Positions 1-64,000 of a stretch of DNA of 64,000 nucleotides are shown piece after piece. The first letter of the stretch is position 1. Each line of letters begins with the position of its first letter. A model generated the notes under the pieces. The model ran no database searches and was not told the origin of the DNA. It saw only the letters and a program-made list of their open reading frames with translations. Source of the stretch: Aurantiacibacter sp. D1-12 (lineage in GTDB: Bacteria; Pseudomonadota; Alphaproteobacteria; Sphingomonadales; Sphingomonadaceae); contig NZ_JAPJZJ010000002.1 of NCBI RefSeq assembly GCF_028858515.1, forward strand, positions 496,001 to 560,000, in the 5' to 3' direction. The position numbers were made by a program, and so were the translations under genes.

Positions 1-471
1 ATCGAGCCGCTGATCCGCCCTGATGCCCGCATCCTTGCGCTTGTTCCCGAAGGCCTGCCTGACGTGCGCGTTATTTCTATTCGCGAGCATCCGCTGATGG
101 CGATGATGCGCATCCCCACGCTCGCTTCTGACGGCAAGGCCAACCTGCACCAGCGCGCCATCGGTGCCGCAGTCGACATCGACACCGGCATTATCACCCG
201 TGCCATGGTGGTAGGCGAAGAGATTACCCATCATCCCGACACCGGCGTCAACCTGATCGGAGTGAAGCTTCCCGAATGGGACCGCGTGCTGGAAATGAGC
301 TCCAAGTGCAGTGCCGCAATCGGTCTCGGTTATCTGGGCGTCGACATCATCCTGGACGAAAACGACGGGCCGATGGTGCTGGAAGTGAACGCCCACCCCG
401 GCATCGAAATCCAGAACATCAACCAGAAGGGCCTGCGCGCCAAGATGCTTGAAGCAGGCGAAAAGTGCTGA
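1..471 (+). CDS. ATP-grasp ligase, RimK/alpha-L-glutamate ligase-like (5' truncated)
   Basis: The reading frame is open from base 1 and ends at TGA 469-471, so only the C-terminal 156 residues are visible. They contain the last part of an ATP-grasp fold: a strand ending LGVDIILDE followed by MVLEVNAHPGI, where the E-x-N pair normally binds the second Mg-ATP magnesium. The style matches the alpha-L-glutamate-ligase-like family, which in proteobacteria often lies beside a membrane protein and an inactive transglutaminase-like protein. Those partners would lie left of the window and cannot be checked. Such enzymes join an amino acid or acid to an acceptor through an acyl-phosphate. The acceptor here is unknown. 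Confidence 0.8.
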   Translation: MEPLIRPDARILALVPEGLPDVRVISIREHPLMAMMRIPTLASDGKANLHQRAIGAAVDIDTGIITRAMVVGEEITHHPDTGVNLIGVKLPEWDRVLEMSSKCSAAIGLGYLGVDIILDENDGPMVLEVNAHPGIEIQNINQKGLRAKMLEAGEKC

Positions 472-558
472 GGAGCGAGCTGGGCCATTAACCGCGCTTG
501 CCCACCGGACCTTAGCGCAATGCCGTTACGCCCAGCCAGGCTATTGAGGGAATTTGCC

Positions 559-1089
559 ATGTTCGGACTGTTCAAGCCAAAACCCGCACCCGAAGGACCG
601 GTGGCCTTCCAGTATGCCGCCGACTTCGCGTGCTCTGCGGAAGAGCTTTATCGCATCATCGATTATGGTGATGACATATGCTGGAAGCGGGACGTTGGCT
701 CAGTCGAGGCTACCGGGGCGAGCAGCTTCCGCATGGTGCTCGATATGCTACCCGAACATGCCTTTCTGCTCGACATAAGCGAGGCAAAGCCCGGAAAATC
801 CTACGCCTATGATTGCAAGGCCGATCCGCAGGTCGGACGCCTGATCGGCACAACCGAAAGCTACGATATTGATCCGATTGACGATAGCAACTGCCGCGTC
901 ACGCTGAGTGTTGCAGCCGACTTCGAGGCAGGCATGACAAGGGCAGAATGGCAGCAGGAAGTCGAGATGATGGCGCTTGGCGTCAACAACTCACTCGCAA
1001 AGCTGAAGATCCATGCAGAGATGGGCGTCGATACGATCCGCGAGATTGAAGCAGAGCAAATTCTTGCGATGGGCGACACGCGGCACTGA
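559..1089 (+). CDS. SRPBCC-family (polyketide cyclase/START-like) protein
   Basis: A 176-residue protein with the helix-grip look of the SRPBCC superfamily. An N-terminal strand (VAFQYAADF) is followed by a helix (CSAEELYRIID), alternating strands, and a long C-terminal amphipathic helix (residues about 135-165). I chose ATG 559 because TTGAGGG lies 8 bases upstream; an in-frame ATG at 520 has no comparable site and would add 13 arginine-rich residues. There is no signal peptide. The family binds hydrophobic ligands in a central cavity; nothing in the sequence or neighbours fixes the ligand. It stands alone between the ATP-grasp gene and a HerA-like ATPase. Confidence 0.75.
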   Translation: MFGLFKPKPAPEGPVAFQYAADFACSAEELYRIIDYGDDICWKRDVGSVEATGASSFRMVLDMLPEHAFLLDISEAKPGKSYAYDCKADPQVGRLIGTTESYDIDPIDDSNCRVTLSVAADFEAGMTRAEWQQEVEMMALGVNNSLAKLKIHAEMGVDTIREIEAEQILAMGDTRH

Positions 1090-1151
1090 ACGCTGGATAA
1101 GCCTTCCTGCCACGCTAGGCGCGCGACCTCGCCTGACCTATCGCTGACGGG

Positions 1152-2600
1152 GTGAAAGCGGAAATCGAAATCGGCAAGGACGTGCACGACACTCCCGTTC
1201 TGGTGGACGTGGAGGAGCTGTTAGCAACCCGCTTGCTGGTGCAGGGCAATTCGGGCAGCGGCAAATCGCACCTGCTGCGAAGGCTGCTCGAACAGAGTGC
1301 GCAAATGGTGCAGCAGGTGGTGATCGACCCCGAAGGCGATTTCACGTCGCTGGCCGATCATTTCGATCACGTGGTCATTGAAGGTGCAAGCTATTCTCCG
1401 CGAGAGATAGAGGCACTGGCGGGCCGCATCCGGCAGCATCGTGCCTCCGTGGTGCTGGCGCTGGAAGAGCTTGAGGTCGAGCAGCAGATCCGCTGTGCCG
1501 CGCAGTTCCTTACCGCGCTGTTCGATGCCCCGCGCGAACACTGGTTTCCCGCGCTGGTGGTGGTCGATGAAGCGCAGATGTTCGCCCCTTCCGCAGCAGG
1601 TGAAATGGCGGAAGATACGCGGCGCATGACGCTGTCGGCCATGACCAACCTCATGTGCCGCGGCCGCAAGCGCGGGCTTGCCGGGATCGTCGCCACGCAG
1701 CGACTGGCAAAACTCGCCAAGAACGTCGCGGCGGAGGCGAGCAACTTCCTGATGGGGCGCACTTTCCTCGATATCGATATGCAACGCGCGGCGGACTTGC
1801 TTGGTATGGACCGTAAGCAGGCGGAGCGTATCCGCGATTTGCAGCGCGGGCATTTCCTTGGGCTTGGCCCGGCAGTCAGCCGTCGCCCGGTCGCGGTGCA
1901 TATCGGCAGCGTCAAATCGGGCGGTAAGAATTCGGCGACCGCACTCACCCCGCTGCCGAAGACCGATGCCGAGGCCATGGGCGCTTTGCTTCACGACTCG
2001 CTCAAGGAAGAAGCGGCTGAGCCGGTGCGCACTCCGCCGCCCTCGCCGCCTCCCGCTCCGGCGGTCGAGGAACTGGCGCAGAGCATGGCCGACAGCGCAG
2101 AGCCCGCGCAGCCCGAGGGCGATAGTCCGGCCATCCCGCTGCCACAGGGCGATATCGACGGCGTCTTACGTGAAATGGCGGCAGAGGACGGCGCCAGTTT
2201 CACGCCTGCCAGCACGCTGTTCCGCACCTTTGCCACACGATGCCGCGAGCGTGCGATCCCGTCTGCCCATGTCGATATGCCTGCCTTCCGGCGGCTGTTC
2301 GCTTTCGCCAGCGCGGGCGTGGGCCGACTCGACCCCGAACAGCGCGAACGCGTTGAACACATGGCAGAAAACGTCGCAGAGGATGTCCTCGCACCCTATC
2401 TCGCCATCGTGGTGGCCGCTGCCGAAGGACGCGCATCACCCGATGAAGACACGCTTGCCCGAGTCTATGGCACCGCCAGCCCGGGGCGCATTCGCCGCCT
2501 GCTCGAACATCTCGAGAAGACCGGCCTGATCGTAGTACACGAGGATTTCGGCGGCCAGCGCACGATCACCGTGCCCGGCATAGAGGAAGTGGTCGCTTAA
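1152..2600 (+). CDS. HerA/DUF87-type ATPase
   Basis: A 482-residue cytoplasmic P-loop ATPase. The Walker A motif GNSGSGKS is at residues 32-39 and the Walker B run LVVVDEAQMF at about 134-143, followed by RGRKRGLAGIVATQR, a typical sensor strand of the HerA/FtsK clade. Residues about 290-315 form a Pro/Ala/Glu linker. The C-terminal third is helical, with an apparent winged-helix-like end (ARVYGTASPGRIRRLLEHL). The start is GTG 1152, preceded only by a weak ACGGGG. HerA-type ATPases pump DNA or protein through a hexameric ring; no NurA nuclease is adjacent. The gene converges with the lipoprotein hydrolase, with a 4-base overlap of the stop regions. Confidence 0.8.
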   Translation: MKAEIEIGKDVHDTPVLVDVEELLATRLLVQGNSGSGKSHLLRRLLEQSAQMVQQVVIDPEGDFTSLADHFDHVVIEGASYSPREIEALAGRIRQHRASVVLALEELEVEQQIRCAAQFLTALFDAPREHWFPALVVVDEAQMFAPSAAGEMAEDTRRMTLSAMTNLMCRGRKRGLAGIVATQRLAKLAKNVAAEASNFLMGRTFLDIDMQRAADLLGMDRKQAERIRDLQRGHFLGLGPAVSRRPVAVHIGSVKSGGKNSATALTPLPKTDAEAMGALLHDSLKEEAAEPVRTPPPSPPPAPAVEELAQSMADSAEPAQPEGDSPAIPLPQGDIDGVLREMAAEDGASFTPASTLFRTFATRCRERAIPSAHVDMPAFRRLFAFASAGVGRLDPEQRERVEHMAENVAEDVLAPYLAIVVAAAEGRASPDEDTLARVYGTASPGRIRRLLEHLEKTGLIVVHEDFGGQRTITVPGIEEVVA

Positions 2601-3847
2601 CCTTCTGGGGTGAAGCCCTCGCAAAGATCGGCCACTTGGCTGCTCCGATCCACTCGTTCCATCGCCATGAAATCGGCAAAGAACGACGTATGGAGATTGG
2701 CCTGTTCGATGTATTTGGTGAAGGCATGTTCGCGCAGGTACTCGGCTTCCAGCGGTGTTCCTGTCCGGTCGAAATCATACCCCACAAAGCTGACGTCGCG
2801 CCCTGCCAAAAGCGGATCGCCGCGCAAATCTTCGCAATAGAATTCGGCTTCGATGCCGAGATTGGTTGCGCCGCTCCAGAAAAAGTTCGCGCCTAGCCCG
2901 TATTTGTCCAGCGTGGCATCATTCGGATTGACCGCGAGCATGACGTGGGCACCCTCGCTGAGGAAACCGGCCGCTTCGTCACCCATCGGATCGAAGGTCA
3001 GGCTGGGTGTGGCTGCGGCGAGCATGGCGATGCGCAAGTCGCGGAATTGCGGCACGCGGTATTGGGTGTAATCGAGCGAGGCGTGCTGCGCGAAGAGGTA
3101 GTAACCTTCGCTGTCGGGATCGCGCAGTTCGGGCAGCGCGGCAGCGGGATTGCCGAAAGTCGCGCCCAATACGAACGCGCCCGAGCTATGCGTCAGGATA
3201 CGCACGGTGGTGGCATTGTCGGCGCGCTGCTGCAGCCCCTCCGAAATCCCGTTGAGTAGCTGTCGCATCTGGAAACCCACGAGTGGCCCCGACCCCTGCG
3301 CATAGCTCCATGCGCGATTCTGCACGCCTTGGAACCCATCCCAGTACACCTCGACGAAGTGGATCGGTCGGCCTGTATTGGCGTGGGTGCGCAGCGCATC
3401 CTGCGCCAAGAGAAACGCGCTATTGGCTTCACCGTAATCGTTGTTGAACCCGTGCACGAGGACGACGAGGTCGACATCGCGCTCGGCTGCTCCGCTTTGC
3501 GCGAGAACCTCGTCGGCGGTTTCCGACCAGATCGTAGCCTGCACATCGCGCCAGAGCTCGAGGTCGCCCTGCGTAGCGCACAATCGCCCGGCCTGCGACC
3601 CGGCTGGCGCTATGGCGCACTCATTGGCTTGGCCGCGTGACATGTAGCGGTACAGACTGCCGGAAGGCAGGTCGCTGGTGACAGGGTTGAGATGGCTGCG
3701 CGGATAGATACTGCCATGCGCGTCTACATAAACCCGCGTAATGCCCTCCGCCCGGGTTTGCGCATGGTGAGGGAAGAATGTGACGTTCTTGGCGCAGGCC
3801 GAAAGGGTGAGGACCAGCAGAAGCGCGCACAGAATTCTGTAATACAT
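2597..3847 (-). CDS. Lipoprotein alpha/beta hydrolase (DUF900-like)
   Basis: A 416-residue protein from ATG 3847. The N-terminus is a lipoprotein signal with LSAC lipobox and predicted lipidated Cys18, so the product is probably anchored to a membrane on the periplasmic side. The hydrolase core shows a strand-turn LVVLVHGFNND (oxyanion region) and a nucleophile elbow THSSGA, where the usual G-H-S-x-G begins with Thr instead of Gly. This matches the DUF900 group of predicted esterases. The substrate is unknown. The reading frame extends 16 codons further upstream, but that would place Arg-rich sequence before the signal peptide, so the inner ATG is preferred. It is transcribed divergently from ald. 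Confidence 0.8.
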   Translation of the reverse strand: MYYRILCALLLVLTLSACAKNVTFFPHHAQTRAEGITRVYVDAHGSIYPRSHLNPVTSDLPSGSLYRYMSRGQANECAIAPAGSQAGRLCATQGDLELWRDVQATIWSETADEVLAQSGAAERDVDLVVLVHGFNNDYGEANSAFLLAQDALRTHANTGRPIHFVEVYWDGFQGVQNRAWSYAQGSGPLVGFQMRQLLNGISEGLQQRADNATTVRILTHSSGAFVLGATFGNPAAALPELRDPDSEGYYLFAQHASLDYTQYRVPQFRDLRIAMLAAATPSLTFDPMGDEAAGFLSEGAHVMLAVNPNDATLDKYGLGANFFWSGATNLGIEAEFYCEDLRGDPLLAGRDVSFVGYDFDRTGTPLEAEYLREHAFTKYIEQANLHTSFFADFMAMERVDRSSQVADLCEGFTPEG

Positions 3848-4034
3848 GTGTAATTTCCCCCTGCGCCACGATAGGCCGGGACGCGCCAGATGCAAGCAGC
3901 CTCGAAAATGTGCTTTCCTACAGCGGCGGCCGGCCCACAGGCTCTCCGGTTATGCTGAACCTACCTTCACCCGTCATCGCCGCCGCGCGGAGATACAGCC
4001 ACCGTGCGCTCCGACATGTATTTCATCAACTAAC

Positions 4035-4077
4035 GCGCGCCATTGCCCAAATCCGCTTTCGCCTGTAACGGGCGCGC
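4035..4077 (+). promoter_or_regulatory. Possible leader hairpin upstream of alanine dehydrogenase
   Basis: GCGCGCC (4035-4041) and GGCGCGC (4071-4077) can form a 7-bp GC stem with a 29-base loop, ending 26 bases before the ald ATG. It has no U-run, so it is not a terminator. It could be a leader structure or part of an operator in the 256-bp divergent region between the hydrolase and ald genes. Such stems also arise by chance in GC-rich DNA. Confidence 0.25.
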
Positions 4078-4103
4078 ATATTTCATTCATCGGAGTTCAT
4101 CCC

Positions 4104-5219
4104 ATGCGCATCGGTTGTCCCACGGAAATCAAGAACCGCGAATATCGTGTCGGCCTGACGCCAGAGAGCGCGGGTGAGCTGGTGAATGCCGGTCACGAAG
4201 TGTGGATCCAGTCGGGCGCTGGTGAAGGTATCGGTGCCTATGACGCGCAGTATTCGGATCGCGGCGCCAAAGTGGTCGAAACGGCTGAAGAGATCTTTGC
4301 CGAGTGCGAGATGATCGTGAAGGTGAAAGAGCCTCAGGCGAACGAGCGCGCGATGCTGCGCGAAGGCCAGATCCTCTACACCTATCTCCACCTCGCTCCG
4401 GACGCTCCGCAGACCGAAGACCTGGTGAAGTCGGGTTGCACCGCGATTGCCTATGAAACCGTAACAAGTCACCGGGGCGGACTGCCGCTGCTAACGCCGA
4501 TGAGCCAGGTAGCCGGCCGCATGAGCATCCAGGCCGGTGCTACCGCGCTTGAGAAGGCACATGGCGGCCGCGGCGTACTGCTCGGCGGTGTCCCGGGCGT
4601 TATGCCAGGCAAGGTCGTGATCATCGGCGGTGGTGTCGTCGGTTTCAACGCGGCGCAGATGGCTGCGGGTCTGGGTGCAGACACGATCATCATGGATCTC
4701 GATCCGGTGGTCCTCGAAAAGGTCGGCACGCATTTTGAAGCGCGCGCCAGCACGCGATTTGCCAGCAAGGCGAATGTGGAAGAAGCCGTTGCCGAAGCCG
4801 ACATGGTCGTGGGTGCGGTGCTCGTTCCCGGCGCTGCTGCACCCAAGCTGGTAAGCCGCGCGATGCTCTCCACCATGAAGCCCGGCGCGGTTCTGGTGGA
4901 CGTCGCCATCGACCAGGGCGGCTGCTTCGAAACGAGCAAGGCCACCACGCATGACGACCCGACCTATGTGGTGGACGACATTGTGCACTATTGCGTCGCC
5001 AACATGCCGGGTGCGGTCAGTCGCACCAGTACCTATGCGCTCAATAACGTCACGCTGCCACACGCGCTGCGCATCGCCAATCTGGGCTGGAAAGAGGCCA
5101 TGCGCGCCGATCCGCATCTGGCGCAGGGCCTCAATGTCCACGCGGGCAAGGTCACCTATCCGGCAGTTGCGCGCGAGCTGGGATACGACCTGCTGCCAAT
5201 CGACGAGGCGATTGCCTAA
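4104..5219 (+). CDS. ald: Alanine dehydrogenase
   Basis: A full-length (371 residues) L-alanine dehydrogenase, converting L-alanine and NAD+ to pyruvate, ammonia and NADH, in the cytoplasm. The N-terminal domain begins [20 protein letters not shown], the signature of the AlaDH/PNT family. YLHLAPD carries the catalytic His region. The Rossmann glycine motif [11 protein letters not shown] is followed by the acidic MDLDP that selects NAD. The C-terminal [12 protein letters not shown] is also typical. ATG 4104 aligns with the family start; an open frame reaching back to 3846 is non-coding leader. Its stop overlaps the stop of the convergent thioesterase gene. Confidence 0.95.
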
Positions 5220-5632
5220 GCGGCGCTCCACCCGCCATCCGGCATAAAGGGCGCAGCGACTTCGCTTGGCACGCGCATCAGCTTGCCACTGGCCTTGTCG
5301 ACCATCGCCCATGTCGTCTTGGCGCGGACGAGTTCTTTGCCCTCGCAATCGGTGAAGCTGAAGTGGCGGTTGAAGCGGGGACCGCGCGGGCCTTCGCGGA
5401 TTTCGGTGGTGCCGGTGACGCTCTCACCCTCCGCAATGTTGCCGCGATAGTCGATCTCGTGCCGCAGGACGAGCCAAGCAAATGCCTCAACATCCTCGGA
5501 CCGCGCCTGTGCCACCCAGTGCTCTGTGGCGAGCTCTTCCATCCAGCGCACCCAGACGGTGTTGTTGACGTGGCCGTTCACATCGATGTGCTCGGGCAGC
5601 GCGGTGAAGGGGCGGGAGAAGGTGTTGCTCAC
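5216..5632 (-). CDS. Acyl-CoA thioesterase, 4-hydroxybenzoyl-CoA thioesterase-like hotdog fold
   Basis: A 138-residue single hotdog domain. DVNGHVNNTVWVRWMEE is the diagnostic active-site loop plus central helix of the 4HBT/YbgC-type thioesterases. In this group the Asp just before Val-Asn-Gly-His-Val-Asn is the usual catalytic residue. It hydrolyses an acyl-CoA; the chain length cannot be read from sequence. The start is GTG 5632, overlapping the stop of the upstream small membrane protein (GTGA). This implies translational coupling in a three-gene operon with that protein and the S9 peptidase. Confidence 0.85.
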   Translation of the reverse strand: MSNTFSRPFTALPEHIDVNGHVNNTVWVRWMEELATEHWVAQARSEDVEAFAWLVLRHEIDYRGNIAEGESVTGTTEIREGPRGPRFNRHFSFTDCEGKELVRAKTTWAMVDKASGKLMRVPSEVAAPFMPDGGWSAA

Positions 5633-5889
5633 AGGCAGTCACCATTGAAGCAGCTGTAGAGAAGGGCTGCCCATCCATAGAGCGGATAAATCAGGATCGG
5701 CGCGAATGCCAAAATCCACCAACTTCGATTCTTCAGAATCGCCACGATCATCATGATCAGTCCTAAGATTTGAACGGGAAAACTCATCATGTAGAGGGTG
5801 CCATCCCCGATTCTGATCAGAATGAGCAGCACCGTGACAAGGACCGCCAATAGCGAACCTAGCTCGAAGAGCGATTCCTTAATCGTCAC
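5629..5889 (-). CDS. Small hydrophobic membrane protein
   Basis: An 86-residue protein with about three membrane-spanning segments (residues about 10-27, 33-50 and 56-76) and a short C-terminal tail with two Cys. I recognise no family. The start is GTG 5889, overlapping the S9 peptidase stop in a GTGA, and its own stop overlaps the thioesterase start the same way. It is therefore surely translated as the middle gene of this operon. No function can be inferred from the sequence. Confidence 0.65.
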   Translation of the reverse strand: MTIKESLFELGSLLAVLVTVLLILIRIGDGTLYMMSFPVQILGLIMMIVAILKNRSWWILAFAPILIYPLYGWAALLYSCFNGDCL

Positions 5890-7946
5890 ACCTCAACTCC
5901 CATCTGCCACAGGATGAAGGCCATTTCTTCGGCGGTTTCGCGTAGTCCCTCGAACCGGCCGGACTTGCCGCCGTGGCCTGCGCCCATATTGGTCTTCATC
6001 ATCAACAGGTTGTCGTCTGTCTTCAACTCGCGCAGTTTGGCGACCCATTTGGCGGGCTCCCAGTAAGTAACGCGCGGATCGTTGAGGCCGGCGGTAACGA
6101 GCATAGGCGGATAGGCCTGCGCGCTCACCTGATCGTAGGGGCTGTAGCTGCGGATGAAATCGAACATTTCCTTGCTTTCAATAGGATTGCCCCATTCGGG
6201 CCACTCGCCGGGGGTGAGAGGCAGCGTCTCGTCTAGCATGGTGTTGAGCACGTCGACGAAAGGCACGTGCGCGACAATCGCGCCCCACAGGTCGGGCGCC
6301 TGGTTGATCACCGCGCCCATCAGCTCGCCACCGGCAGAGCCGCCGCTCGCGGTGACTTTGCACTTTGCGGTGTAGCCCCGATCGATCAGCCCGCGCGCAA
6401 CATCGACGAAGTCGTTGAAGGTGTTGGTGCGCGCTTGCATCTTGCCCTGGAGATACCAGTTGCGCCCCAGATCATCGCCGCCACGAATGTGCGCGATGGC
6501 ATAGGCAAAACCGCGATCGACAAGGCTGAGCCGCGTGACCGAAAAGCCCGGAGCAACCGCATAGCCATAGGCTCCATAAGCGTAGAGATGCAGCGGACCG
6601 CCGGGTTTGCGATCCTTGCGATACATGACGCTCACCGGGACCATTGCGCCGTCTCGCGCCTCAATCTGCAAACGCTCGACCGCGTAGAGATCGGGGTCGA
6701 ATCCGGAAGGGACTTCCTGCACCTTGAGTGTTGTCAGCGTGCGGTCGGCAACGCTGTAGTCAAAGGTCGTCGCTGGCGTAATCGGGCTTTGATAGCCGAG
6801 CCGCAGCACATCCATCGCCCATTCGGGATTGTTGCCCAGCCCTGCCGAATAGGCCTCTTCGGGAAAATCGATGGTCTCGATCCGCGCGGGATCATCGTAG
6901 TACCGGATCTGCACCTGATCGAGGCCGTTCAGCCGACCTTCGACGACGTAGAAATCGCGGAACAGGTCGAAATCGGTGAGGTAGAACTCGTCCGACCCTT
7001 CGATCAGCGTAGTCCATTCTCCGGGCGCAGACATCGGCGCGGTGGCCAGCCGGAAGTTGACGTGATTGTCGTTGGTGAGGACGAACAACGTCTCTTCGCG
7101 CACATCGACATCGTATTCAACACCCTTCTCCCGAGCGCGCACCAGCATGGCCTCGCCCAGCGGATCAGAAATCGGCAGCAATCGCGCCTCCGATGTCTCG
7201 TTATCGCCCGTGCCGATGATCAGCCATTCCCGGTTGGAAGACAGGCCCGGCGAAGCGGTGAAGCCGAGCTGCTCCTCATGGTAGATTTCCACGTCATCGC
7301 CAGTCTTGCCCACATGGTGAGCGAAAATGCGATCCACCCGCCACTGCTCGTTCGCGCGGCCGTAAACAATGATGGTATCGCCTGCCGCCCAGATGAGCGC
7401 GGTATTCACGTTTTCGATCCTGTCAGGCAGGAGCTCACCGCTCTCCAGATCCTTGATGAAACCGGTGTAGAATTCACCGCCCGTCGTATCGGTCGAATAG
7501 GCGAGAAAGCGCCCATCCTCGCTCACCGCCAGCGCGCCGAGCTGAAAGTACTCCTGCCCCTCAGCAAGCGCCGGACCGTCGAGGATCAGGATCTTTTCAT
7601 CACTTCCGGCCGGGCGGCGATAGAACTTGCGGTATTGCCCGCCTTCCTCGAATTCGGACCAGTATTCCCACTCACCATCCTTCTGTGGAACGGTGGAATC
7701 GTCTTCCTTGATGCGTCCGCGCATCTCCGCGAAAAGCGACTCAACCGCAACATCTTGCCCCTTCATCTGCGCCTCAAAATAGGCGTTCTCCGCCTTGACG
7801 TAGGACAGGATGCTCTCGTCCTTCACCTCGGGATAGCCGGGGTCGCGCAGCCAGGCATAAGGGTCGGTGATTGTTATGCCGTGATGGGTGAATTCGTGCA
7901 GGCGCTTTTCGACGCGCGGCGGGGGGAGCGATTTGTCGTGGGGCAA
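5886..7946 (-). CDS. ptrB: Oligopeptidase B-type S9 serine peptidase
   Basis: A 686-residue prolyl oligopeptidase family protein. An N-terminal domain of about 400 residues (seven-bladed propeller) has entry motif DPYAWLRDP. The C-terminal alpha/beta hydrolase carries Ser in GGSAGGELMG (near residue 536), Asp in GLNDPRVTYWEP (near 622) and His in MGAGHGGKSGR (near 657). That organisation and length fit oligopeptidase B, which cuts short peptides after basic residues. No signal peptide is visible, so it should be cytoplasmic. The start appears to be TTG 7946, with GGACGGA about 8 bases upstream. It is the first gene of an operon with a small membrane protein and a thioesterase, and is divergent from the aminopeptidase P gene. 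Confidence 0.9.
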   Translation of the reverse strand: MPHDKSLPPPRVEKRLHEFTHHGITITDPYAWLRDPGYPEVKDESILSYVKAENAYFEAQMKGQDVAVESLFAEMRGRIKEDDSTVPQKDGEWEYWSEFEEGGQYRKFYRRPAGSDEKILILDGPALAEGQEYFQLGALAVSEDGRFLAYSTDTTGGEFYTGFIKDLESGELLPDRIENVNTALIWAAGDTIIVYGRANEQWRVDRIFAHHVGKTGDDVEIYHEEQLGFTASPGLSSNREWLIIGTGDNETSEARLLPISDPLGEAMLVRAREKGVEYDVDVREETLFVLTNDNHVNFRLATAPMSAPGEWTTLIEGSDEFYLTDFDLFRDFYVVEGRLNGLDQVQIRYYDDPARIETIDFPEEAYSAGLGNNPEWAMDVLRLGYQSPITPATTFDYSVADRTLTTLKVQEVPSGFDPDLYAVERLQIEARDGAMVPVSVMYRKDRKPGGPLHLYAYGAYGYAVAPGFSVTRLSLVDRGFAYAIAHIRGGDDLGRNWYLQGKMQARTNTFNDFVDVARGLIDRGYTAKCKVTASGGSAGGELMGAVINQAPDLWGAIVAHVPFVDVLNTMLDETLPLTPGEWPEWGNPIESKEMFDFIRSYSPYDQVSAQAYPPMLVTAGLNDPRVTYWEPAKWVAKLRELKTDDNLLMMKTNMGAGHGGKSGRFEGLRETAEEMAFILWQMGVEV

Positions 7947-8065
7947 GGTGCAATTCCGTCCTGAACGAATAGAAGCTTGTCGCGCTTTGCTGGAAAGCTG
8001 GCCGGGAAAGGCCTATGTGGTCTGCCTAGAGACAAATTACACCGCAAGAAACCGGAAAACTGACC

Positions 8066-9871
8066 ATGCTCATGCAAACCCACGAAGCCCGCCTCTCCGC
8101 CTTGCGCGAAGAACTCGCCCGCCGGGAAATCCAGGGGTTCTTCGTGCCGATCAGTGACGAGCATCTGTCCGAATATGTCGGTGCCTATGCCCAGCGTCTC
8201 GACTGGCTGACCGGGTTTGCCGGTTCTGCCGGCAGCGCAGTGGTGCTGAAGGACCATGCCGCGATGTTTGTGGACGGGCGCTACACCATCCAGGTGCGCG
8301 ATCAGGTCGACGGCAAGCTGTATGAGTACAAGAGCGTGCCGACAGACAAGCCGGGTGACTGGATCGCCGAGAAATCGCCCGAGGGCTCTCGCATCGGTTT
8401 CGACCCGTGGCTGCACACACGTGACTGGGCCAAGGCGATGGAGAAGCGCCTCGCCAAGGACGGAATCGAACTGGTCGCGCTGGAGAGCAACCCGATTGAC
8501 GCGGTCTGGGCGGACCAGCCCGAACCGTCAAACGCACCCGCTTTCATTCAGGATGACAAGTTCACCGGCCGCATGGGTGCGGACAAGCGCGGCGAGATTG
8601 CCGACTGGCTGAAGGAAGAAAAGCTCGATGCCGTTGTGATCAGTGCGCTCGATTCGGTGGCATGGGTGCTCAACATTCGCGGCAAGGATGTCGACCACAC
8701 GCCCGTCGCGCTTTCATACCTGATGGTGCAGGCAGACGGCACGGCAGACTGGTTCATCGCGCCCGAAAAGGTGAGCGACGAGGTCGCCTCGGCCCTCGGA
8801 AATGCCGTGCGCGTACGCGACCGTTCCGAGTTCTCGAACGCCTTTGCGGAGCTCGCTGGCAAGCGTGTGGCAGTGGACCCCGAGCGCAGCGTCTACGCGA
8901 TCTTCGACCGGCTCGAGGAGGTCGGAGCAGAATCAGTGCTTGAGACCGATCCCGCGGTCCTCCCGAAGGCGATCAAGAACGAGGCCGAACAAGCTGGTCA
9001 CCGTGCGGCACAGGCGCGCGATGGTGCAGCGGTCAGCAAGTTCCTCAACTGGCTGGAAGGCGAAGCACCCAAGGGCACGGTGGACGAGCTTTCTGCCGCC
9101 GCCAAGCTGCTGAGCTTCCGCGAAGCCACAGGGGAGCTGCTCGATCTCAGTTTCGACACGATCTCGGGCGCGGGCTCCAACGGCGCACTGTGTCATTATC
9201 GGGTGAGCGAAGAGACGTGCCTGCCGCTGGTGCCCAACAGCGTCTACCTCGTCGACTCGGGTGGCCAGTACAAGGATGGCACAACCGACATCACCCGCAC
9301 CGTGTGGGTTGGCCCGGGCGAGCCGCCCGCCGAAGTGAAGGATCGCTTCACCCGCGTGCTGAAGGGCCATATCGCGCTCGACATGCAGCTGTTCCCGACC
9401 GGCACACCCGGCAGCGCGCTCGACGTGCTCGCACGGCAATTCCTGTGGCAGGCTGGCGTCGACTATGCACATGGCACCGGCCACGGCGTGGGTAGCTTTC
9501 TCGCCGTGCATGAAGGCCCGCAGCGCATTGCCAAGGGCAACGGATCGCAGGCGGGCACCGACCAGCCGCTGATCGCGGGCATGATCCTTTCGAACGAACC
9601 GGGCTACTACAAGGCCGAGGAATACGGCATCCGTATCGAGAACCTCGTGCTTGTCGAAGAACGCGAAGTTGACGGGATGGAAGGCGACTGGCTTGGCTTT
9701 GAAACCCTCACCTTCGTGCCGATCGAGAAGCGCCTGGTCGAAAAGAGCCTGCTGAGCGAGGCTGAAATCACCTGGTGGAATGACTACCACGCCAAGGTCC
9801 GCGAAATCCTCGCGCCACAGCTTGAGGGCGATGATCTCGCGTGGCTGGAAGATGCCTGCCAACCCTTGTGA
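8066..9871 (+). CDS. Xaa-Pro aminopeptidase (M24B, three-domain type)
   Basis: A 601-residue cytoplasmic metallopeptidase that removes N-terminal residues preceding proline. Two creatinase-like N-terminal domains precede the pita-bread catalytic domain. Its metal ligands are visible: two Asp in DSGGQYKDGTTDIT (about 397-408), His in HGTGHGVG (about 468), Glu in NEPGYYK (about 511) and Glu in GIRIEN (about 524). The length matches the long eukaryotic-like aminopeptidase P group rather than the 440-residue E. coli PepP. It starts at ATG 8066, 119 bases from the divergent peptidase gene; together the two look like a peptide-degradation neighbourhood. Confidence 0.9.
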   Translation: MLMQTHEARLSALREELARREIQGFFVPISDEHLSEYVGAYAQRLDWLTGFAGSAGSAVVLKDHAAMFVDGRYTIQVRDQVDGKLYEYKSVPTDKPGDWIAEKSPEGSRIGFDPWLHTRDWAKAMEKRLAKDGIELVALESNPIDAVWADQPEPSNAPAFIQDDKFTGRMGADKRGEIADWLKEEKLDAVVISALDSVAWVLNIRGKDVDHTPVALSYLMVQADGTADWFIAPEKVSDEVASALGNAVRVRDRSEFSNAFAELAGKRVAVDPERSVYAIFDRLEEVGAESVLETDPAVLPKAIKNEAEQAGHRAAQARDGAAVSKFLNWLEGEAPKGTVDELSAAAKLLSFREATGELLDLSFDTISGAGSNGALCHYRVSEETCLPLVPNSVYLVDSGGQYKDGTTDITRTVWVGPGEPPAEVKDRFTRVLKGHIALDMQLFPTGTPGSALDVLARQFLWQAGVDYAHGTGHGVGSFLAVHEGPQRIAKGNGSQAGTDQPLIAGMILSNEPGYYKAEEYGIRIENLVLVEEREVDGMEGDWLGFETLTFVPIEKRLVEKSLLSEAEITWWNDYHAKVREILAPQLEGDDLAWLEDACQPL

Positions 9872-9927
9872 ACCACCAAATGTTCTTGTAATGTTCTTGC
9901 AACGACTCGACCAAGGAAGGACTGCAG

Positions 9928-10305
9928 ATGATCGGTTACGTCACACTGGGCACCAACGACCTCGATAGCGCGGCAGAATTCTACGATGCCATCGCCAAGG
10001 AAATGGGCGGTTCGCGCATGATGGAAGAAGAAGGCTATTTCATCGCATGGACAGGGCCGGACAACACGCCCGGCTTCGCTGCCACCCGCCCGTTCGACAA
10101 GGAAAAGGCCACCGTCGGCAACGGCATGATGGTCGCGCTGCAGTGCGCGGACGCAGCACAGGTCGACCGCGTGCACAAGCTGGCGCTGGAAATGGGCGGC
10201 TCGGACGAAGGCGCGCCAGGCGATCGCGGCGGCGGCTTCTACGCTGGCTATTTCCGTGACCGCGACGGCAACAAGCTCAACGCGTTCTGCATGGGCGGCG
10301 GATGA
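9928..10305 (+). CDS. VOC (glyoxalase/bleomycin resistance) family protein
   Basis: A 125-residue vicinal-oxygen-chelate protein with two beta-alpha-beta-beta-beta modules. It opens with TLGTNDLDSAAEFYD and ends with YFRDRDGNKLNAFCMG, the usual closing motif DPDGN-x-hydrophobic. A strong AAGGAAGGA precedes ATG 9928. The substrate is unknown. Its stop overlaps the start of the next gene (ATGA), so the cupin protein downstream is coupled to it. Confidence 0.85.
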   Translation: MIGYVTLGTNDLDSAAEFYDAIAKEMGGSRMMEEEGYFIAWTGPDNTPGFAATRPFDKEKATVGNGMMVALQCADAAQVDRVHKLALEMGGSDEGAPGDRGGGFYAGYFRDRDGNKLNAFCMGGG

Positions 10306-10694
10306 GCGCACGCAAACTCTCGGAGGAATGGCTCCATCTGGGGCTTGGCGCGACTGCCGAGCCCCAGTCGCCATTTGACGGGATGGAATGGTATGCCCGC
10401 TATGCGGAGCGTCACGAGACAGACGGTGCTGAAGGGCGACTGGTCTCGCAATTCCGCTTCTCGGCAAATTGGGACGTGTGGGAGATGCACCCCGAAGGCG
10501 CGGAAGTGGTGATCTGCACGGATGGCGCAATGTCGCTCATTCAGGAAGTGGATGGTGCAGAGGTGCGCACCACTATCTCGCGCGGTGAATATGTGATCAA
10601 TCCGCCGGGTGTCTGGCACACGGCCGATGTCGCTGGAGAGGTCGAAGCGATCTTTATTACGGCGGGTAAAGATACCCAGCACCGGCCGCGCTAA
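10302..10694 (+). CDS. Cupin-domain protein
   Basis: A 130-residue protein with a single small beta-barrel. WEMHPEGAEVVICTDGA resembles cupin motif 1 and PPGVWHTADV resembles cupin motif 2, with a His that could bind metal. The start is ATG 10302, inside the ATGA overlap with the VOC gene, which implies a two-gene unit. Small cupins of this kind are usually assigned no specific function; a role in binding or isomerising a small metabolite processed together with the VOC protein is only inference. Confidence 0.75.
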   Translation: MSARKLSEEWLHLGLGATAEPQSPFDGMEWYARYAERHETDGAEGRLVSQFRFSANWDVWEMHPEGAEVVICTDGAMSLIQEVDGAEVRTTISRGEYVINPPGVWHTADVAGEVEAIFITAGKDTQHRPR

Positions 10695-10732
10695 ACCGCA
10701 GATAACGCGCCGCTGAACAGCCCTGCGATCCC

Positions 10733-10780
10733 GCGACAATTTGCGACAATTCTCCCGTTTTCGGGCAAACTCCTGCGACA
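10733..10780 (+). promoter_or_regulatory. Direct GCGACAATT repeats upstream of EF-hand/two-component operon
   Basis: GCGACAATT occurs at 10733-10741 and again at 10743-10751, exactly one helical turn (10 bases) apart. A third partial copy, TGCGACA, lies at 10774-10780. OmpR-type regulators typically bind tandem half-sites about one turn apart, and the downstream operon encodes such a regulator. This is therefore a plausible autoregulatory site, though binding is inferred only from spacing. Confidence 0.4.
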
Positions 10781-10887
10781 GGCAGCCTCTAGAACTGCAG
10801 ACATGGAGCAGCGGGTCGCCCAGCGTCCTCCCCCCTTCAATCAGGCGGCGCGTTGCTCTACTTTGTAACGCAAATGGAGTTTGTACG

Positions 10888-11433
10888 ATGAAGAAAACCC
10901 TTATGATTGCCCTTGCCGCAGGTGGCCTGACCATTGGCGGTGCTGCAATTGCACAGGACCGCGGTGGCGATGTGACCCGCGCCGATGCCGAAGCCCGCGC
11001 TGCCGAGCATTTCGAACGGATGGATCTGACCGGCGACGGTGTGCTCAACGCGCAAGACCGTGAAGCCCGCGCGCTCGAACGCTTCAACAGCGCCGATGCC
11101 AATGGCGATGGCGCGCTGACCTTCGCCGAAACACAGGCCGCACGTGAAGCACGCCGTGCAGAGCGTCAGGAACGCCGCGCAGAGCGTGGTGAACGTGGCC
11201 AGCGCGGCCCGCGTATGGGTCGCCGCGGTGGCCACGGTGGCGGTGAGCGGATGATGCGAATGGCCGACACCGATGGCGATGGCTCCATCAGCCGGACCGA
11301 ATTCATGACAGCTGCAATGGCCCGCTTTGACCGCGCCGACGCCGATGGCGACGGCACCGTGACCGCCGAAGAGCGCCGTGCGCAGCGCGCCGAACGGCGT
11401 GGACAAATGCGTGGTGAGCGTGGCCGTCGTTAA
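10888..11433 (+). CDS. Secreted EF-hand calcium-binding protein
   Basis: A 181-residue protein with an N-terminal signal peptide (MKKTLMIALAAGGLTIGG, cleavage after AIAQ) and four EF-hand loops: DLTGDGVLNAQD, DANGDGALTFAE, DTDGDGSISRTE and DADGDGTVTAEE. All keep the D-x-D/N-x-D-G calcium ligands to a good degree. The two EF-hand pairs are separated by an Arg/Gly-rich segment (residues about 90-120). It should bind calcium in the periplasm. The start ATG 10888 gives the signal peptide directly. Its TAA overlaps the ATG of the response regulator (TAATG), placing the protein in the same operon as a two-component system. A sensing partner role is therefore plausible. Confidence 0.85.
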   Translation: MKKTLMIALAAGGLTIGGAAIAQDRGGDVTRADAEARAAEHFERMDLTGDGVLNAQDREARALERFNSADANGDGALTFAETQAAREARRAERQERRAERGERGQRGPRMGRRGGHGGGERMMRMADTDGDGSISRTEFMTAAMARFDRADADGDGTVTAEERRAQRAERRGQMRGERGRR

Positions 11434-12173
11434 TGACTGACGAACCCGTCAAAGTCCTGCTTGTCGATGACGAGCAGAGCTTACGCGAACCCCTGGCCGA
11501 GTACCTTACCGGTCAGGGGTTTGACGTGGTGCAGGCCGCCGATGCTTCCAAGGCGCGTAGCGTGCTGCTTGATTCTGTGCCGCACATTGTCCTGCTCGAT
11601 ATCATGATGCCGGGCGAAGACGGGTTGTCGCTGTGCCGACATCTTATCGAGTCCAAAAACCTCCCCGTCATCCTGCTCACCGCCAAGGGAGAGGCGACCG
11701 ACCGGATCATCGGCCTGGAAGTGGGCGCGGACGATTACGTGGTCAAACCGTTCGAACCGCGCGAGCTGGTTGCGCGCATCCGATCCGTCCTGCGTCGCGC
11801 AGGAAAAGCCGCCAACAATAGCACTGGCGAGGAAGGCGAAGCGCATTATGAATTCGAAGGCTGGCAGCTTGATCCGCTGAAGCGCCGCCTGAGCGATCCC
11901 GAAGGCACTGTGGTGCCAATATCTTCCGCCGAATTCCGCCTGCTTGTCGCATTCCTTGAACATCCCAAACAGGTGATGGACCGCGATCGTCTGCTCGACA
12001 TGGTGCAGGGGCGCGAGGCGCATCTGTTCGACCGTGCAGTCGACAACCAGGTGAGCCGCCTGCGCCGCAAGATCGAGGCCGATACGCGCGACCCCAAGCT
12101 GATCCAGACCGTATGGGGCGGTGGCTATCGGCTGGCATGCGAAGTACGCCGCTTTGTGCCGACGAGCGAATAG
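11433..12173 (+). CDS. OmpR-family response regulator
   Basis: A 246-residue two-domain regulator. The receiver has the acidic pair D12-D13, phosphoacceptor D56 in LLDIMMPGEDG, Thr in LLTAKG and the conserved Lys in DDYVVKPFEPREL. The C-terminal winged helix ends with LIQTVWGGGYRL, the OmpR/PhoB signature. It is translated from an ATG overlapping the EF-hand stop and is followed 15 bases later by its histidine kinase. The target genes are unknown; repeats upstream of the operon are a candidate binding site. Confidence 0.92.
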   Translation: MTDEPVKVLLVDDEQSLREPLAEYLTGQGFDVVQAADASKARSVLLDSVPHIVLLDIMMPGEDGLSLCRHLIESKNLPVILLTAKGEATDRIIGLEVGADDYVVKPFEPRELVARIRSVLRRAGKAANNSTGEEGEAHYEFEGWQLDPLKRRLSDPEGTVVPISSAEFRLLVAFLEHPKQVMDRDRLLDMVQGREAHLFDRAVDNQVSRLRRKIEADTRDPKLIQTVWGGGYRLACEVRRFVPTSE

Positions 12174-12188
12174 GGCACACTCGCCGCC

Positions 12189-13625
12189 GTGCTGCGCCGC
12201 ATTCTCCCCCAAAGCCTTCTGGGCCAGGCGATCCTCGCCATTGCGGGCGCCTTGCTGCTGGCGCAGTTTGCCTCAGCCGTGATGCTGTTCCGCGCGGCCG
12301 AAGATCGCCGCGAAGTCGCCGCGCTAACCGGCGCTGCATTCCAGTTGATCGAAGGCTCGACCCGGGAAGAACGCTTTGCAAGCAGGCGCGGGGAAAGACG
12401 CGCCGCACGGCGAGCCTCGCCGCAGGGTCCGGGACGCAGCGGTTTACCGCCACCCTTGCGTTATGAACGCGTCGCCTCTGCTCCGGTTGCCTATCCCGAG
12501 TTTCAGGGCGAAGGCGAACGGGAAGAGTTCCTGCGCGAGCTGCTTGCCCGCCAGGACATGGAACCGCATGAAGTTGCCGTTGCCGTGCGACAGGCAGGAA
12601 GCGATCCGGTGCTCAACGCTTTTGCTGCCGAGCGACCGCGGTTTGATCGCGCGAGCGGTTGGCGTGAACGGCGCGTTTTGGTCGCAGCGATCCGCATGAC
12701 TCCCGATAGCGAATGGCAGGTGGCGCGGGTTCTCGAACCTCCGCGGCAACAAGGTGCAATGGGTGCCATCATCTTCCAGACGCTGGTGATCTTCGTCGTG
12801 GTGATGGCGATCCTGTGGTGGCTGCTTCGCCGCATCACCCGCCCGCTCGCCGCCTTGACCGAACGGGTGGAGCACTTTGACGGGAGCAGCTCGAACGCTG
12901 AACCGCTCAAGCCATCGGGGCCTGCCGACACCCATCGCCTGATCGCGGCGCACAACGCGATGGAAGCACGCATAGCCGCGCTGCTCGACGAGAAAGACGT
13001 GATGCTCGGCGCCATCGGGCACGATTTGAAAACCCCGCTGGCGGCATTACGCGTCCGTATCGAGAGCGTGGAAGATGCTGCGCAGCGCGAACGGATGGCC
13101 GCGGTTATCGAGGATATAACCACGTCGCTCGACGATATCCTTTCGCTTGCGCGTGTCGGGCGCCCGTCCGATCCGCTGGAGAAGACCGATCTGGCAGCGC
13201 TGGTTTCGGCAGTGGTCGAGGAGTATGAAGACCGCGGCCGCGATGTCGCTCTGGACACAAGCGAGCGAATCGCCATGCCGCTGCGCGCTACGTGGCTGCG
13301 ACGCGCACTGCGTAACCTCATCAGCAATGCGCTGCGCTATGGCAATCAGGCGCGGGTCAGCCTGTCACAATCGGGCAATCAGGCGATTATCCGCATTGCC
13401 GACACCGGCCCCGGCATCCCCGACACGCAGATCGCCAGCATGCTGGAGCCCTTCACGCGCGGAGAAGCCTCGCGCAATCGCGACACCGGTGGCGCCGGCC
13501 TTGGCCTTACCCTTGCACGCGCCATCGCCGAACAGCACGGCGGCGCGCTGTCACTCTCCAATCGCATCGGAGAAACGGGCGAAGTCGAAGGATTACAGGC
13601 AGAATTGCGATTGCCGATCAGTTAA
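12189..13625 (+). CDS. Membrane sensor histidine kinase
   Basis: A 478-residue sensor. TM1 (about 8-28) and TM2 (about 191-212) enclose a periplasmic domain of about 160 residues rich in Arg and Glu. A HAMP-like linker starts with RRITRPLAALTERV. The dimerisation/phosphoacceptor motif is GHDLKTPLAALR (His near residue 278). The ATPase domain has NLISNALRYG (N box), DTGPGIPD (G1) and GGAGLGL (G2). The start is GTG 12189. It pairs with the adjacent regulator. The ligand is not evident; the EF-hand protein at the head of the operon suggests calcium or envelope sensing, which is inference. Confidence 0.9.
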   Translation: MLRRILPQSLLGQAILAIAGALLLAQFASAVMLFRAAEDRREVAALTGAAFQLIEGSTREERFASRRGERRAARRASPQGPGRSGLPPPLRYERVASAPVAYPEFQGEGEREEFLRELLARQDMEPHEVAVAVRQAGSDPVLNAFAAERPRFDRASGWRERRVLVAAIRMTPDSEWQVARVLEPPRQQGAMGAIIFQTLVIFVVVMAILWWLLRRITRPLAALTERVEHFDGSSSNAEPLKPSGPADTHRLIAAHNAMEARIAALLDEKDVMLGAIGHDLKTPLAALRVRIESVEDAAQRERMAAVIEDITTSLDDILSLARVGRPSDPLEKTDLAALVSAVVEEYEDRGRDVALDTSERIAMPLRATWLRRALRNLISNALRYGNQARVSLSQSGNQAIIRIADTGPGIPDTQIASMLEPFTRGEASRNRDTGGAGLGLTLARAIAEQHGGALSLSNRIGETGEVEGLQAELRLPIS

Positions 13626-13744
13626 ACGTCGCCCGGCGCGCCGACAGCCGGATTACGGTCAGTTAATTTGACAGTCCGCACAAAGCGTTCACAATGCCAG
13701 CGTCCTGTACGGGCGGATTTTCCAGCAAACGAGGGGGTTTAGCT

Positions 13745-14839
13745 GTGCCATTCTATCATGATCTCAAGGGATACGGGCAAGATCCGGTGTACCCGAATGA
13801 AGCCGAGTGGATTGCCCGCAGACTGCTAACGCTACGCTATGACCTGGCGCAGGCCATTACGAAGAAGCGCAGCCCCAACTCGCTGATCATCGGTTCGTGG
13901 AATATCCGCGCGTTCGACGGTGGCATGCCACGCCTCAACGAGAGCTTCCATTACATTGCAGAGATCATTGCCACGTTCGATATCTGCGCCATTCAGGAGC
14001 TGCGCGACGATCTTGGTCCACTCAAGCGACTGATGGGACTGCTCGGCCCGGACTGGGACTACTTCGTGACCGATGTCGGCAACCAGGAAGGCTCCAACTA
14101 CGAACGGATGGGGTTCCTCTACAACAAACAGCGCGTTTTCTTCCGCAATGTCATCGGCGAAATTGTCGTGCGGTCAGACGCGCTGGCAGGCGGCGGCCAG
14201 ATCGCTCGCACGCCTTTCTTCGCGGCCTTCCAGGCAGGCTGGTTCCGCTTCACGCTCTGTTCGAGCCACATAATCTTCGGAGACGATCTTGGCGTACGTG
14301 CGCAGGAGATCACCGCCGTCACCAAGGCGCTGCTCAAACGCGCCAAGAAGGAAGACCAGGTGTTCATTTTCCTTGGCGACATGAACATCGAAAGTCGCGA
14401 CGACGAGGTATGGCAGGCACTGGTCGATAGTGACATGGAAGTGCCCGTTTTTGGTCCGACCAATATGAAAGGCGACAGATTCTACGACCAGATCGCCTAC
14501 ACTGTGCAAGGTGCCTCCACCCGCAAGACACGGTTGCTCAACTTCGGCACGTTCGACTGGCGCAACGCTGTCTTCGGCCCGGCGCAGGAAAGGGACCCGG
14601 ACGCGCCGGATGATCCGCAATTCATCGAACGGCTGACCGATGCGGAAAACATCGCGCACTACAGGCCGATCAATGACGAAATGCGCAGGAGGTACGGCAA
14701 AGAACCCTATGCCGATTTTGCGGAAGAGCATGGAAGCAATTTCATGACGTTCGAAATGTCAGACCACCTGCCGATCTGGGTGGAGCTGGAAGTGGACTAT
14801 TCCGACGACTATCTCGTGCGCTTCCTGCCGGACGAGTAG
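13745..14839 (+). CDS. Endonuclease/exonuclease/phosphatase family protein
   Basis: A 364-residue EEP-superfamily (DNase I-like) protein. Visible metal-site motifs are SWNIRAFDGG (Asn), AIQELRDD (Glu), FLGDMNIES (Asp-x-Asn) and the closing SDHLPIW (Asp-His). It may cleave nucleic acid or a phosphodiester; the family is too broad to choose. I chose GTG 13745 because GAGGGG sits 8 bases upstream at 13731-13736. An ATG at 13694 is in frame but has no good ribosome site and would add a segment without family resemblance. No signal peptide is seen with the chosen start. Confidence 0.8.
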   Translation: MPFYHDLKGYGQDPVYPNEAEWIARRLLTLRYDLAQAITKKRSPNSLIIGSWNIRAFDGGMPRLNESFHYIAEIIATFDICAIQELRDDLGPLKRLMGLLGPDWDYFVTDVGNQEGSNYERMGFLYNKQRVFFRNVIGEIVVRSDALAGGGQIARTPFFAAFQAGWFRFTLCSSHIIFGDDLGVRAQEITAVTKALLKRAKKEDQVFIFLGDMNIESRDDEVWQALVDSDMEVPVFGPTNMKGDRFYDQIAYTVQGASTRKTRLLNFGTFDWRNAVFGPAQERDPDAPDDPQFIERLTDAENIAHYRPINDEMRRRYGKEPYADFAEEHGSNFMTFEMSDHLPIWVELEVDYSDDYLVRFLPDE

Positions 14840-14842
14840 TTT

Positions 14843-15271
14843 TCACATTGAAGATGCGGCATTCCCGTTCGCACTCTCGCTCCAAAAATCGAACACCTTG
14901 GCCTGCAACTCCTCCACAAAACGCAGCGCCTCTGCACCCGTCCACTCGCCCTTGTATTCGGTGCGTCCCGTCCACCAACCTTGCCCAGGCAGCCGGTCGC
15001 TTTCGCGCACGACCAGTACCGCCAGTTCCGGTTCGCCCTTTGCCCTTCCTTCACTATCGATCGCGTCCAGCGTGCGGCACAAGGTGCGCATTTTGGGGCG
15101 CGTGAAGCGGAAGCCGAGCTTGCCTAGCATTTCGGAATAGCTGACCGCTTCACCAGCTTTCGCGGCATCGACCAGAATGCCGCGAATACGCTCCACATCG
15201 TAGAGCGCGCTCGTATCGGTGGGTTCGGACAGTCCGCTCTCGTCCAGAAATTCGGCAAGCGAGCGATCCAT
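14843..15271 (-). CDS. Conserved protein of unknown function downstream of HerA-like ATPase
   Basis: A 142-residue soluble protein. The N-terminal half is helical, with a sequence suggestive of a small helix-turn-helix (VSYSEMLGKLGFRFTRP, then MRTLCRTLDAID). The C-terminal half contains LAVLVVRESDRLPGQGWW, a strand followed by a Gly/Trp turn. I recall similar proteins being labelled ribose-phosphate pyrophosphokinase in related genomes, but I see no PRPP-binding motif and do not support that label. It begins 2 bases after the stop of the HerA-like ATPase, so the two are very likely co-transcribed. Confidence 0.6.
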   Translation of the reverse strand: MDRSLAEFLDESGLSEPTDTSALYDVERIRGILVDAAKAGEAVSYSEMLGKLGFRFTRPKMRTLCRTLDAIDSEGRAKGEPELAVLVVRESDRLPGQGWWTGRTEYKGEWTGAEALRFVEELQAKVFDFWSESANGNAASSM

Positions 15272-15272
15272 G

Positions 15273-16817
15273 TCAACGCATCAACCCACCAACGATATTG
15301 CGGACAAAGGCGTTCAAGCCGGTGCGCAGCGGATCGGCGCGCGATTTGCGACCGAGTGCGGTGGCGACGGCAATCGAGGTGAGTGAACCTGCAGCGGCAC
15401 GGGCAGCGCTCTTGCCCGCCTTTTCCCACATGCTGGGTGTCTTGCGTTCACGCTTGCGGACTTCCTCCTCGCCCTTCTCCTCGACCTCTTTTGCGGTTTC
15501 GGCAGCATCCTGCGCCTTCTGGGCGAGCACTTCCTCGGCGCTTTCACGGTCGACGCGCTCGTCATACTTGCCCTCATGCGGGCTGACCGACTGGATGATC
15601 GCGCGTTCCTTCGCGGTCACGGGTCCAAGGCGCGAGCGCGGTGGCTTGATCAGCGTGCGTTGGACAATGGTGGGCGCGCCCTCGTCATCGAGCGTGGAGA
15701 CCAACGCTTCACCCACGCGCAGTTCGGTAATCGCAGCTTCGACGTCGAGATCAGGATTAATCCGGAAGGTCTCCGCCGCTGCCTTGATCGCGCGCTGATC
15801 CTTCTTGGTGAAGGCACGCAGGGCGTGCTGCACGCGGTTGCCGAGCTGGCCGGCGACCTCTTCGGGAATGTCGACAGGGTTCTGCGTCACGAAGAACACG
15901 CCGACACCTTTCGAGCGGATCAAGCGGACGACACGCTCGATTGTTTCCTGCAGAGCCTTGGGCGCATCGTCGAACAGCAGGTGTGCCTCGTCAAAGAAGA
16001 ATACGAGCGTCGGCTTTTCAGGGTCACCAACCTCGGGCAGGCTTTCGAACAGTTCGGCGAGCAGCCAGAGCAGGAAGGTGGCGTAGAGCTTGGGACTCTG
16101 CATCAGCTTGTCGGCAGCAAGCACATTGATCATGCCGCGACCGTTCTCGTCAGTGGCAAGAAAATCGTTGATCTCGAGTGCAGGCTCGCCAAAGAAGTGG
16201 TCCGCGCCCTGGCTTTCAAAACTCAGCAGCTGGCGCTGGATCGCGCCAACCGACTGCTTTGACACATTGCCGTATTCGCCCGACAGTTCTTTCGCATTGT
16301 CATAGGCCCAGGCGAGCATCGTGCGCAGGTCATCGAAATCGAGCAGCAGCGTGGGCTTGCCATCAGTCGCCAGCCCCTCGTCCGCCGCGCGGAATACGAT
16401 CTGCAAAACCCCTTCCTGCGTATCGTTGAGATCGAGCAGGCGCGACAGCAGAAGCGGCCCCATTTCGGAAACCGTGGTGCGGATCGGATGGCCCTGCTCG
16501 CCATAGAGATCCCAGAACACCACCGGATTATCCGAATAGGCATAGTCATCCATGCCCAGTTCCTTGGCCCGGCCTTCCAGCTTGTCGGCATGCTTGAACT
16601 TGGGCGAACCCGGTATGGCGACGCCAGAAAGATCACCCTTCACATCGGCCACGAACACCGGAACGCCATTTGCCGAGAAGCTTTCCGCCATGCCCTGCAA
16701 CGTGACCGTCTTGCCCGTGCCGGTCGCGCCCGCGATCAGTCCGTGGCGGTTTGCCCGGCCCAGATCCAGCGCCTGCCGATTGCCGTCCAGATCGTTACCG
16801 AGAAAAATGTCAGCCAT
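15273..16817 (-). CDS. HerA-like helicase, DUF853 family
   Basis: A 514-residue P-loop ATPase. Walker A GATGTGKT is at residues 30-37 and Walker [13 protein letters not shown] at about 265-277, followed by [14 protein letters not shown], a sensor segment typical of this group. The C-terminal region (about 420-470) is a charged Glu/Arg/Lys helix with coiled-coil character, ending in a short hydrophobic/basic tail. ATG 16817 starts the family's usual MADIFLG. The open frame continues to 17036, but that stretch overlaps the divergent pabBC promoter and start. Its role is probably DNA translocation or remodelling; the family has no firmly fixed substrate. This is the second HerA-like protein in the window. 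Confidence 0.88.
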
Positions 16818-16872
16818 TGGGGCCCCTATTCGATTGTTGCCGTAAGTTGACACTGACCCTAGAGCGGGAGCG

Positions 16873-18672
16873 ATGGATGGCAAGTCCCCCTTTGTTTTGC
16901 TGGATGATGCGCGCGCCACGGGTGCGAGCGATGCGCAACTGTATTCCGCGCCGGAGCAGGTGTTTGTCACGAATGATCCCGCACAAGTCTCCAACACGCT
17001 GGAAGCTGCGGACGCGGCACGTGTAAAATCGGGCAAACATCTGGCGGGCTACATCGCATACGAAGCGGGGCTCGCGCTTGAGAGCAAGCTGGAGCCACTG
17101 GCAGCGCAGCGCAGCGGAGGGAGCGGGCCGCTGGTGTGGCTTGGCCTGTTCGACGACCTCGAGACGATCCCCGCCGCCGATATGCCCGGCTGGCTGGCTG
17201 CCCGCGCCAATGACGAGAGCGCAAGCATCGGTCCGCTCGATCCGCAGGTCTCTCCCGGCGGTTACCTCGCCGCGTTCGAGCGCTTGCAGGACGCGATCCG
17301 CGCAGGCGACATGTATCAGGTCAACCTCACCTTCCCGCTCGCCGGCCCTGCGCGCGGTGATCCGCTGTCGATATACGCCAAGATCCGCCCTACCGCCGCA
17401 GCCGGTTACGGCGGGCTGGTGTTCGACGGATCGCACTATCTGCTCAGCTTCAGCCCTGAACTGTTCTTCTCGCTGAAAGGGCAAGAGGCCAAGGTCAAAC
17501 CGATGAAGGGCACCCGTCCGCGCGCCGCCGATGCATCGGAGGATGCAGCCATGCGCGAAGAACTGGCGGAATCGGTCAAAGACAAGGCCGAAAACCTGAT
17601 GATTGTCGATCTTATGCGCAATGACCTGTCGCGCGTGTCCGAAGCGGGCGGCGTTCGCGTTGAGGACGCCTTTGCGGTCGAGACCTATCCCACCGTGCAC
17701 CAGATGGTTTCTACCGTCCGATCGACACTCTCCGATGGCAAGGGCGCAGTTGATATGCTGCATGCTCTGTTCCCGTGCGGCTCGATCACCGGCGCACCGA
17801 AGATCCGCGCAATGGAGCTGATCGACGAGGTCGAGCGTGACGCGCGCGGGCCCTACTGCGGCTCCATCGGCAGAATCGATGCTTCAGGCGATGCCGCCTT
17901 CAACGTCGCGATCCGCACTATCCGCCTGACCCCGGGCGAGAACGCCAAGCACAAGGCGGTGTTGGGCGTGGGCGGCGCGATTGTTGCCGATAGTGATGCG
18001 ATGGGCGAGTGGCGTGAATGCCTGATCAAGGGCGCCTTCGTGCGCGGCCCGGCAGGCGGTCACGATTTGATCGAGACCATGCGGTTCGATCCGCGTGAAG
18101 GCATGCCGCTTCTCGAATTCCACCTCGAACGGATGAAAGCGAGTGCGGCGGAGCTGGGCTTTTCCTTCGACCGGCACGAAACGCGTAACCGCATCCAGGC
18201 GCTGTGTTTCGAGCTGGAAGAAGCGGCCAAGGTGCGGCTTGTTATCGCACGTTCTGGCGCTGTGTCGCTTGAAACGCATGCCATGCCAACGCCGATGGAT
18301 AGCGCGGTGAGATGCGTTGCTCTGCCCCACCCCACAGTGCCGCACGATTGGCGCCTCAGCCACAAATCGACCGACCGCAGCTTTTACGAGGCAGCGCTCG
18401 CCTGTGCGAAGGATGCGGGGGCGTCTGAAGCCCTACTGGTCCGCGCCGATGGCAAGCTGACCGAGGGCTGCTGGACCAACCTCTTTGTCGAGCGCGAGGA
18501 CGGCATTCTGCTTACCCCGCCCGCTTCGCTCGGCCTGCTCCCAGGCGTCCTGCGCCGATCGCTTATCGAACAGGGCAAGGCGCACGAGGCGGAATTGACG
18601 CTGAACGATCTTGAAGGTGGCTTCCTTGTCGGCAATGCCCTGCGCGGATTGATGAAAGCCACCCTTGTATGA
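16873..18672 (+). CDS. pabB: Aminodeoxychorismate synthase/lyase fusion (PabB-PabC)
   Basis: A 599-residue bifunctional folate enzyme. Residues 1 to about 390 are a PabB chorismate-amination domain, with PMKGTRPRA (about 210), [10 protein letters not shown] (about 246) and [10 protein letters not shown] (about 301), conserved in chorismate-utilising enzymes. From about 395 a class IV PLP fold (PabC, aminodeoxychorismate lyase) follows, with the candidate Schiff-base Lys in [10 protein letters not shown] (about 497) and the closing ERSLIEQG-like helix. Together they turn chorismate into 4-aminobenzoate, given glutamine-derived ammonia from PabA, which is not in the window. The stop overlaps the ATG of the pseudouridine synthase (ATGA). 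It starts 55 bases from the divergent HerA-like gene. Confidence 0.93.
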
Positions 18673-19325
18673 CCCAAATTCCGATCATTTTCGAAGATGG
18701 CGAAGCTCTCGTCATTGACAAACCTGCCAGTCTGCCGATCGAGCAACCGCGCAAGGGCGGCGCGAGTCTTGAAGACCATATGGAGCAGCTCAAGCTCGGC
18801 TTTCAGCGCGCACCGCAAGCGGTGCACCGGCTCGATACCGACACCTCGGGCTGCCTGCTGCTCGCGCGCAATCCCAAGGCGCTGAAGCGCTTCAACGCGG
18901 CGTTTCAGGAGAAGCTCGTCCAGAAGACCTATCTCGGCATTGTTGCGGGTCCGGTCGAAGACGATGAAGGCACCATCGATCTCGCGCTCTCCAAGATCAG
19001 CAGCAAGGAACGCGGCTGGCGGATGATCGTGGCCAAGGCGGGCAAGCCATCGATCACCCACTGGACCAAGCGCAAGGAGCTAGACGGCGGGCTGACGCTG
19101 GTCGAATTTCGCCCAGAAACAGGCCGCACGCACCAGATCCGCGTCCATGCAGAACACGCTTTCAGTCGCAGCCTGCTCGGTGACCCGGTCTATGGCAACA
19201 AGGATGCCCGCGCACCGCGCACCATGCTGCATGCAAGCGCGATTATCGTGCCGCGCGAAAATAAGCCCGAGATCACCGCAAGCGCGCCCCTACCTGCCGA
19301 CTTCGTGAAGCTGGGCGCGGAGTAA
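18669..19325 (+). CDS. RluA-family RNA pseudouridine synthase
   Basis: A 218-residue catalytic domain without an S4 domain. The catalytic Asp lies in VHRLDTDTSGCLLLA (near residue 56), and the closing motif RPETGRTHQIRVH is typical of RluA/TruC-like enzymes. It isomerises uridine in rRNA or tRNA; the exact site cannot be read. It is translationally coupled to pabBC by an ATGA overlap and to the following arfB by TAATG. Confidence 0.9.
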   Translation: MTQIPIIFEDGEALVIDKPASLPIEQPRKGGASLEDHMEQLKLGFQRAPQAVHRLDTDTSGCLLLARNPKALKRFNAAFQEKLVQKTYLGIVAGPVEDDEGTIDLALSKISSKERGWRMIVAKAGKPSITHWTKRKELDGGLTLVEFRPETGRTHQIRVHAEHAFSRSLLGDPVYGNKDARAPRTMLHASAIIVPRENKPEITASAPLPADFVKLGAE

Positions 19326-19729
19326 TGGGCACTATCCTCGACAGGGCAAACGCCATCGCCGAGGAGAGCTTTATCGCCGCATCAGGTCCGGGTGGGCAGA
19401 ACGTCAATAAGGTGGCAACCGCAGTCCAGCTGCGGGTGAATATCTACGACCTTGGCCTTGCCCCGCGTATTTTCCATCGACTGAAAGATCTTGCGGGCAG
19501 TCGGCTCAACGCTGCTGGCGAGATCGTGATCGATGCGCGCAATCACCGCACGCAGGAAGCCAATCGCCGCGAAGCGCGTGAACGGCTCGGCGACTTGATC
19601 GAGCAGGCCCTTAAGGAGCCCAAGAAGCGCGCGAAGACGCGGGTGAATCGGGTGGGCAAGACAAAACGCCTCGCTGGCAAGAAAGCCCACGGCCAGAAGA
19701 AGGCATTGCGCGGGAAGATTGATCTCTGA
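19325..19729 (+). CDS. arfB: Peptidyl-tRNA hydrolase ArfB (ribosome rescue)
   Basis: A 134-residue release-factor-like protein. The catalytic GGQ is at residues 23-25 in SGPGGQNVNKVAT. The C-terminal tail (about 105-134) is very rich in Lys and Arg, as needed to enter the empty mRNA channel of stalled ribosomes. It lacks the codon-recognition domains of RF1/RF2. It hydrolyses peptidyl-tRNA on non-stop ribosomes. The start overlaps the stop of the pseudouridine synthase (TAATG), so pabBC, rluA-like and arfB form one unit, closed by the hairpin at 19800. Confidence 0.93.
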   Translation: MGTILDRANAIAEESFIAASGPGGQNVNKVATAVQLRVNIYDLGLAPRIFHRLKDLAGSRLNAAGEIVIDARNHRTQEANRREARERLGDLIEQALKEPKKRAKTRVNRVGKTKRLAGKKAHGQKKALRGKIDL

Positions 19730-19799
19730 AGTTGGGAGGCACTTGCCCCCTTCCACGCTTGACTTTTACCCGATTCTCTCTCATTGGGCGCGCCGGAAC

Positions 19800-19830
19800 G
19801 GCGGTGCCGCGTGCGCCGCCCTTATTTTTT
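19800..19830 (+). terminator. Intrinsic terminator after arfB (or rpmG leader hairpin)
   Basis: GGCGG (19800-19804) and CCGCC (19816-19820) form a GC stem followed by CTTATTTTTT (19821-19830). This fits rho-independent termination of the pabBC-rluA-arfB unit. A TTGACT at about 19759 lies upstream, so the hairpin could instead sit in an rpmG leader and act as an attenuator. Confidence 0.6.
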
Positions 19831-19872
19831 CGCGCGTAACCCGCGCTCACAGACACTTTTGGAAGCAAGACA

Positions 19873-20040
19873 ATGGCGAAGCCCGCAACCATCAAGATCC
19901 GCTTGAACTCGACCGCGGACACCGGCCACTTCTATGTGACCAAGAAGAACCCGCGTAACCACACCGAGAAGTTCACCTTCCGCAAGTACGACCCCGTTGC
20001 GAAGAAGCACGTCGAGTACAAGGAAGGCAAAATCAAGTAA
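19873..20040 (+). CDS. rpmG: 50S ribosomal protein L33
   Basis: A 55-residue protein in the alphaproteobacterial L33 form. It starts [18 protein letters not shown] and contains [14 protein letters not shown] and a Lys-rich end. It lacks the CxxC zinc pairs, so it is the zinc-independent (C-minus) type. It starts at ATG 19873 with GGAAG upstream. It is monocistronic here, lying between a terminator-like hairpin and lolA. Confidence 0.97.
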
Positions 20041-20139
20041 GCAGCCGTGCCGCAAGGCCGCTCTGTCGCTTGATTTATGAACGCCGGGAACAAGCCGGGT
20101 TCAGTGACAGTTCAACGCTGCAACACTAAGGATTGCAGC

Positions 20140-20808
20140 ATGAACGCATTGACACGAATCATCACCAAGCCGCTTGCCGCCACCCTGATGGGGGCCGCAG
20201 CCCTTGCCGTCCCTGCCGCACTGGCAGTGCCGGTTACTTCCGCCGTTGCCCAGCCGCAGGCGAGCGATCTTGATCGCGCCACGCGCGCGCTGCGGGCAAT
20301 CAGCACCATGCGCGCCGATTTTACGCAGACGGACCGTGCCGGTAACACCGTTGCCGGCGAGCTGACGCTGCGCAATCCGGGCCGCATCCGGTTCGAATAC
20401 GAATCGAGTGTCAACATGCTGGTCGTGTCTGACGGCAACTCGCTGACACTGGTCGACTACGATGTGCAGCAGGTGGAACGCTGGCCGATCAGCAACTCGC
20501 CTCTTGGCGCCCTGCTCGATCCCGACCGCGATATGACGCGCTATGGCACGGTGCAGCCGACCAATACGGACAATGTCATCAGTGTGGCCGTGCGCGATCC
20601 CAATCGCCCCGAATTCGGCATCATGACGCTGATTTTCGTGGAAGATGCGAGTGCGCCGGGCGGGCTGGAACTGGCCAGCTGGGTTGCGCTCGACTCGCAG
20701 AACAACCGCACCACGGTTCGCCTGCGGAATCACCGTTACGGCATGTCTGTGCCCGACAGCACGTTCCGCTACCGCGATCCGCGCCGCTCGACCCGTCGCC
20801 CGGGGTAA
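20140..20808 (+). CDS. lolA: Outer-membrane lipoprotein carrier LolA
   Basis: A 222-residue protein whose N-terminus is a signal peptide (about 40 residues, Ala-rich, cleavage near AVAQP). The mature part begins with a helix (LDRATRALRAISTMRADF) and then strands, including TQTDRAGNTVAGELTL and PGRIRFEY, as in the LolA half-barrel. It ferries lipoproteins from LolCDE across the periplasm. I chose ATG 20140 because TAAGGA lies 7-12 bases upstream; an open frame reaching to 20077 would precede the signal peptide with unrelated sequence. Confidence 0.9.
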   Translation: MNALTRIITKPLAATLMGAAALAVPAALAVPVTSAVAQPQASDLDRATRALRAISTMRADFTQTDRAGNTVAGELTLRNPGRIRFEYESSVNMLVVSDGNSLTLVDYDVQQVERWPISNSPLGALLDPDRDMTRYGTVQPTNTDNVISVAVRDPNRPEFGIMTLIFVEDASAPGGLELASWVALDSQNNRTTVRLRNHRYGMSVPDSTFRYRDPRRSTRRPG

Positions 20809-20889
20809 TCACCTCGGGGGTCAGCGGTTGTAAAAATGCGACAGAATGCCGCTGAAATTCATTGGCGAGACAGATTCGACACACTAATT

Positions 20890-21022
20890 TACAAAAACAA
20901 AGCGCGGGCTGAGGCGGGTTTCCCCCCTGTTGCCCCAACCTCTTAACAGGTTCGCGTTTTGCGAAGCGTGACGAACGCTCAATAGGAACCCTCACCGCAA
21001 TGCCCCCGCGGTGGGGGTTTTT
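20890..21022 (+). ncRNA. Candidate small RNA between lolA and xthA
   Basis: A 244-base gap without a gene holds consecutive hairpins and an excellent terminator. CCTGTT/AACAGG pair at 20926-20931 and 20945-20950. TTCGC/GCGAA pair immediately after (20951-20955 and 20961-20965, loop GTTTT). A 10-bp terminator stem then ends in TTTTT at 21022. The loop of the first hairpin contains CAACCTCTT, exposing an anti-Shine-Dalgarno CCUC typical of regulatory RNAs. No matching Rfam family is recognised and the 5' end is a guess. It might simply be a long lolA 3' UTR. Confidence 0.35.
20989..21022 (+). terminator. Rho-independent terminator upstream of xthA
   Basis: CCCTCACCGC (20989-20998) pairs with GCGGTGGGGG (21008-21017) through ten base pairs with one G-U, loop AATGCCCCC, followed by TTTTTATTTATTT. 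It ends lolA transcription or that of the candidate small RNA. Confidence 0.9.
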
Positions 21023-21052
21023 ATTTATTTCAAGCGGGACTAGGGCTGCCTG

Positions 21053-21841
21053 ATGATCTCTATCGCCACCTGGAACATCAATTCCGTCCGCTTGCGCATG
21101 CCGATCGTCGAGCGCGTCCTCCAAGAGGAAGCACCAGACATTTTGTGCCTGCAGGAAATCAAGTGCCAGGAGCACCAGTTCCCCTACAAGGCGTTCGAGG
21201 AGTTGGGTTACAGCCACTTCGCAGTGCACGGGCAGAAGGGCTATCACGGTGTCGCTACGGTCAGCCGGGTGCCCATCAAGGAATTCTCCCGCCATGACTG
21301 GCAGGATAACGGCGAAGCACGGCATGTTGGTGTGGAACTGCCCGATCATGACGGGCTGATCCTCGAAAACGTCTATATCCCGGCAGGCGGTGACAAACCG
21401 GACCGCGAGATCAATCCGAAGTTCGGGCAAAAGCTCGACTTCTTCGAGCGGATGACGCGCTGGTCGGAGGCGATTGATCGCCCCACGCTGCTGGTCGGCG
21501 ATTTCAACGTCGCCCCGCTCGAATGCGATGTTTACGACCACAAGGCATTGCTGAAAGTCGTGAGCCACACACCGATCGAGGTCGAAACGCTGGGCAAGAT
21601 GCAGGCAGCGCACGACTGGGTGGATCTTGGCCGCAAGCACATCCCTGCGCCGCAGCGCAATTATTCATGGTGGTCCTACCGCACCTACTGGCAGGGCAAG
21701 GATCGTGGGCGCCGGCTCGATCATATGTGGGCGAGCCCCGATCTGGCCGCGCAAAGCCGCAGTCACCGCCTGGCGGAGCATACGCGCGACTGGGAAAAGC
21801 CGAGCGACCACATCCCGCTGATCACCGAGTTCGATCTGTGA
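21053..21841 (+). CDS. xthA: Exodeoxyribonuclease III
   Basis: A 262-residue EEP-fold DNA repair enzyme (AP endonuclease, 3'-5' exonuclease and 3'-phosphatase). Motifs: SIATWNINSVRLR at the start, CLQEIKCQEHQFP with the metal-binding Glu, LVGDFNVAP with Asp and Asn, and the closing PSDHIPLI with Asp-His. The length is normal for the family. Its stop codon overlaps the GTG start of ribA (GTGA), suggesting co-translation. Confidence 0.95.
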   Translation: MISIATWNINSVRLRMPIVERVLQEEAPDILCLQEIKCQEHQFPYKAFEELGYSHFAVHGQKGYHGVATVSRVPIKEFSRHDWQDNGEARHVGVELPDHDGLILENVYIPAGGDKPDREINPKFGQKLDFFERMTRWSEAIDRPTLLVGDFNVAPLECDVYDHKALLKVVSHTPIEVETLGKMQAAHDWVDLGRKHIPAPQRNYSWWSYRTYWQGKDRGRRLDHMWASPDLAAQSRSHRLAEHTRDWEKPSDHIPLITEFDL

Positions 21842-22908
21842 GTTCGGCCGCTGCACCCTCTGCGGAGCGGCAAGTCGATGCGGCGCTCGCAGCGCTGCGC
21901 AAGGGACGCCAAATTGTCCTCTCCAATGGCGAGCTGTCGGTAGCGTTCCTTTCCGCCGAGCTGGCCGATGACGCTGCCATCGCCAGCTTTCTGGGCGACA
22001 CCGCACCGCGCGTGCTGCTGAGCACCGAACGCGCCGCAAGGCTGGGGCTGGTCGATCCGGCGGATACGGGCGCAAGCTTCGTCGTCGAGCTCGACAGCAT
22101 CACGATTGATGAGGCGCTCGCGCTCGCCAACCCGCTGGTCGATCAATACACGCCGGTAAAGCCCGCCCGCCAGCGCACGCCCACGGTCCCCCAGATCGCC
22201 GATGCGGCCATTCGCCTGGCCAAGATGGCAGAAGTCTTGCCCGCGCTGATCTACCGCTATGCCCGCGAGGATGAAGCGGTCGACCTGCCGGTGGAATTGC
22301 TCGAAACCTACTCCCCCGAGCGCGGCCTTGCCCTGTCAGTCAGCACCAATCTGCCGGTGCACGAAGACGAGAAGGCCAAGGCCTTTATCTTCCGCGAGGC
22401 TTTGAGTGACCGCAACCATCTCGCGCTGTGGTTAGGCAAGGAGAAGGGTGACGCGACGCCGCTTGTCCGGCTGCATTCCGAATGCTTGACGGGTGATGCG
22501 CTGAGCTCGCTCAAATGCGATTGCGGCCCGCAGCTAACCGCTGCGAAGCAGGCAATTGCTGCTGATGGCGGTTATCTTGTCTACCTGCGGCAAGAGGGGC
22601 GCGGTATCGGCCTCGTCAACAAGATGCGCGCCTATTCGATGCAAGCCCGAGGGCTCGATACGGTCGATGCCAATCTGCATGTCGGTTTTGGCGATGATGA
22701 GCGCGATTACCGGATCGCGGCTGAAATGCTGCGCCAGCTGGGCGTGAGCGAAGTTCGGCTGCTCACCAACAATCCTGAGAAGATCCGCGCACTGGAGGCC
22801 GAAGGTATTGCTGTGGTCGAGCGCATTCCGCTTGAGCTGCCGAGCAATCCGCACAATGCCAAGTATCTCGCCACCAAGCGCGACAAGGCAGGACACATGC
22901 TCAAATGA
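21838..22908 (+). CDS. ribA: GTP cyclohydrolase II with N-terminal extension
   Basis: A 356-residue protein, compared with about 200 for the minimal enzyme. The C-terminal 200 residues are a canonical RibA: HSECLTGDALSS and KCDCG supply the three zinc Cys, RQEGRGIGL is the GTP-binding loop and TNNPEKIRALE closes it. It opens the GTP ring to start riboflavin synthesis. The first 150 residues resemble a decayed RibB-like domain (ALRKGRQIVLSN, then ERAARLGL), as in some alphaproteobacteria, but lack clear DHBP synthase acidic motifs. GTG 21838 overlaps the xthA stop; longer readings run through xthA and are not real. Confidence 0.9.
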   Translation: MSSAAAPSAERQVDAALAALRKGRQIVLSNGELSVAFLSAELADDAAIASFLGDTAPRVLLSTERAARLGLVDPADTGASFVVELDSITIDEALALANPLVDQYTPVKPARQRTPTVPQIADAAIRLAKMAEVLPALIYRYAREDEAVDLPVELLETYSPERGLALSVSTNLPVHEDEKAKAFIFREALSDRNHLALWLGKEKGDATPLVRLHSECLTGDALSSLKCDCGPQLTAAKQAIAADGGYLVYLRQEGRGIGLVNKMRAYSMQARGLDTVDANLHVGFGDDERDYRIAAEMLRQLGVSEVRLLTNNPEKIRALEAEGIAVVERIPLELPSNPHNAKYLATKRDKAGHMLK

Positions 22909-23402
22909 GCTGGATCATTCGCGAAGAGCGGGCGGGCGATGAAGCCGCGATTGACGCCCTTACCCGCCGTTCCTTCACCGGCCACCCCTATTCCGACGGT
23001 GACGAACAGGACGTTATCGCGCGACTGCGTGCAGATGGCGATCTGCTGTTGTCACTTGTGGCAGAGCGCAATGGCGAGCTGATCGGGCAGGCCACCTATT
23101 CGCGCGCGATATTGTCCAATGGAGAGCAGGACTGGATGGTCATCGGCCCGATTGCAGTCGATCCGTCGTGTCAGGGCGAAGGGATAGGGCGCGCGCTGAT
23201 GGAGGCTGGCGAAACGGCCCTGAAAGCACAGGGCGCCAAAGGTGTCACCGCGCTCGGTGATCCGCAGCTCTACAGCCGCTTCGGCTATCTGCAGCACACG
23301 GCGATGACTCTCGACGGCGAGCTGGGTGAATACCTGCAAGTGAAGAGCTTCGGTGCACAGATTCCCGCAGCGACACTGACCTACGCGCCCGCTTTCGGTT
23401 AA
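22905..23402 (+). CDS. GNAT-family N-acetyltransferase
   Basis: A 165-residue YhbS-like acetyltransferase. The acetyl-CoA loop is in DPSCQGEGIGRALME (a variant of Q-x-x-G-x-G/A), preceded by IGPIAV and followed by PQLYSRFGY. This Tyr-Gly-Phe style end is typical of YhbS-type members. The acceptor is unknown. The start overlaps the ribA stop (ATGA). It converges with psd, sharing 4 bases. Confidence 0.88.
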   Translation: MSWIIREERAGDEAAIDALTRRSFTGHPYSDGDEQDVIARLRADGDLLLSLVAERNGELIGQATYSRAILSNGEQDWMVIGPIAVDPSCQGEGIGRALMEAGETALKAQGAKGVTALGDPQLYSRFGYLQHTAMTLDGELGEYLQVKSFGAQIPAATLTYAPAFG

Positions 23403-24241
23403 AGCCAGCGGCCCAGCGCTTGGCCCATGCGCACGGGGCTTCCGGCGGAGAGACCCGCGTCCCATTCAACCTTGCCCGGTTCGAACAGCAGGATTGCCGT
23501 CGAGCCCAGGAAGAAGCGGCCCATTTCGTCTCCTGCAGCGAAGCTGTGGTCGCCTGCATCGAAGGTGCGGTGACGAGCCCTGCGCTGGTGCGCCTTCTCT
23601 CGCCCACCCCAGACCGTGGCGATCCCGGCCACGATCATCGCGCCGACCATGACGTTGGCGAAATTGCCGTGCGGCCCGTCGAAGAAGCAGGCGAGGCGTT
23701 CGTTGCGCGCAAAAAGGTCATCGACATTCTCCGCCGTCGTCTGATTCACCGAAAACAGGTCGCCCGGCACGTAGATCGTGCCCTGAAGCGTCCCTGCGGC
23801 GGGCATGTGGACGCGGTGATAATCTTTCGGGCTCAGATAGATTGTGGCGAAAGTGCCGCCCTCGAACCGCCCGGCAATCTGCGGGTCGCCGCCGAGCAAT
23901 TGCGTGGCGGTAAACTCGCGCCCCTTGGCCTGGAACACCTTACCATCGGTAATCTCACCGATCTGGCTCACCGCTCCGTCTGCCGGAGACAGCACATGCG
24001 TGTCCGCATCCGCTAACGGGCGTGCACCGTCCTTCAGCTCGCGGGTGAAGAAGTCATTGAAGTTCGCATAGGCCTCCACCGGCCGTGCAGCTTCGGCCAT
24101 GTCGACATCGTAGGCGTCGATAAAGCGCCGGATCAGGCGGTCCTTGAGCCAAGGCTTCTGGGACGCGGCGAACTTTCCGGCGAGGCGAGAAATGGCGTGC
24201 TGGGGTGCAGCATGCTGGAGAGCGATAAACGGTTTCGACAT
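23399..24241 (-). CDS. psd: Phosphatidylserine decarboxylase proenzyme
   Basis: A 280-residue inner-membrane enzyme making phosphatidylethanolamine. The LGST motif in RFFLGSTAILLFEPG, about 50 residues from the C-terminus, is the self-cleavage site that generates the pyruvoyl group on Ser. YLSPKDYHRVHMP is the other family hallmark. ATG 24241 gives the usual N-terminus; an in-frame TTG at 24253 would add four residues. The sequence resembles the PSD-B type of about 280-300 residues. It ends tail-to-tail with the acetyltransferase. Confidence 0.95.
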   Translation of the reverse strand: MSKPFIALQHAAPQHAISRLAGKFAASQKPWLKDRLIRRFIDAYDVDMAEAARPVEAYANFNDFFTRELKDGARPLADADTHVLSPADGAVSQIGEITDGKVFQAKGREFTATQLLGGDPQIAGRFEGGTFATIYLSPKDYHRVHMPAAGTLQGTIYVPGDLFSVNQTTAENVDDLFARNERLACFFDGPHGNFANVMVGAMIVAGIATVWGGREKAHQRRARHRTFDAGDHSFAAGDEMGRFFLGSTAILLFEPGKVEWDAGLSAGSPVRMGQALGRWL

Positions 24242-24286
24242 ATGCCCGTTCAATAGACCGGGGCGGGCATGGGTTCCAAGCGAAGC

Positions 24287-25273
24287 TTAGCGCACCTCGT
24301 AACGCGAGAGACCACGGCCCAGCGCGTTGTCACCGATACCGCCCATGTCGCCCGACCAGTCGGCCACGAACACCGTGGTGCGGTTCACACCCGGAGCCAG
24401 CCGCGCATCGTTGCCGACCACAACCAGCCCTGCGCTGGAGCGTGAGCGACCCTCGGCCGCGACAGCGATAAAGGCGGAGTAGTTTTCCTTGTCGAGGCCC
24501 TGCACGAACCAGTTGTTGCTGATCTGGCCCGTGGCACCGCCCGGAAGATCGATCATGTAGTTGGTTCCGCGCCCTGCGGCATCGTCAAAGCTGCACGAAG
24601 CCACATCGACACGGCCTGCGCGCGATTTGACATAGTGGCCTCCGCGCCCCTCTTCGAAGCGCGAGTTGGTGATGCGAACATGGGCAAGATCGCCTGTGTA
24701 GATCGAGTGCGCACAGCCGCCTGCGCCTTCGCAAGTGCCAAGGCGGGTAAAGGTGGAGCGATCGACAACCAGCTGCGACGAGCCATCGCTGGCGGTCAGA
24801 ATGCCTTGCTGGCTATCGCGAAACCAGCTCTGAGCAACTGTCAGGTTGCCCGTTTCCAGCCGGATGCCCGAACCGTTGTAATCGGGCACGCGCATGTTCT
24901 GGAAAATGAGGCCGGAGACCTCTGCGCTCTGGCCACGCAGCACGAGAGCGGCTTTACCCTCGCACGTCACGCCGTCGAAAATGGCGCTGCCCGGCGTGCT
25001 GGCGAAGTATGAGATATTGCCCGCGGTCTGCACCGCGCATTGTTCGTGTCGGCCCGGCGCAATCGCGATAGTGCCGGTCCCGCTGCCAATCGCGTTCACC
25101 GCATCCTGCAAGCGGGTAAAGCCCTGCCCCGTCTCGACCACGGTGTACGGCGAGGCACGGTCCTGTGCGAACAGCGTCGCGGTTGGAATAGCAGCGATGG
25201 CAAGCGCAGCGACACCCAATGCAAGCTTGGACGTGAGACGCGAAACGGGCGGACGGCTGGCGGCGTAAGTCAT
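24287..25273 (-). CDS. Secreted right-handed beta-helix repeat protein
   Basis: A 328-residue protein with an N-terminal hydrophobic signal segment (residues about 15-37). Short parallel-beta-helix rungs follow: VSGLIFQNMRV, LTVAQSWFRDS, LVVDRSTFTRLG, VRITNSRFEEG, VDVASCSFDD and ISNNWFVQG. These rungs suggest a carbohydrate-binding or carbohydrate-cleaving surface, but no catalytic set can be named. Cys pairs such as GTCEGAGGC might form disulfides in the periplasm. It is monocistronic, with psd downstream on the same strand after a 45-base gap. Confidence 0.75.
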   Translation of the reverse strand: MTYAASRPPVSRLTSKLALGVAALAIAAIPTATLFAQDRASPYTVVETGQGFTRLQDAVNAIGSGTGTIAIAPGRHEQCAVQTAGNISYFASTPGSAIFDGVTCEGKAALVLRGQSAEVSGLIFQNMRVPDYNGSGIRLETGNLTVAQSWFRDSQQGILTASDGSSQLVVDRSTFTRLGTCEGAGGCAHSIYTGDLAHVRITNSRFEEGRGGHYVKSRAGRVDVASCSFDDAAGRGTNYMIDLPGGATGQISNNWFVQGLDKENYSAFIAVAAEGRSRSSAGLVVVGNDARLAPGVNRTTVFVADWSGDMGGIGDNALGRGLSRYEVR

Positions 25274-25326
25274 GCCCGCAGGCGTAGCGGAAAACGGTTA
25301 ACGGGCAGCTAAGCACGGCTGCTGCA

Positions 25327-25575
25327 TCAGAGCCTTTGGCGCCAGCCGCCTTTGGTGTGCCGTTTGGCCAGCCAGAGAAATGGAATGGTGATTCCGGTGA
25401 GGGCAAGGGCGAACACAATCCATCCCATTGCTTCGACATAGAGGCCAATCAATGTCGCGACAGCGATGTAGAGCAGGAGCAGAACCCACCCTTGCCACGC
25501 GCAGGGCAAGCCCGATCCGTAGCCGTACTTCTTCGGGTGAAACCACGGCTCGTCACTCAAAATGCGGTGCAGCAT
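25327..25575 (-). CDS. Small membrane protein in SPFH operon
   Basis: An 82-residue protein with a hydrophilic N-terminus (RILSDEPWFHPKKYGYG), two predicted membrane segments (about residues 28-45 and 48-65) and a basic C-terminus. ATG 25575 has an AAAGGAG 7-8 bases upstream, located inside the end of the ribbon-helix-helix gene. A GTG at 25581 is less likely. I recognise no named family; it appears to be the third gene of the SPFH/ribbon-helix-helix unit. Confidence 0.65.
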   Translation of the reverse strand: MLHRILSDEPWFHPKKYGYGSGLPCAWQGWVLLLLYIAVATLIGLYVEAMGWIVFALALTGITIPFLWLAKRHTKGGWRQRL

Positions 25576-25577
25576 GG

Positions 25578-25781
25578 TCACTCTCCTTTAGGCGGTCGCC
25601 CGCGTCTCGGCCTAGCGCTAATCGGGACATCGATCCCGCGCTTTTTCAGCGCTTCACGAATCAGCACCTCAAGCTCTGCATTAACCGAACGCAGTTCCTT
25701 CGCGGCAAGGCGCTCCACCGCATCGTGGAGCGCCGGATCGAGCCGCAGGGCAAATGCTTTCTTTGTCGCCTTGGTCATCAT
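25578..25781 (-). CDS. Ribbon-helix-helix (Arc-like) DNA-binding protein
   Basis: A 67-residue protein. A short beta strand FALRLDPAL is followed by helix HDAVERLAAKELRS and then VNAELEVLIREALKKRG: the strand-helix-helix order of Arc/MetJ-type repressors, often annotated as antitoxins. The tail is basic, ending in RRGRPPKG. GGAGG sits just upstream of tandem ATG codons at 25781 and 25778. No toxin is adjacent. Its position between an SPFH gene and a small membrane gene suggests it may autoregulate this operon through the palindrome at 26741. Confidence 0.75.
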   Translation of the reverse strand: MMTKATKKAFALRLDPALHDAVERLAAKELRSVNAELEVLIREALKKRGIDVPISARPRRGRPPKGE

Positions 25782-25808
25782 GAACCTCCGCGCGAAGCCA
25801 TTCGCACT

Positions 25809-26720
25809 TTACTGGTAGAGCGAGCCGGTGTTGACGATGGGCTGCGTCTCGCGATCACCGCACAGGACGACCATCAGGTTGGAGACCATCGCTGCACGGC
25901 GCTCGTCATCGAGCTCGACAATTTGGTCCTTAGCCAGCTTTTCGAGCGCGTCTTCGACCATACCGACCGCGCCGAGCACCACCTTTTTGCGCGCCGCGAT
26001 AACCGCATCAGCCTGCTGGCGACGGAGCATCGCACCGGCAATTTCGCTTGCATAGGCAAGGTGGGTGAGGCCCGCTTCGTCCACGACGATACCAGCCACC
26101 GCCAGCCGTTCGTTCAGCTCCTCGCGCAGTTCGGAGTTCACCACTTCAGGGCTGCCGCGCAGCGTCGTTTCGCCTTCCTCGAAATCGTCATAGGGGTGGC
26201 GTGCGCCAACCGTGCGAAGACCCGCTTCGATCTGGATGTTCACGAACTCCTTGAAGTCATCGACATCGAATACAGCCTGCGCGGTGTCTTTCACCCGCCA
26301 GACAACGTTACAGGCGACATCGATCGGATTACCGCGCTTGTCGTTGATCTTCACGCGTTCCGAATGAACGTTGTGCGCGCGCACCGAGATTTTCTTGCGG
26401 CCCATCCATGGCAATACCCATCGAAGACCCTCGGTCCGATCGGTGCCGCGATACTCGCCGAACAGCGTGATTACCGCGCCCTGGTTGGGCTGGATCATGT
26501 AGAATCCGCACCAGGTGAAGAGCGCAAGTATGAAAGTGACCGCGCCGCTGAGCAACCAAGGCTCCCCCGAACCGCCTGTTTCCTCCGCCACAATCGCGGA
26601 TGCCACGCACCAAATGATAGCCGCCGTTAGCGCCAGGGCGAGTGCAAGCATGAGATAGCCATTGTGCCCGCTTGCGGGAGATTCCCGGCTGGCGGTCATG
26701 GCGGAACTATTGTCTGTCAT
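25809..26720 (-). CDS. SPFH/Band 7 domain membrane protein
   Basis: A 303-residue protein. Two N-terminal membrane segments (about 22-44 and 55-76) precede the Band 7/SPFH domain starting FYMIQPNQGAVITLFGEY, a hallmark of stomatin/flotillin-like proteins. A long charged helix follows (about 205-260, ASEIAGAMLRRQQADAVIAA). Such proteins form large membrane rings and influence protease or lipid-domain function. GGAGAAGGAT precedes ATG 26720. It heads an operon with a ribbon-helix-helix protein and a small membrane protein, and an AT-rich palindromic region lies upstream. Confidence 0.88.
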   Translation of the reverse strand: MTDNSSAMTASRESPASGHNGYLMLALALALTAAIIWCVASAIVAEETGGSGEPWLLSGAVTFILALFTWCGFYMIQPNQGAVITLFGEYRGTDRTEGLRWVLPWMGRKKISVRAHNVHSERVKINDKRGNPIDVACNVVWRVKDTAQAVFDVDDFKEFVNIQIEAGLRTVGARHPYDDFEEGETTLRGSPEVVNSELREELNERLAVAGIVVDEAGLTHLAYASEIAGAMLRRQQADAVIAARKKVVLGAVGMVEDALEKLAKDQIVELDDERRAAMVSNLMVVLCGDRETQPIVNTGSLYQ

Positions 26721-26740
26721 ATCCTTCTCCGTAATATAAT

Positions 26741-26762
26741 TATGATATCATATTTATATCAT
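26741..26762 (-). promoter_or_regulatory. Palindromic AT-rich operator candidate upstream of SPFH gene
   Basis: TATGATATCATA (26741-26752) is a perfect 12-base palindrome. ATGATAT (26742-26748) also pairs with ATATCAT (26756-26762) as an inverted repeat with 7 bases between. This is a striking AT-rich island in GC-rich DNA, placed 21 bases from the SPFH start codon where a promoter should be. It is a good candidate operator for a dimeric repressor, possibly the ribbon-helix-helix protein of the same operon. Confidence 0.5.
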
Positions 26763-26799
26763 CGGGCCGGATTTTCAAGGAGAATCGGTTCGGCAGAGG

Positions 26800-28602
26800 T
26801 CAGTTTTCGCGGATCGCCCTCAGAAACGCCTCGCCATAGGCTGCTAGTTTCTTCTCGCCGACGCCCGAGATTGTGCCCATTTCGGCAAGCGAAGCGGGGC
26901 GGTCTGCAGCCATGCTGCGCAGGACTGCATCGTGAAACACGACATAGGGCGGCACCTGCGCCTCTGCTGCCAGATCGCGGCGCAGTGCCCGTAGCGCATC
27001 GAACAGCGGATCGCCGACAGGATTGGGCGTCTGGTCCTTGCGCCGCTTGCGGCCCGATGGGCGTTCGGGAGGACGCGTCATCATCAGCTCAGCTTCACCG
27101 GTGAGGAGCGCGCGCGCATCGCCCGCAAGCTTCAACCCACCATGTTCGTTCTGCACCAGGCTGCCGCGCACCTGCAGGGCGCGGGCGACGGCCTGCAACA
27201 GCCGTGCATCCTCACCTTCGACAATGCCGTAAACCGAAAGCTGATCATGACCGCGCTGGACCACGCGATCATCGGCAGCGCCCGTCAGCACCTTCTGCAC
27301 ATGGCCGAAGCCATAACTTTGCCCGGTGCGATAGACAGCGGAGAGCAACTTGCGCCCCAGCTCTGTCACATCGATCTGCTGCGGCGGTTCGAGGCAATTG
27401 TCGCAATTCCCGCAGGTCTCTGGCGGGTCCTCGCCGAAGTGCCGCAATAGCACCGCCCGGCGGCATCCGGCGGTTTCCACGAGGCCAGCCAGCGCATCGA
27501 GCCGTGCACGTTCGCCGCGCTGACGCTCCTCGCCCACTTCGCCCAGCCGCGCCCGTGCCTGCGCAAAATCGCCCGGACCCCACAGGGTGATCGCCAGCGC
27601 CGGATCGCCATCGCGGCCCGCGCGCCCGGTTTCCTGATAATAGGCCTCTATCGATTTCGGAATTCCGGCATGCGCGACAAAGCGAACATCGGGTTTGTCG
27701 ATCCCCATGCCGAAAGCGATGGTGGCGACCATCACCATATCCTCGCTGGCAACGAAGGCCGCCTGGTTGGCCGCGCGCTCCTCCGGCGGAAGGCCTGCGT
27801 GGTAGGGGAGCACCGGACGGCCCGACGCTGCCGCCAGTTGCTCTGCCAGCGCCTCCACCTTGCGGCGTGTTGGCGCGTAAATGATGCCCGGCCCTGGCTC
27901 GTCTGCCAGCAGGCGCGCGAGCTGCTTGGGCAGCGAATCGCGGTGATTGAAGGCGTAACGGATATTGGGCCTGTCGAAGCCCGCAATGATCAGCCCGTCC
28001 TCCGCAATCCCAAGCTGGGTGAGGATATCGCTGCGCGTATGGGCGTCTGCAGTCGCGGTCAGCGCCAGCCGAGGAACCTGCGGGAATGTGTCCATCAGCG
28101 GGCGAAGCTGGCGATAGTCAGGGCGGAAATCATGCCCCCATTCAGACACGCAATGCGCCTCGTCCACCGCGAACAGGCTAAGCTTCGCGCGCGAGAGCAG
28201 ATCGCGAAAGCCCGGCTGGCTAGCACGCTCGGGCGCGACGTAGAGCAAATCGAGCTCCCCCGCCTCAAACGCGTCCAACGTCTCGCGCCAGTCAGCATCG
28301 ACGCTGGTGAGCGTCGCCGCGCGGATGCCATTGGCGCGCGCACTGCGCAGCTGGTCATGCATCAGTGCGATCAGCGGAGAGATTACCACGCAGGTGCCGT
28401 CCAGCATGGTCGCAGGCAATTGATAGGTTAGCGACTTGCCCGCCCCCGTAGGCATCACCGCCAGCGTGGATTGCCCCGCAAGCACGCGCCCGATCACATC
28501 GCTCTGCACGCCGCGAAAGTCGGTAAAGCCGAACAGGCGGCGCAGTTCTTCGGCTGCATGGTCAAGTGTCATGGCGGGGGCGGGAGCGGTGTCCATTGCC
28601 AT
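26800..28602 (-). CDS. recQ: ATP-dependent DNA helicase RecQ
   Basis: A 600-residue helicase with the complete RecQ layout. Walker A is MPTGAGKS, and the DEAH box sits in [18 protein letters not shown]. Helicase motif VI is in [10 protein letters not shown]. The zinc site has four Cys ([11 protein letters not shown], then CGNCDNC), and winged-helix and HRDC domains lie at the C-terminus ([16 protein letters not shown]). It unwinds DNA 3'-5' in recombination repair. I prefer ATG 28602 with CAGAGA upstream. The open frame reaches 28695, but that would overlap the divergent lipoprotein promoter. Confidence 0.95.
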
Positions 28603-28719
28603 TCGTCTCTGACAGATCACGCCCTGTGCGACCACTGTCGCAAAACGGCTTTCCACGCGGGCGATCGCTGGGCTAAGCAGGTTGTTCTGTTTCAAACCAC
28701 CACAAGAGGGGTTCTTGTT

Positions 28720-29019
28720 ATGAAGAAGCTTGCAATTATCGCCACCGGCGCGGCCTTCGCGCTCGCCGCCTGCGGTTCCTCCACCGATGCATCCGAAGAT
28801 GCCGTGGCAGACACCGTGGAAGTCCCCGCTGACGATGCAATGGAAGACGCGCCAGAGCCTGTCGCCGATGAAGCGATGGAAGACGAAATGAGCGAGGAAG
28901 ATGCCGCTGCCGAAATGGAAGCGCGCGAAGCCGACGCCGAAGAAGCTGCCGACGATGCCATGAGCGTTGTCGAAGCAGCCGAGGCTGCTCAGGCCGAAAT
29001 GGAAGAGGCCGCCGAGTAA
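28720..29019 (+). CDS. Small acidic lipoprotein
   Basis: A 99-residue protein with a lipoprotein signal ([19 protein letters not shown], lipobox LAAC). The mature part consists almost entirely of Ala, Glu, Asp, Met and Val, including long Asp/Glu-Ala runs with helical, coiled-coil-like character. ATG 28720 has AAGAGGGG upstream. No named domain. The signal and composition closely resemble the lipoprotein at 30321-30566, suggesting a duplicated pair around phhA. No function is assigned. Confidence 0.75.
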
Positions 29020-29025
29020 TTGGCC

Positions 29026-29229
29026 ATGATGCGCCGCGCCTTGCCGCTTTTCGCGCTGGGCGCGGTGCTTTCCTCCTGCTCCGACAGCAGGGGTGACCGC
29101 GGACCCGATCCTGCCACCGCCGATGAAGCGCGCGCGCTGTCACAGGCGGCAGAGATGCTCGAAGAGCGACCACGCGAGGATGCGCCGCAAGCGGCTCCGT
29201 CCGATGAAGGGAGCGACCCAGCGGATTAG
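29026..29229 (+). CDS. Very small lipoprotein
   Basis: A 67-residue protein from ATG 29026 (another ATG follows at 29029). The signal ends with lipobox LSSC. The remaining 45 residues are hydrophilic and acidic (Asp, Glu, Pro, Ala), without recognisable structure. It follows the acidic lipoprotein by 6 bases and is likely co-transcribed with it. Family unknown. Confidence 0.55.
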
Positions 29230-29289
29230 GGGTTATCTGGTATCACACGAAACTGGATTGCGCCGGACTTCTGTGGTAGATCGCGCGGT

Positions 29290-30237
29290 ATGAATTCTAT
29301 GACAGATACGCCTGCAGCAACGCAGGATTTTTCCAAGCTACCGGAAATCTCGGCGGACGTGTTTACCGCGCCGCTCCAGCGCCCTGCCCACGTGGGTGAA
29401 GACTGGATCGAGCCGGAGCAAACACAATATACCTCTGAAGACGACCAGATCTGGAACGACCTGTTTTCGCGTCAGATGGAAGTGCTCCCCGGCCGCGCTT
29501 GCAGCGCCATGATGCGGGGCATGGAAAAGCTCGACCTTGGCAAGGGCGGCGTTCCCGATTTTGACCGGCTGAGCGAGGAGCTGGGCGCGCTGACGGGCTG
29601 GAGCGTCATTCCTGTGCCGATGCTGATCCCCGATCACGTGTTCTTCTGGCACCTTGCCAATCGCCGCTTCCCGGCGGGCAATTTCATCCGCACCCGCGAA
29701 ACGTTCGACTACATCCAGGAACCCGACGTGTTCCACGATGTGTTCGGCCACGTACCCCTGCTGACCGACCCGGTGTTTGCCGATTACATGCAGGAATACG
29801 GCCGCGCCGGGTGGAAGGCGATGCGGTACAACAAGTTGAAGGCGCTGGGTTCACTCTATTGGTACACGGTCGAATTCGGCCTGATCATGGAGCAGGGCGA
29901 GCCACGCATTTACGGCGCGGGTATCCTGTCCGGTCCGCAGGAAGCGGTATTTGCGCTGGAAGGCCAGTCCCCCAACCGTATCATGCTGAATGTCGATCGC
30001 GTGATGCGTACCGACTACGTGATCAGCGACCTGCAGCCGACCTATTTCGTGATCGAGAGTTTTGACGATCTCTATCGCCAAACGGTGGAGCGCGATTTTG
30101 ACCGGCTCTATCGCAATCTCGACCCGAGCTTCACCTATGCCAATTCGGCGGTGATCGACGTCGACAATGTCGTGCATCGCGGCACCCAAGAATACTTCCT
30201 GCGTGGTGGCCGTGGGAGCAGCGCCGCACCTGTGTAA
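29290..30237 (+). CDS. phhA: Phenylalanine 4-monooxygenase
   Basis: A 315-residue iron- and pterin-dependent hydroxylase converting phenylalanine to tyrosine. It is of the bacterial monomer type, lacking the ACT regulatory domain of animal enzymes. The iron site is in DVFHDVFGHVPLL (two His), and the Glu lies in WYTVEFGLI. PVPMLIPDHVFFWHLANR is part of the pterin pocket. The start is ATG 29290, with a second ATG three codons later. A bidirectional terminator follows at 30261. No pterin dehydratase (phhB) is adjacent. Confidence 0.95.
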   Translation: MNSMTDTPAATQDFSKLPEISADVFTAPLQRPAHVGEDWIEPEQTQYTSEDDQIWNDLFSRQMEVLPGRACSAMMRGMEKLDLGKGGVPDFDRLSEELGALTGWSVIPVPMLIPDHVFFWHLANRRFPAGNFIRTRETFDYIQEPDVFHDVFGHVPLLTDPVFADYMQEYGRAGWKAMRYNKLKALGSLYWYTVEFGLIMEQGEPRIYGAGILSGPQEAVFALEGQSPNRIMLNVDRVMRTDYVISDLQPTYFVIESFDDLYRQTVERDFDRLYRNLDPSFTYANSAVIDVDNVVHRGTQEYFLRGGRGSSAAPV

Positions 30238-30260
30238 AGCGCAACTGGAAGACCAACGAA

Positions 30261-30293
30261 AAAGGCCGGCACCCGCGAAGGTAACCGGCCTTT
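30261..30293. terminator. Bidirectional terminator between phhA and lipoprotein gene
   Basis: AAAGGCCGG (30261-30269) pairs perfectly with CCGGCCTTT (30285-30293) over a 15-base loop, with A- and T-rich flanks on both sides. It serves the two convergent genes. Confidence 0.85.
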
Positions 30294-30320
30294 GCTTTGG
30301 CTTGCATGACAGGCCCGAGA

Positions 30321-30566
30321 CTACATCTCTTCACCGCCTTCGCTTTCGGTATCTCCGGACTCTTCGGCCATTGCTTCGCCATCATCGGCGGCTTCATCGA
30401 CCATGGCTTCGGCTTCTTCGTCGCTCATGACGACGGCTTCTTCCGCAGCGCCGGCGGTATCCTCGACTTCCTCTGCCATGTCGTCGGCTTCTTCTGCGGC
30501 GTTACCACAGGCAGCCAGGCCGAGGCTGAGAGCGGCGGCCGATGCGAAAGCAACAATCTTCTTCAT
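30321..30566 (-). CDS. Small acidic lipoprotein (paralogue-like of 28720 product)
   Basis: An 81-residue protein beginning MKKIVAFASAAALSLGL with lipobox LAAC. The mature part is extremely acidic (Glu, Asp, Ala, Met). ATG 30566 gives the complete signal; the open frame to 30707 is upstream leader. It parallels the 28720 lipoprotein in signal and composition. Low-complexity composition alone can make unrelated proteins look alike, so homology is tentative. Confidence 0.72.
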   Translation of the reverse strand: MKKIVAFASAAALSLGLAACGNAAEEADDMAEEVEDTAGAAEEAVVMSDEEAEAMVDEAADDGEAMAEESGDTESEGGEEM

Positions 30567-30621
30567 AAGGGCATCCTCTGTCCGGTTTGCGCTGCCTTTC
30601 TGGCTCGCGCCCGGCGTGGGA

Positions 30622-30894
30622 CTAACCCGATTTGCGCACCTGTAAAAGGACCACGGCAGAGATAGCCACGAGTGCACCCAAAACAGAGACGAGCAGCGCG
30701 GAAACATCGTACGGCCCGCCCGCCATACTACCCGTGCCGAGCAGCGGGCTCACGACCAATCCTGCCAGAAGCGCACCGGCAACGCCGCTTGCGATAGGCA
30801 TATGTACACTGCGCGATAATTCCTGCGCACGGGACGCGACGGCTGCCAGCCAGCCCAGGGCTGCTCCGGCAACAATCATGAATACGATACCCAC
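30622..30894 (-). CDS. Three-helix small membrane protein, GlsB/YeaQ/YmgE-like
   Basis: A 90-residue protein with three hydrophobic segments (about 3-20, 35-52 and 66-85) joined by short loops with many Gly and Ala. GWLAAVASRAQ in the first loop resembles the GWLAG opening of the transglycosylase-associated (GlsB/YeaQ/YmgE) family, to which I tentatively assign it. The start is GTG 30894; an ATG at 30879 is an alternative. The family is stress-associated in other bacteria, but function is not established. Confidence 0.55.
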   Translation of the reverse strand: MGIVFMIVAGAALGWLAAVASRAQELSRSVHMPIASGVAGALLAGLVVSPLLGTGSMAGGPYDVSALLVSVLGALVAISAVVLLQVRKSG

Positions 30895-31007
30895 GGTTAA
30901 ACGCGCCTCTTGGTGCGTTGGAACTCACCCAAGAAACAGTGCGCTAAGCGCTTTGTTCCGACGCGGTGCGGAGTTTACGACGAGTTGTTTTTGCGGTCCG
31001 GCGTTGA

Positions 31008-31853
31008 TCAGAACAGCATCAGTAGGGCGGCGCCCATCACCACGCGATAGATCACGAAGACAAGCATGCTCGCCTTCTTCAGGAAGTTCATCAGGAAGGC
31101 CATCGTCAGGAAGGCCGCGATGAAAGTCAGCACGCCGGCGATCAGGGCTTCGAACGCCAGATCTCCGCCTGCCTCGAAGATTTCCGGCACGATCAGGACG
31201 CCCGCCCCCGCCACGGCAGGGATCGACAACAAAAAGGAGAAGCGCGCGGATTCAAAGCGGTTGTATCCGAGCGCTCGCGCAGCTGTCATCGTGACACCCG
31301 AACGGCTTGTGCCCGGAATAATCGCCAGCGCCTGCGCGATGCCGACAATCAGACCATCGCGCCAGGTCATGTCTTCAAACTTCTTCACTTCGCGCCCGAA
31401 ATGGTCGGCAATGCCGAGAAGGATTCCGTAGAAGATCAGGTTGAAGGCGATAAGATCGGTAAAGCGGATCGAGCTCATCAGATCATCATCGACAATCTCG
31501 ATGCCGAACAGGCTGGTGGCGATACCGTTGAACAGGCCCAGCTTGATCGACAGGCCGAACGCAACCGCAGGGATAGTGCCCAGCACGATCCACCAGAACA
31601 GCTTCTTCGCCTCGGGCGCTTCACCCAGCCCAACACTGGCAAAACCGCCACGCGCGAGCATGGCCACGTCCTTGAAGAAATAGACCATGATCGCAAGCAG
31701 CGATCCGACATGGACGGCCACATCGATCAGCGGCCCCTGATCGGGAAAGTCGGTCAGGTAGGGAATCAGGATCAGGTGCCCTGACGATGAGATCGGCAGG
31801 AATTCCGTAATGCCCTGGACGATGGCGATCAGCAGCAGCTGGAGAAAAGTCAT
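31008..31853 (-). CDS. uppP: Undecaprenyl-diphosphatase UppP (BacA)
   Basis: A 281-residue polytopic inner-membrane enzyme recycling undecaprenyl pyrophosphate for cell-wall and polysaccharide synthesis. Signature regions are present: QGITEFLPISSSGHLI near the N-terminus (residues about 14-30) and PGTSRSGVTM (about 180-189), supplying the catalytic Glu, Ser and Arg. About eight membrane helices are visible. Length is normal. It starts at ATG 31853. A strong terminator of the M13 peptidase gene lies upstream, so it probably has its own promoter in the 60-base gap. Confidence 0.95.
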   Translation of the reverse strand: MTFLQLLLIAIVQGITEFLPISSSGHLILIPYLTDFPDQGPLIDVAVHVGSLLAIMVYFFKDVAMLARGGFASVGLGEAPEAKKLFWWIVLGTIPAVAFGLSIKLGLFNGIATSLFGIEIVDDDLMSSIRFTDLIAFNLIFYGILLGIADHFGREVKKFEDMTWRDGLIVGIAQALAIIPGTSRSGVTMTAARALGYNRFESARFSFLLSIPAVAGAGVLIVPEIFEAGGDLAFEALIAGVLTFIAAFLTMAFLMNFLKKASMLVFVIYRVVMGAALLMLF

Positions 31854-31914
31854 ACGCCAAGCTCAATGGCGGCTCGCCGCGCCAAGTCAAGCGAATGGGG
31901 ATGTCCGGATATGA

Positions 31915-31950
31915 AAAGCCCGCCCCTGGTATGTGCCAGGGACGGGCTTT
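31915..31950 (-). terminator. Intrinsic terminator of the M13 peptidase gene
   Basis: On the minus strand a long stem forms between AAAGCCCG-x-CCCTGG and CCAGGG-x-CGGGCTTT, with about 14 pairs, one mismatch and a short loop, ending in TTTT. It lies 22 bases after the peptidase stop. Confidence 0.88.
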
Positions 31951-31971
31951 CAATTGCCAGGTAAGGCGCGC

Positions 31972-34140
31972 TTACCAGATGCGGATGCGCTCTTCGGGCG
32001 GCAGATAAAGATCATCGTCTGCGGTGACGTTGAACGCATCATACCATGCATCAAGGTGACGCACGGCGTTGTTGAGGCGGAACTCACCCGGCGGGTGGTT
32101 GGCCGTCATCACGCGGTTGCGCAGGCTTTCTTCACGCTCCATACCGCGCCAGATTTGCGCGAAACCGAGGAAGAAGCGCTGGTCGCCGGTCAGACCGTCG
32201 ATCACCGGTGCTTCTTCACCGTTCAGCGAGAGCTGGTAAGCACGATAGGCCATCTGCAGGCCGACGACGTCACCCAGCGTTTCACCCATCGACTGGCGCG
32301 CGCGCAGGCAAACGGGGCCTTCCGCGCTTTCAACCGGGCAGAACGCCTCGATGAATTCGCCCATGCGAGTGGTGAACTGCTCGAAACCTTCGCGGTCGGC
32401 ATCCTGCCACCAGTTGCGCAGCGTGCCGGTGGCATCGAACTGCGAGCCCTGGTCATCATAGCCGTGACCGATTTCGTGGCCGATCACCGCGCCGATACCG
32501 CCGTAGTTCACAGCCGGATCAGCCGAACCGTTGAAGAACGGCGGCTGCAGGATGGCTGCAGGGAAGACGATGCGATTGGTCAGCGGTGAATAGTAGGCAT
32601 TCACCGTCTGCGGAAGCATGCCCCACTCGGTAGGATCAACCTGCGTGCCAAGACGCGAACGGTTGTCTTCAATGCCCCAGCGCGATGCCGCCATACGGTT
32701 GGCCAGCGGATCGTCACCGGTGATTTCCAGGCCGTCATAGGTCTCGAATTCGTCAGGGTAGCCGATCATCGGAACGAAGCCGTTGAGCTTGGTGCGTGCT
32801 TCTGCCAGCGTTTCCGGCGTCATCCACTCGTTCTCGTCCAGAGCGAGCGACATGGCGCGCGAAAGGTTGGCAACCAGCTCGTCCATCTGAGCCTTGTTTT
32901 CGGGCGGGAAATACCGCTCGACATAGAGCGCGCCGAGCTGTTCGCCCAGCATGCCTTCAACGGTGCTGATGCCGCGCTTCCAGCGTTCCTGCTGCTGTTC
33001 GGCACCACCGATGGTGCGACCGAAGAAGTCGAAGTTGGCTTCATCGAGCTCGGTAGAAAGCACTGCGGCGTTACCGGCCAGGAAGTTCCCGGCCATGTGT
33101 GCCTTGATCACTTCGAGCGGCGTTTCGGTAAGCAGTTCCATCATTGCCGGAAGACCGCCACCGATCATCGCAAGCTGCTCTTCCGTCAGGCCGATCGATT
33201 CGATTTCTTCATCGGTCGGCGGCAGCTGGCTGGCCAGGAAACGGTCCTGATCGGCAAACTGGCCGGCTTCGAGCAGCGCACCAACCGGGAAATCACCCGC
33301 AAGCGCATCAAGCTCGTCACGGCTGAGAACGTTGTAGGTCAGCTGCGGAATGCGGAACATCTGCCGCGCCCACTCGAGCTCGGCAATCTTGTGTTCGAAG
33401 GCGTAGACCGCGCGGGCCGTTGCCGCCGGATCCTGGTAGCCGGCCGCACCGAAGATCGTTTCCATGTAGGAAAGGTACTGCTCGCGAATCTCGAGATTGC
33501 TCTCTGAATCGACGAGGTAGTAGTCACGATCAGGCAGGCCGAGACCGCCGAAGCCGATGGAAACGGCATATTCGGTCGGGTTACGCGCATCAATGCCGAC
33601 ACCGGCGGAAACGAGGCTGGGCATGCCCGGCTCTTCCATCAGGCGTACAAGCGCTTCCAGGTCGGGAGCGTTGAAGATCTGCGCAAGGTAAGGATAGGCC
33701 GGTGCCAGACCGCTGGCATCGATCGCTTCCACGTCGACAAAGGCGTTGTAAGCATCAACGATGCGGCGCTCGGTGGTGCCCGGCGCAGGATTTGACGCTA
33801 CAAGATCGGCCATCAGCGTCTGCACATCGACAATCGATTTTTCACGCAGCATGTCGAATGCGCCGAAACGCTGGCGGTCTGCCGGAATTTCGTTCTGTTC
33901 GATCCACATGCCATTGGCATAGGCGTTGAAATCATCGCCGGGATCGAGGTCGGTGTTTACGTAGTCGAGGCCAACGCCCCACTCACCGAAGTCCATGGTA
34001 GGCGTTTCACCGCCGCCATCCTGTGGGGCGCTGGCGAGTTCATCGTGAAGCCCGTGCTGGTGCTCGTCCTGAGCCAGCGCGGGCGATGCGGCAGCAAGGC
34101 CAATGACCGATGCCGATGTAATCAAGATCTTGCGGATCAT
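31972..34140 (-). CDS. M13-family zinc metallopeptidase (PepO/neprilysin-like)
   Basis: A 722-residue protein with an N-terminal signal peptide (cleavage near SPALAQ), so periplasmic or surface-exposed. The gluzincin zinc motif is in GHEIGHGYDDQG, and the third ligand Glu lies in GETLGDVVGL. The C-terminal end LPPEERIRIW matches the usual C-x-x-W end, but with Arg-Ile before Trp and no Cys. NAYYSPLTNRIVFPA is the conserved substrate-cleft strand (NAYY). Full length for the family. It degrades peptides of modest size. It is monocistronic, with a terminator downstream. Confidence 0.93.
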   Translation of the reverse strand: MIRKILITSASVIGLAAASPALAQDEHQHGLHDELASAPQDGGGETPTMDFGEWGVGLDYVNTDLDPGDDFNAYANGMWIEQNEIPADRQRFGAFDMLREKSIVDVQTLMADLVASNPAPGTTERRIVDAYNAFVDVEAIDASGLAPAYPYLAQIFNAPDLEALVRLMEEPGMPSLVSAGVGIDARNPTEYAVSIGFGGLGLPDRDYYLVDSESNLEIREQYLSYMETIFGAAGYQDPAATARAVYAFEHKIAELEWARQMFRIPQLTYNVLSRDELDALAGDFPVGALLEAGQFADQDRFLASQLPPTDEEIESIGLTEEQLAMIGGGLPAMMELLTETPLEVIKAHMAGNFLAGNAAVLSTELDEANFDFFGRTIGGAEQQQERWKRGISTVEGMLGEQLGALYVERYFPPENKAQMDELVANLSRAMSLALDENEWMTPETLAEARTKLNGFVPMIGYPDEFETYDGLEITGDDPLANRMAASRWGIEDNRSRLGTQVDPTEWGMLPQTVNAYYSPLTNRIVFPAAILQPPFFNGSADPAVNYGGIGAVIGHEIGHGYDDQGSQFDATGTLRNWWQDADREGFEQFTTRMGEFIEAFCPVESAEGPVCLRARQSMGETLGDVVGLQMAYRAYQLSLNGEEAPVIDGLTGDQRFFLGFAQIWRGMEREESLRNRVMTANHPPGEFRLNNAVRHLDAWYDAFNVTADDDLYLPPEERIRIW

Positions 34141-34270
34141 GTCCGTTTAGTCCTCTCGTCAAATGTAGATAGGGTATGACCAGTTTCGCACAGCATTGTG
34201 CAGCGGTTTCTGTCGTTACCAATTCGATTAAGCGTCGATTCGCTCCGACGCAAGTCATCGCGCGAATGAC

Positions 34271-36067
34271 TCACTTCATCGCAGGTTCGTCAAACTGGAG
34301 TGAGGCAAGACGTGCGTAAAGTCCGCCCTTGGCAGTCAGACTGGCGTGATCGCCCTGCTCCACGATCCGGCCATCCTCCATCACGATGATCCGATTGGCC
34401 GCGCGCACGGTGGCAAGGCGGTGGGCAATGACCAGCGTAGTGCGGTCCTGCATCAGGTTTTCAAGTGCGTCCTGCACCAGCTTCTCGCTTTCGGCGTCCA
34501 ATGCGCTGGTGGCTTCGTCGAGCAAAAGGATCGGAGCATCGCGCAGCAGGGCACGGGCAATCGCCACGCGCTGGCGCTGGCCGCCCGAAAGCCGCGCACC
34601 GCCTTCACCCAGGAAAGTATCGAGGCCATCAGGCAGGTCGCGCAGGAACTGTTCGGCATTGGCCGCGCGCGCTGCGTCCCAGATCGCCTCTTCGCCCGCT
34701 CCCCATGCACCGTAACGCAGGTTGTCGCGCGCGCTGGCGGCGAACAGGATGCCTTCCTGCGGCACGAGCGCCATGCGGCGACGGATTTCTGCTGGGTCAG
34801 CCTGCGTCAACGGAACGCCATCGAGCTTGATCGTGCCCGATTGCGGATCGTAAAACCGCTCGACCAGCTGGAAAATTGTCGACTTGCCCGCGCCCGAGGG
34901 GCCGACGATGGCGACGGTCTCGCCCGGCTCCACGGTCAGGTTAAACTCGGCAATCGCCTGCTCATCCGGCCGTGTGGGATAGCTGAAAGTGACGCTCTGG
35001 AAGGCAAGCCCTCCGCGCGGTGGCTGGGGCAAGGCCTGCGGACGCGCAGGCGCGGTGATCTCGGGCTCTTCCTCGAGCAATTCGGCAAGGCGGCTTGCCG
35101 CACCTGCGCCGCGCAAGAGATCACCGTAGACTTCGGTCAGGGCGCCAAACGAACCCGCAGCGATGATCCCGCCAACCACGAAGGAGGTAATCGTGCCGCC
35201 GGTAATCTCGCCCGAACTGACCAACATCGCACCGCGCCACAGCAACAGGACAATCGAACCGAAGATCAGCGTCATGATCGTTGCCGTCATGACCGATCGG
35301 ATAAGGATGCGCTTTTTCGCCATTGCGAAGGTCGCGTCCACAGCCTTGCTGAAGCGCCCAGCCTCGCGCTCTTCCTGATTGAACCCCTGGACAATCTTCA
35401 TCGAAGACAGGACTTCTGTCGTGATCCCGCCAACATCCGCCACATGATCCTGACTGGATCTGCTGACATTGCGCAGTCGCCTCCCGAAAACAGCGATGGG
35501 CACGATCACCACCGGAATGCCGAGGAGCAACCAGACAGTGAGCTGCGGAGCAAGCCAGAACAGGTACCCGATGCTGAGCACCGCCATGATCGAATTGCGC
35601 AGCGCCACCGAAACGGTGGTGCCCACCACTGTCTCGATAATTGCCGTGTCCGATGTCATACGGCTGCTGATTTCCTTGGGACTGTTCTCTTCGAAAAAGG
35701 CCGGGGATAGCCGCAACAGGTTGGTGTAGACCTTCTCGCGAACATCCGCGACCACACGCTCGCCAATCCAGCTGACGAAATAGAAACGCAGCGCTGTACC
35801 AAGTCCAAGTACGCCGACCAGCAGCATCAGGTAACGGAACCAGCGGTCGATATCCCCGGCGCCCTCACCCGCCGCGCCAAAACCGCGGTCCACCACCAGC
35901 TTCATGCCATAGGGAATGGCGAGCGACATGACCGAAGCTGTGACCAACAGGGCAATCAGCGCCAGCGTGATTTGCGTCGGATACTTGACTGCCTCTCGAT
36001 AGATCATCCGCAACGGACGCAGCGTCTTGGCCGGTTTGGGATCGTCTGCAGTTTCGGGAAGTGCCAT
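34271..36067 (-). CDS. ABC exporter, fused permease and ATPase (MsbA-like)
   Basis: A 598-residue half-transporter. Six membrane helices span about residues 30-310, with coupling-helix sequence around RLSPAFFEENSPKEI. The nucleotide-binding domain has Walker A GPSGAGKST (about 392), signature LSGGQRQRVAIARAL (about 492) and Walker B ILLLDEATSALD. It should act as a homodimer exporting a lipid, peptide or drug; the sequence does not tell which. The start is ATG 36067 (MALPETADD); longer open frame upstream is non-coding. It is divergent from phaZ with a 240-base gap. Confidence 0.92.
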   Translation of the reverse strand: MALPETADDPKPAKTLRPLRMIYREAVKYPTQITLALIALLVTASVMSLAIPYGMKLVVDRGFGAAGEGAGDIDRWFRYLMLLVGVLGLGTALRFYFVSWIGERVVADVREKVYTNLLRLSPAFFEENSPKEISSRMTSDTAIIETVVGTTVSVALRNSIMAVLSIGYLFWLAPQLTVWLLLGIPVVIVPIAVFGRRLRNVSRSSQDHVADVGGITTEVLSSMKIVQGFNQEEREAGRFSKAVDATFAMAKKRILIRSVMTATIMTLIFGSIVLLLWRGAMLVSSGEITGGTITSFVVGGIIAAGSFGALTEVYGDLLRGAGAASRLAELLEEEPEITAPARPQALPQPPRGGLAFQSVTFSYPTRPDEQAIAEFNLTVEPGETVAIVGPSGAGKSTIFQLVERFYDPQSGTIKLDGVPLTQADPAEIRRRMALVPQEGILFAASARDNLRYGAWGAGEEAIWDAARAANAEQFLRDLPDGLDTFLGEGGARLSGGQRQRVAIARALLRDAPILLLDEATSALDAESEKLVQDALENLMQDRTTLVIAHRLATVRAANRIIVMEDGRIVEQGDHASLTAKGGLYARLASLQFDEPAMK

Positions 36068-36307
36068 ATCGCGTTTCGACCTAACCCAATGTACCGCGCC
36101 GTCAAGCCAGCGCGGCGCTCGCAACAGAAGGAAGTGAGGCAAATTTTCCACCGCCGCAGTGCGGAATCGCTTTGCCGCATTGCAACATCTGTCAAAAAGG
36201 GGCATGCCTCCCGCTCGCGCAAAACAGCCCACAGGCAGGCGCACCAACTTCCGGCCCTGGCGAGACGACTGTCCCGGTGGCCACAATTTTGCAGGGGACG
36301 CTCCACA

Positions 36308-37540
36308 TTGCTCTATTCCGCCTATGAATTGCAGAAAGCGTGGTTCAGTTCGGCCAGCAACTGGGCGACCGTGGGCGCGCGGCTGCTCGACAATCCATCA
36401 TTGCCGATGGGCTATTTCGGGATGGGCCCGGCGGCGGCGAGCGCGCTGAAAGTCTTCGCTCACCTCTATGAAGAGCGCGGCAAGCCCGATTTCGATATCC
36501 AGCCGGTGGAAGTGGAAGGCGTCGCAAGGCCTGTTTCGGAAACCGTGGTGCTGGAAAAGCCCTTCGGCTCACTGCGCCGTTTCAAGCGCGATAACCTGCC
36601 CAAGAATGCGCCCAAGCTGCTGATCGTCGCGCCAATGAGCGGCCACTACGCCACGCTGCTGCGCGGCACGGTGCAGCGCATGGTGCAGAACCAGGAAGTG
36701 TGGATCACCGATTGGGCCGATGCGCGCAACGTTCCCTTGTCAGAAGGGCATTTCGACCTCGACGATTATATCGATTACCTGATCGAATTCCTGCAATTTA
36801 TTGGCCAAGAATCAAAGGGGGGCACGCATGTTCTGGCGGTGTGCCAGCCTTCGGTCCCTGCATTCGCGGCCACAGCTGTGATGGGCGCGGCGAAGGATCC
36901 GTGCCGTCCGAAAACGCTCACCATGATGGGCGGCCCGATCGATACCCGCGCCAGCCCGACGAGCGTGAACGACCTGGCGATGGACAAACCGCTAAGCTGG
37001 TTTGAAAACAATGTGATCGCCACCGTGCCGTTCAACTATCCGGGCGCGGGACGGAAGGTCTATCCGGGCTTCCTCCAGCTCGCCGGGTTCATTTCCATGA
37101 ACCTCTCCGATCACATGATGAGCCATTACGAAATGTTCAAACACATGACGATTGGCGATCATGACAGTGCGGATCGGACCAAGCAGTTCTACGACGAATA
37201 CCTATCGGTCTGCGATATGACCGAAGAGTTCTATCTCCAGACCATCGAGCACGTGTTCCAGGAGCATTCGCTGCCGAAAGGCGAGTTCGTTCATCGCGGG
37301 AAGGCGATTGACCCCGATGCCATCCGTGACACTGCGCTACTGGCAATCGAGGGGGAGCTCGATGACATCTCCGGCATCGGCCAGACCCGTGCAGCACTCG
37401 ATCTCGCCGAGCACCTGCCCAAGGCGAAGAAGAAGTACCACCTGGCCAAGGACTGCGGTCACTACGGCATTTTCAACGGCAGCAAGTGGCGCACGCGAAT
37501 TGCCCCTGTGGTCGAGGAATGGATGCGGGAGAATGGGTGA
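36308..37540 (+). CDS. phaZ: Intracellular polyhydroxyalkanoate depolymerase
   Basis: A 410-residue protein of the intracellular PHB depolymerase family. The catalytic triad uses Cys instead of Ser: VCQPSVPAF (Cys near 179), Asp in EGELDDISG (near 351) and His in CGHYGIF (near 384). It has no signal peptide, as expected for a granule-bound cytoplasmic enzyme. I chose TTG 36308: LYSAYELQKAW matches the family N-terminus and AGGGGAC lies about 10 bases upstream. The frame stays open to 35972, but that part is leader. Confidence 0.9.
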   Translation: MLYSAYELQKAWFSSASNWATVGARLLDNPSLPMGYFGMGPAAASALKVFAHLYEERGKPDFDIQPVEVEGVARPVSETVVLEKPFGSLRRFKRDNLPKNAPKLLIVAPMSGHYATLLRGTVQRMVQNQEVWITDWADARNVPLSEGHFDLDDYIDYLIEFLQFIGQESKGGTHVLAVCQPSVPAFAATAVMGAAKDPCRPKTLTMMGGPIDTRASPTSVNDLAMDKPLSWFENNVIATVPFNYPGAGRKVYPGFLQLAGFISMNLSDHMMSHYEMFKHMTIGDHDSADRTKQFYDEYLSVCDMTEEFYLQTIEHVFQEHSLPKGEFVHRGKAIDPDAIRDTALLAIEGELDDISGIGQTRAALDLAEHLPKAKKKYHLAKDCGHYGIFNGSKWRTRIAPVVEEWMRENG

Positions 37541-37543
37541 GGT

Positions 37544-38167
37544 CTAGACCTCTTCCGGTTCCACCTCGCGCCGACCCAGCACCTTCTTGATCAGTCTCCG
37601 CAGCAACAGCACCATTCCGATGGCAATCAGCAACAGCACCACAGCCACGCCTGCGGCTGCGACGGGATATTCGTAGACGAACCACAAGAGGCCGATGGTC
37701 GCGACGTCTTCTGCCGTCGACATGGCGATATTGCTGACGGGTTCGGGCGAGGTGTTGATCGCAGCGCGCGCGCCGGCCTTGCCACCGTGCGCCAGCAGAG
37801 CACCGCCGCCGCCCAGCAGGAAGGCGATTACCTGCATCGCAGGGTCACCCGGATCGACAATGGCCAACGAAAGCAGCGCGCCGCCGATGGGCCGGATCAG
37901 TGTGTGCAGCGTGTCCCACGCGCTATCGAGCCAGGGCACCTTGTCCGCAAAGAATTCTGCCAGTGCACCGAAACCAGCAATGCCCATCACCCATGGATTG
38001 GCGAGGACTTGCAGCGATTCGAGATGTTCGGGCAAAGGCACCACACCGCTTTGCATGGCAATGCCGGTGCCCAGCACAACGACATATAGCCGCCATCCCG
38101 CAAGCAGGCTCACGCTGCCGGCAATGCCGATGATTTCCATGATGCCAAGCGCTGCAGGTGCGTCCAT
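37544..38167 (-). CDS. DUF4126-family membrane protein
   Basis: A 207-residue protein with about five hydrophobic segments and a basic/acidic C-terminal tail (LGRREVEPEEV). GWRLYVVVLGTGIA and PVSNIAMSTAEDVAT are typical of DUF4126 proteins. No function is established. It converges on phaZ with a 3-base gap and is followed upstream by the exosortase-associated ligase on the same strand, with no clear link. Confidence 0.78.
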   Translation of the reverse strand: MDAPAALGIMEIIGIAGSVSLLAGWRLYVVVLGTGIAMQSGVVPLPEHLESLQVLANPWVMGIAGFGALAEFFADKVPWLDSAWDTLHTLIRPIGGALLSLAIVDPGDPAMQVIAFLLGGGGALLAHGGKAGARAAINTSPEPVSNIAMSTAEDVATIGLLWFVYEYPVAAAGVAVVLLLIAIGMVLLLRRLIKKVLGRREVEPEEV

Positions 38168-38206
38168 ACAGATGAGTATTCCCGCAAGCCGCGCAAATGT
38201 CGAGCC

Positions 38207-39598
38207 TTAGGTGGGAAAAGGCGAGCCTTCTCCCCGCTCCGCCGCCAGTTTCTCTGCCACTGCAGAGCGCTGGAATCCCTTGCGGCGGATGCGCCAGAAA
38301 CTCCACAGCGCGCATTGGAAGCCGATCAGGATCAGCGCGAACGACTGGAACGCAATCCCGACGAACAACGCGCCAACGAGGAAGATGATCTGGGCATGCT
38401 GGAGCGCGGTAGCGAGATCGAACATCCAGACGTCGCGGTCTGCGCGTTTGGGGCCTTCCCTCCACCTGATCCGCTCCATGTGCCACACGCCGAGACCCTG
38501 CAGCAGCAGCCACATGAACAGTCCCAGCCATCCCTGTTCGCCGAGCATTTCGAAGTAGGAGGAGTGGTAGGCGCGCGATTCATCGGTCACAGTTTCATAG
38601 GTGATCTGTTGGTTGTTGCCTTCACCTTCGATCTTGGGAACTTCATAGGTGAAACTGTTGGAGCGATAGGCATCGAAGCCACCGCCGGTCGGGTTTGCCA
38701 GCGCATAGTGATAAGTCCATTTCCACACCTGCAGGCGAGTAGATGCACTTTCATCGGACTGGAATCCGGTGATCGTTGCCATGCGATCAGTGAAAGCCTG
38801 TGGCAGGAAGGGAATAGACGCAACCAATGCCACGCTGGCGAGGCCGGCGAACAGGAAACGGTGTTTGACCGCGCGCATCATCAACACGCCCAAGACTCCA
38901 ATGCACACAAGCCCCGTGCGTGCCTGCGTCCCGATCGGGATGAGCAAGCAGGAGAAGATCAGCGCGGCGGCGAAAGTCCACACCCGCCAGTCGGGTTTGA
39001 AAATGGTGCCGTGCCGCGCAAGAAAAAGGATCAGCGGGATCGAAGCGATGGCCGCGGTCGAGAAGATCGAACCTTCGTAAATCCCCGAATCGTTCTGCAC
39101 CAGCAGCACCAACAAGCCGTATCCGCCACCGCCCGCCACAGTCTTCACACCGCCGCTGATGGCAATCGCTGCAATGGAAAGGATGTACACGAGGACGGCA
39201 GCCTCGATCCGCAAGCGCGTGCGCAAAGTAAGTGGCAGGAAGGCGGCGAAGATCAGGCTCTTCCACACCCAGTCCCATTTGGCCCAGGCGGTATCCTGAA
39301 AGGCGGCACCCAGCGTTGTGTATCCGCACCAGGCGAGCAGAGCGACGATCAGGCCCTGGCGGAAGGTAAAGCGGCTGCCCTCTTTCGTATCGAGCAAGGC
39401 ATATCCGGCAAAGGCGGCGATAAAGGCTACCACCGACAGGTGCAGACTACGAATGAACCCCCAGCCGACTTCGCCCGGGGACACGATATCGACATAGATA
39501 TACAACAGCACCCACAGGAACGGGCGCTTGAAGCCCATGGCGATGATCAGGCCGATAAAGATGATCAGGACGATGTCACGCATCGGCATCGCCCCCAT
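38207..39598 (-). CDS. O-glycosylation ligase, exosortase A system-associated
   Basis: A 463-residue polytopic membrane protein with about 10-12 segments. It opens with RDIVLIIFIGLIIAMGFKRP and the DUF5935-type region VDIVSPGEVGWGFI, then has the Wzy/WaaL-like periplasmic loop with TQARTGL and a second loop containing HSSYFEMLGEQGW. This combination is characteristic of the putative O-glycosylation ligases found with exosortase A loci. It probably transfers lipid-linked glycan or polymerises it. ATG at 39598, 39589 and 39583 are all possible starts; the last has GGGGG upstream. No exosortase gene is seen in the window. Confidence 0.85.
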   Translation of the reverse strand: MGAMPMRDIVLIIFIGLIIAMGFKRPFLWVLLYIYVDIVSPGEVGWGFIRSLHLSVVAFIAAFAGYALLDTKEGSRFTFRQGLIVALLAWCGYTTLGAAFQDTAWAKWDWVWKSLIFAAFLPLTLRTRLRIEAAVLVYILSIAAIAISGGVKTVAGGGGYGLLVLLVQNDSGIYEGSIFSTAAIASIPLILFLARHGTIFKPDWRVWTFAAALIFSCLLIPIGTQARTGLVCIGVLGVLMMRAVKHRFLFAGLASVALVASIPFLPQAFTDRMATITGFQSDESASTRLQVWKWTYHYALANPTGGGFDAYRSNSFTYEVPKIEGEGNNQQITYETVTDESRAYHSSYFEMLGEQGWLGLFMWLLLQGLGVWHMERIRWREGPKRADRDVWMFDLATALQHAQIIFLVGALFVGIAFQSFALILIGFQCALWSFWRIRRKGFQRSAVAEKLAAERGEGSPFPT

Positions 39599-39782
39599 GC
39601 GGCCCTTCGTGGTTCTTCAACCACGGCGGCGGTGGTGGCGCTTCATCGCCGGAATTCCTGTCCAGATCCTCACGCGCCAGCAACCGCCATGCGGCGACCA
39701 GAATCAGGCCGTGCGTCAGCAGGATGGAGAAGATATCGATCACGTTTCGTCGGTTCCAAACAGGTATTGCAATGTCGCCCAT
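39576..39782 (-). CDS. Small single-span membrane protein in exosortase-associated group
   Basis: A 68-residue protein with one membrane segment (about residues 14-33, VIDIFSILLTHGLILVAAW) and a cytoplasmic proline-rich tail including PPPPPW. Its stop region overlaps the start of the O-glycosylation ligase by up to 23 bases, which suggests translational coupling. No known family. A role in the glycan machinery follows only from position. Confidence 0.5.
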   Translation of the reverse strand: MGDIAIPVWNRRNVIDIFSILLTHGLILVAAWRLLAREDLDRNSGDEAPPPPPWLKNHEGPHGGDADA

Positions 39783-39834
39783 ACGCGCATGGTCTTGACG
39801 CTGCGTTAAGCAAGATGTGGCAGGGGAAGCGGCG

Positions 39835-41064
39835 ATGACACGGATATTGCACGTTCTTGACCACTCGCTGCCGCTCCACAGCGGCTACACCTTCCGCACG
39901 CGCGCCATTCTGAAGGCGCAGCAAGCGGCAGGGCTGGAAGTACGCGGCATTACCGGCCTGCGACACAGCGCCGATGGTCCATCCGAAGAGGAGGTAGACG
40001 GCCTCACCTTCCATCGCACGCCGGGCAAGGCAGAGGGGCCAGCTGGCCTCAAGGAGTGGCGCGAAATCGGTGCGCTGACCGATGCCATCGTCGCGCTCAC
40101 GCAGGAATGGCGGCCCGATGTGCTGCATGCTCACTCTCCCGCGCTCGACGGTCTCGCCGCCGTTCGTGCGGGCAAGAAGCTGGGCATTCCGGTCGTCTAT
40201 GAAATTCGCGCATTCTGGGAAGATGCTGCGGTCGGCAACCTGACGTCGCGCGAAGGGTCGCTCAAATACCGCCTCACCCGCCAGCTGGAAAACATAGCCG
40301 TCAGCGGCGCGGACCATGTGATGACGATTTGCCAGGGCCTGAAAGACGATCTGGTTTCGCGCGGCGTTTCCCCGGACAAGATCGGCATCATGCCCAACGG
40401 CGTGGACCTGACCATGTTTGGCGAGCCCGCTGTGCGCGACGATGCTCTTGCCGAAGAACTCGGCGTGGGTAGCGGGCCGGTTATCGGCTTTATCGGCAGT
40501 TTCTACGATTACGAGGGGCTGGATGACCTGATCGCCGCGATGCCGATGCTGATAGAGCGGCATCCCGGCGCGCGCCTGCTGATGGTGGGTGGCGGACCGA
40601 TGGAGGAAGCGCTGAAAGCTCAAGCTGCCGCCTCATCCGCCCGCAATGCGATCATTTTTACCGGCCGCGTACCGCACAGCGAAGTGGAACGCTTTTACGC
40701 GCTCACCGATGTCATGGCCTATCCGCGCAAGAAGAGCCGCCTGACCGATCTCGTGACCCCGCTCAAGCCGCTCGAGGCGATGGCGCAGATGAAGCTGGTC
40801 GCGGCAAGCGATGTCGGCGGACACCGCGAACTGGTGACGCATAACGATACCGGCATGCTGTTCACGCCAGACGATCCCGCGGCCTGCGCGGTTGCCCTGG
40901 CCGATCTGATCGACCAGCGCAGCGATTGGCACGCCTTCCGCGCACGGGGCAAGGTACATGTCCGCGACAATCATGACTGGCACCGCAATGCACAGCGTTA
41001 TCAGGTCGTTTACCAAACCCTGTTAGAGCCCAAATCGAATAGCCCGATTTCCGCGGCGGCCTGA
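39835..41064 (+). CDS. Glycosyltransferase family 4, exosortase A system-associated
   Basis: A 409-residue GT-B glycosyltransferase. RILHVLDHSLPLHSGY with the flexible Gly loop is at the N-terminus, IMPNGVDLTMF marks the start of the C-terminal Rossmann domain, and VTPLKPLEAMAQMKLV carries the donor-binding acidic residues of the E-x7-E type. The N-terminal wording is characteristic of the exosortase-A-associated GT4 group. Sugar donor and acceptor are unknown. ATG 39835 has AGGGGAA upstream; GTG 39817 in frame is less likely. It is divergent from the ligase gene pair. Confidence 0.88.
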   Translation: MTRILHVLDHSLPLHSGYTFRTRAILKAQQAAGLEVRGITGLRHSADGPSEEEVDGLTFHRTPGKAEGPAGLKEWREIGALTDAIVALTQEWRPDVLHAHSPALDGLAAVRAGKKLGIPVVYEIRAFWEDAAVGNLTSREGSLKYRLTRQLENIAVSGADHVMTICQGLKDDLVSRGVSPDKIGIMPNGVDLTMFGEPAVRDDALAEELGVGSGPVIGFIGSFYDYEGLDDLIAAMPMLIERHPGARLLMVGGGPMEEALKAQAAASSARNAIIFTGRVPHSEVERFYALTDVMAYPRKKSRLTDLVTPLKPLEAMAQMKLVAASDVGGHRELVTHNDTGMLFTPDDPAACAVALADLIDQRSDWHAFRARGKVHVRDNHDWHRNAQRYQVVYQTLLEPKSNSPISAAA

Positions 41065-41117
41065 TTAATCAGCGCACCCGGGAAAAGGCGTAGAAACAGG
41101 ATTTGCTCGTGGCATCA

Positions 41118-43037
41118 ATGCCAATGGATCAGGAACACGAAGCGCGGCGCGGAGGCGGAAAGCCGCCGGTAAGCGCGCATCCTGCGTTCCCCGCTATCGT
41201 AGCACTATGGTTTGCCGCGCTGCTGGGGCTGGGCAGCCTTATCCTTCCCGTGCAACTGATCGAGCGCGTTGTCAGCGCGACCGGCATTGCTTCGCTCATT
41301 CCCGCAGCCGCGCCACCACTCGGCTTTACCGCGCGCGCCGCGATCGCTCTCGTCGCGACCATTTTTGGAGCGCTGCTGGGGGTTGTCGCTGCAAAGCGTG
41401 TCGCCAATGCGAGCCGCAACCGCGATGACGATATCGGTGAAGCAACCGGTGCCCGTCGCGCTTTCAGCGCGCATGACGATCTCGAGGAAGACGGGATCGA
41501 AGCCGAAGAATTCTATCCGGACGCAGACTATGCCCCCGATGAAGAATCCGGCCAGCGCAAGCGCCGCCGCGCTTTGGCGATGGAAGAGGAAGAGGGACCA
41601 AGCGATTTCCTGTCCGTCGCCCCGCTCCCCGGCGTTGAAGAAGGCGATGCCGGCCTCGACCTGATGGAAGAGGCTCTCGAGCTGGAAGATGAAGTCGAGT
41701 TCACCGACGAATCTGAACCCGATGTACCCGCACCGGAACCCGTCGACGGGCCTGTGGAGGCTCCTCCAGCTGTTGCACACCAGGAATTCGTGGCACCGGA
41801 AGACAGTGAGGAGGCTGGTGAAGAGCCACAGCCTTTCGCATTCCGGGATCGTTCGAACACTGCCGAGCCATTGGCATTCTCCCCCCCGTCGATGGCACGC
41901 CAGACGCCCGCCCAGGCAGAAGCGGCGCCACGCCTCTTCGATACACCTTCCGCGAGTGACGAAGCCACAGAAGCGCAGGCAGAAATGCCGGAAGAACCCC
42001 AAGAGGACCTTGTGTCAGACAAACAGACCTTCCAGCCAGCCGTACCCCAGCCTTTCGAGGCACCACGCGAGGCGGCCAACGAAGCTGAGATCGCATCTGC
42101 CGAAACGCCGCAGGAAGATATGACACCTCCCGCTGCCCCGACAGAAGCGCAGGGAGATAGCGTCGGGCTGGTGCAACTGGTCCAGAAGCTGGGTGACGCG
42201 CTCGACAAGCACCGTGAATGGAGCGCGCAGCGCGCAGCAGAAGCCGCCGCCGCACCGCAACCTGCACCGGCCAACGAAGCCGAAGCCAGCGAAGCTGCGC
42301 CGAGCATCCCGCAAGATTTCGAAGCCGCGCGTCCGGATGATGCGGCCGAAGCCATGGCCGCCTATTTCAGTCGGCCCGCCGAAGCAGCGCCTACTCCGGT
42401 CGAGGACGAAATGCCTGACGCGGATCAGCCTGCTCCGCCCGCCCCAATCCCGGGTCAGCAGTTCGCTCCACTGGCCGAGAACATGCGTATTCGCGATGAA
42501 GACGATGAGGACGAGATGGATGACCTCGCCGCGTCGTTTGCATTGCCGCTGACACGCGCTGAGTCGCCGATCCCGCCATCGGTCACACCAACCCCGCGTC
42601 CGTCTTTCGATATCCCTCCGCCCGACGCTGCAGCTGCAGCTGAAAGCGAAGAGATCGGAGAAGACGAAGAAGAAGAAGAGACATCTCCGCAAAGCGATGC
42701 TGCCTACAGCTCGCTTTCCAGCGTGAACAATCCGTTCAAGCAGGACGCGCAACAATTCGTGCGCATCGACGAGCCCGAGCCCGATGTCGAATCTGTACGG
42801 CCTGCCGTGGTCTTCCCGCATCAGGAAACACGCATGGCAACGCCCGCTCCAGCTCCGGTAGAGGAAGTCGATGCTCAGGAAGCACCCGCTTCCAATGTGG
42901 CACGCCCGTTTGATCGCCCCGCTGATGCCCCTGCGCCAGTGCAGGCCCCGCAAACAGACCGCCAGCCGGCTAACAGTGACGACAACGAGCGCGCCCTGCG
43001 CGAGGCGCTGATGAACCTGCAGCGGATGGGCAAGTAA
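41118..43037 (+). CDS. Large acidic proline-rich protein with N-terminal membrane hairpin
   Basis: A protein of about 640 residues. Two hydrophobic segments (about residues 23-46 and 69-92) anchor it. The remaining 540 residues are low-complexity Glu/Ala/Pro, with repeated patterns such as AEAAPTPVEDEMPDA and a few conserved-looking islands (DSVGLVQLVQKLGDALDKHREW). I recognise no family. The composition suggests an extended cytoplasmic tail. ATG 41118 or 41124 are the plausible starts; the in-frame TTG 41103 is less so. Possibly a scaffold; no basis for more. Confidence 0.6.
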   Translation: MPMDQEHEARRGGGKPPVSAHPAFPAIVALWFAALLGLGSLILPVQLIERVVSATGIASLIPAAAPPLGFTARAAIALVATIFGALLGVVAAKRVANASRNRDDDIGEATGARRAFSAHDDLEEDGIEAEEFYPDADYAPDEESGQRKRRRALAMEEEEGPSDFLSVAPLPGVEEGDAGLDLMEEALELEDEVEFTDESEPDVPAPEPVDGPVEAPPAVAHQEFVAPEDSEEAGEEPQPFAFRDRSNTAEPLAFSPPSMARQTPAQAEAAPRLFDTPSASDEATEAQAEMPEEPQEDLVSDKQTFQPAVPQPFEAPREAANEAEIASAETPQEDMTPPAAPTEAQGDSVGLVQLVQKLGDALDKHREWSAQRAAEAAAAPQPAPANEAEASEAAPSIPQDFEAARPDDAAEAMAAYFSRPAEAAPTPVEDEMPDADQPAPPAPIPGQQFAPLAENMRIRDEDDEDEMDDLAASFALPLTRAESPIPPSVTPTPRPSFDIPPPDAAAAAESEEIGEDEEEEETSPQSDAAYSSLSSVNNPFKQDAQQFVRIDEPEPDVESVRPAVVFPHQETRMATPAPAPVEEVDAQEAPASNVARPFDRPADAPAPVQAPQTDRQPANSDDNERALREALMNLQRMGK

Positions 43038-43277
43038 GCCCACGGCGCAGAACCCCGCGCACCTTCACAATCCGGCCACTTCTCCACGTGCAGTTGCGCG
43101 CATAGGATTGCATGCCCTTGTGCGGTGCAGCAAATCCTGTAAGAGTAGTTTCATGTCGCCATAGGGGTGGCTCACGACATTTTCGTGCAGCCCCGTGCTG
43201 AAGATTCGCGTTTCGTTACCGGTGAAACCGGTTCCGAAGCGCGATTTCTTCGCACTGCAACATGGAAGTAGTAGCTT

Positions 43278-46200
43278 TTGACCGAGTATCGCGCCGATTT
43301 CCCTGATCCCCAGGGCCTGTATGATCCCCGCAACGAGCATGACAATTGCGGCATGGGTTTTGTCGCGCACATCAAGGGCGCGAAATCGCACGATATTATC
43401 CCACAGGCGCTGGAAATCCTCGCCAACCTCAATCACCGCGGTGCGGTGGGGGCGAACCCGTTGCTGGGCGATGGCGCAGGCATCCTGATCCAGATCCCGG
43501 ACAGGCTCTATCGTCAATGGGCGACAAGCGAAGGCCTGACCCTGCCGCCTGAAGGCGACTACGCGGTTGCCATGTGCTTCATGCCGCAGGATGAAAAAGC
43601 GCGCGGCTTCATTACCGAGCAATTCGAGAAGTTCATCGCCAAGGAAGGCCAGCGGCTGATCGGCTGGCGCGATGTTCCGGTAACAGTCGACGGGCTTGGC
43701 AAGGCGGTGCTCGATTCGATGCCGGTAATCCGCCAGTGCTTCATTGCACGTGGCGAGAATTGCGCCGACCAGGACGCATTCGAGCGCAAGCTGATTGTCA
43801 TTCGCAAGCAGACGCAAAACCCGCTCAAGGAACTCGCCGAAAAGCACGACATGCCCGATCTGGTTAAGCTCTACATGCCGAGTTTTTCCAGCCGCACCGT
43901 CGTGTACAAAGGGTTGCTTCTCGCCGACCAGGTCGGCAGTTTTTACGACGACCTGCGCAACCCCGATTGCGAAAGCGCATTGGGCCTCGTCCACCAGCGC
44001 TTCTCCACCAACACCTTTCCCAGCTGGCGGCTTGCCCAACCCTTCCGCCTGATCGCCCACAACGGCGAGATCAACACGGTTCGCGGCAACGTGAACTGGA
44101 TGAACGCGCGCCGCCGCACGATGGAAAGCGAGCTGCTCGGTGCGGACCTCGACAAGCTGTGGCCGATTGTGCCGCACGGCCAGTCTGACACTGCCTGCCT
44201 CGACAATGCGCTCGAACTGCTGCTGCTCGGCGGATATTCGCTCGCGCATGCCATGATGGTGCTGATCCCCGAAGCCTGGGCGAAGAACGACCTGATGGAT
44301 CCCAAGCGCCGCGCATTCTACGAATACCACGCCGCGCTGATGGAGCCATGGGACGGCCCCGCCTCGGTCGCCTTTACCGATGGCCGCCAGATCGCCGCGA
44401 CGCTCGACCGCAACGGCCTGCGCCCCGCGCGCTACTGCGTGACCAAGGATGATCTGTGCATCTGCGCGTCTGAAAGCGGCGTGCTGCCGGTGGCCGAAGA
44501 GAATATCGTTCGCAAGTGGCGCCTGCAGCCGGGTCGCATGCTGCTGATCGATCTGGAGCAAGGCCGCATCATCGAGGATGAAGAGCTCAAAGCCGAACTC
44601 GCCAATGCCCAGCCCTACGAGGAATGGCTCGAAGCCGCGCAGTACAAGCTGAAGGACCTCGAAGCGATCGAGACCGATGACGAGGCGGTGCTCGAACACG
44701 ACGTCAGTCTGCTCGATCGCCAACAGGCCTTTGGCTACACGCAGGAAGACGTCTCGCGCTTCCTCGAGCCGATGGCCATGGCGGGTGAAGACCCCATCGG
44801 ATCGATGGGCACCGACACGCCGATTGCCGTGCTCTCGAGCAAGAGCCGTCTTCTCTACGATTACTTCAAGCAGAACTTCGCGCAGGTCACCAATCCGCCG
44901 ATCGACCCGATCCGTGAAGAGCTGGTGATGAGCCTGCTGACGATGGTTGGCCCGCGCCCCAACCTGCTCGGCATGGAAGCGGGTACGCACAAACGGCTCG
45001 AGATCAGCCAGCCGATCCTGACCAACCGCGGGATGGAGAAAATCCGCTCGGTCGAAGCGAGCCTCGACGGAGCCTTCCGCACCGCCACAATCGATATCAC
45101 CTGGGACGCAGAGACCGGAGCCGATGGCCTTGAGATGGCGATCAAGGAAATGTGCTGGGCAGCGACCGAAGCCGTGCTGCAGGACAAGAACATCCTGATC
45201 CTGTCTGACCGCGCGCAGGGGCCAGACCGGATTCCCATGCCCGCATTGCTCGCCACAGCAGCCGTGCACCACCAGCTCACCCGCCAAGGCCTGCGCATGC
45301 AAACGGGCATCGTGGTCGAGACCGGCGAAGCGCGCGAAGTGCACCACTTCTGCGTGCTCGCAGGCTACGGCGCAGAGGCGATCAACCCGTACCTCGCCTT
45401 CGAGACGCTCGAGGATATTCGCCAGCGCAAGGCGCCCGACTTGACGACAGAGCAGGTCGAACAGAACTATATCAAGGCTGTCGGCAAGGGCATTATGAAG
45501 GTCATGTCCAAGATGGGCATTTCGACCTACCAGTCATATTGCGGCGCGCAGATTTTTGACGCGGTGGGGCTGAGCTCCGACTTCATCGACCGCTTCTTCA
45601 CCCGCACCGCGACCACTATCGAAGGCATAGGCCTCACCGAAGTCGCGCAGGAAACGGTGCGCCGCCATGCAGAGGCATTTGGCGACAATCCGATCTACAA
45701 GAACATGCTCGATGTGGGTGGCATCTACCAATACCGCCTGCGCGGCGAGGAACATGCCTGGACGCCTGCGAATATCGCCGATCTGCAGCACGCCGTGCGC
45801 AGCGAGCAGGGTGGTAACGCGCAAGACAAGTACCGCGCCTTCGCCAGGTCCGTGAACGAACAGGCCGAGCGTCTGCTCACCATTCGCGGCCTGATGCAGC
45901 TGAAGCCCGCCAACGATCCGGTGCCTCTGGACGAAGTCGAGAGCGCGGAAGAGATCGTCAAGCGGTTCAGCACTGGGGCGATGAGCTTCGGCTCGATCAG
46001 CCATGAAGCGCATTCGACGCTCGCCGTGGCGATGAACCGGATCGGCGGTCGCTCGAACACCGGTGAGGGCGGCGAAGAACCGTTCCGTTTCCAGCCGCTG
46101 GGAAATGGCGATTCGATGCGCAGCCGGATCAAGCAGGTGGCGTCCGGACGCTTTGGTGTGACCACCGAGTATCTCGCCAATTCGGACGATATCCAGATCA

Positions 46201-47945
46201 AGATGGCGCAGGGTGCAAAGCCCGGTGAAGGCGGCCAGCTGCCCGGCCACAAGGTCGACAAGCGGATCGGCAAGGTACGCCATTCGACCCCCGGCGTAGG
46301 CCTGATTTCTCCCCCGCCACACCACGATATCTACTCGATCGAAGACCTCGCGCAGCTGATCCACGATCTGAAGAACGTAAACCCTGCCGCGCGTGTTTCG
46401 GTCAAGCTCGTGGCTGAAGTAGGCGTCGGCACAGTGGCGGCGGGCGTCTCCAAGGCGCGCGCGGACCACGTGACAATCTCGGGTTACGAAGGCGGCACGG
46501 GTGCATCGCCGCTCACCAGCCTCACCCACGCCGGTAGCCCGTGGGAAATCGGCTTGGCCGAAACGCAGCAGACGCTGCTTCTGAACGATCTGCGCAGCCG
46601 CATCGCGGTGCAGGTCGACGGCGGCCTGCGGACCGGGCGTGACGTTGCCATCGGCGCACTGCTGGGTGCGGACGAGTTCGGTTTCGCGACTGCTCCGCTG
46701 ATTGCCGCTGGCTGCATCATGATGCGCAAGTGTCACTTGAACACCTGCCCCGTTGGCGTTGCCACGCAGAACCCCGAACTGCGCAAGCGCTTCGTCGGTC
46801 AGCCCGAGCACGTAATCAACTACTTCTTCTTCGTCGCCGAGGAACTGCGCGAGATCATGGCCGAAATGGGCTTCCGCACGGTCGAGGAAATGATCGGCCG
46901 CGTAGACCGCATCGATATGAACCGCACGATCCGCCACTGGAAGGCAGACGGCGTGGACCTGACCAAGCTGCTCCACACGGTGGAGCCGCCGCAGGGCAAA
47001 GCGCTCTTCCAGACTGAATGCCAGGATCACGGGCTCGACAAAGCGCTCGACATGGAACTGCTTGCTGCGTGCCGTCCGGCGCTCGACGCGGGCGACACGG
47101 TGCAGCTCGATCGCGAGATCCGCAACGTGAACCGCACTGTCGGCACGATGCTGTCGGGCGAAATTGCCACATTGCATGGCCACAAGGGCCTGCCCGTCGA
47201 TACTATTCGCGTGAACTTCACCGGCACTGCGGGCCAGAGTTTCGCCGCATGGCTCGCTCATGGCGTAACGCTCAATCTGGTCGGCGATGGCAATGACTAT
47301 GTCGGCAAGGGTCTTTCGGGCGGCCGCGTGATCGTGCGCCAACCGGACAATGTGGACCGCGATCCGGGCGAGAACATCATCGTCGGCAACACCTGCCTTT
47401 ATGGCGCGATCGCTGGCGAGGCCTATTTCGCGGGCGTGGCGGGTGAACGCTTTGCCGTGCGCAATTCGGGCGCGGTTGCAGTGGTCGAGGGCACCGGCGA
47501 TCACGGCTGCGAATACATGACCGGCGGCGTTGTCGCGGTGCTCGGCCGCACGGGCCGCAATTTCGCAGCCGGGATGAGCGGCGGCATTGCCTACGTCTAC
47601 GATCCCAAGGGCACGTTCGATCAGCGCTGCAACCTGGCGCAGGTCGATCTCTTGCCGCTTGATGCTAATGCTGATGACCCAGAAGGAATGGGCCTGCCGC
47701 AACAGCGCGCCAATACTGTCGATGATCTGGGCATGGGCGATCCGCTATATCACGATGCGTCGCGGCTGAAGGTGCTGCTGGAGCGGCACAAGCTGCACAC
47801 GGGCTCTGCCCGCGCAGCAGCGATGCTCGATGATTGGGACAACACGCTGACCAAGTTCGTGAAGGTTATGCCGAAGGATTACGCGCGCGCGCTGGGGCAG
47901 CTCGAAGCCGAGCGAGATGCCGCCGCAATGGAGGCCGCAGAGTGA
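43278..47945 (+). CDS. gltB: Glutamate synthase (NADPH) large subunit
   Basis: A 1555-residue protein. The class II glutamine amidotransferase nucleophile Cys24 lies in DNCGMGFVA, after a short propeptide to be removed. The central and FMN-binding synthase domains follow, with [13 protein letters not shown] near the FMN site, the 3Fe-4S Cys in [11 protein letters not shown], and a C-terminal Gly-rich beta-helix domain ([15 protein letters not shown]). It makes glutamate from 2-oxoglutarate and glutamine with electrons from GltD. The start is TTG 43278 with GGAAG about 10 bases upstream. The 240-base upstream region has several short stems but no clear riboswitch. Confidence 0.97.
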
Positions 47946-47965
47946 TGCGCGCCTTCACACGTCAT

Positions 47966-48020
47966 CCCAGCGAAAGCTGGGATCGCTCTCAGAACAACCC
48001 GACCCCAGCTTTCGCTGGGG
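47966..48020. repeat. Inverted pair of REP-like palindromes between gltB and gltD
   Basis: CCCAGCGAAAGCTGGG (47966-47981, GAAA tetraloop on a 6-bp stem) and CCCCAGCTTTCGCTGGGG (48003-48020) are each palindromic and are reverse complements of each other, 21 bases apart. This head-to-head layout is that of a REP/BIME element, and the core is typical of dispersed repeats in sphingomonads. It fills the gap between the two cotranscribed glutamate synthase genes and may tune mRNA stability or relative expression. Confidence 0.8.
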
Positions 48021-48047
48021 CTTCGGACAAATCGGAGATTTGACCTC

Positions 48048-49484
48048 GTGGGCAAGGAAACAGGCTTTCTCGAAGTCGACCGCCAGGATCGCACCTATGA
48101 CGATCCCAAGGAACGGCTGAAGCACTACAAGGAATTTGTCGTTCCGCATGACGAGCCGGCGCTGCAAAAGCAGGCTAGCCGCTGCATGAATTGCGGCATC
48201 CCGTACTGTCACAACGGCTGCCCGGTGAACAACATCATCCCGGACTGGAACCATCTGGTTTACGAGGGCGACTGGCAGAACGCGCTCGAAGTGCTGCATT
48301 CGACCAACAACTTTCCCGAATTCACCGGCCGCGTGTGCCCCGCCCCTTGCGAGGCAAGCTGCACGCTCAACATCACCGACGGGCCGGTGACGATCAAAAG
48401 CATCGAATGCGCCATCGTTGATCGCGGGTGGAAGGAAAGCTGGATCAAGCCGCAAGTGCCCGCCAAGCAGACGGGCAAGACGGTTGCCGTGGTCGGCTCC
48501 GGCCCCGCTGGCATGGCCTGCGCCCAGCAATTGGCACGAGCGGGGCACTCGGTAACGGTGTTTGAGAAGAGCGACCGTGTCGGCGGCCTGCTGCGTTACG
48601 GCATTCCCGACTTCAAGATGGGAAAGACCCTCATCAACCGCCGCGCGGTACAGATGGAAGCCGAGGGCGTCATCTTCAAAACCTCCAACGAGATCGGCGT
48701 CGATACGTCGATCAAGTCGCTGAAAGGGAACTTTGACGCGATTGTGCTTTCAGGCGGTGCAGAAGACCCGCGCCAGCTCGAAATTCCGGGCGCGGAGCTG
48801 CCCGAGGTGCGGCTCGCGATGGAATTCCTCACCCAGCAGAACAAGCGCAATGCGGGCGATGATGAAGCGCGCGCAGCGCCGCGTGGCACGCTGACCGCAA
48901 CTGGCAAGCACGTGATCGTGATCGGCGGTGGTGACACCGGCAGCGATTGCGTCGGCACCTCCAACCGGCAGGGCGCGGCATCGGTCACGCAGATCGAAAT
49001 CATGCCGCAGCCGCCCGAAAAAGAGAACAAGCTGCTGACCTGGCCCGACTGGCCGATGAAGCTGCGCACCTCCTCCAGCCATGAAGAAGGCGTTGAGCGC
49101 GATTGGGCCGTGCTGACCAAGGAGGTGATCGGCGAACATGGCAAGGTCACCGGCCTGAAATGCGTGCGTGCCGACTGGTCGGACGGGAAGCTAGCCGAAG
49201 TTCCGGACAGCGAATTCACGCTGAAGGCAGACCTCATCCTGCTCGCAATGGGCTTCCTCGGCCCGCGCAAGCGCGGGATGCTCGATCAGGCTGGTGTCGA
49301 ATTGACACAGCGCGGCAATATCGAAGCGAACGAAATCAGCTACCGCACCAGCGACGAACAGATCTATGCCTGCGGAGACATGCGCCGGGGCCAGAGCCTT
49401 GTCGTCTGGGCCATTCGCGAAGGCCGCCAGTGCGCTGCCAGCGTGGACGAGGCGCTAATGGGAGCGACCGAGCTGCCGCGTTGA
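48048..49484 (+). CDS. gltD: Glutamate synthase (NADPH) small subunit
   Basis: A 478-residue flavoprotein feeding NADPH electrons to GltB. The N-terminal 4Fe-4S Cys cluster C46-x2-C49-x4-C54-x3-C58 is in [14 protein letters not shown], with a further cluster in CPAPCEASC. The FAD Rossmann motif is in [19 protein letters not shown], and [11 protein letters not shown] is the NADPH motif. [16 protein letters not shown] closes the FAD site. The start is GTG 48048. It follows gltB after a 102-base gap holding an inverted REP-like pair. Confidence 0.96.
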
Positions 49485-49488
49485 CCTG

Positions 49489-49650
49489 ATGGACGGGGCC
49501 CGGCGCCTGCGTTACGCTGAAGGCATGCATCGCCTGTTTGCCACACCTGCCATCGCTGCACCCCGCGCCCGAATGACGCCAACCGAGACCGACATCCAGT
49601 TGTGGCCGTGCGACAGCAAAGTCGAGATGGTGCGGGTTGAATCGGATTGA
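49489..49650 (+). CDS. Possible 53-residue small protein
   Basis: An open frame from ATG 49489 to TGA 49648-49650, starting 4 bases after gltD and ending 3 bases before the YeeE/YedE gene, so its length and spacing fit a real operon member. It could instead start at ATG 49525. No domain is recognisable; the second half contains TDIQLWPCDSKVEMVRV. There is no clear ribosome site. Short frames like this are common by chance in GC-rich DNA. Confidence 0.3.
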   Translation: MDGARRLRYAEGMHRLFATPAIAAPRARMTPTETDIQLWPCDSKVEMVRVESD

Positions 49651-49653
49651 CCC

Positions 49654-50631
49654 ATGCCTGACATGATCGGCGACACACTGCTGGCTTTGTGCGCGCTGGC
49701 ACTCGCCTTTGTTATGGGGTTCGCCATCCGCAAGGGAAGTATCTGCCTGGTCGATGCCGTCGCGCAGTGGACGGTGAAGCGGAATTCGGGCCGTATCCGC
49801 GCCTTCAATATCGCCGCCGCCGCTTCCGGCTGTGTGATTCTGCCGCTGGCATGGGCCTTTCCCTCAGCGATCACACTCGCGCCGAGCCTGCCGGTCACCC
49901 TCCTAACGCTCGTTTGCGGGATCGCCTTCGGGCTGGGCGCGCGGATTAATGGCGGGTGCGCATTCGGGACGATCTATCGCCTGGGATCGGGGCAGGTTTC
50001 CTTCGCGGCGACGCTGGTCGGCTCGGTTGCGGGATATGTGCTGGCATCGTCTCGCATCGCTCTGCCCAGCGAAGGGGCCGTCACGTTCGGTCAGCCCAAC
50101 CTGATCGGCATATTCGCCCTGATCGTCTGCATCAGCATCGCCGCACCCGCGCTGCAACGGCGCCATTTGCAGAACCTGCGCAGCCTGTTCCGCCGCAATG
50201 CCCGCACTCTGCGTCCGTTTACCGCGATGCTGGTGATCGGCGTGCTCGGTGGGCTGCTCTATGCGCTTGCCGGGAGCTGGACGCTTATCGCGGTCCTGCA
50301 ATCGGAAGGCCGCGTGGCTGCGGGCCAGAGCAATCTCATGATCGATGCCAAGGCGATTGCGGGCGCCTCCGCATTGGTGCTGGGTGCAGTCTCGGCATCG
50401 CTGTTCAGCAGGCGGTTCAGCGTGAAGATAGGCAGCGGAATAGACTGGGCGCGCCATCTCACTGGCGGCGTGATCATGGGCGCAGCAGCCACCGGCATCC
50501 CAGGTGGCAACGGCACGATCCTGGTGTTCGGCATGCCCTCTGGCGCGATGAACATGTGGGCAAGCTATGCCGCAATGGTGCTCACGTTGATTGTGTCATT
50601 TTGGCCAATGCGCGGACGCAAAACGGCCTAG
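49654..50631 (+). CDS. YeeE/YedE-family sulfur-compound transporter
   Basis: A 325-residue polytopic protein with about nine membrane segments. It shows two pseudo-repeats each with a Cys-containing re-entrant motif: KGSICLVDAV near the start and NGGCAFGTIYRLG in the middle. These are the hallmarks of YeeE/YedE (TsuA) thiosulfate/sulfur transporters. The late segment has GIPGGNGTILVFG. It probably moves a reduced sulfur compound across the inner membrane. The start is ATG 49654. It converges with the next gene by 4 bases. Confidence 0.88.
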   Translation: MPDMIGDTLLALCALALAFVMGFAIRKGSICLVDAVAQWTVKRNSGRIRAFNIAAAASGCVILPLAWAFPSAITLAPSLPVTLLTLVCGIAFGLGARINGGCAFGTIYRLGSGQVSFAATLVGSVAGYVLASSRIALPSEGAVTFGQPNLIGIFALIVCISIAAPALQRRHLQNLRSLFRRNARTLRPFTAMLVIGVLGGLLYALAGSWTLIAVLQSEGRVAAGQSNLMIDAKAIAGASALVLGAVSASLFSRRFSVKIGSGIDWARHLTGGVIMGAAATGIPGGNGTILVFGMPSGAMNMWASYAAMVLTLIVSFWPMRGRKTA

Positions 50632-51605
50632 TCAAACGCCGCGCGAAATGCCGCTGGATCGTCCAGCCTAAGGGCAATGCGATCCACCATGAGGGGTTTG
50701 CCGAACAGGCGCTTCATCGGCACCGGGCGGCTGAGCCGCAAAGTGGTATTGGGTGCGCTCAGGATCGTCGCATCGAGCGTGCGCTTGTCCTTCAGCGTGT
50801 CGGCATCGAAGGTCTCGCCAATCGCCGCGATGGCGTCGCGATCAATAGTCAGGTCGATAAGCGTGCCCATGCGCACGCGTAGCGTCGTTTCGGTGAGCAG
50901 GAGCGGCATCAGACGCAAGCTCTTGGTCAGCGCGATGAACCACAACAGCCCGGCAAAAGTCAGCGCAAAAATCACCCACGCCACCGTCGGGTTCCACAGC
51001 ACCAGCAGCAGGTGAACAACCCCGAGCTCGATCACTTGCAGCCCGATCAGAGTCGCGAGCATCGGCGTGAGGTAGCGGTGATAGGCGAAGCCCTGTGCGC
51101 CCTCGGGCACATCGGGCGGACGCCGCCAGACAAACAGCGCGAGGTGCATCATCCGCAGCTCGGTAAGATAGAATTGCACGAACGGACCCGGCGCCACTTC
51201 GGCCAATGCCGCGTCCCAGGTCGCGCCTGCGCGGCGGCTCTTTGCAACGCGCGTTGCGGCGAGAACAAGCCACAGAAGCACCGTCCCACCCAGCGCAGCG
51301 AGCAAGGCTGGCATTGTAAAGATACGCTCGCGCACCGCCGACGAAGCACCGACCAGCACTATGAATGCCCCCAATGCCGCAGCGCCGAGCATGGCAAAAA
51401 CGGGGGGCTTGCGGTCTTTCGCCTTGGCAATGGTGGAGAGGCACAGCGCGTCGATCACGATCCACGCAAACAGCAGTGCCGCCAGCGTGGCATTGGCCGC
51501 CGCCCAATCGGTGTAGGTCATGAGCCGCGCGAGGCCCAAGGCGGCAAGAGTGGCAAGGATCACCGCGACATTGCGCGGAATGCGAGCGATCAGAGCGCGT
51601 GTCAT
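50628..51605 (-). CDS. Membrane protein of unknown function
   Basis: A 325-residue protein with about six hydrophobic segments: four in the first 120 residues and two around residues 180-235. The last 80 residues are soluble and contain DLTIDRDAIAAIGETF and LRLSRPVPMKRLFGKP, an arrangement seen in proteins with a bPH-like cytoplasmic end. I recognise no named family. It is monocistronic and convergent with the YeeE/YedE gene. Confidence 0.65.
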   Translation of the reverse strand: MTRALIARIPRNVAVILATLAALGLARLMTYTDWAAANATLAALLFAWIVIDALCLSTIAKAKDRKPPVFAMLGAAALGAFIVLVGASSAVRERIFTMPALLAALGGTVLLWLVLAATRVAKSRRAGATWDAALAEVAPGPFVQFYLTELRMMHLALFVWRRPPDVPEGAQGFAYHRYLTPMLATLIGLQVIELGVVHLLLVLWNPTVAWVIFALTFAGLLWFIALTKSLRLMPLLLTETTLRVRMGTLIDLTIDRDAIAAIGETFDADTLKDKRTLDATILSAPNTTLRLSRPVPMKRLFGKPLMVDRIALRLDDPAAFRAAFD

Positions 51606-51678
51606 GGCTTTACTTTAAGCGCTTCTGCGCGGCGCGAAAGTGACCATTTGCGAAGGGCTGTTGCAAGGGATGCAATGC

Positions 51679-52005
51679 TCACCCCGCACACCCCACGCAG
51701 CGTGCCACGCTGGGGTCGTTCTTCAGCCGCCCTTCGGCAATCTCCTCGCCGCATTTGGCGCAGTAACCCCATTCGCCTTCTGCGAGCCGCGCGAAGGCTG
51801 CCCTGATCCGCGCACGTTCGGCCTGGCGACGGCGCTCTTCGGCTTGCGCCATCGCCTGCTGTTGCATGGCGTCCATACGGCTGAGACGACCAACACTGTC
51901 CTGCTGCAGGGTGACGGGCTCACGGCCTTCGGCGCTTATCGCGTCGAGCCGATCCAGTTCTGCAAGGCGCGCTTCCAAGGCGTTGCGGGCATCGTCTTCG
52001 GTCAT
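51679..52005 (-). CDS. DksA/TraR-type zinc-finger protein
   Basis: A 108-residue protein. The N-terminal helices form a short coiled coil (DARNALEARLAELDRLDAI and QAEERRRQAERARIR), and the C-terminal zinc finger has Cys pairs CAKCGEE and CVGC. The shape matches the TraR/DksA family that binds the RNA polymerase secondary channel, but this is a short member without an obvious DxxDxA coiled-coil tip. I prefer ATG 52005; the frame is open to 52053, giving a hydrophobic start that looks unnatural. The 186 bases before it to ung contain two TTGACA-like boxes on this strand and no gene. Confidence 0.85.
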   Translation of the reverse strand: MTEDDARNALEARLAELDRLDAISAEGREPVTLQQDSVGRLSRMDAMQQQAMAQAEERRRQAERARIRAAFARLAEGEWGYCAKCGEEIAEGRLKNDPSVARCVGCAG

Positions 52006-52191
52006 GGACGGAAACAGCTTTCCTACAAAGTACCCGCTTGTCAAAGCGATCACATGTTTACCGAGGCCATCATGTCCGAAAATCCGCGCAAGGTGTCAAC
52101 TGCGCACGCCGTCACCAGGCTGTTGATAAACAACGATAAATCTTCACCAAAGCGCATCGTCACGATGTCAACTTCGTCAAGCGCTTCGCGG

Positions 52192-52875
52192 TCAGAGCGC
52201 CCAATCCACCGCGCCAAGCCCGTGCTGTTCCAGAAACGCATTGGTCTGGCTGAAAGGCTTGCTGCCAAAGAACCCGCGATGGGCCGAGAGCGGGCTGGGA
52301 TGCGGGCTCTTGATCACGAGGTGTTTGTCGCTCGCGCCCAGCGCCGGAATGCGCGAGGCCTTGCCCTGCGCATGGCTGCCCCAGAGGATGAAGACGCAAG
52401 GTGCATCGCGCTCCGCTACGGCGGCAACACAGGCATCGGTGATCGCGTCCCACCCGCGCCCAGCGTGACTGCCCGCTTTGCTATCCTCCACCGTCAGCGT
52501 GTTGTTCAGGAGCAGCACGCCCTGCCGTGCCCAGCTTTCAAGGTTGCCATGATCGGGCCGTGCAAGGCCGAGATCGCTCTCCATCTCCTTGAACATGTTG
52601 ACCAACGACGGCGGTGGTCGAACGCCTTCGGGCACCGAAAAGCACAGGCCATGCGCTTGGCCTTCGCCATGATACGGGTCCTGCCCGAGGATCACGACCT
52701 TAACCGCTTCGAGCGGGGTCAGTTCAAGCGCTTTGAGCCGCATACCGCGCGGCGGATAGATACGCTTGCCCGCCTCTTCCTCAGCGCGCAGCCAGCCGCC
52801 CAGCCTGCGTGCTTCGGGCATGGCAAGCGCGGGGTCGAGCACGGGAGCCCAGCTGTCAGGAATGGCATCACTCAT
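52192..52875 (-). CDS. ung: Uracil-DNA glycosylase (family 1)
   Basis: A 227-residue base-excision repair enzyme. GQDPYHGEGQAHGLCFS carries the catalytic Asp and water-activating loop; LLLNNTLTVE and HPSPLSAHRG (the Leu/His DNA-intercalation loop with catalytic His) complete the active site. Length is standard. ATG 52875 (MSDAIPDSW) is the right start; the frame continues to 52917 into the divergent RNase D promoter. Confidence 0.96.
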   Translation of the reverse strand: MSDAIPDSWAPVLDPALAMPEARRLGGWLRAEEEAGKRIYPPRGMRLKALELTPLEAVKVVILGQDPYHGEGQAHGLCFSVPEGVRPPPSLVNMFKEMESDLGLARPDHGNLESWARQGVLLLNNTLTVEDSKAGSHAGRGWDAITDACVAAVAERDAPCVFILWGSHAQGKASRIPALGASDKHLVIKSPHPSPLSAHRGFFGSKPFSQTNAFLEQHGLGAVDWAL

Positions 52876-52955
52876 GGAACCCGGTGTACGGATGGTTCTC
52901 GCGCGAAGCAAAGCCACCCTTCCCTCCTATCCCCATTGCGACTAAGGGACGGGCA

Positions 52956-53573
52956 ATGACTGTACACTTTCACGAAGAAGACCTGCCCGCAGGCGTACTC
53001 GCGGATGGCCCGGTGGCCGTCGATACCGAAACCATGGGTCTGGTGACCTCGCGTGACCGGCTTTGCGTTGTTCAGATCAGCGACGGCAAGGGCGACGAGC
53101 ACCTTGTACGCTTCGCCAACGGCAGCAGCTATGACGCACCGAACCTGAAAGCCGTGCTGGCCGATCCCAACCGCATCAAGATCTACCACTTCGCGCGCTT
53201 CGACCTTGCCGCTATCGAGCACTACCTTGGCGTAGAAGCCGGGCCGGTGTTCTGCACCAAAATCGCTAGCAAGCTGACGCGGACGTACACCGATCGCCAC
53301 GGGCTCAAGATCATCGTCGAGGAGCTGCTGGGTGAAAGCATCTCCAAGCAGCAGCAAAGCTCTGACTGGGGTGCGGACAATCTGAACGATGCGCAGCGCG
53401 AATATGCGGCATCGGACGTGCGCTATCTCCACCGCCTGCGCGAAGTGTTCATCGAGCGGCTCGAGCGCGAAGGGCGCATGGAGCTGGCACAGGCCTGCTA
53501 TGACTTCCTGCCGACCCGCGCGCGGCTCGATATCGCCGGATGGGCAGAACAGGACATCTTCAGCCACATGTAA
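52956..53573 (+). CDS. Ribonuclease D-like 3'-5' exonuclease
   Basis: A 205-residue DEDDy exonuclease domain. VAVDTETMGL gives the first Asp and Glu, KIYHFARFDLAAIEHY the second Asp and REYAASDVRYLHRL the Tyr/Asp motif. It lacks the two HRDC domains of E. coli RNase D, so it is the short type common in alphaproteobacteria. AAGGGA precedes ATG 52956. It is followed 39 bases later by lptC. Confidence 0.88.
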   Translation: MTVHFHEEDLPAGVLADGPVAVDTETMGLVTSRDRLCVVQISDGKGDEHLVRFANGSSYDAPNLKAVLADPNRIKIYHFARFDLAAIEHYLGVEAGPVFCTKIASKLTRTYTDRHGLKIIVEELLGESISKQQQSSDWGADNLNDAQREYAASDVRYLHRLREVFIERLEREGRMELAQACYDFLPTRARLDIAGWAEQDIFSHM

Positions 53574-53612
53574 GGCACCATGTGCCATGCACGGGCGTTA
53601 GAGATACAAGGT

Positions 53613-54281
53613 ATGACACTCGCCGCCGACCAGATGCGCACCAGGCGCCAGGCCTTCGCCGCCCCGGGCAGCAAGCTCGACAAGGTTGTACGCGCGATGG
53701 CCGTCGGCTTGCCTGCACTGGTAGGCGTAGTGGCGGCAATGATGCTGATCACGCCGCTTTCCCCGCGCGGCGAAGTGAGCTTCCTGCTCGATCGCAACAA
53801 GGTCGCCCTGGCCGAGGATCGCTTGCGGGTGAACAATGCGATGTACCGCGGACAGGACACGCAGGGTCGCCCCTTCAGCCTGATGGCAGGCTCTGCCGTG
53901 CAGCAAAGCAATGCGGTACCCGTGGTTCAGCTGGAAGATCTGACCGCGCGTATCCTGCTGCCTGACGGGCCAGCCGTGCTGAGCGCGCCTGCGGGTACAT
54001 ACGACATCGACGATGAAGAGGTGGGCGTTCCCGGCATCGTGCAGTTTACTGCTGCCGATGGCTATGCCTTCTCCGCACGCAATGTGACGATTGACCTGCC
54101 CGCCCGCGTAGTGCGCGGTGACGGGCGCGTGACCGGCGAGCTTCCGGCCGGCAGCTTCTCTGCCGACTCCATGCGTGTCGATCTGGAAACCCGCACCTAC
54201 ACGCTATCGGGCAATGCCCGGATGACGATGGTTCCCGGCCAGGTCCGCGCCCCGCGCGGTATGGAAATGCCCGGACGATGA
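53613..54281 (+). CDS. lptC: LPS export periplasmic protein LptC
   Basis: A 222-residue bitopic protein. One N-terminal membrane anchor (about 30-50, AVGLPALVGVVAAMMLI) is followed by a periplasmic beta-jelly-roll. It forms the LptB2FG-C-A bridge carrying LPS from the inner membrane to the outer. I chose ATG 53613, which has AAGGT just before it; an in-frame ATG at 53580 would add a short extra segment. Its end overlaps the lptA start (ATGA). Confidence 0.85.
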   Translation: MTLAADQMRTRRQAFAAPGSKLDKVVRAMAVGLPALVGVVAAMMLITPLSPRGEVSFLLDRNKVALAEDRLRVNNAMYRGQDTQGRPFSLMAGSAVQQSNAVPVVQLEDLTARILLPDGPAVLSAPAGTYDIDDEEVGVPGIVQFTAADGYAFSARNVTIDLPARVVRGDGRVTGELPAGSFSADSMRVDLETRTYTLSGNARMTMVPGQVRAPRGMEMPGR

Positions 54282-54850
54282 AAGAGACCAGAATGATGAG
54301 CGACATGACAGGCAATCGCCCCACCCTTCGCAAGCTGGCCCTGCGCGGCCTCGCCGCGGGACTGCTGGCTGGCAGCATTGGCGCGGTGGGCTTCGGCTCG
54401 ATTGCGGGCGCGCAGAACATCACCGGGCTCACTTCCAATGCACCGGTGACCTGGTCCGCCGATAGCGGGCAGTTGCAGGACCGGCAGAACCGCGTGGTGC
54501 TCTCGGGCAATGTGATCATCCAGCAGGGCGACCTGCGCATGACAGCGGAACGCACCACCATCGCCTATGACGATGCAGGCGCGCTGCGCATCCTGCGGAT
54601 CAACGCCACCGGCGGCGTAGTGGTGACGCGTGGCAGCGAGCGCGCGCGCGGCGATGCGGCTGTTTACGACTTCAACCGCCGGGTGATCGTGCTGTCGGGC
54701 GGCGTCTCGGTCAACCGCGGGCAGGACCGGCTTGATGGTGGACGTCTGGTGATCGACCTCAACTCCGGCGTATCCTCGGTCGATGGCGCCGGTTCGCGCG
54801 ACGGTAATGGCCGCGTATCGGGCACCTTCGAGGTGCCGGAAGGTAACTAG
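54278..54850 (+). CDS. lptA: LPS transport periplasmic protein LptA
   Basis: A 190-residue secreted protein. The signal peptide (about residues 1-45, with hydrophobic run LRGLAAGLLAGSIGAVGFG) is cleaved near AGAQ. The OstA-like jelly roll begins PVTWSADSGQLQDRQNRVVL, with VLSGNVIIQQGDLRMTA typical of the family. ATG 54278 overlaps the lptC stop. lptB is not found in the window, so the operon is truncated or split. Confidence 0.9.
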   Translation: MKETRMMSDMTGNRPTLRKLALRGLAAGLLAGSIGAVGFGSIAGAQNITGLTSNAPVTWSADSGQLQDRQNRVVLSGNVIIQQGDLRMTAERTTIAYDDAGALRILRINATGGVVVTRGSERARGDAAVYDFNRRVIVLSGGVSVNRGQDRLDGGRLVIDLNSGVSSVDGAGSRDGNGRVSGTFEVPEGN

Positions 54851-54851
54851 G

Positions 54852-55559
54852 TCAGTCCGTGCAATCGCGCGGCCAGAACAAGGCTGCAAGATCGGCCTGC
54901 TCGGGTGTGTAGCTCCCGGCGACCAGCGCCAGCCGCTCACAGGGAAGCGAGGCGCCCGCATCCAACGCCTCTGCCAGCAGCAGCGCGACATGCTGCGGAT
55001 CAGCAGCAGGAAGCGCCGAAGTGAGCGAGTTCGCCTGCCAGTGGCCCCCGGCCGCATAGCGCCGCGCCATCGCGCCGCGACCTTCGGGTGAAGCAATCAG
55101 CTCGGCGAGCAGCGCGTGGGTCTCGTCAGCCAACGCGCTGGTCGCAAGCAGGGCACTGATGCGCTGGGCGGCAATGTCATGCTGACCGCTCGATAGGGCG
55201 GCCCGGGCAGAAGCGTACTGCGCCACCGGCACCCGCCAGCCGCGCGCTGCGCTGGCTTCGAGTGCGGAAAGGGCAAGCACGCGGTCCTCCTCCAGTACCG
55301 CGGCAGTGGAAAGCAGGGCGAGATGCTCGCCCGGCAGCGGACGTCGGGCGATCAGGTTGCGGGCTTCGGTCAGCGCAACATCGCCTTGTTGCGCCTCGAT
55401 AGCGATGCGCGTGCGCTGCTCCGCCGCAAAGCCGGACAAAGCAGGAGGCACCCATGCCGCCAGCTGCGGCGCGAAACGCGAGGACCTGTCAAGCTGGGCG
55501 AAGCTTGTGAGAACAGCCACTATGCCAAGCAGGAGATAGAATGGAACTCGTGCGATCAT
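54852..55559 (-). CDS. Membrane-anchored helical-repeat protein beside O-antigen ligase
   Basis: A 235-residue protein with one N-terminal membrane segment (about residues 5-22). A helical, Ala/Leu-rich region (residues about 50-200) looks like degenerate TPR/SEL1-like repeats, for example EHLALLSTAAVLEEDRVLAL. I recognise no exact family. ATG 55559 overlaps the stop of the O-antigen ligase (ATGA), so the two are coupled, as seen with accessory proteins of Wzy-type polymerases. Confidence 0.65.
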   Translation of the reverse strand: MIARVPFYLLLGIVAVLTSFAQLDRSSRFAPQLAAWVPPALSGFAAEQRTRIAIEAQQGDVALTEARNLIARRPLPGEHLALLSTAAVLEEDRVLALSALEASAARGWRVPVAQYASARAALSSGQHDIAAQRISALLATSALADETHALLAELIASPEGRGAMARRYAAGGHWQANSLTSALPAADPQHVALLLAEALDAGASLPCERLALVAGSYTPEQADLAALFWPRDCTD

Positions 55560-56923
55560 GCCCGCTCCTCTCGCTGGCGAACGAGCATGACGGCACACAC
55601 GGCAGCGAGGCACAACAGCGTCTGGTTACGAAGCGGATAGTCGAGCAGCGATTGCGCGGCAATGGCTGCCAATGCCGCTGCTCCGCCCAGCCGCATCCAC
55701 ATGCCCTCCGCCGAACCGCGCGGTATCGCAGCGAGCAGGATCCAGATGAGCCACGCAGTGGCCATGGCGAGCGAGACAATGCCACCTTCGATGGCGATCT
55801 CCAGCCAGTCGCTATGCGCCCGGCCCGCCTTGCGCGGGGACACATGCTCGAGCGACTCGTGAAGCTGGAACACCTCGTCGAAAGTGCCCATACCGCTGCC
55901 GACAGGCCAGTATTGCCCGGCTGCATAGAGGCCATCCTCCCAGATCTCCGGACGGTCTGCCGCACCCGCCGAGGCAAAGCGCTCCACGCTCTCCGCCACG
56001 CGTCCGCCGCTGGCGTAGGAAGCGCCGAGCGCTCCAGTGGCAAGCAGAACTATGCCGACGCCCACGCCAAACAGCTTGCCCGGCCGCACCACGCCCACTC
56101 GCAGCAAGGCAACTGCACGCAGCAGCAGGATCGCGAGCGGTACGCCAAGCAGCACCATTCCCGTGCGGGACTGGGTCAAAACGACTGCGAGCGCGAAGAA
56201 CATGCCGGTAATCGCAGCAGCGAAGAGCCATTGCGCCTGCCTTGGCCGTGGAAGCGATGCCAGCAGTGTCAGTCCGACCACGAACATCAGCGCTGTCGAA
56301 TTGCGGTTTGCAAAGGTGGCATAGAAAACGTCGGCCTCGGTGCGCTCCCCATAAAGCAGGCCCAGACTGTTCGCGGTCGAGAGCTGCACCGCGCCTAGGA
56401 AAAAAGCGGCCAGGATGACGAGCAGGCCCGCCGCAACAAGCCGCAGCTTCGCCGGCCTCTGGAGGGTGCTCCCGATGACAATGATCGTAGCCGACGCCAG
56501 TGTCCCGCTAAAAGCCACCAGCGTGCGCATCGGATCAACACTTATCGGGAACCACCGGTCGCTGGCCAGCCCGGCGAGCGCAAAGCTCTCCGCAACCGGT
56601 TCGCGCCCGGGCAGCCCTTGCCAAAGGGACGCGGGAAGCGGGATGAGCTGGATCAGCGGCAGGGCAACCGATATGCTGACAAGCGCCACCAAGGCACGTG
56701 GAGCACTGCGCCAGAAAGCCAGTACCGCGTCACGGTTCACCGCCAACACAGCAAGCGCGAAGAGCTGGATAGCAAGGTTCCGCAGCCCGTAGGCAAGGCC
56801 GCCCCCACCAAGCGCGACAGCTAGAACAATCAGGATCTGGAGATGCAGAAGCGGGCCACCCAACCGCTCTGGTGAGGAGACGGTGACTACCGGATCAGCC
56901 TGACCGCCGGAAGAATCAGCCAC
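55556..56923 (-). CDS. O-antigen ligase/polymerase family membrane protein
   Basis: A 455-residue protein with about 11 membrane segments and a large periplasmic loop (about residues 300-360). LTQSRTGMVLLGVPLA (Wzy_C-type Arg), GTFDEVFQLHESLEHVSPRK and AHSDWLEIAIEGG are the family landmarks, including the periplasmic His and Asp. It ligates or polymerises polysaccharide on a lipid carrier. It overlaps the secreted 92-residue protein upstream by 8 bases and the helical-repeat protein downstream (ATGA). Substrate unknown; its position near rfbA suggests a rhamnose-containing polymer. Confidence 0.87.
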   Translation of the reverse strand: MADSSGGQADPVVTVSSPERLGGPLLHLQILIVLAVALGGGGLAYGLRNLAIQLFALAVLAVNRDAVLAFWRSAPRALVALVSISVALPLIQLIPLPASLWQGLPGREPVAESFALAGLASDRWFPISVDPMRTLVAFSGTLASATIIVIGSTLQRPAKLRLVAAGLLVILAAFFLGAVQLSTANSLGLLYGERTEADVFYATFANRNSTALMFVVGLTLLASLPRPRQAQWLFAAAITGMFFALAVVLTQSRTGMVLLGVPLAILLLRAVALLRVGVVRPGKLFGVGVGIVLLATGALGASYASGGRVAESVERFASAGAADRPEIWEDGLYAAGQYWPVGSGMGTFDEVFQLHESLEHVSPRKAGRAHSDWLEIAIEGGIVSLAMATAWLIWILLAAIPRGSAEGMWMRLGGAAALAAIAAQSLLDYPLRNQTLLCLAAVCAVMLVRQREERA

Positions 56924-57194
56924 CCGTGCCCGGCGAAGCGTTATTGCCGGGGAAACCCTCGTTATTCTCGCTCACATCACCGCCAATAGCAGCAGCAACA
57001 CCGCCCAGGATCAGCACGCCGAGCAGGATCGCCCAGATGGGAAACTCATCGTCGTCATCATCGCCTTCAATGATCTGTGAAGGCGCCATATCGAGCGAGA
57101 CGGATGCGGCTGCCGCACGGGTATTCGCCTCTGCAGCAATGGGGGATAGCACCAGCATGGTGGCTGCAGCGATCGCCAGGCTTTGCTTCAGCAT
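56916..57194 (-). CDS. Small secreted protein with C-terminal membrane span
   Basis: A 92-residue protein. A signal peptide (cleavage near AAEA), an acidic patch (IEGDDDDDEF), one membrane segment (about 52-70, WAILLGVLILGGVAAAIGG) and a Gly/Asn tail. No family recognised. It begins the polysaccharide unit that reads leftwards and lies divergent to the lasso-like locus, 224 bases from the cyclase start. Confidence 0.6.
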   Translation of the reverse strand: MLKQSLAIAAATMLVLSPIAAEANTRAAAASVSLDMAPSQIIEGDDDDDEFPIWAILLGVLILGGVAAAIGGDVSENNEGFPGNNASPGTGG

Positions 57195-57418
57195 GTCTCT
57201 TTCCCTTCAAATCAGACCCATATTCGTACTGCACCGCAGCAACGGATGCAAGCAAGGGTAGGCGAGAAGACCTAAGGCCGCGTTACACCGCAGCCGCAAT
57301 CTCTGGTCGAGCCTCAATTCCCCCGACCGGCTATGGACACGATCTCCCCGGCCGCCCTAAGCCGTTTCGCAAGGTTATGCCCTCGCACTCGCGACGGCGC
57401 AGAGGACGAGAACGCCGG

Positions 57419-59317
57419 ATGAGCGGAATTGCAGCGATACTGCACACAGATGGCCGCCCCGCCGGTGTGCCAATGATCGAGGCTATGACATCCGCCATGT
57501 CATACCGTGCACGCGACGGCACGGGTCGTCACCTTCGCGGCCCCGTGGCGCTGGGACACTGCGCCTTCCACACCAGCGCCGAAGACCGCGATGCAGCGCA
57601 GCCTCTTACCGGAGCGGACGGGCGCTTCGCGATTGTTCTTGATGGCTACATTGCCAATTATGCCGATCTGCGCACCGACTTGCTCGGGCGCGGAGTGGCA
57701 CTCCACAACCGCAGCGATGCGGAGCTCTTCCTCCAAGCATACATACTGTGGGGTCCCGACTGCCTCGACAGGCTGGAGGGCGAATTTGCCTGCATTATCG
57801 CCGATCATGCCGAGCAAGCACTCTTCTGCGCCTGTGACCATGCAGGGCTTCGCCAGCTGCACTATCACTGGGACGGGAGGGCCCTTCTTGCAGCGACCGA
57901 CATAGCGGGGGTGCTGGCGGCGCTTCCACAGCGCCCCGCCCCCAACCTCCCCTATCTCGCCGAGCATGTGGCGAACGAGTGGTATTCGCAAGACGAGACG
58001 CCGTGGCAAAGCATCAAGCGGCTGCCAAAAGCCCATTCACTGACTGTTGGTGCTTCGGGACCACAGCGCCGCGAGTACTGGCAGCTGCCGACCGAAGTCA
58101 CGATCCGGCACGCCAACGACGCGGAGTATGCAGAGCACTATCGCAGCGTTCTGGTCGATTGCATCCGCGGCGCTTCGCGCAGTGATGCGCCATTGGCTTG
58201 CGATGTCAGCGGCGGCCTCGATTCATCGGCGATATTCTGCATTGCGGACCGGCTGGAAAAGAGTGGCGAACTTCCCGCCCCCGCTCTGCACGGGTTCACT
58301 CTCAGGGCACCTGAAGGAACGGCAGCTGACGAGGCGATGTATGTTCGCGCCGTTGAACAGCAAACTTCGCGGGTCATTACTCCCGTCGATCTGTTCATGC
58401 CCGGCCTGGACTGGTTCGAGGGGCAGGGAGAGGCTGACCGCCGGCTCCCATTCCTTCCCAATACCGTGATGATGCGCAACATGGCAGAGACAGCTGCCAG
58501 CAAGGGGTGCCGCGTCAACCTTGTCGGGCAAGGCGGCGATCAATGGCTGGACGGGCTTCCGCACCATTTCCGCCAAGCGCTGCAAATGCGCGACTGGAAT
58601 GCACTTTGGCGGAACTGGCGCGCCGACTGGCGCGCCAAAGGTGCGATCTGGACGATCCGCGAATTTGCCAAGCAATCCGCGATGGCTCTGGCTCCCCCCG
58701 CTCTGCATGACCGGCTGAAGCGATTCCGCCAAACAATCGAGACAAGTGAGGACGATAGCGCTGCGCACATTCTCTCCGATGACATGCGCAGCGTTCTTGC
58801 TGAACGGCGCGCGGTGTTTGCAGCACGGTTCGCCGATATCCCGCCGGATGACCGGATCAAGCGCCTGAAACTGGAATCTCCGTTCCCCCTGCTCGTCTAT
58901 GACATGATGAACTTGCAGGCATCACGTTCGGGCCTCGAATACCGCCACCCCATACTTTCGCGCCGTTTCCTCTCCTTTAGCACGGCCACTCCCGAACATA
59001 TCAGGTGGCGCGGCGGGCAAACCAAATTCATCCATCGCGTGGCGATGTCAGGCGTGCTGCCGGACGAAATTGTCCGCCGTGACAGCAAGGCGCACTTCAA
59101 TCAGACATTTTACAAGCATCTGCCGAAGATGCGGCAACCCATCCTTCAAGATATTGATAAGCAACCGTTTTCCACTCTTGTTGATCCGCCAGCAGTGAAG
59201 CGGATGGTCGCTTCCCCTTGTGCCCAGCCGTTTGACCGCGCGCCCATATGGACGCTATGGGGATTGTACGCATCTGCCGCATTTCTCTCGGAGAATTCCG
59301 CGGCACAGCAAGAGTAA
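57419..59317 (+). CDS. Asparagine-synthetase-like protein, lasso cyclase (C-type) candidate
   Basis: A 632-residue protein in AsnB layout: N-terminal glutaminase-like domain (1-230) and C-terminal synthetase with the PP-loop SGGLDSSAI (near 264). The catalytic N-terminal Cys that AsnB exposes (MCGI) is Ser here (MSGIAAIL), so it should not hydrolyse glutamine. This fits lasso cyclases, which adenylate a precursor Asp/Glu side chain to close the ring. It starts at ATG 57419 with GAGGAC upstream and ends 5 bases before the precursor start. The alternative, an asparagine synthetase for polysaccharide decoration, is possible because such enzymes also occur in EPS loci. Confidence 0.75.
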   Translation: MSGIAAILHTDGRPAGVPMIEAMTSAMSYRARDGTGRHLRGPVALGHCAFHTSAEDRDAAQPLTGADGRFAIVLDGYIANYADLRTDLLGRGVALHNRSDAELFLQAYILWGPDCLDRLEGEFACIIADHAEQALFCACDHAGLRQLHYHWDGRALLAATDIAGVLAALPQRPAPNLPYLAEHVANEWYSQDETPWQSIKRLPKAHSLTVGASGPQRREYWQLPTEVTIRHANDAEYAEHYRSVLVDCIRGASRSDAPLACDVSGGLDSSAIFCIADRLEKSGELPAPALHGFTLRAPEGTAADEAMYVRAVEQQTSRVITPVDLFMPGLDWFEGQGEADRRLPFLPNTVMMRNMAETAASKGCRVNLVGQGGDQWLDGLPHHFRQALQMRDWNALWRNWRADWRAKGAIWTIREFAKQSAMALAPPALHDRLKRFRQTIETSEDDSAAHILSDDMRSVLAERRAVFAARFADIPPDDRIKRLKLESPFPLLVYDMMNLQASRSGLEYRHPILSRRFLSFSTATPEHIRWRGGQTKFIHRVAMSGVLPDEIVRRDSKAHFNQTFYKHLPKMRQPILQDIDKQPFSTLVDPPAVKRMVASPCAQPFDRAPIWTLWGLYASAAFLSENSAAQQE

Positions 59318-59322
59318 GGCCG

Positions 59323-59682
59323 ATGGAAAACAAGCGCACCGAACACAAGAAGACATATTCCCGCCCTCAGTTGACTGTCTTCGGCTCCGTCCGGAACCTG
59401 ACCGGCGGCAGCCTCGGGACCGCCGGTGATGGCGGCGTGATGAATATGCTGATGTCCGATCCGCGGGCCAAAGAAAACGTGCAGCGCGTTGGCACACACC
59501 CTGCCGGCTTCGGACTTTACCTGTTCGACTACAAGCCGCAGTTCCGAGAGCAGCACGGTTCGGATCGCCAGTTCGGCGTTATGGCGGACGAGGTTGAGGC
59601 CATTGTTCCGGCCGCAGTTTCGCGTGATGCCAGCGGCTATGCGCGCGTCGACTACGCGCAGCTTGGCATCGTGCAAGCCTGA
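59323..59682 (+). CDS. Lasso-like RiPP precursor fused to peptidase S74 chaperone domain
   Basis: A 119-residue protein with three parts. Leader 1-28: Y12-x2-P15-x-L17 and FGSVRNLTGG match the YxxPxLxxxG...TxG pattern of lasso leaders, with Thr27 at position -2. Core 29-44: GSLGTAGDGGVMNMLM, Gly1 and Asp8, suitable for an eight-residue macrolactam. Residues 45-119: short peptidase S74/ICA domain with SDPRAKENV, FDYKPQF, RQFGVMADEVE and GYARVDYAQLGI. In MYRF- and endosialidase-type S74 domains a Ser and a Lys five residues later catalyse self-cleavage just before the Ser; here these are S45 and K50, exactly at the core boundary. ATG 59323 is 5 bases after the cyclase stop. An ordinary tail-fibre fragment is the alternative, but no phage gene is near. 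Confidence 0.7.
   Translation: MENKRTEHKKTYSRPQLTVFGSVRNLTGGSLGTAGDGGVMNMLMSDPRAKENVQRVGTHPAGFGLYLFDYKPQFREQHGSDRQFGVMADEVEAIVPAAVSRDASGYARVDYAQLGIVQA
59407..59454 (+). other. Predicted 16-residue lasso core segment
   Basis: The codons for residues 29-44 of the precursor. Gly29 as position 1 is predicted from Thr27 at -2, and Asp36 falls at position 8. C-terminal end at Met44 assumes S74 self-cleavage before Ser45. A hand-calculated monoisotopic mass for the singly cyclised 16-mer is about 1491.65 Da (linear about 1509.66). Confidence 0.45.
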
Positions 59683-59729
59683 TTTAGGGGTTTACGCCTT
59701 CACGCACATTGCCGAAGGGTGGCCAGATA

Positions 59730-60677
59730 ATGGTTGGCATCCTTGAAGAGCATCTGGAATATCTTTCCACCACAGGGCGGCATGCGCTGTTCGCGCGGGC
59801 GCTTGGCCAGGTTGTACAACCCGGAGATGTCGTGGCCGATCTCGGCTGCGGTTTTGGCGTCCTCGGTTTCCAAAGTTTGGCGGCAGGGGCTGATCGCGTT
59901 TTCGGAATTGACCAGACTGCGGCCATCGAAATTGCCCGGGAAACTGCACGACGAAGCGGACTGGAAGACCGTTACACCTGCCTGCATTCCAGCACGTTCA
60001 AAGCCGAATTGCCCGAGAAGGCCGACGTACTGGTCTGCGATCATGTGGGATACTTCGGCATCGATTACGGTATCATCGCGATGCTGCAGGATGCGCGCCA
60101 ACGGATGCTCAAGCCGGACGGTGCAGTGGTTCCCCAGCACCTGGACCTGAACGTTGCGGCGGTTTCATCCGAAGCATGCCATGACCTCGCCACGGCATGG
60201 TCACGCGCGCCCGTGCCGGCTGAGTACGCCTGGCTCGACACCTATGCCGCGAACAGCCGCCACGAATTCGAATTTGCTCCCGACGACCTGTGCAGCGCGC
60301 CCGCTCGCATCGGCCGTGTGAGGCTGGACGAAGACAACCCCGATTTGCTCGAGTTCAATTCAGAACTGGTCATCACCCAGCCGGGCATGATGCATGGCAT
60401 CGCCGGATGGTTCGACTGCGAATTGGCCGAAGGCGTGTGGATGACAAATTCGCCGTTGGAAAAAGACGCAATCAATCGCTCGCAGGCCTTCTTCCCGCTG
60501 GCAAAGCCACTCGACTTAGAAGCCGGCAATCGCATTGGAGTCTCGATGCGTATCGATCACAAAGCGCAACTGTTCACCTGGACAATCCAGCCGGGCAACG
60601 GTGGCGAAGCGCAAACGATGAGCACGTGGAAGAGTACAATCCTTTCGGCCGCTGACCTGGCGAAGGGGGCAGAGTGA
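59730..60677 (+). CDS. PRMT-like methyltransferase in RiPP locus
   Basis: A 315-residue class I SAM-dependent methyltransferase with a PRMT-like C-terminal barrel. Motif I is VVADLGCGFG (34-43) and post-I is FGIDQT. The region homologous to the PRMT double-Glu loop (SEWMGY...E) is CDHVGYFGIDYG (103-114), where Asp replaces the first Glu and the second is missing. LKPDGAVVP follows. The C-terminal beta barrel ends with LFTWTIQ. It is therefore unlikely to methylate arginine the usual way. It sits just after the precursor and probably modifies it, though RiPP substrate choice is inference. ATG 59730 with AAGGGTGG upstream; TTG 59709 is less likely. Confidence 0.75.
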   Translation: MVGILEEHLEYLSTTGRHALFARALGQVVQPGDVVADLGCGFGVLGFQSLAAGADRVFGIDQTAAIEIARETARRSGLEDRYTCLHSSTFKAELPEKADVLVCDHVGYFGIDYGIIAMLQDARQRMLKPDGAVVPQHLDLNVAAVSSEACHDLATAWSRAPVPAEYAWLDTYAANSRHEFEFAPDDLCSAPARIGRVRLDEDNPDLLEFNSELVITQPGMMHGIAGWFDCELAEGVWMTNSPLEKDAINRSQAFFPLAKPLDLEAGNRIGVSMRIDHKAQLFTWTIQPGNGGEAQTMSTWKSTILSAADLAKGAE

Positions 60678-61543
60678 AACCGGCCTCTTCCTTCGTCCTT
60701 CTTGCGCCCGGCCCACAACGAGATCTGGCTACCGATCCTTACGACAGATGGCTTTCTCCCGACGACACGGTCATCGCGGAATTCTACCGCCACGCCGGAG
60801 ACTTTCTTTTGCGCTTTCCCGAGCAAGCCGACTTCTTCATCACCCGCGATTTGCGAGATATCCGATGCTCGCCCGCACCGGACATGGATGAGGCTTCCTT
60901 GCAGTCGCTGTTCGAGAACTCCGTCCGCCCCGTGCTCTCGAATCACGCAGGCTCGCTGAATCTGCATGGCAGCGCGGTTAATATAGAGGGTCGTGCACTG
61001 GCGGTGATGGGCTATTCACGCCGTGGCAAGAGCACGCTTGCAGGCGCGTTGGCCATGCGCGGTTTGCCCTTACTGACCGAAGACGTACTGGCGATTTCCC
61101 GGACTGAAGACCGGCACATGGTCACTCCGCAGCGCGCTTCGCTCAGGGTTTTTGAAGATAGCGCTGCATTCCTTCTCGGAAGGCCGGAAAGGCCACAGAG
61201 CGAAAGCGAAAAACGGGATATCGCAAGCGGTGCCATCCCGGTGGCGAGCGCGCCTGTGCCGCTGGGTGCAATGTGCATCCTTGGACCGGGAGAGACGGAA
61301 GAACTCTCCATCTCTCCTATGCGCCAGTCCGACATCTTGGCGGAGATCATGCAACACAGCTTTATTCTCGATGTTGAGGACAAGGCGGCGCTTCGGTCGC
61401 ATTTCGAACGGCTGGCAAGGCTGGCCGAAGCCGTCCCTTGCTACGCGCTTGACTACCCTCGCGATTTTGCCCAATTTTCCGAAACCGTCGACACAATTGC
61501 CGCGTACTTCCAGACCGAATGGGCCGCCGATGCAGGACAGTGA
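60674..61543 (+). CDS. HPr-kinase-like protein kinase (HprK-related kinase A)
   Basis: A 289-residue protein. The C-terminal half resembles the HPr kinase catalytic core: HGSAVNIEGRALAVMGY followed by Walker A GYSRRGKST (about 112-120) and LLTEDVLAI (Asp of the Walker B-like segment). The N-terminal 100 residues are specific to the subfamily and lack HPr-binding signatures. Related HprK-like kinases sit in lasso clusters (ThcoK/PadeK type), where they phosphorylate Ser of the precursor, and in the HPr-rel-A cassettes with PqqD. GTG 60674 overlaps the methyltransferase stop (GTGA). Target is unknown. Confidence 0.83.
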   Translation: MKPASSFVLLAPGPQRDLATDPYDRWLSPDDTVIAEFYRHAGDFLLRFPEQADFFITRDLRDIRCSPAPDMDEASLQSLFENSVRPVLSNHAGSLNLHGSAVNIEGRALAVMGYSRRGKSTLAGALAMRGLPLLTEDVLAISRTEDRHMVTPQRASLRVFEDSAAFLLGRPERPQSESEKRDIASGAIPVASAPVPLGAMCILGPGETEELSISPMRQSDILAEIMQHSFILDVEDKAALRSHFERLARLAEAVPCYALDYPRDFAQFSETVDTIAAYFQTEWAADAGQ

Positions 61544-61808
61544 CACGATCTCCCGCTCTGATGACGTAGTCTCCCGCGAGGTTGGTGGCGAAACGGTGCT
61601 GCTCGATCTTGGTCAGGGCACCTATTACGGGTTGAACGCTGTTGGCGGGCGTATCTGGGAGTTCCTTGAAGGCGGCGACCGCACGATTGGCGAGATTATC
61701 GCTCTGCTCACGGACGAGTTTGACGTTACTGTCGCGGATGCCGAAGCAGATCTGCGTGCTTTGCTGACCGAGCTTGAAGCGAACGCGCTAGTGAAACGCG
61801 CAGTTTAA
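61530..61808 (+). CDS. PqqD-family peptide chaperone (RRE)
   Basis: A 92-residue PqqD-like winged-helix recognition domain. It has ISRSDDVVSREVGGETVLLDL (first strands), then TYYGLNAVGGRIWEFL, the signature strand-turn-helix, and helices with EIIALLTDEFDV and LRALLTELEANALV. It resembles the standalone B1 (RiPP recognition element) of split lasso systems and the PqqD members of HPr-rel-A cassettes. It probably binds the leader YxxP motif and presents the precursor to the other enzymes. ATG 61530 overlaps the kinase by 14 bases, indicating coupled translation. It is not paired with a transglutaminase-like B2 peptidase in the window. Confidence 0.88.
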   Translation: MQDSDTISRSDDVVSREVGGETVLLDLGQGTYYGLNAVGGRIWEFLEGGDRTIGEIIALLTDEFDVTVADAEADLRALLTELEANALVKRAV

Positions 61809-63067
61809 CGCCTCCTAGTCAGGCGCTTCGACAGCGCGCCAAGCATCCGTTTTGCGTAGAGCATGATGAGAGGCCAATGCGCATTTTCAGGATACCGGTT
61901 GCGGAGCGATTGCGCGTCCGGAAACGCATGCCTCCGGATCAGCTGCAGGCGATCACTCCACCGATCAAGGCTGACAAAGTCCTTGCGAACCCGTTCTCCA
62001 AGGGTTGCATCGGTAAGATAATGCTCTGTTGCATGTGGCCCTGACGCGGCGGCCAGCTGCGCAGCGATCGACTGCGGCAATGGTGCGTCCAGCAGAGCCG
62101 CTGCTCTTTGCATTCCGGCAAGACAACGCGCGACCAACCCGCTCTTGGTAGCGGCGGCAACCAGCCTTTCCCAGTCTGCCGGAGCGAACCGCCGCATCAG
62201 CAAAGCAAGGTCCATCAGCCAGATAAGCCTCTCCCCCTCGTGCACGCGCTCTCCATCGTGATAATAGCCATGCGTTGCATGCAGTGCCTGGTTGATCAGT
62301 CCGCGCAGCATCAACAGCTCCTGCGGCACCGTCTGCGCGGTGACACAGAGGCGCGGCAGGGCGACCGGCTCGCCCCAGAAAGCAACCTCGTCGAGAACAG
62401 AGCAAAGGTACGGGCTGCCGACCAGCCGCCAGTGCAGGTCGATGGCGTGGCGGAACCCCATTCCGGTGTCGAACACCCAGTTCTGCTGTCCGAAAGATGG
62501 CGGGCCCTCCGGCTTCAACCCAAGGCCGCGTAATACCCGTTCGGCGTCTTGTTCCCGACCTGGACGAACCAGAAGGTCGCTATCCCCGCGCCGCCGCACG
62601 GCGGGCGTTTCGTATGCTAGGTAAGCGACTGCGGCCCCCTTGAGCAGTCGCGTCTCGATCCCTTCTTTCGCAAGGGCATCGAGTACACGGACCAGCATCT
62701 CCCGATGTGATGCTTCCCACAGAGCCTGCAGGCGCGCCTCTTCCCGAACAGGCTTCAACGCCGACGCAGGCCATGCCGAGAGGTCGGAGTCGCCCTCGAC
62801 GAGTGCCAGCGCGATACCGTGATATCGGATCATATCGGTAATACGCTCCGGCTCCCACGTGTCTTGCCAAGCAACGGTCTCACCACGCAGCAGCGCACTC
62901 AAGACAGCGACCCAGTCCTCCGTTTGTTGCGGACCAACCTGAGGGGGTTTTGATGTGATTTCGTTCTCCTGCACAACGCACGTCTGCACTGCCGCCCGCG
63001 CAATTGCCAGTTCCACTCCGCAACCTACTCGATTGGCAGGGGGAATAGGTTGACGCAGTATGAGCAT
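61805..63067 (-). CDS. Nucleotidyltransferase family protein (NTP_transf_5-like)
   Basis: A protein of up to about 420 residues on the opposite strand, converging on pqqD with a 4-base overlap. An N-terminal helical region (about 45-150) precedes the nucleotidyltransferase core: LLKGAAVAYLAYETP followed by RRRGDSDLLV, the Gly-x-Ser/D-x-D metal motif. HAIDLHWRL is the next strand. Family members accompany HPr-rel-A and lasso clusters as tailoring enzymes. The start is uncertain: ATG 63067 and GTG 62974 are candidates, and an AGGAG at 62966-62970 has no usable in-frame ATG, GTG or TTG after it. The homologous part begins near 62935. Confidence 0.75.
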   Translation of the reverse strand: MLILRQPIPPANRVGCGVELAIARAAVQTCVVQENEITSKPPQVGPQQTEDWVAVLSALLRGETVAWQDTWEPERITDMIRYHGIALALVEGDSDLSAWPASALKPVREEARLQALWEASHREMLVRVLDALAKEGIETRLLKGAAVAYLAYETPAVRRRGDSDLLVRPGREQDAERVLRGLGLKPEGPPSFGQQNWVFDTGMGFRHAIDLHWRLVGSPYLCSVLDEVAFWGEPVALPRLCVTAQTVPQELLMLRGLINQALHATHGYYHDGERVHEGERLIWLMDLALLMRRFAPADWERLVAAATKSGLVARCLAGMQRAAALLDAPLPQSIAAQLAAASGPHATEHYLTDATLGERVRKDFVSLDRWSDRLQLIRRHAFPDAQSLRNRYPENAHWPLIMLYAKRMLGALSKRLTRRR

Positions 63068-63129
63068 GCCGCGATGTTGCGCCGCAGACACCGCAGTTTC
63101 AGCAATAATACCGGGAAAGGTCGGAGATT

Positions 63130-64000
63130 TTGCAGCGCAAGGGAATTATCTTGGCCGGCGGATCGGGAACGCGCCTCTATCCGCTGACACGCGGCGTCTC
63201 CAAGCAATTGATGCCCGTCTATGACAAGCCGATGATCTACTATCCGCTCAGCACACTGATGCTGGCGGGTATTCGCGACATATTGATCATCACTACGCCG
63301 CAGGATCAGGAGCAATTCCATCGCACGCTTGGCGATGGCTCCGGTTTTGGCATCGCGCTGTCCTATGCTGTCCAGCCGAGCCCCGATGGATTGGCGCAGG
63401 CTTTTCACATCGGTGCCGATTTCATCGGCGGTGACCGCAGCGCTCTCGTTCTGGGGGACAACATATTCTACGGGCACGGACTCCCCGAGTTGCTTGGCAA
63501 TGCGGCCGCGCAGGGAAGCGGTGCGACTGTATTCGCTTACCGCGTCAACAATCCGGAGAGCTATGGCGTGGTTGAATTCTCCCCTGATGGCACCGCCCTT
63601 TCAATCGAAGAAAAACCGGCCGAGCCCAAATCCCGCTTTGCTGTAACCGGTCTCTATTTCTACGACGAGACCGTGGTGGACCGCGCGAAGAGCTTGCAGC
63701 CATCTGCGCGCGGAGAGCTGGAAATCACCGATCTCAACCGGAGCTATCTCGATGATGATTTGCTGCAGGTTGAGATCATGGGCCGCGGTTTCGCATGGCT
63801 CGACACCGGTACGCATAGCTCTTTGCTCGATGCCGCCAGTTATGTGCGTATCACCGAAGAGCGGCAGGGCCTGAAGATCTGCTGCCCGGAAGAGATTGCC
63901 TGGAGACAAGGGTTTATCGACGATGCCCGACTGGAGGAGATTGCCGCGCCGCTCGTGCAATCGGGGTATGGCGAGTATCTGATGGCGCTGCTGCGCGAAG
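63130..64000 (+). CDS. rfbA: Glucose-1-phosphate thymidylyltransferase (3' truncated)
   Basis: The first 290 codons of RmlA/RfbA, running off the window with no stop. [13 protein letters not shown] is the nucleotide-binding signature; [27 protein letters not shown] and [10 protein letters not shown] are typical of the family. It makes dTDP-glucose, the first step of dTDP-rhamnose synthesis. The start is TTG 63130, preceded by GGAG; an in-frame stop at 63106 rules out a longer start. Its presence implies a rhamnose-containing polysaccharide cluster to the right of the window. Confidence 0.95.

Follow-up and report, generated by a model that had tools for sequence, protein, structure and literature searches.

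A family of lasso peptide precursors with an S74 follower domain predicted to make the peptide's C-terminus

Introduction

How does a lasso peptide obtain its C-terminus when its precursor runs straight on from the core into a peptidase domain? The question is raised by a 119-aa protein encoded in the window, by which we mean the whole stretch of 64,000 nucleotides analysed here, from Aurantiacibacter sp. D1-12. A first-pass annotation made from the letters alone had described this protein as a lasso leader and core followed by a short Peptidase S74/ICA domain, and had proposed that the domain cuts itself off and thereby defines the end of the core. To our knowledge, no RiPP has been described in which a follower excises itself and so sets the C-terminus of a lasso. 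Our literature search found no link between S74 domains (also searched as tail fiber domain and endosialidase) and lasso peptides, within a partial coverage that took in few subscription papers and no bioRxiv. For RiPP together with S74, the titles among the matches listed were not about an S74 domain, and, among the matches listed, the co-mention of lasso peptide and tail fiber was, in the text available, a list of unrelated gene clusters.

Our comparison set of Peptidase S74/ICA domains consisted of the endosialidase endoNF, GA-1 gp12, the T5 fibre, MYRF and the Bdellovibrio MAT fibres. A phage S74 domain cuts only once its fibre has folded. According to the accessible parts of the respective papers, MYRF is cut between P586 and S587, with S587A and K592A blocking cleavage (PMC8326128), and a Bdellovibrio fibre is self-cleaved at the catalytic Ser (PMC10769870).

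Results

A lasso precursor with an S74 follower

The precursor and the genes of its cluster are listed below; the parts, their order, their conservation and the cluster can be read directly from the sequence.

59323-59682, plus strand: precursor A, 119 aa, composed of lasso leader, core and S74 follower (ORF translation, Pfam, NCBIfam, alignment A2)
59323-59406, plus strand: leader, residues 1-28, YxxPxL ... LTG, with Thr27 at position -2
59407-59454, plus strand: predicted core, residues 29-44, Gly1/Asp8, 16 aa by translation, GSLGTAGDGGVMNMLM
59455-59679, plus strand: S74 follower, residues 45-119, 75 aa (PF13884)
59455-59457 and 59470-59472, plus strand: codons of Ser45 and Lys50; the cut is predicted between Met44 and Ser45
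57419-59317, plus strand: C, AsnB-like lasso cyclase (PF00733, E 7e-37; best NCBIfam match the lasso cyclase model NF033535 at 292 bits, under its cut-off of 525)
59730-60677, plus strand: class I methyltransferase with a PRMT-like C-terminal part, putative tailoring enzyme (PF06325, E 1.4e-10; PF17286, E 1.1e-6, just under its cut-off)
60674-61543, plus strand: HPrK-related kinase, putative tailoring enzyme (TIGR04352, E 1.2e-11, under its cut-off)
61530-61808, plus strand: B1, PqqD-like leader-binding protein (PF05402, E 4.1e-20; lasso PqqD model NF033536, E 6e-16, under its cut-off)
61805-63091, minus strand: NTP_transf_5-family nucleotidyltransferase, of a kind that phosphorylated lasso clusters can also contain (PF14907, E 1e-30)

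In the window precursor the leader motif reads YSRPQL...NLTG, with YxxPxL spanning residues 12-17. The leader matches the NCBIfam lasso models NF033528 (24.7 bits, cut-off 33) and NF033521 (18.3 bits, cut-off 19) weakly and under their cut-offs, and each of the two models is matched at E <= 0.1 by 16 of 22 homologues. PF13884 (Peptidase_S74) matches residues 45-99 with 29.1 bits against a cut-off of 22 (E 1.3e-6, Pfam scan of the window proteins) and is found at E <= 0.01 in all 22 family members. The C-terminal residue of the precursor is Ala. The composition claimed by the first-pass annotation was borne out by the translation and the profiles: the leader with LTG and Thr at -2, the 16-residue Gly1/Asp8 core, and the C-terminal 75 residues as an S74 domain, whose Ser45 stands immediately after the putative core, with Lys50 at +5. 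The mass it had given, 1491.65 Da, agrees with our recomputed value for the predicted undecorated lasso of the 16-aa core, and the AsnB-like and PqqD-like neighbours it had named beforehand were both found. The 119-aa protein is very likely a lasso precursor.

B2 (Transglut_core3) lies outside the window cluster, on another contig (G000:C4:88971), where it is followed by an ABC exporter (the pair at L060:8888-11102). We considered whether the cluster is dead for want of B2 and rejected this, since B2 and the exporter sit elsewhere in the genome. A separate B2/exporter pair, away from the S74 precursor, likewise occurs in G103, G395 and G468 (L222, L223 and L224), partly beside other lasso-like genes. 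The locus in G468 adjoins divergent cyclase-, kinase- and B1-like genes and that in G395 a B1-like gene, so that the B2/exporter pair may also serve other clusters.

S74-fused precursors form a family

We scanned 84,980 species genomes with two patterns internal to the S74 domain, HPAGFGLY and [RN][QV]FGVMAD, and kept 17 loci, which belong to Sphingomonadales, Mesorhizobium, Burkholderiales, relatives of Competibacter and other Proteobacteria. A lasso leader and core lie upstream of the S74 domain in all 17, with the leader start out of frame in L052 and a stop at the joint in L053. Because the patterns lay in the S74 domain only, the pairing of leader and S74 goes beyond chance. Within the window's order, 6 of 396 genomes, among them the one that holds the window, carry fusion precursors, retrieved by a profile that takes in the leader, and one further fusion locus (G902) turned up among 300 genomes from the order to which a Burkholderiales member belongs. 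The other matches of these further genome searches comprised many S74 domains without a leader and some short precursors without S74. In all, 24 loci with leader, core and S74 were found in Alpha-, Beta- and Gammaproteobacteria.

The first-pass annotation had called for a genome search for YxxP leaders fused to S74 beside AsnB-like and PqqD-like genes, and the outcome agrees with its expectation: the 24 loci include C in 20 cases and B1 in 19. The kinase was seen at 20 loci, the methyltransferase at 16, B2 and the nucleotidyltransferase at 14 each and the exporter at 12, in counts (phmmer, E <= 1e-4, queried with the window proteins and, from this genome, a few B2s and a single exporter) that score diverged genes and contig ends as missing. 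B2 is present somewhere in the genome in all 23 fusion genomes searched, and the 24th, G902, has it in the cluster; of 33 genomes, two were without B2, and neither had a precursor match. L054 starts at a contig end, with the methyltransferase, kinase and nucleotidyltransferase still seen. The contig of L054 carries a second lasso-type precursor, S74-less, on the minus strand, with the core AVDNAGSADGGYGGGMVRT and its stop at reverse-strand position 1097. The precursors L050, L062 and L064 stand alone, with no match of the cluster genes within the surrounding 18-20 kb; their cores are long (23-30 aa) and rich in Gly and Met, and they may be served by enzymes encoded elsewhere in the genome. Hence, the S74-fused lasso precursor is a family and not an accident.

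Conservation of core and S74 domain

Alignment A2 contains 22 rows. L053 and L115 were omitted because of a stop at the joint of core and S74, and L052, with a probable frameshift and with its C and methyltransferase genes split too, was entered without its leader start. Thr(-2), Ser45 and Lys50 are unchanged in all 22 rows. Although acidic residues make up only 30 of 411 core residues, one is found at core position 8 in 20 rows (Asp or Glu) and at position 9 in the other two (Asp). Core residue 1 is Gly in 15/22, the others having Thr, Asn, Ala or Ser. Homologues with unconserved Ser/Lys and cores lacking Gly1/Asp8 had been named beforehand as what would speak against the proposal: Ser and Lys stood throughout, as did an acidic residue at position 8 or 9, and Gly1 did not. 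Ser is present among core residues 1-8 in 21 of the 22.

Within the S74 domain, the Asp of SDxxxK is kept in 21/22 lasso sequences and the usual SDxRLK motif has otherwise drifted (SCRGVK, SDPACK, SDRNTK), Ser and Lys staying in place. Leu precedes the Lys in 6 of 22 lasso domains (the rest have A, I, T, V, F or C) as opposed to 63 of 81 other S74 domains. All 81 other S74 domains that match from profile position 1 have this Ser and Lys too, and the profile itself favours both, so their invariance reflects a normal S74 active site and is no proof of activity here. In close pairs, which are few and near saturation, dN/dS was 0.07-0.15 for the S74 part in 8 of 10 pairs (the other two were saturated) and 0.13-0.51 for the core in 6 of 10. 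Judged by these substitution ratios, the S74 part is under purifying selection.

The end of the peptide

We compared the fused cores with those of precursors that have the same leader and no S74 domain. Up to the Ser, the cores of the S74 set measure 16-30 aa with a median of 17 (22 rows), and S74-less cores 14-24 aa with a median of 16.5 (22 sequences, several of them close kin); a rank test did not separate the two (P 0.16). The S74-less set comprised 24 precursors when found and 22 after removal of L053 and L115. Thr(-2) was part of the leader pattern used to choose it, so this residue is no test within the set. A C gene lies beside eight of the nine S74-less precursors whose surroundings were examined; L073 is the one without. 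The existence of S74-less relatives means that the follower is dispensable for lasso biosynthesis as such. We also looked for remnants of S74 behind short precursors, and among the downstream frames of all 24 only those of L053 and L115 match the domain.

In L053 a TAG replaces the Ser codon at the joint, and in L115 a TAG stands directly before the Ser codon. Behind the stop the S74 frame is open and high-scoring in both, and both loci keep C, B1, B2, the methyltransferase and the kinase. They lie on separate branches of the cyclase tree described below. The two stops could be a natural version of the predicted cut, an argument made post hoc and from two assemblies. Since known S74 domains cut before or at their Ser, core lengths without S74 are similar and two branches place a TAG at this point, we put the end of the peptide at the Met44|Ser45 joint; that the peptide ends after Met44 is highly probable.

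Likeness to MYRF and the question of a trimer

The profile of A2, compared with solved structures, matched 7dc3 (MYRF) at E 4.4e-5 and 6f45, the long tail fibre of a phage, at E 3.4e-4. In our own mapping, based on the profile alignment and on the available text of PMC8326128, the residues of the MYRF 'cutter hole' have the counterparts F68 (Y615), Y70 (Y617), F74 (F621) and M87 (I637). A structure model of the S74 part had a pLDDT of 87.6 and a pTM of 0.74; the full-length model reached a pLDDT of 70 and gave weak structural matches. The top three structural matches of the S74 model, MYRF 7dc3, 3gud and endoNF 3gw6, are all S74 domains, at low Z scores of 4.3 for MYRF (4.3-4.4 across the two models) and 2.6 for 3gud and 3gw6, the latter two about equal to unrelated kinases at 2.5. 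Foldseek returned no match at E <= 0.001 with either the full-length or the S74-part model. Perhaps the structural match is weak because the Ser/Lys segment goes to the trimer neighbour.

The lasso S74 domains, 74-80 aa long, are without the C-terminal alpha4 helix of the characterised trimeric ICA domains (endoNF, MYRF). The S74 model can be aligned with MYRF as far as residue 677, where the model stops and alpha4 is just starting. In MYRF, as described in the accessible sections of the paper, K671 stands at the top of alpha4, the trimer core is built from the three C-terminal alpha4 helices, and cleavage depends on trimerisation (PMC8326128). Such shortness is common: past the same point, the chain continues for no more than 12 residues in 53 of the 81 other S74 domains. 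Because MYRF needs the alpha4 trimer, short S74 domains would work without alpha4, trimerise otherwise, or not cut. The trimeric precursor that the first-pass annotation had considered possible is doubtful here, where the helix that forms the trimer core in the available account of MYRF (PMC8326128) is absent.

Short S74 domains were also seen in other proteins. L130-L135, L138-L142, L146 and L149 are proteins of 131-602 aa whose C-terminal part is a short S74 domain lacking the trimer helix. They come from genomes of the order of the Mesorhizobium member, and their S74 domain often follows a glycine-rich stretch.

Phage comparison and history of the fusion

S74 domains are best known from phages, and short ones occur in viral contigs and phage records, which could suggest a tail-fibre fragment fused by accident with a leader. 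No match among 10 phage records and 29 plasmid records covers 80% or more of the query, and not one of the 39 viral-contig matches starts before residue 20. All phage, plasmid and viral matches start at residue 20 or later and so exclude the YxxPxL motif (residues 12-17), contrary to a pairing of leader and S74 confined to phage tail contexts, which the first-pass annotation had said would count against its proposal. The window precursor is no phage tail protein: its S74 domain is not part of a tail or virion protein, and no phage genes lie around it. The precursor is also the only S74 match of this genome. We therefore rejected the view that the gene in its present form comes from a phage, given the missing leader in these matches, the lasso genes around and the sole genomic S74. 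With the fusion widespread beside lasso genes and a single origin open to it in the tree, an accidental phage fragment has a negligible probability.

In a tree of 62 S74 domains the 22 lasso ones grouped together (support 70/92), which is compatible with a single origin of the lasso S74 domains. A tree of 26 cyclases, which omits L050, L054, L062, L064 and L073 (no C found) and L052 and L056 (C broken), needs three changes of the S74 label, two of them forced by well-supported branches. We interpret this as an early gain followed by losses in the window's family, though gains are possible.

Discussion

We propose that the protein is a lasso precursor whose C-terminus is made by its own S74 follower, a reading to which we give a probability of roughly 0.7. 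By analogy with known families, the PqqD-like B1 would bind the YxxPxL leader, B2, encoded elsewhere with the ABC exporter, would cut after the residue that follows Thr(-2), and the AsnB-like C would join Gly1 to Asp8 around the tail. The S74 domain would, either before or after threading, cleave the bond before its own Ser45 by means of the Ser45/Lys50 dyad and leave a free C-terminus after Met44, a step modelled on S74 biochemistry and on the natural variants. Until the thread is in place, the follower may act as a steric stopper or protective tail. The kinase, the methyltransferase and the nucleotidyltransferase would decorate the peptide, again as their families suggest. Self-cleavage as the way in which the follower makes the peptide end is likely, judging from sequence and from the behaviour of other S74 domains. 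We also entertain, as rather improbable, that the follower is a maturation sensor that serves as a stopper during ring closure and cuts once the peptide is threaded; without the trimer helix this would be a new, perhaps monomeric, form of S74 catalysis.

The follower might not cut itself at all; it could be a folded domain for carrying or docking, retained because of its binding surface, with a host protease trimming the core. The missing alpha4 helix would fit such a role, as would the frequency of equally short S74 domains at the ends of other proteins and the two lineages that stop before the domain and retain the cluster. Against it stand the invariance of Ser and Lys while the residue before the Lys drifted, and a core length up to the Ser that resembles that of the S74-less relatives; we consider this explanation unlikely.

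If the domain were never removed, the mature product would be a natural conjugate of lasso and protein, with S74 remaining attached behind ring and tail and locking the thread as a stopper. Apart from S74 itself, the Pfam scan of ten window proteins turned up no protease family. The 22 cores contain no Trp or Tyr, and 9 contain Phe or His, so a folded stopper would help to lock the thread. The S74-less relatives and the two stop variants, however, have precursors whose end falls at the joint or close to it, and in a permanent conjugate the dyad would have no reason to be invariant; a conjugate is therefore quite improbable. The open, high-scoring S74 frame behind the stop in L053 and L115 could also point to the TAG as a switch, with readthrough yielding both the bare core and the fused form. 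Only two loci have it, in one assembly each, and recent nonsense mutations or assembly errors would explain it equally well, which leaves the switch very little chance. Weighed against these explanations, self-cleavage by the S74 follower remains our preferred reading.

With known S74/ICA domains, the lasso followers share PF13884, the SDxxxK motif, an aromatic pocket and a cut expected before or at the Ser. Unlike them, they have upstream a peptide core of 16-30 aa in place of a trimeric beta-helix, and they are short and lack the C-terminal trimer helix. Borosins and the BURP-domain plant peptides, as far as the available sources describe them, also combine a core and an enzyme domain in one polypeptide; their fused domain modifies the core (by N-methylation or a cross-link), whereas the S74 follower would remove itself and thereby fix the C-terminus.

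If our reading is true, a C-terminal autoprotease is built into lasso biosynthesis. It could serve as a tool for making scarless lasso C-termini and would add lasso precursors to the settings, besides fibres and MYRF, in which S74 domains are seen. Such precursors may escape genome mining or be annotated as tail fibre proteins, the name given to the S74 matches of one of our searches. The precursor is a very small S74 protein in which to study cutting and the need for a trimer, and one protein of 119 aa suffices for testing.

The tailoring genes resemble those of the phosphorylated lasso clusters described, in the text available, for paeninodin (PadeK), pseudomycoidin (PsmK/PsmN) and Bradymonas bsf (BsfK/BsfN) (PMC9266682, PMC10368454). 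These clusters likewise have an HPrK-type kinase and, in psm and bsf, a nucleotidyltransferase, and bsf also has YxxPxL and Gly1/Asp8; the available parts of the papers mention no follower domain for them, and the methyltransferase is extra here (PMC9266682, PMC10368454). PadeK acts on a C-terminal Ser, and none of our 22 cores ends in Ser; bsf is closer, as BsfK acts on Ser3 and a Ser in the first eight core residues is nearly universal here (accessible text of PMC9266682, PMC10368454). By analogy, the kinase may act on a ring Ser as BsfK does, unlike PadeK.

Further genes lie at the edges of the cluster. An O-antigen ligase-like gene is found in the window at 55556-56923, and between it and the cyclase a gene on the minus strand (56916-57194) encodes a 92-aa protein with an acidic stretch, for which Pfam and NCBIfam gave no match. 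The gene rmlA (dTDP-sugar synthesis) adjoins the lasso cluster of several relatives, some with S74 on the precursor and some without; this observation covers 61805-64000 of the window together with L043, L061, L063, L065-L069, L072 and L074.
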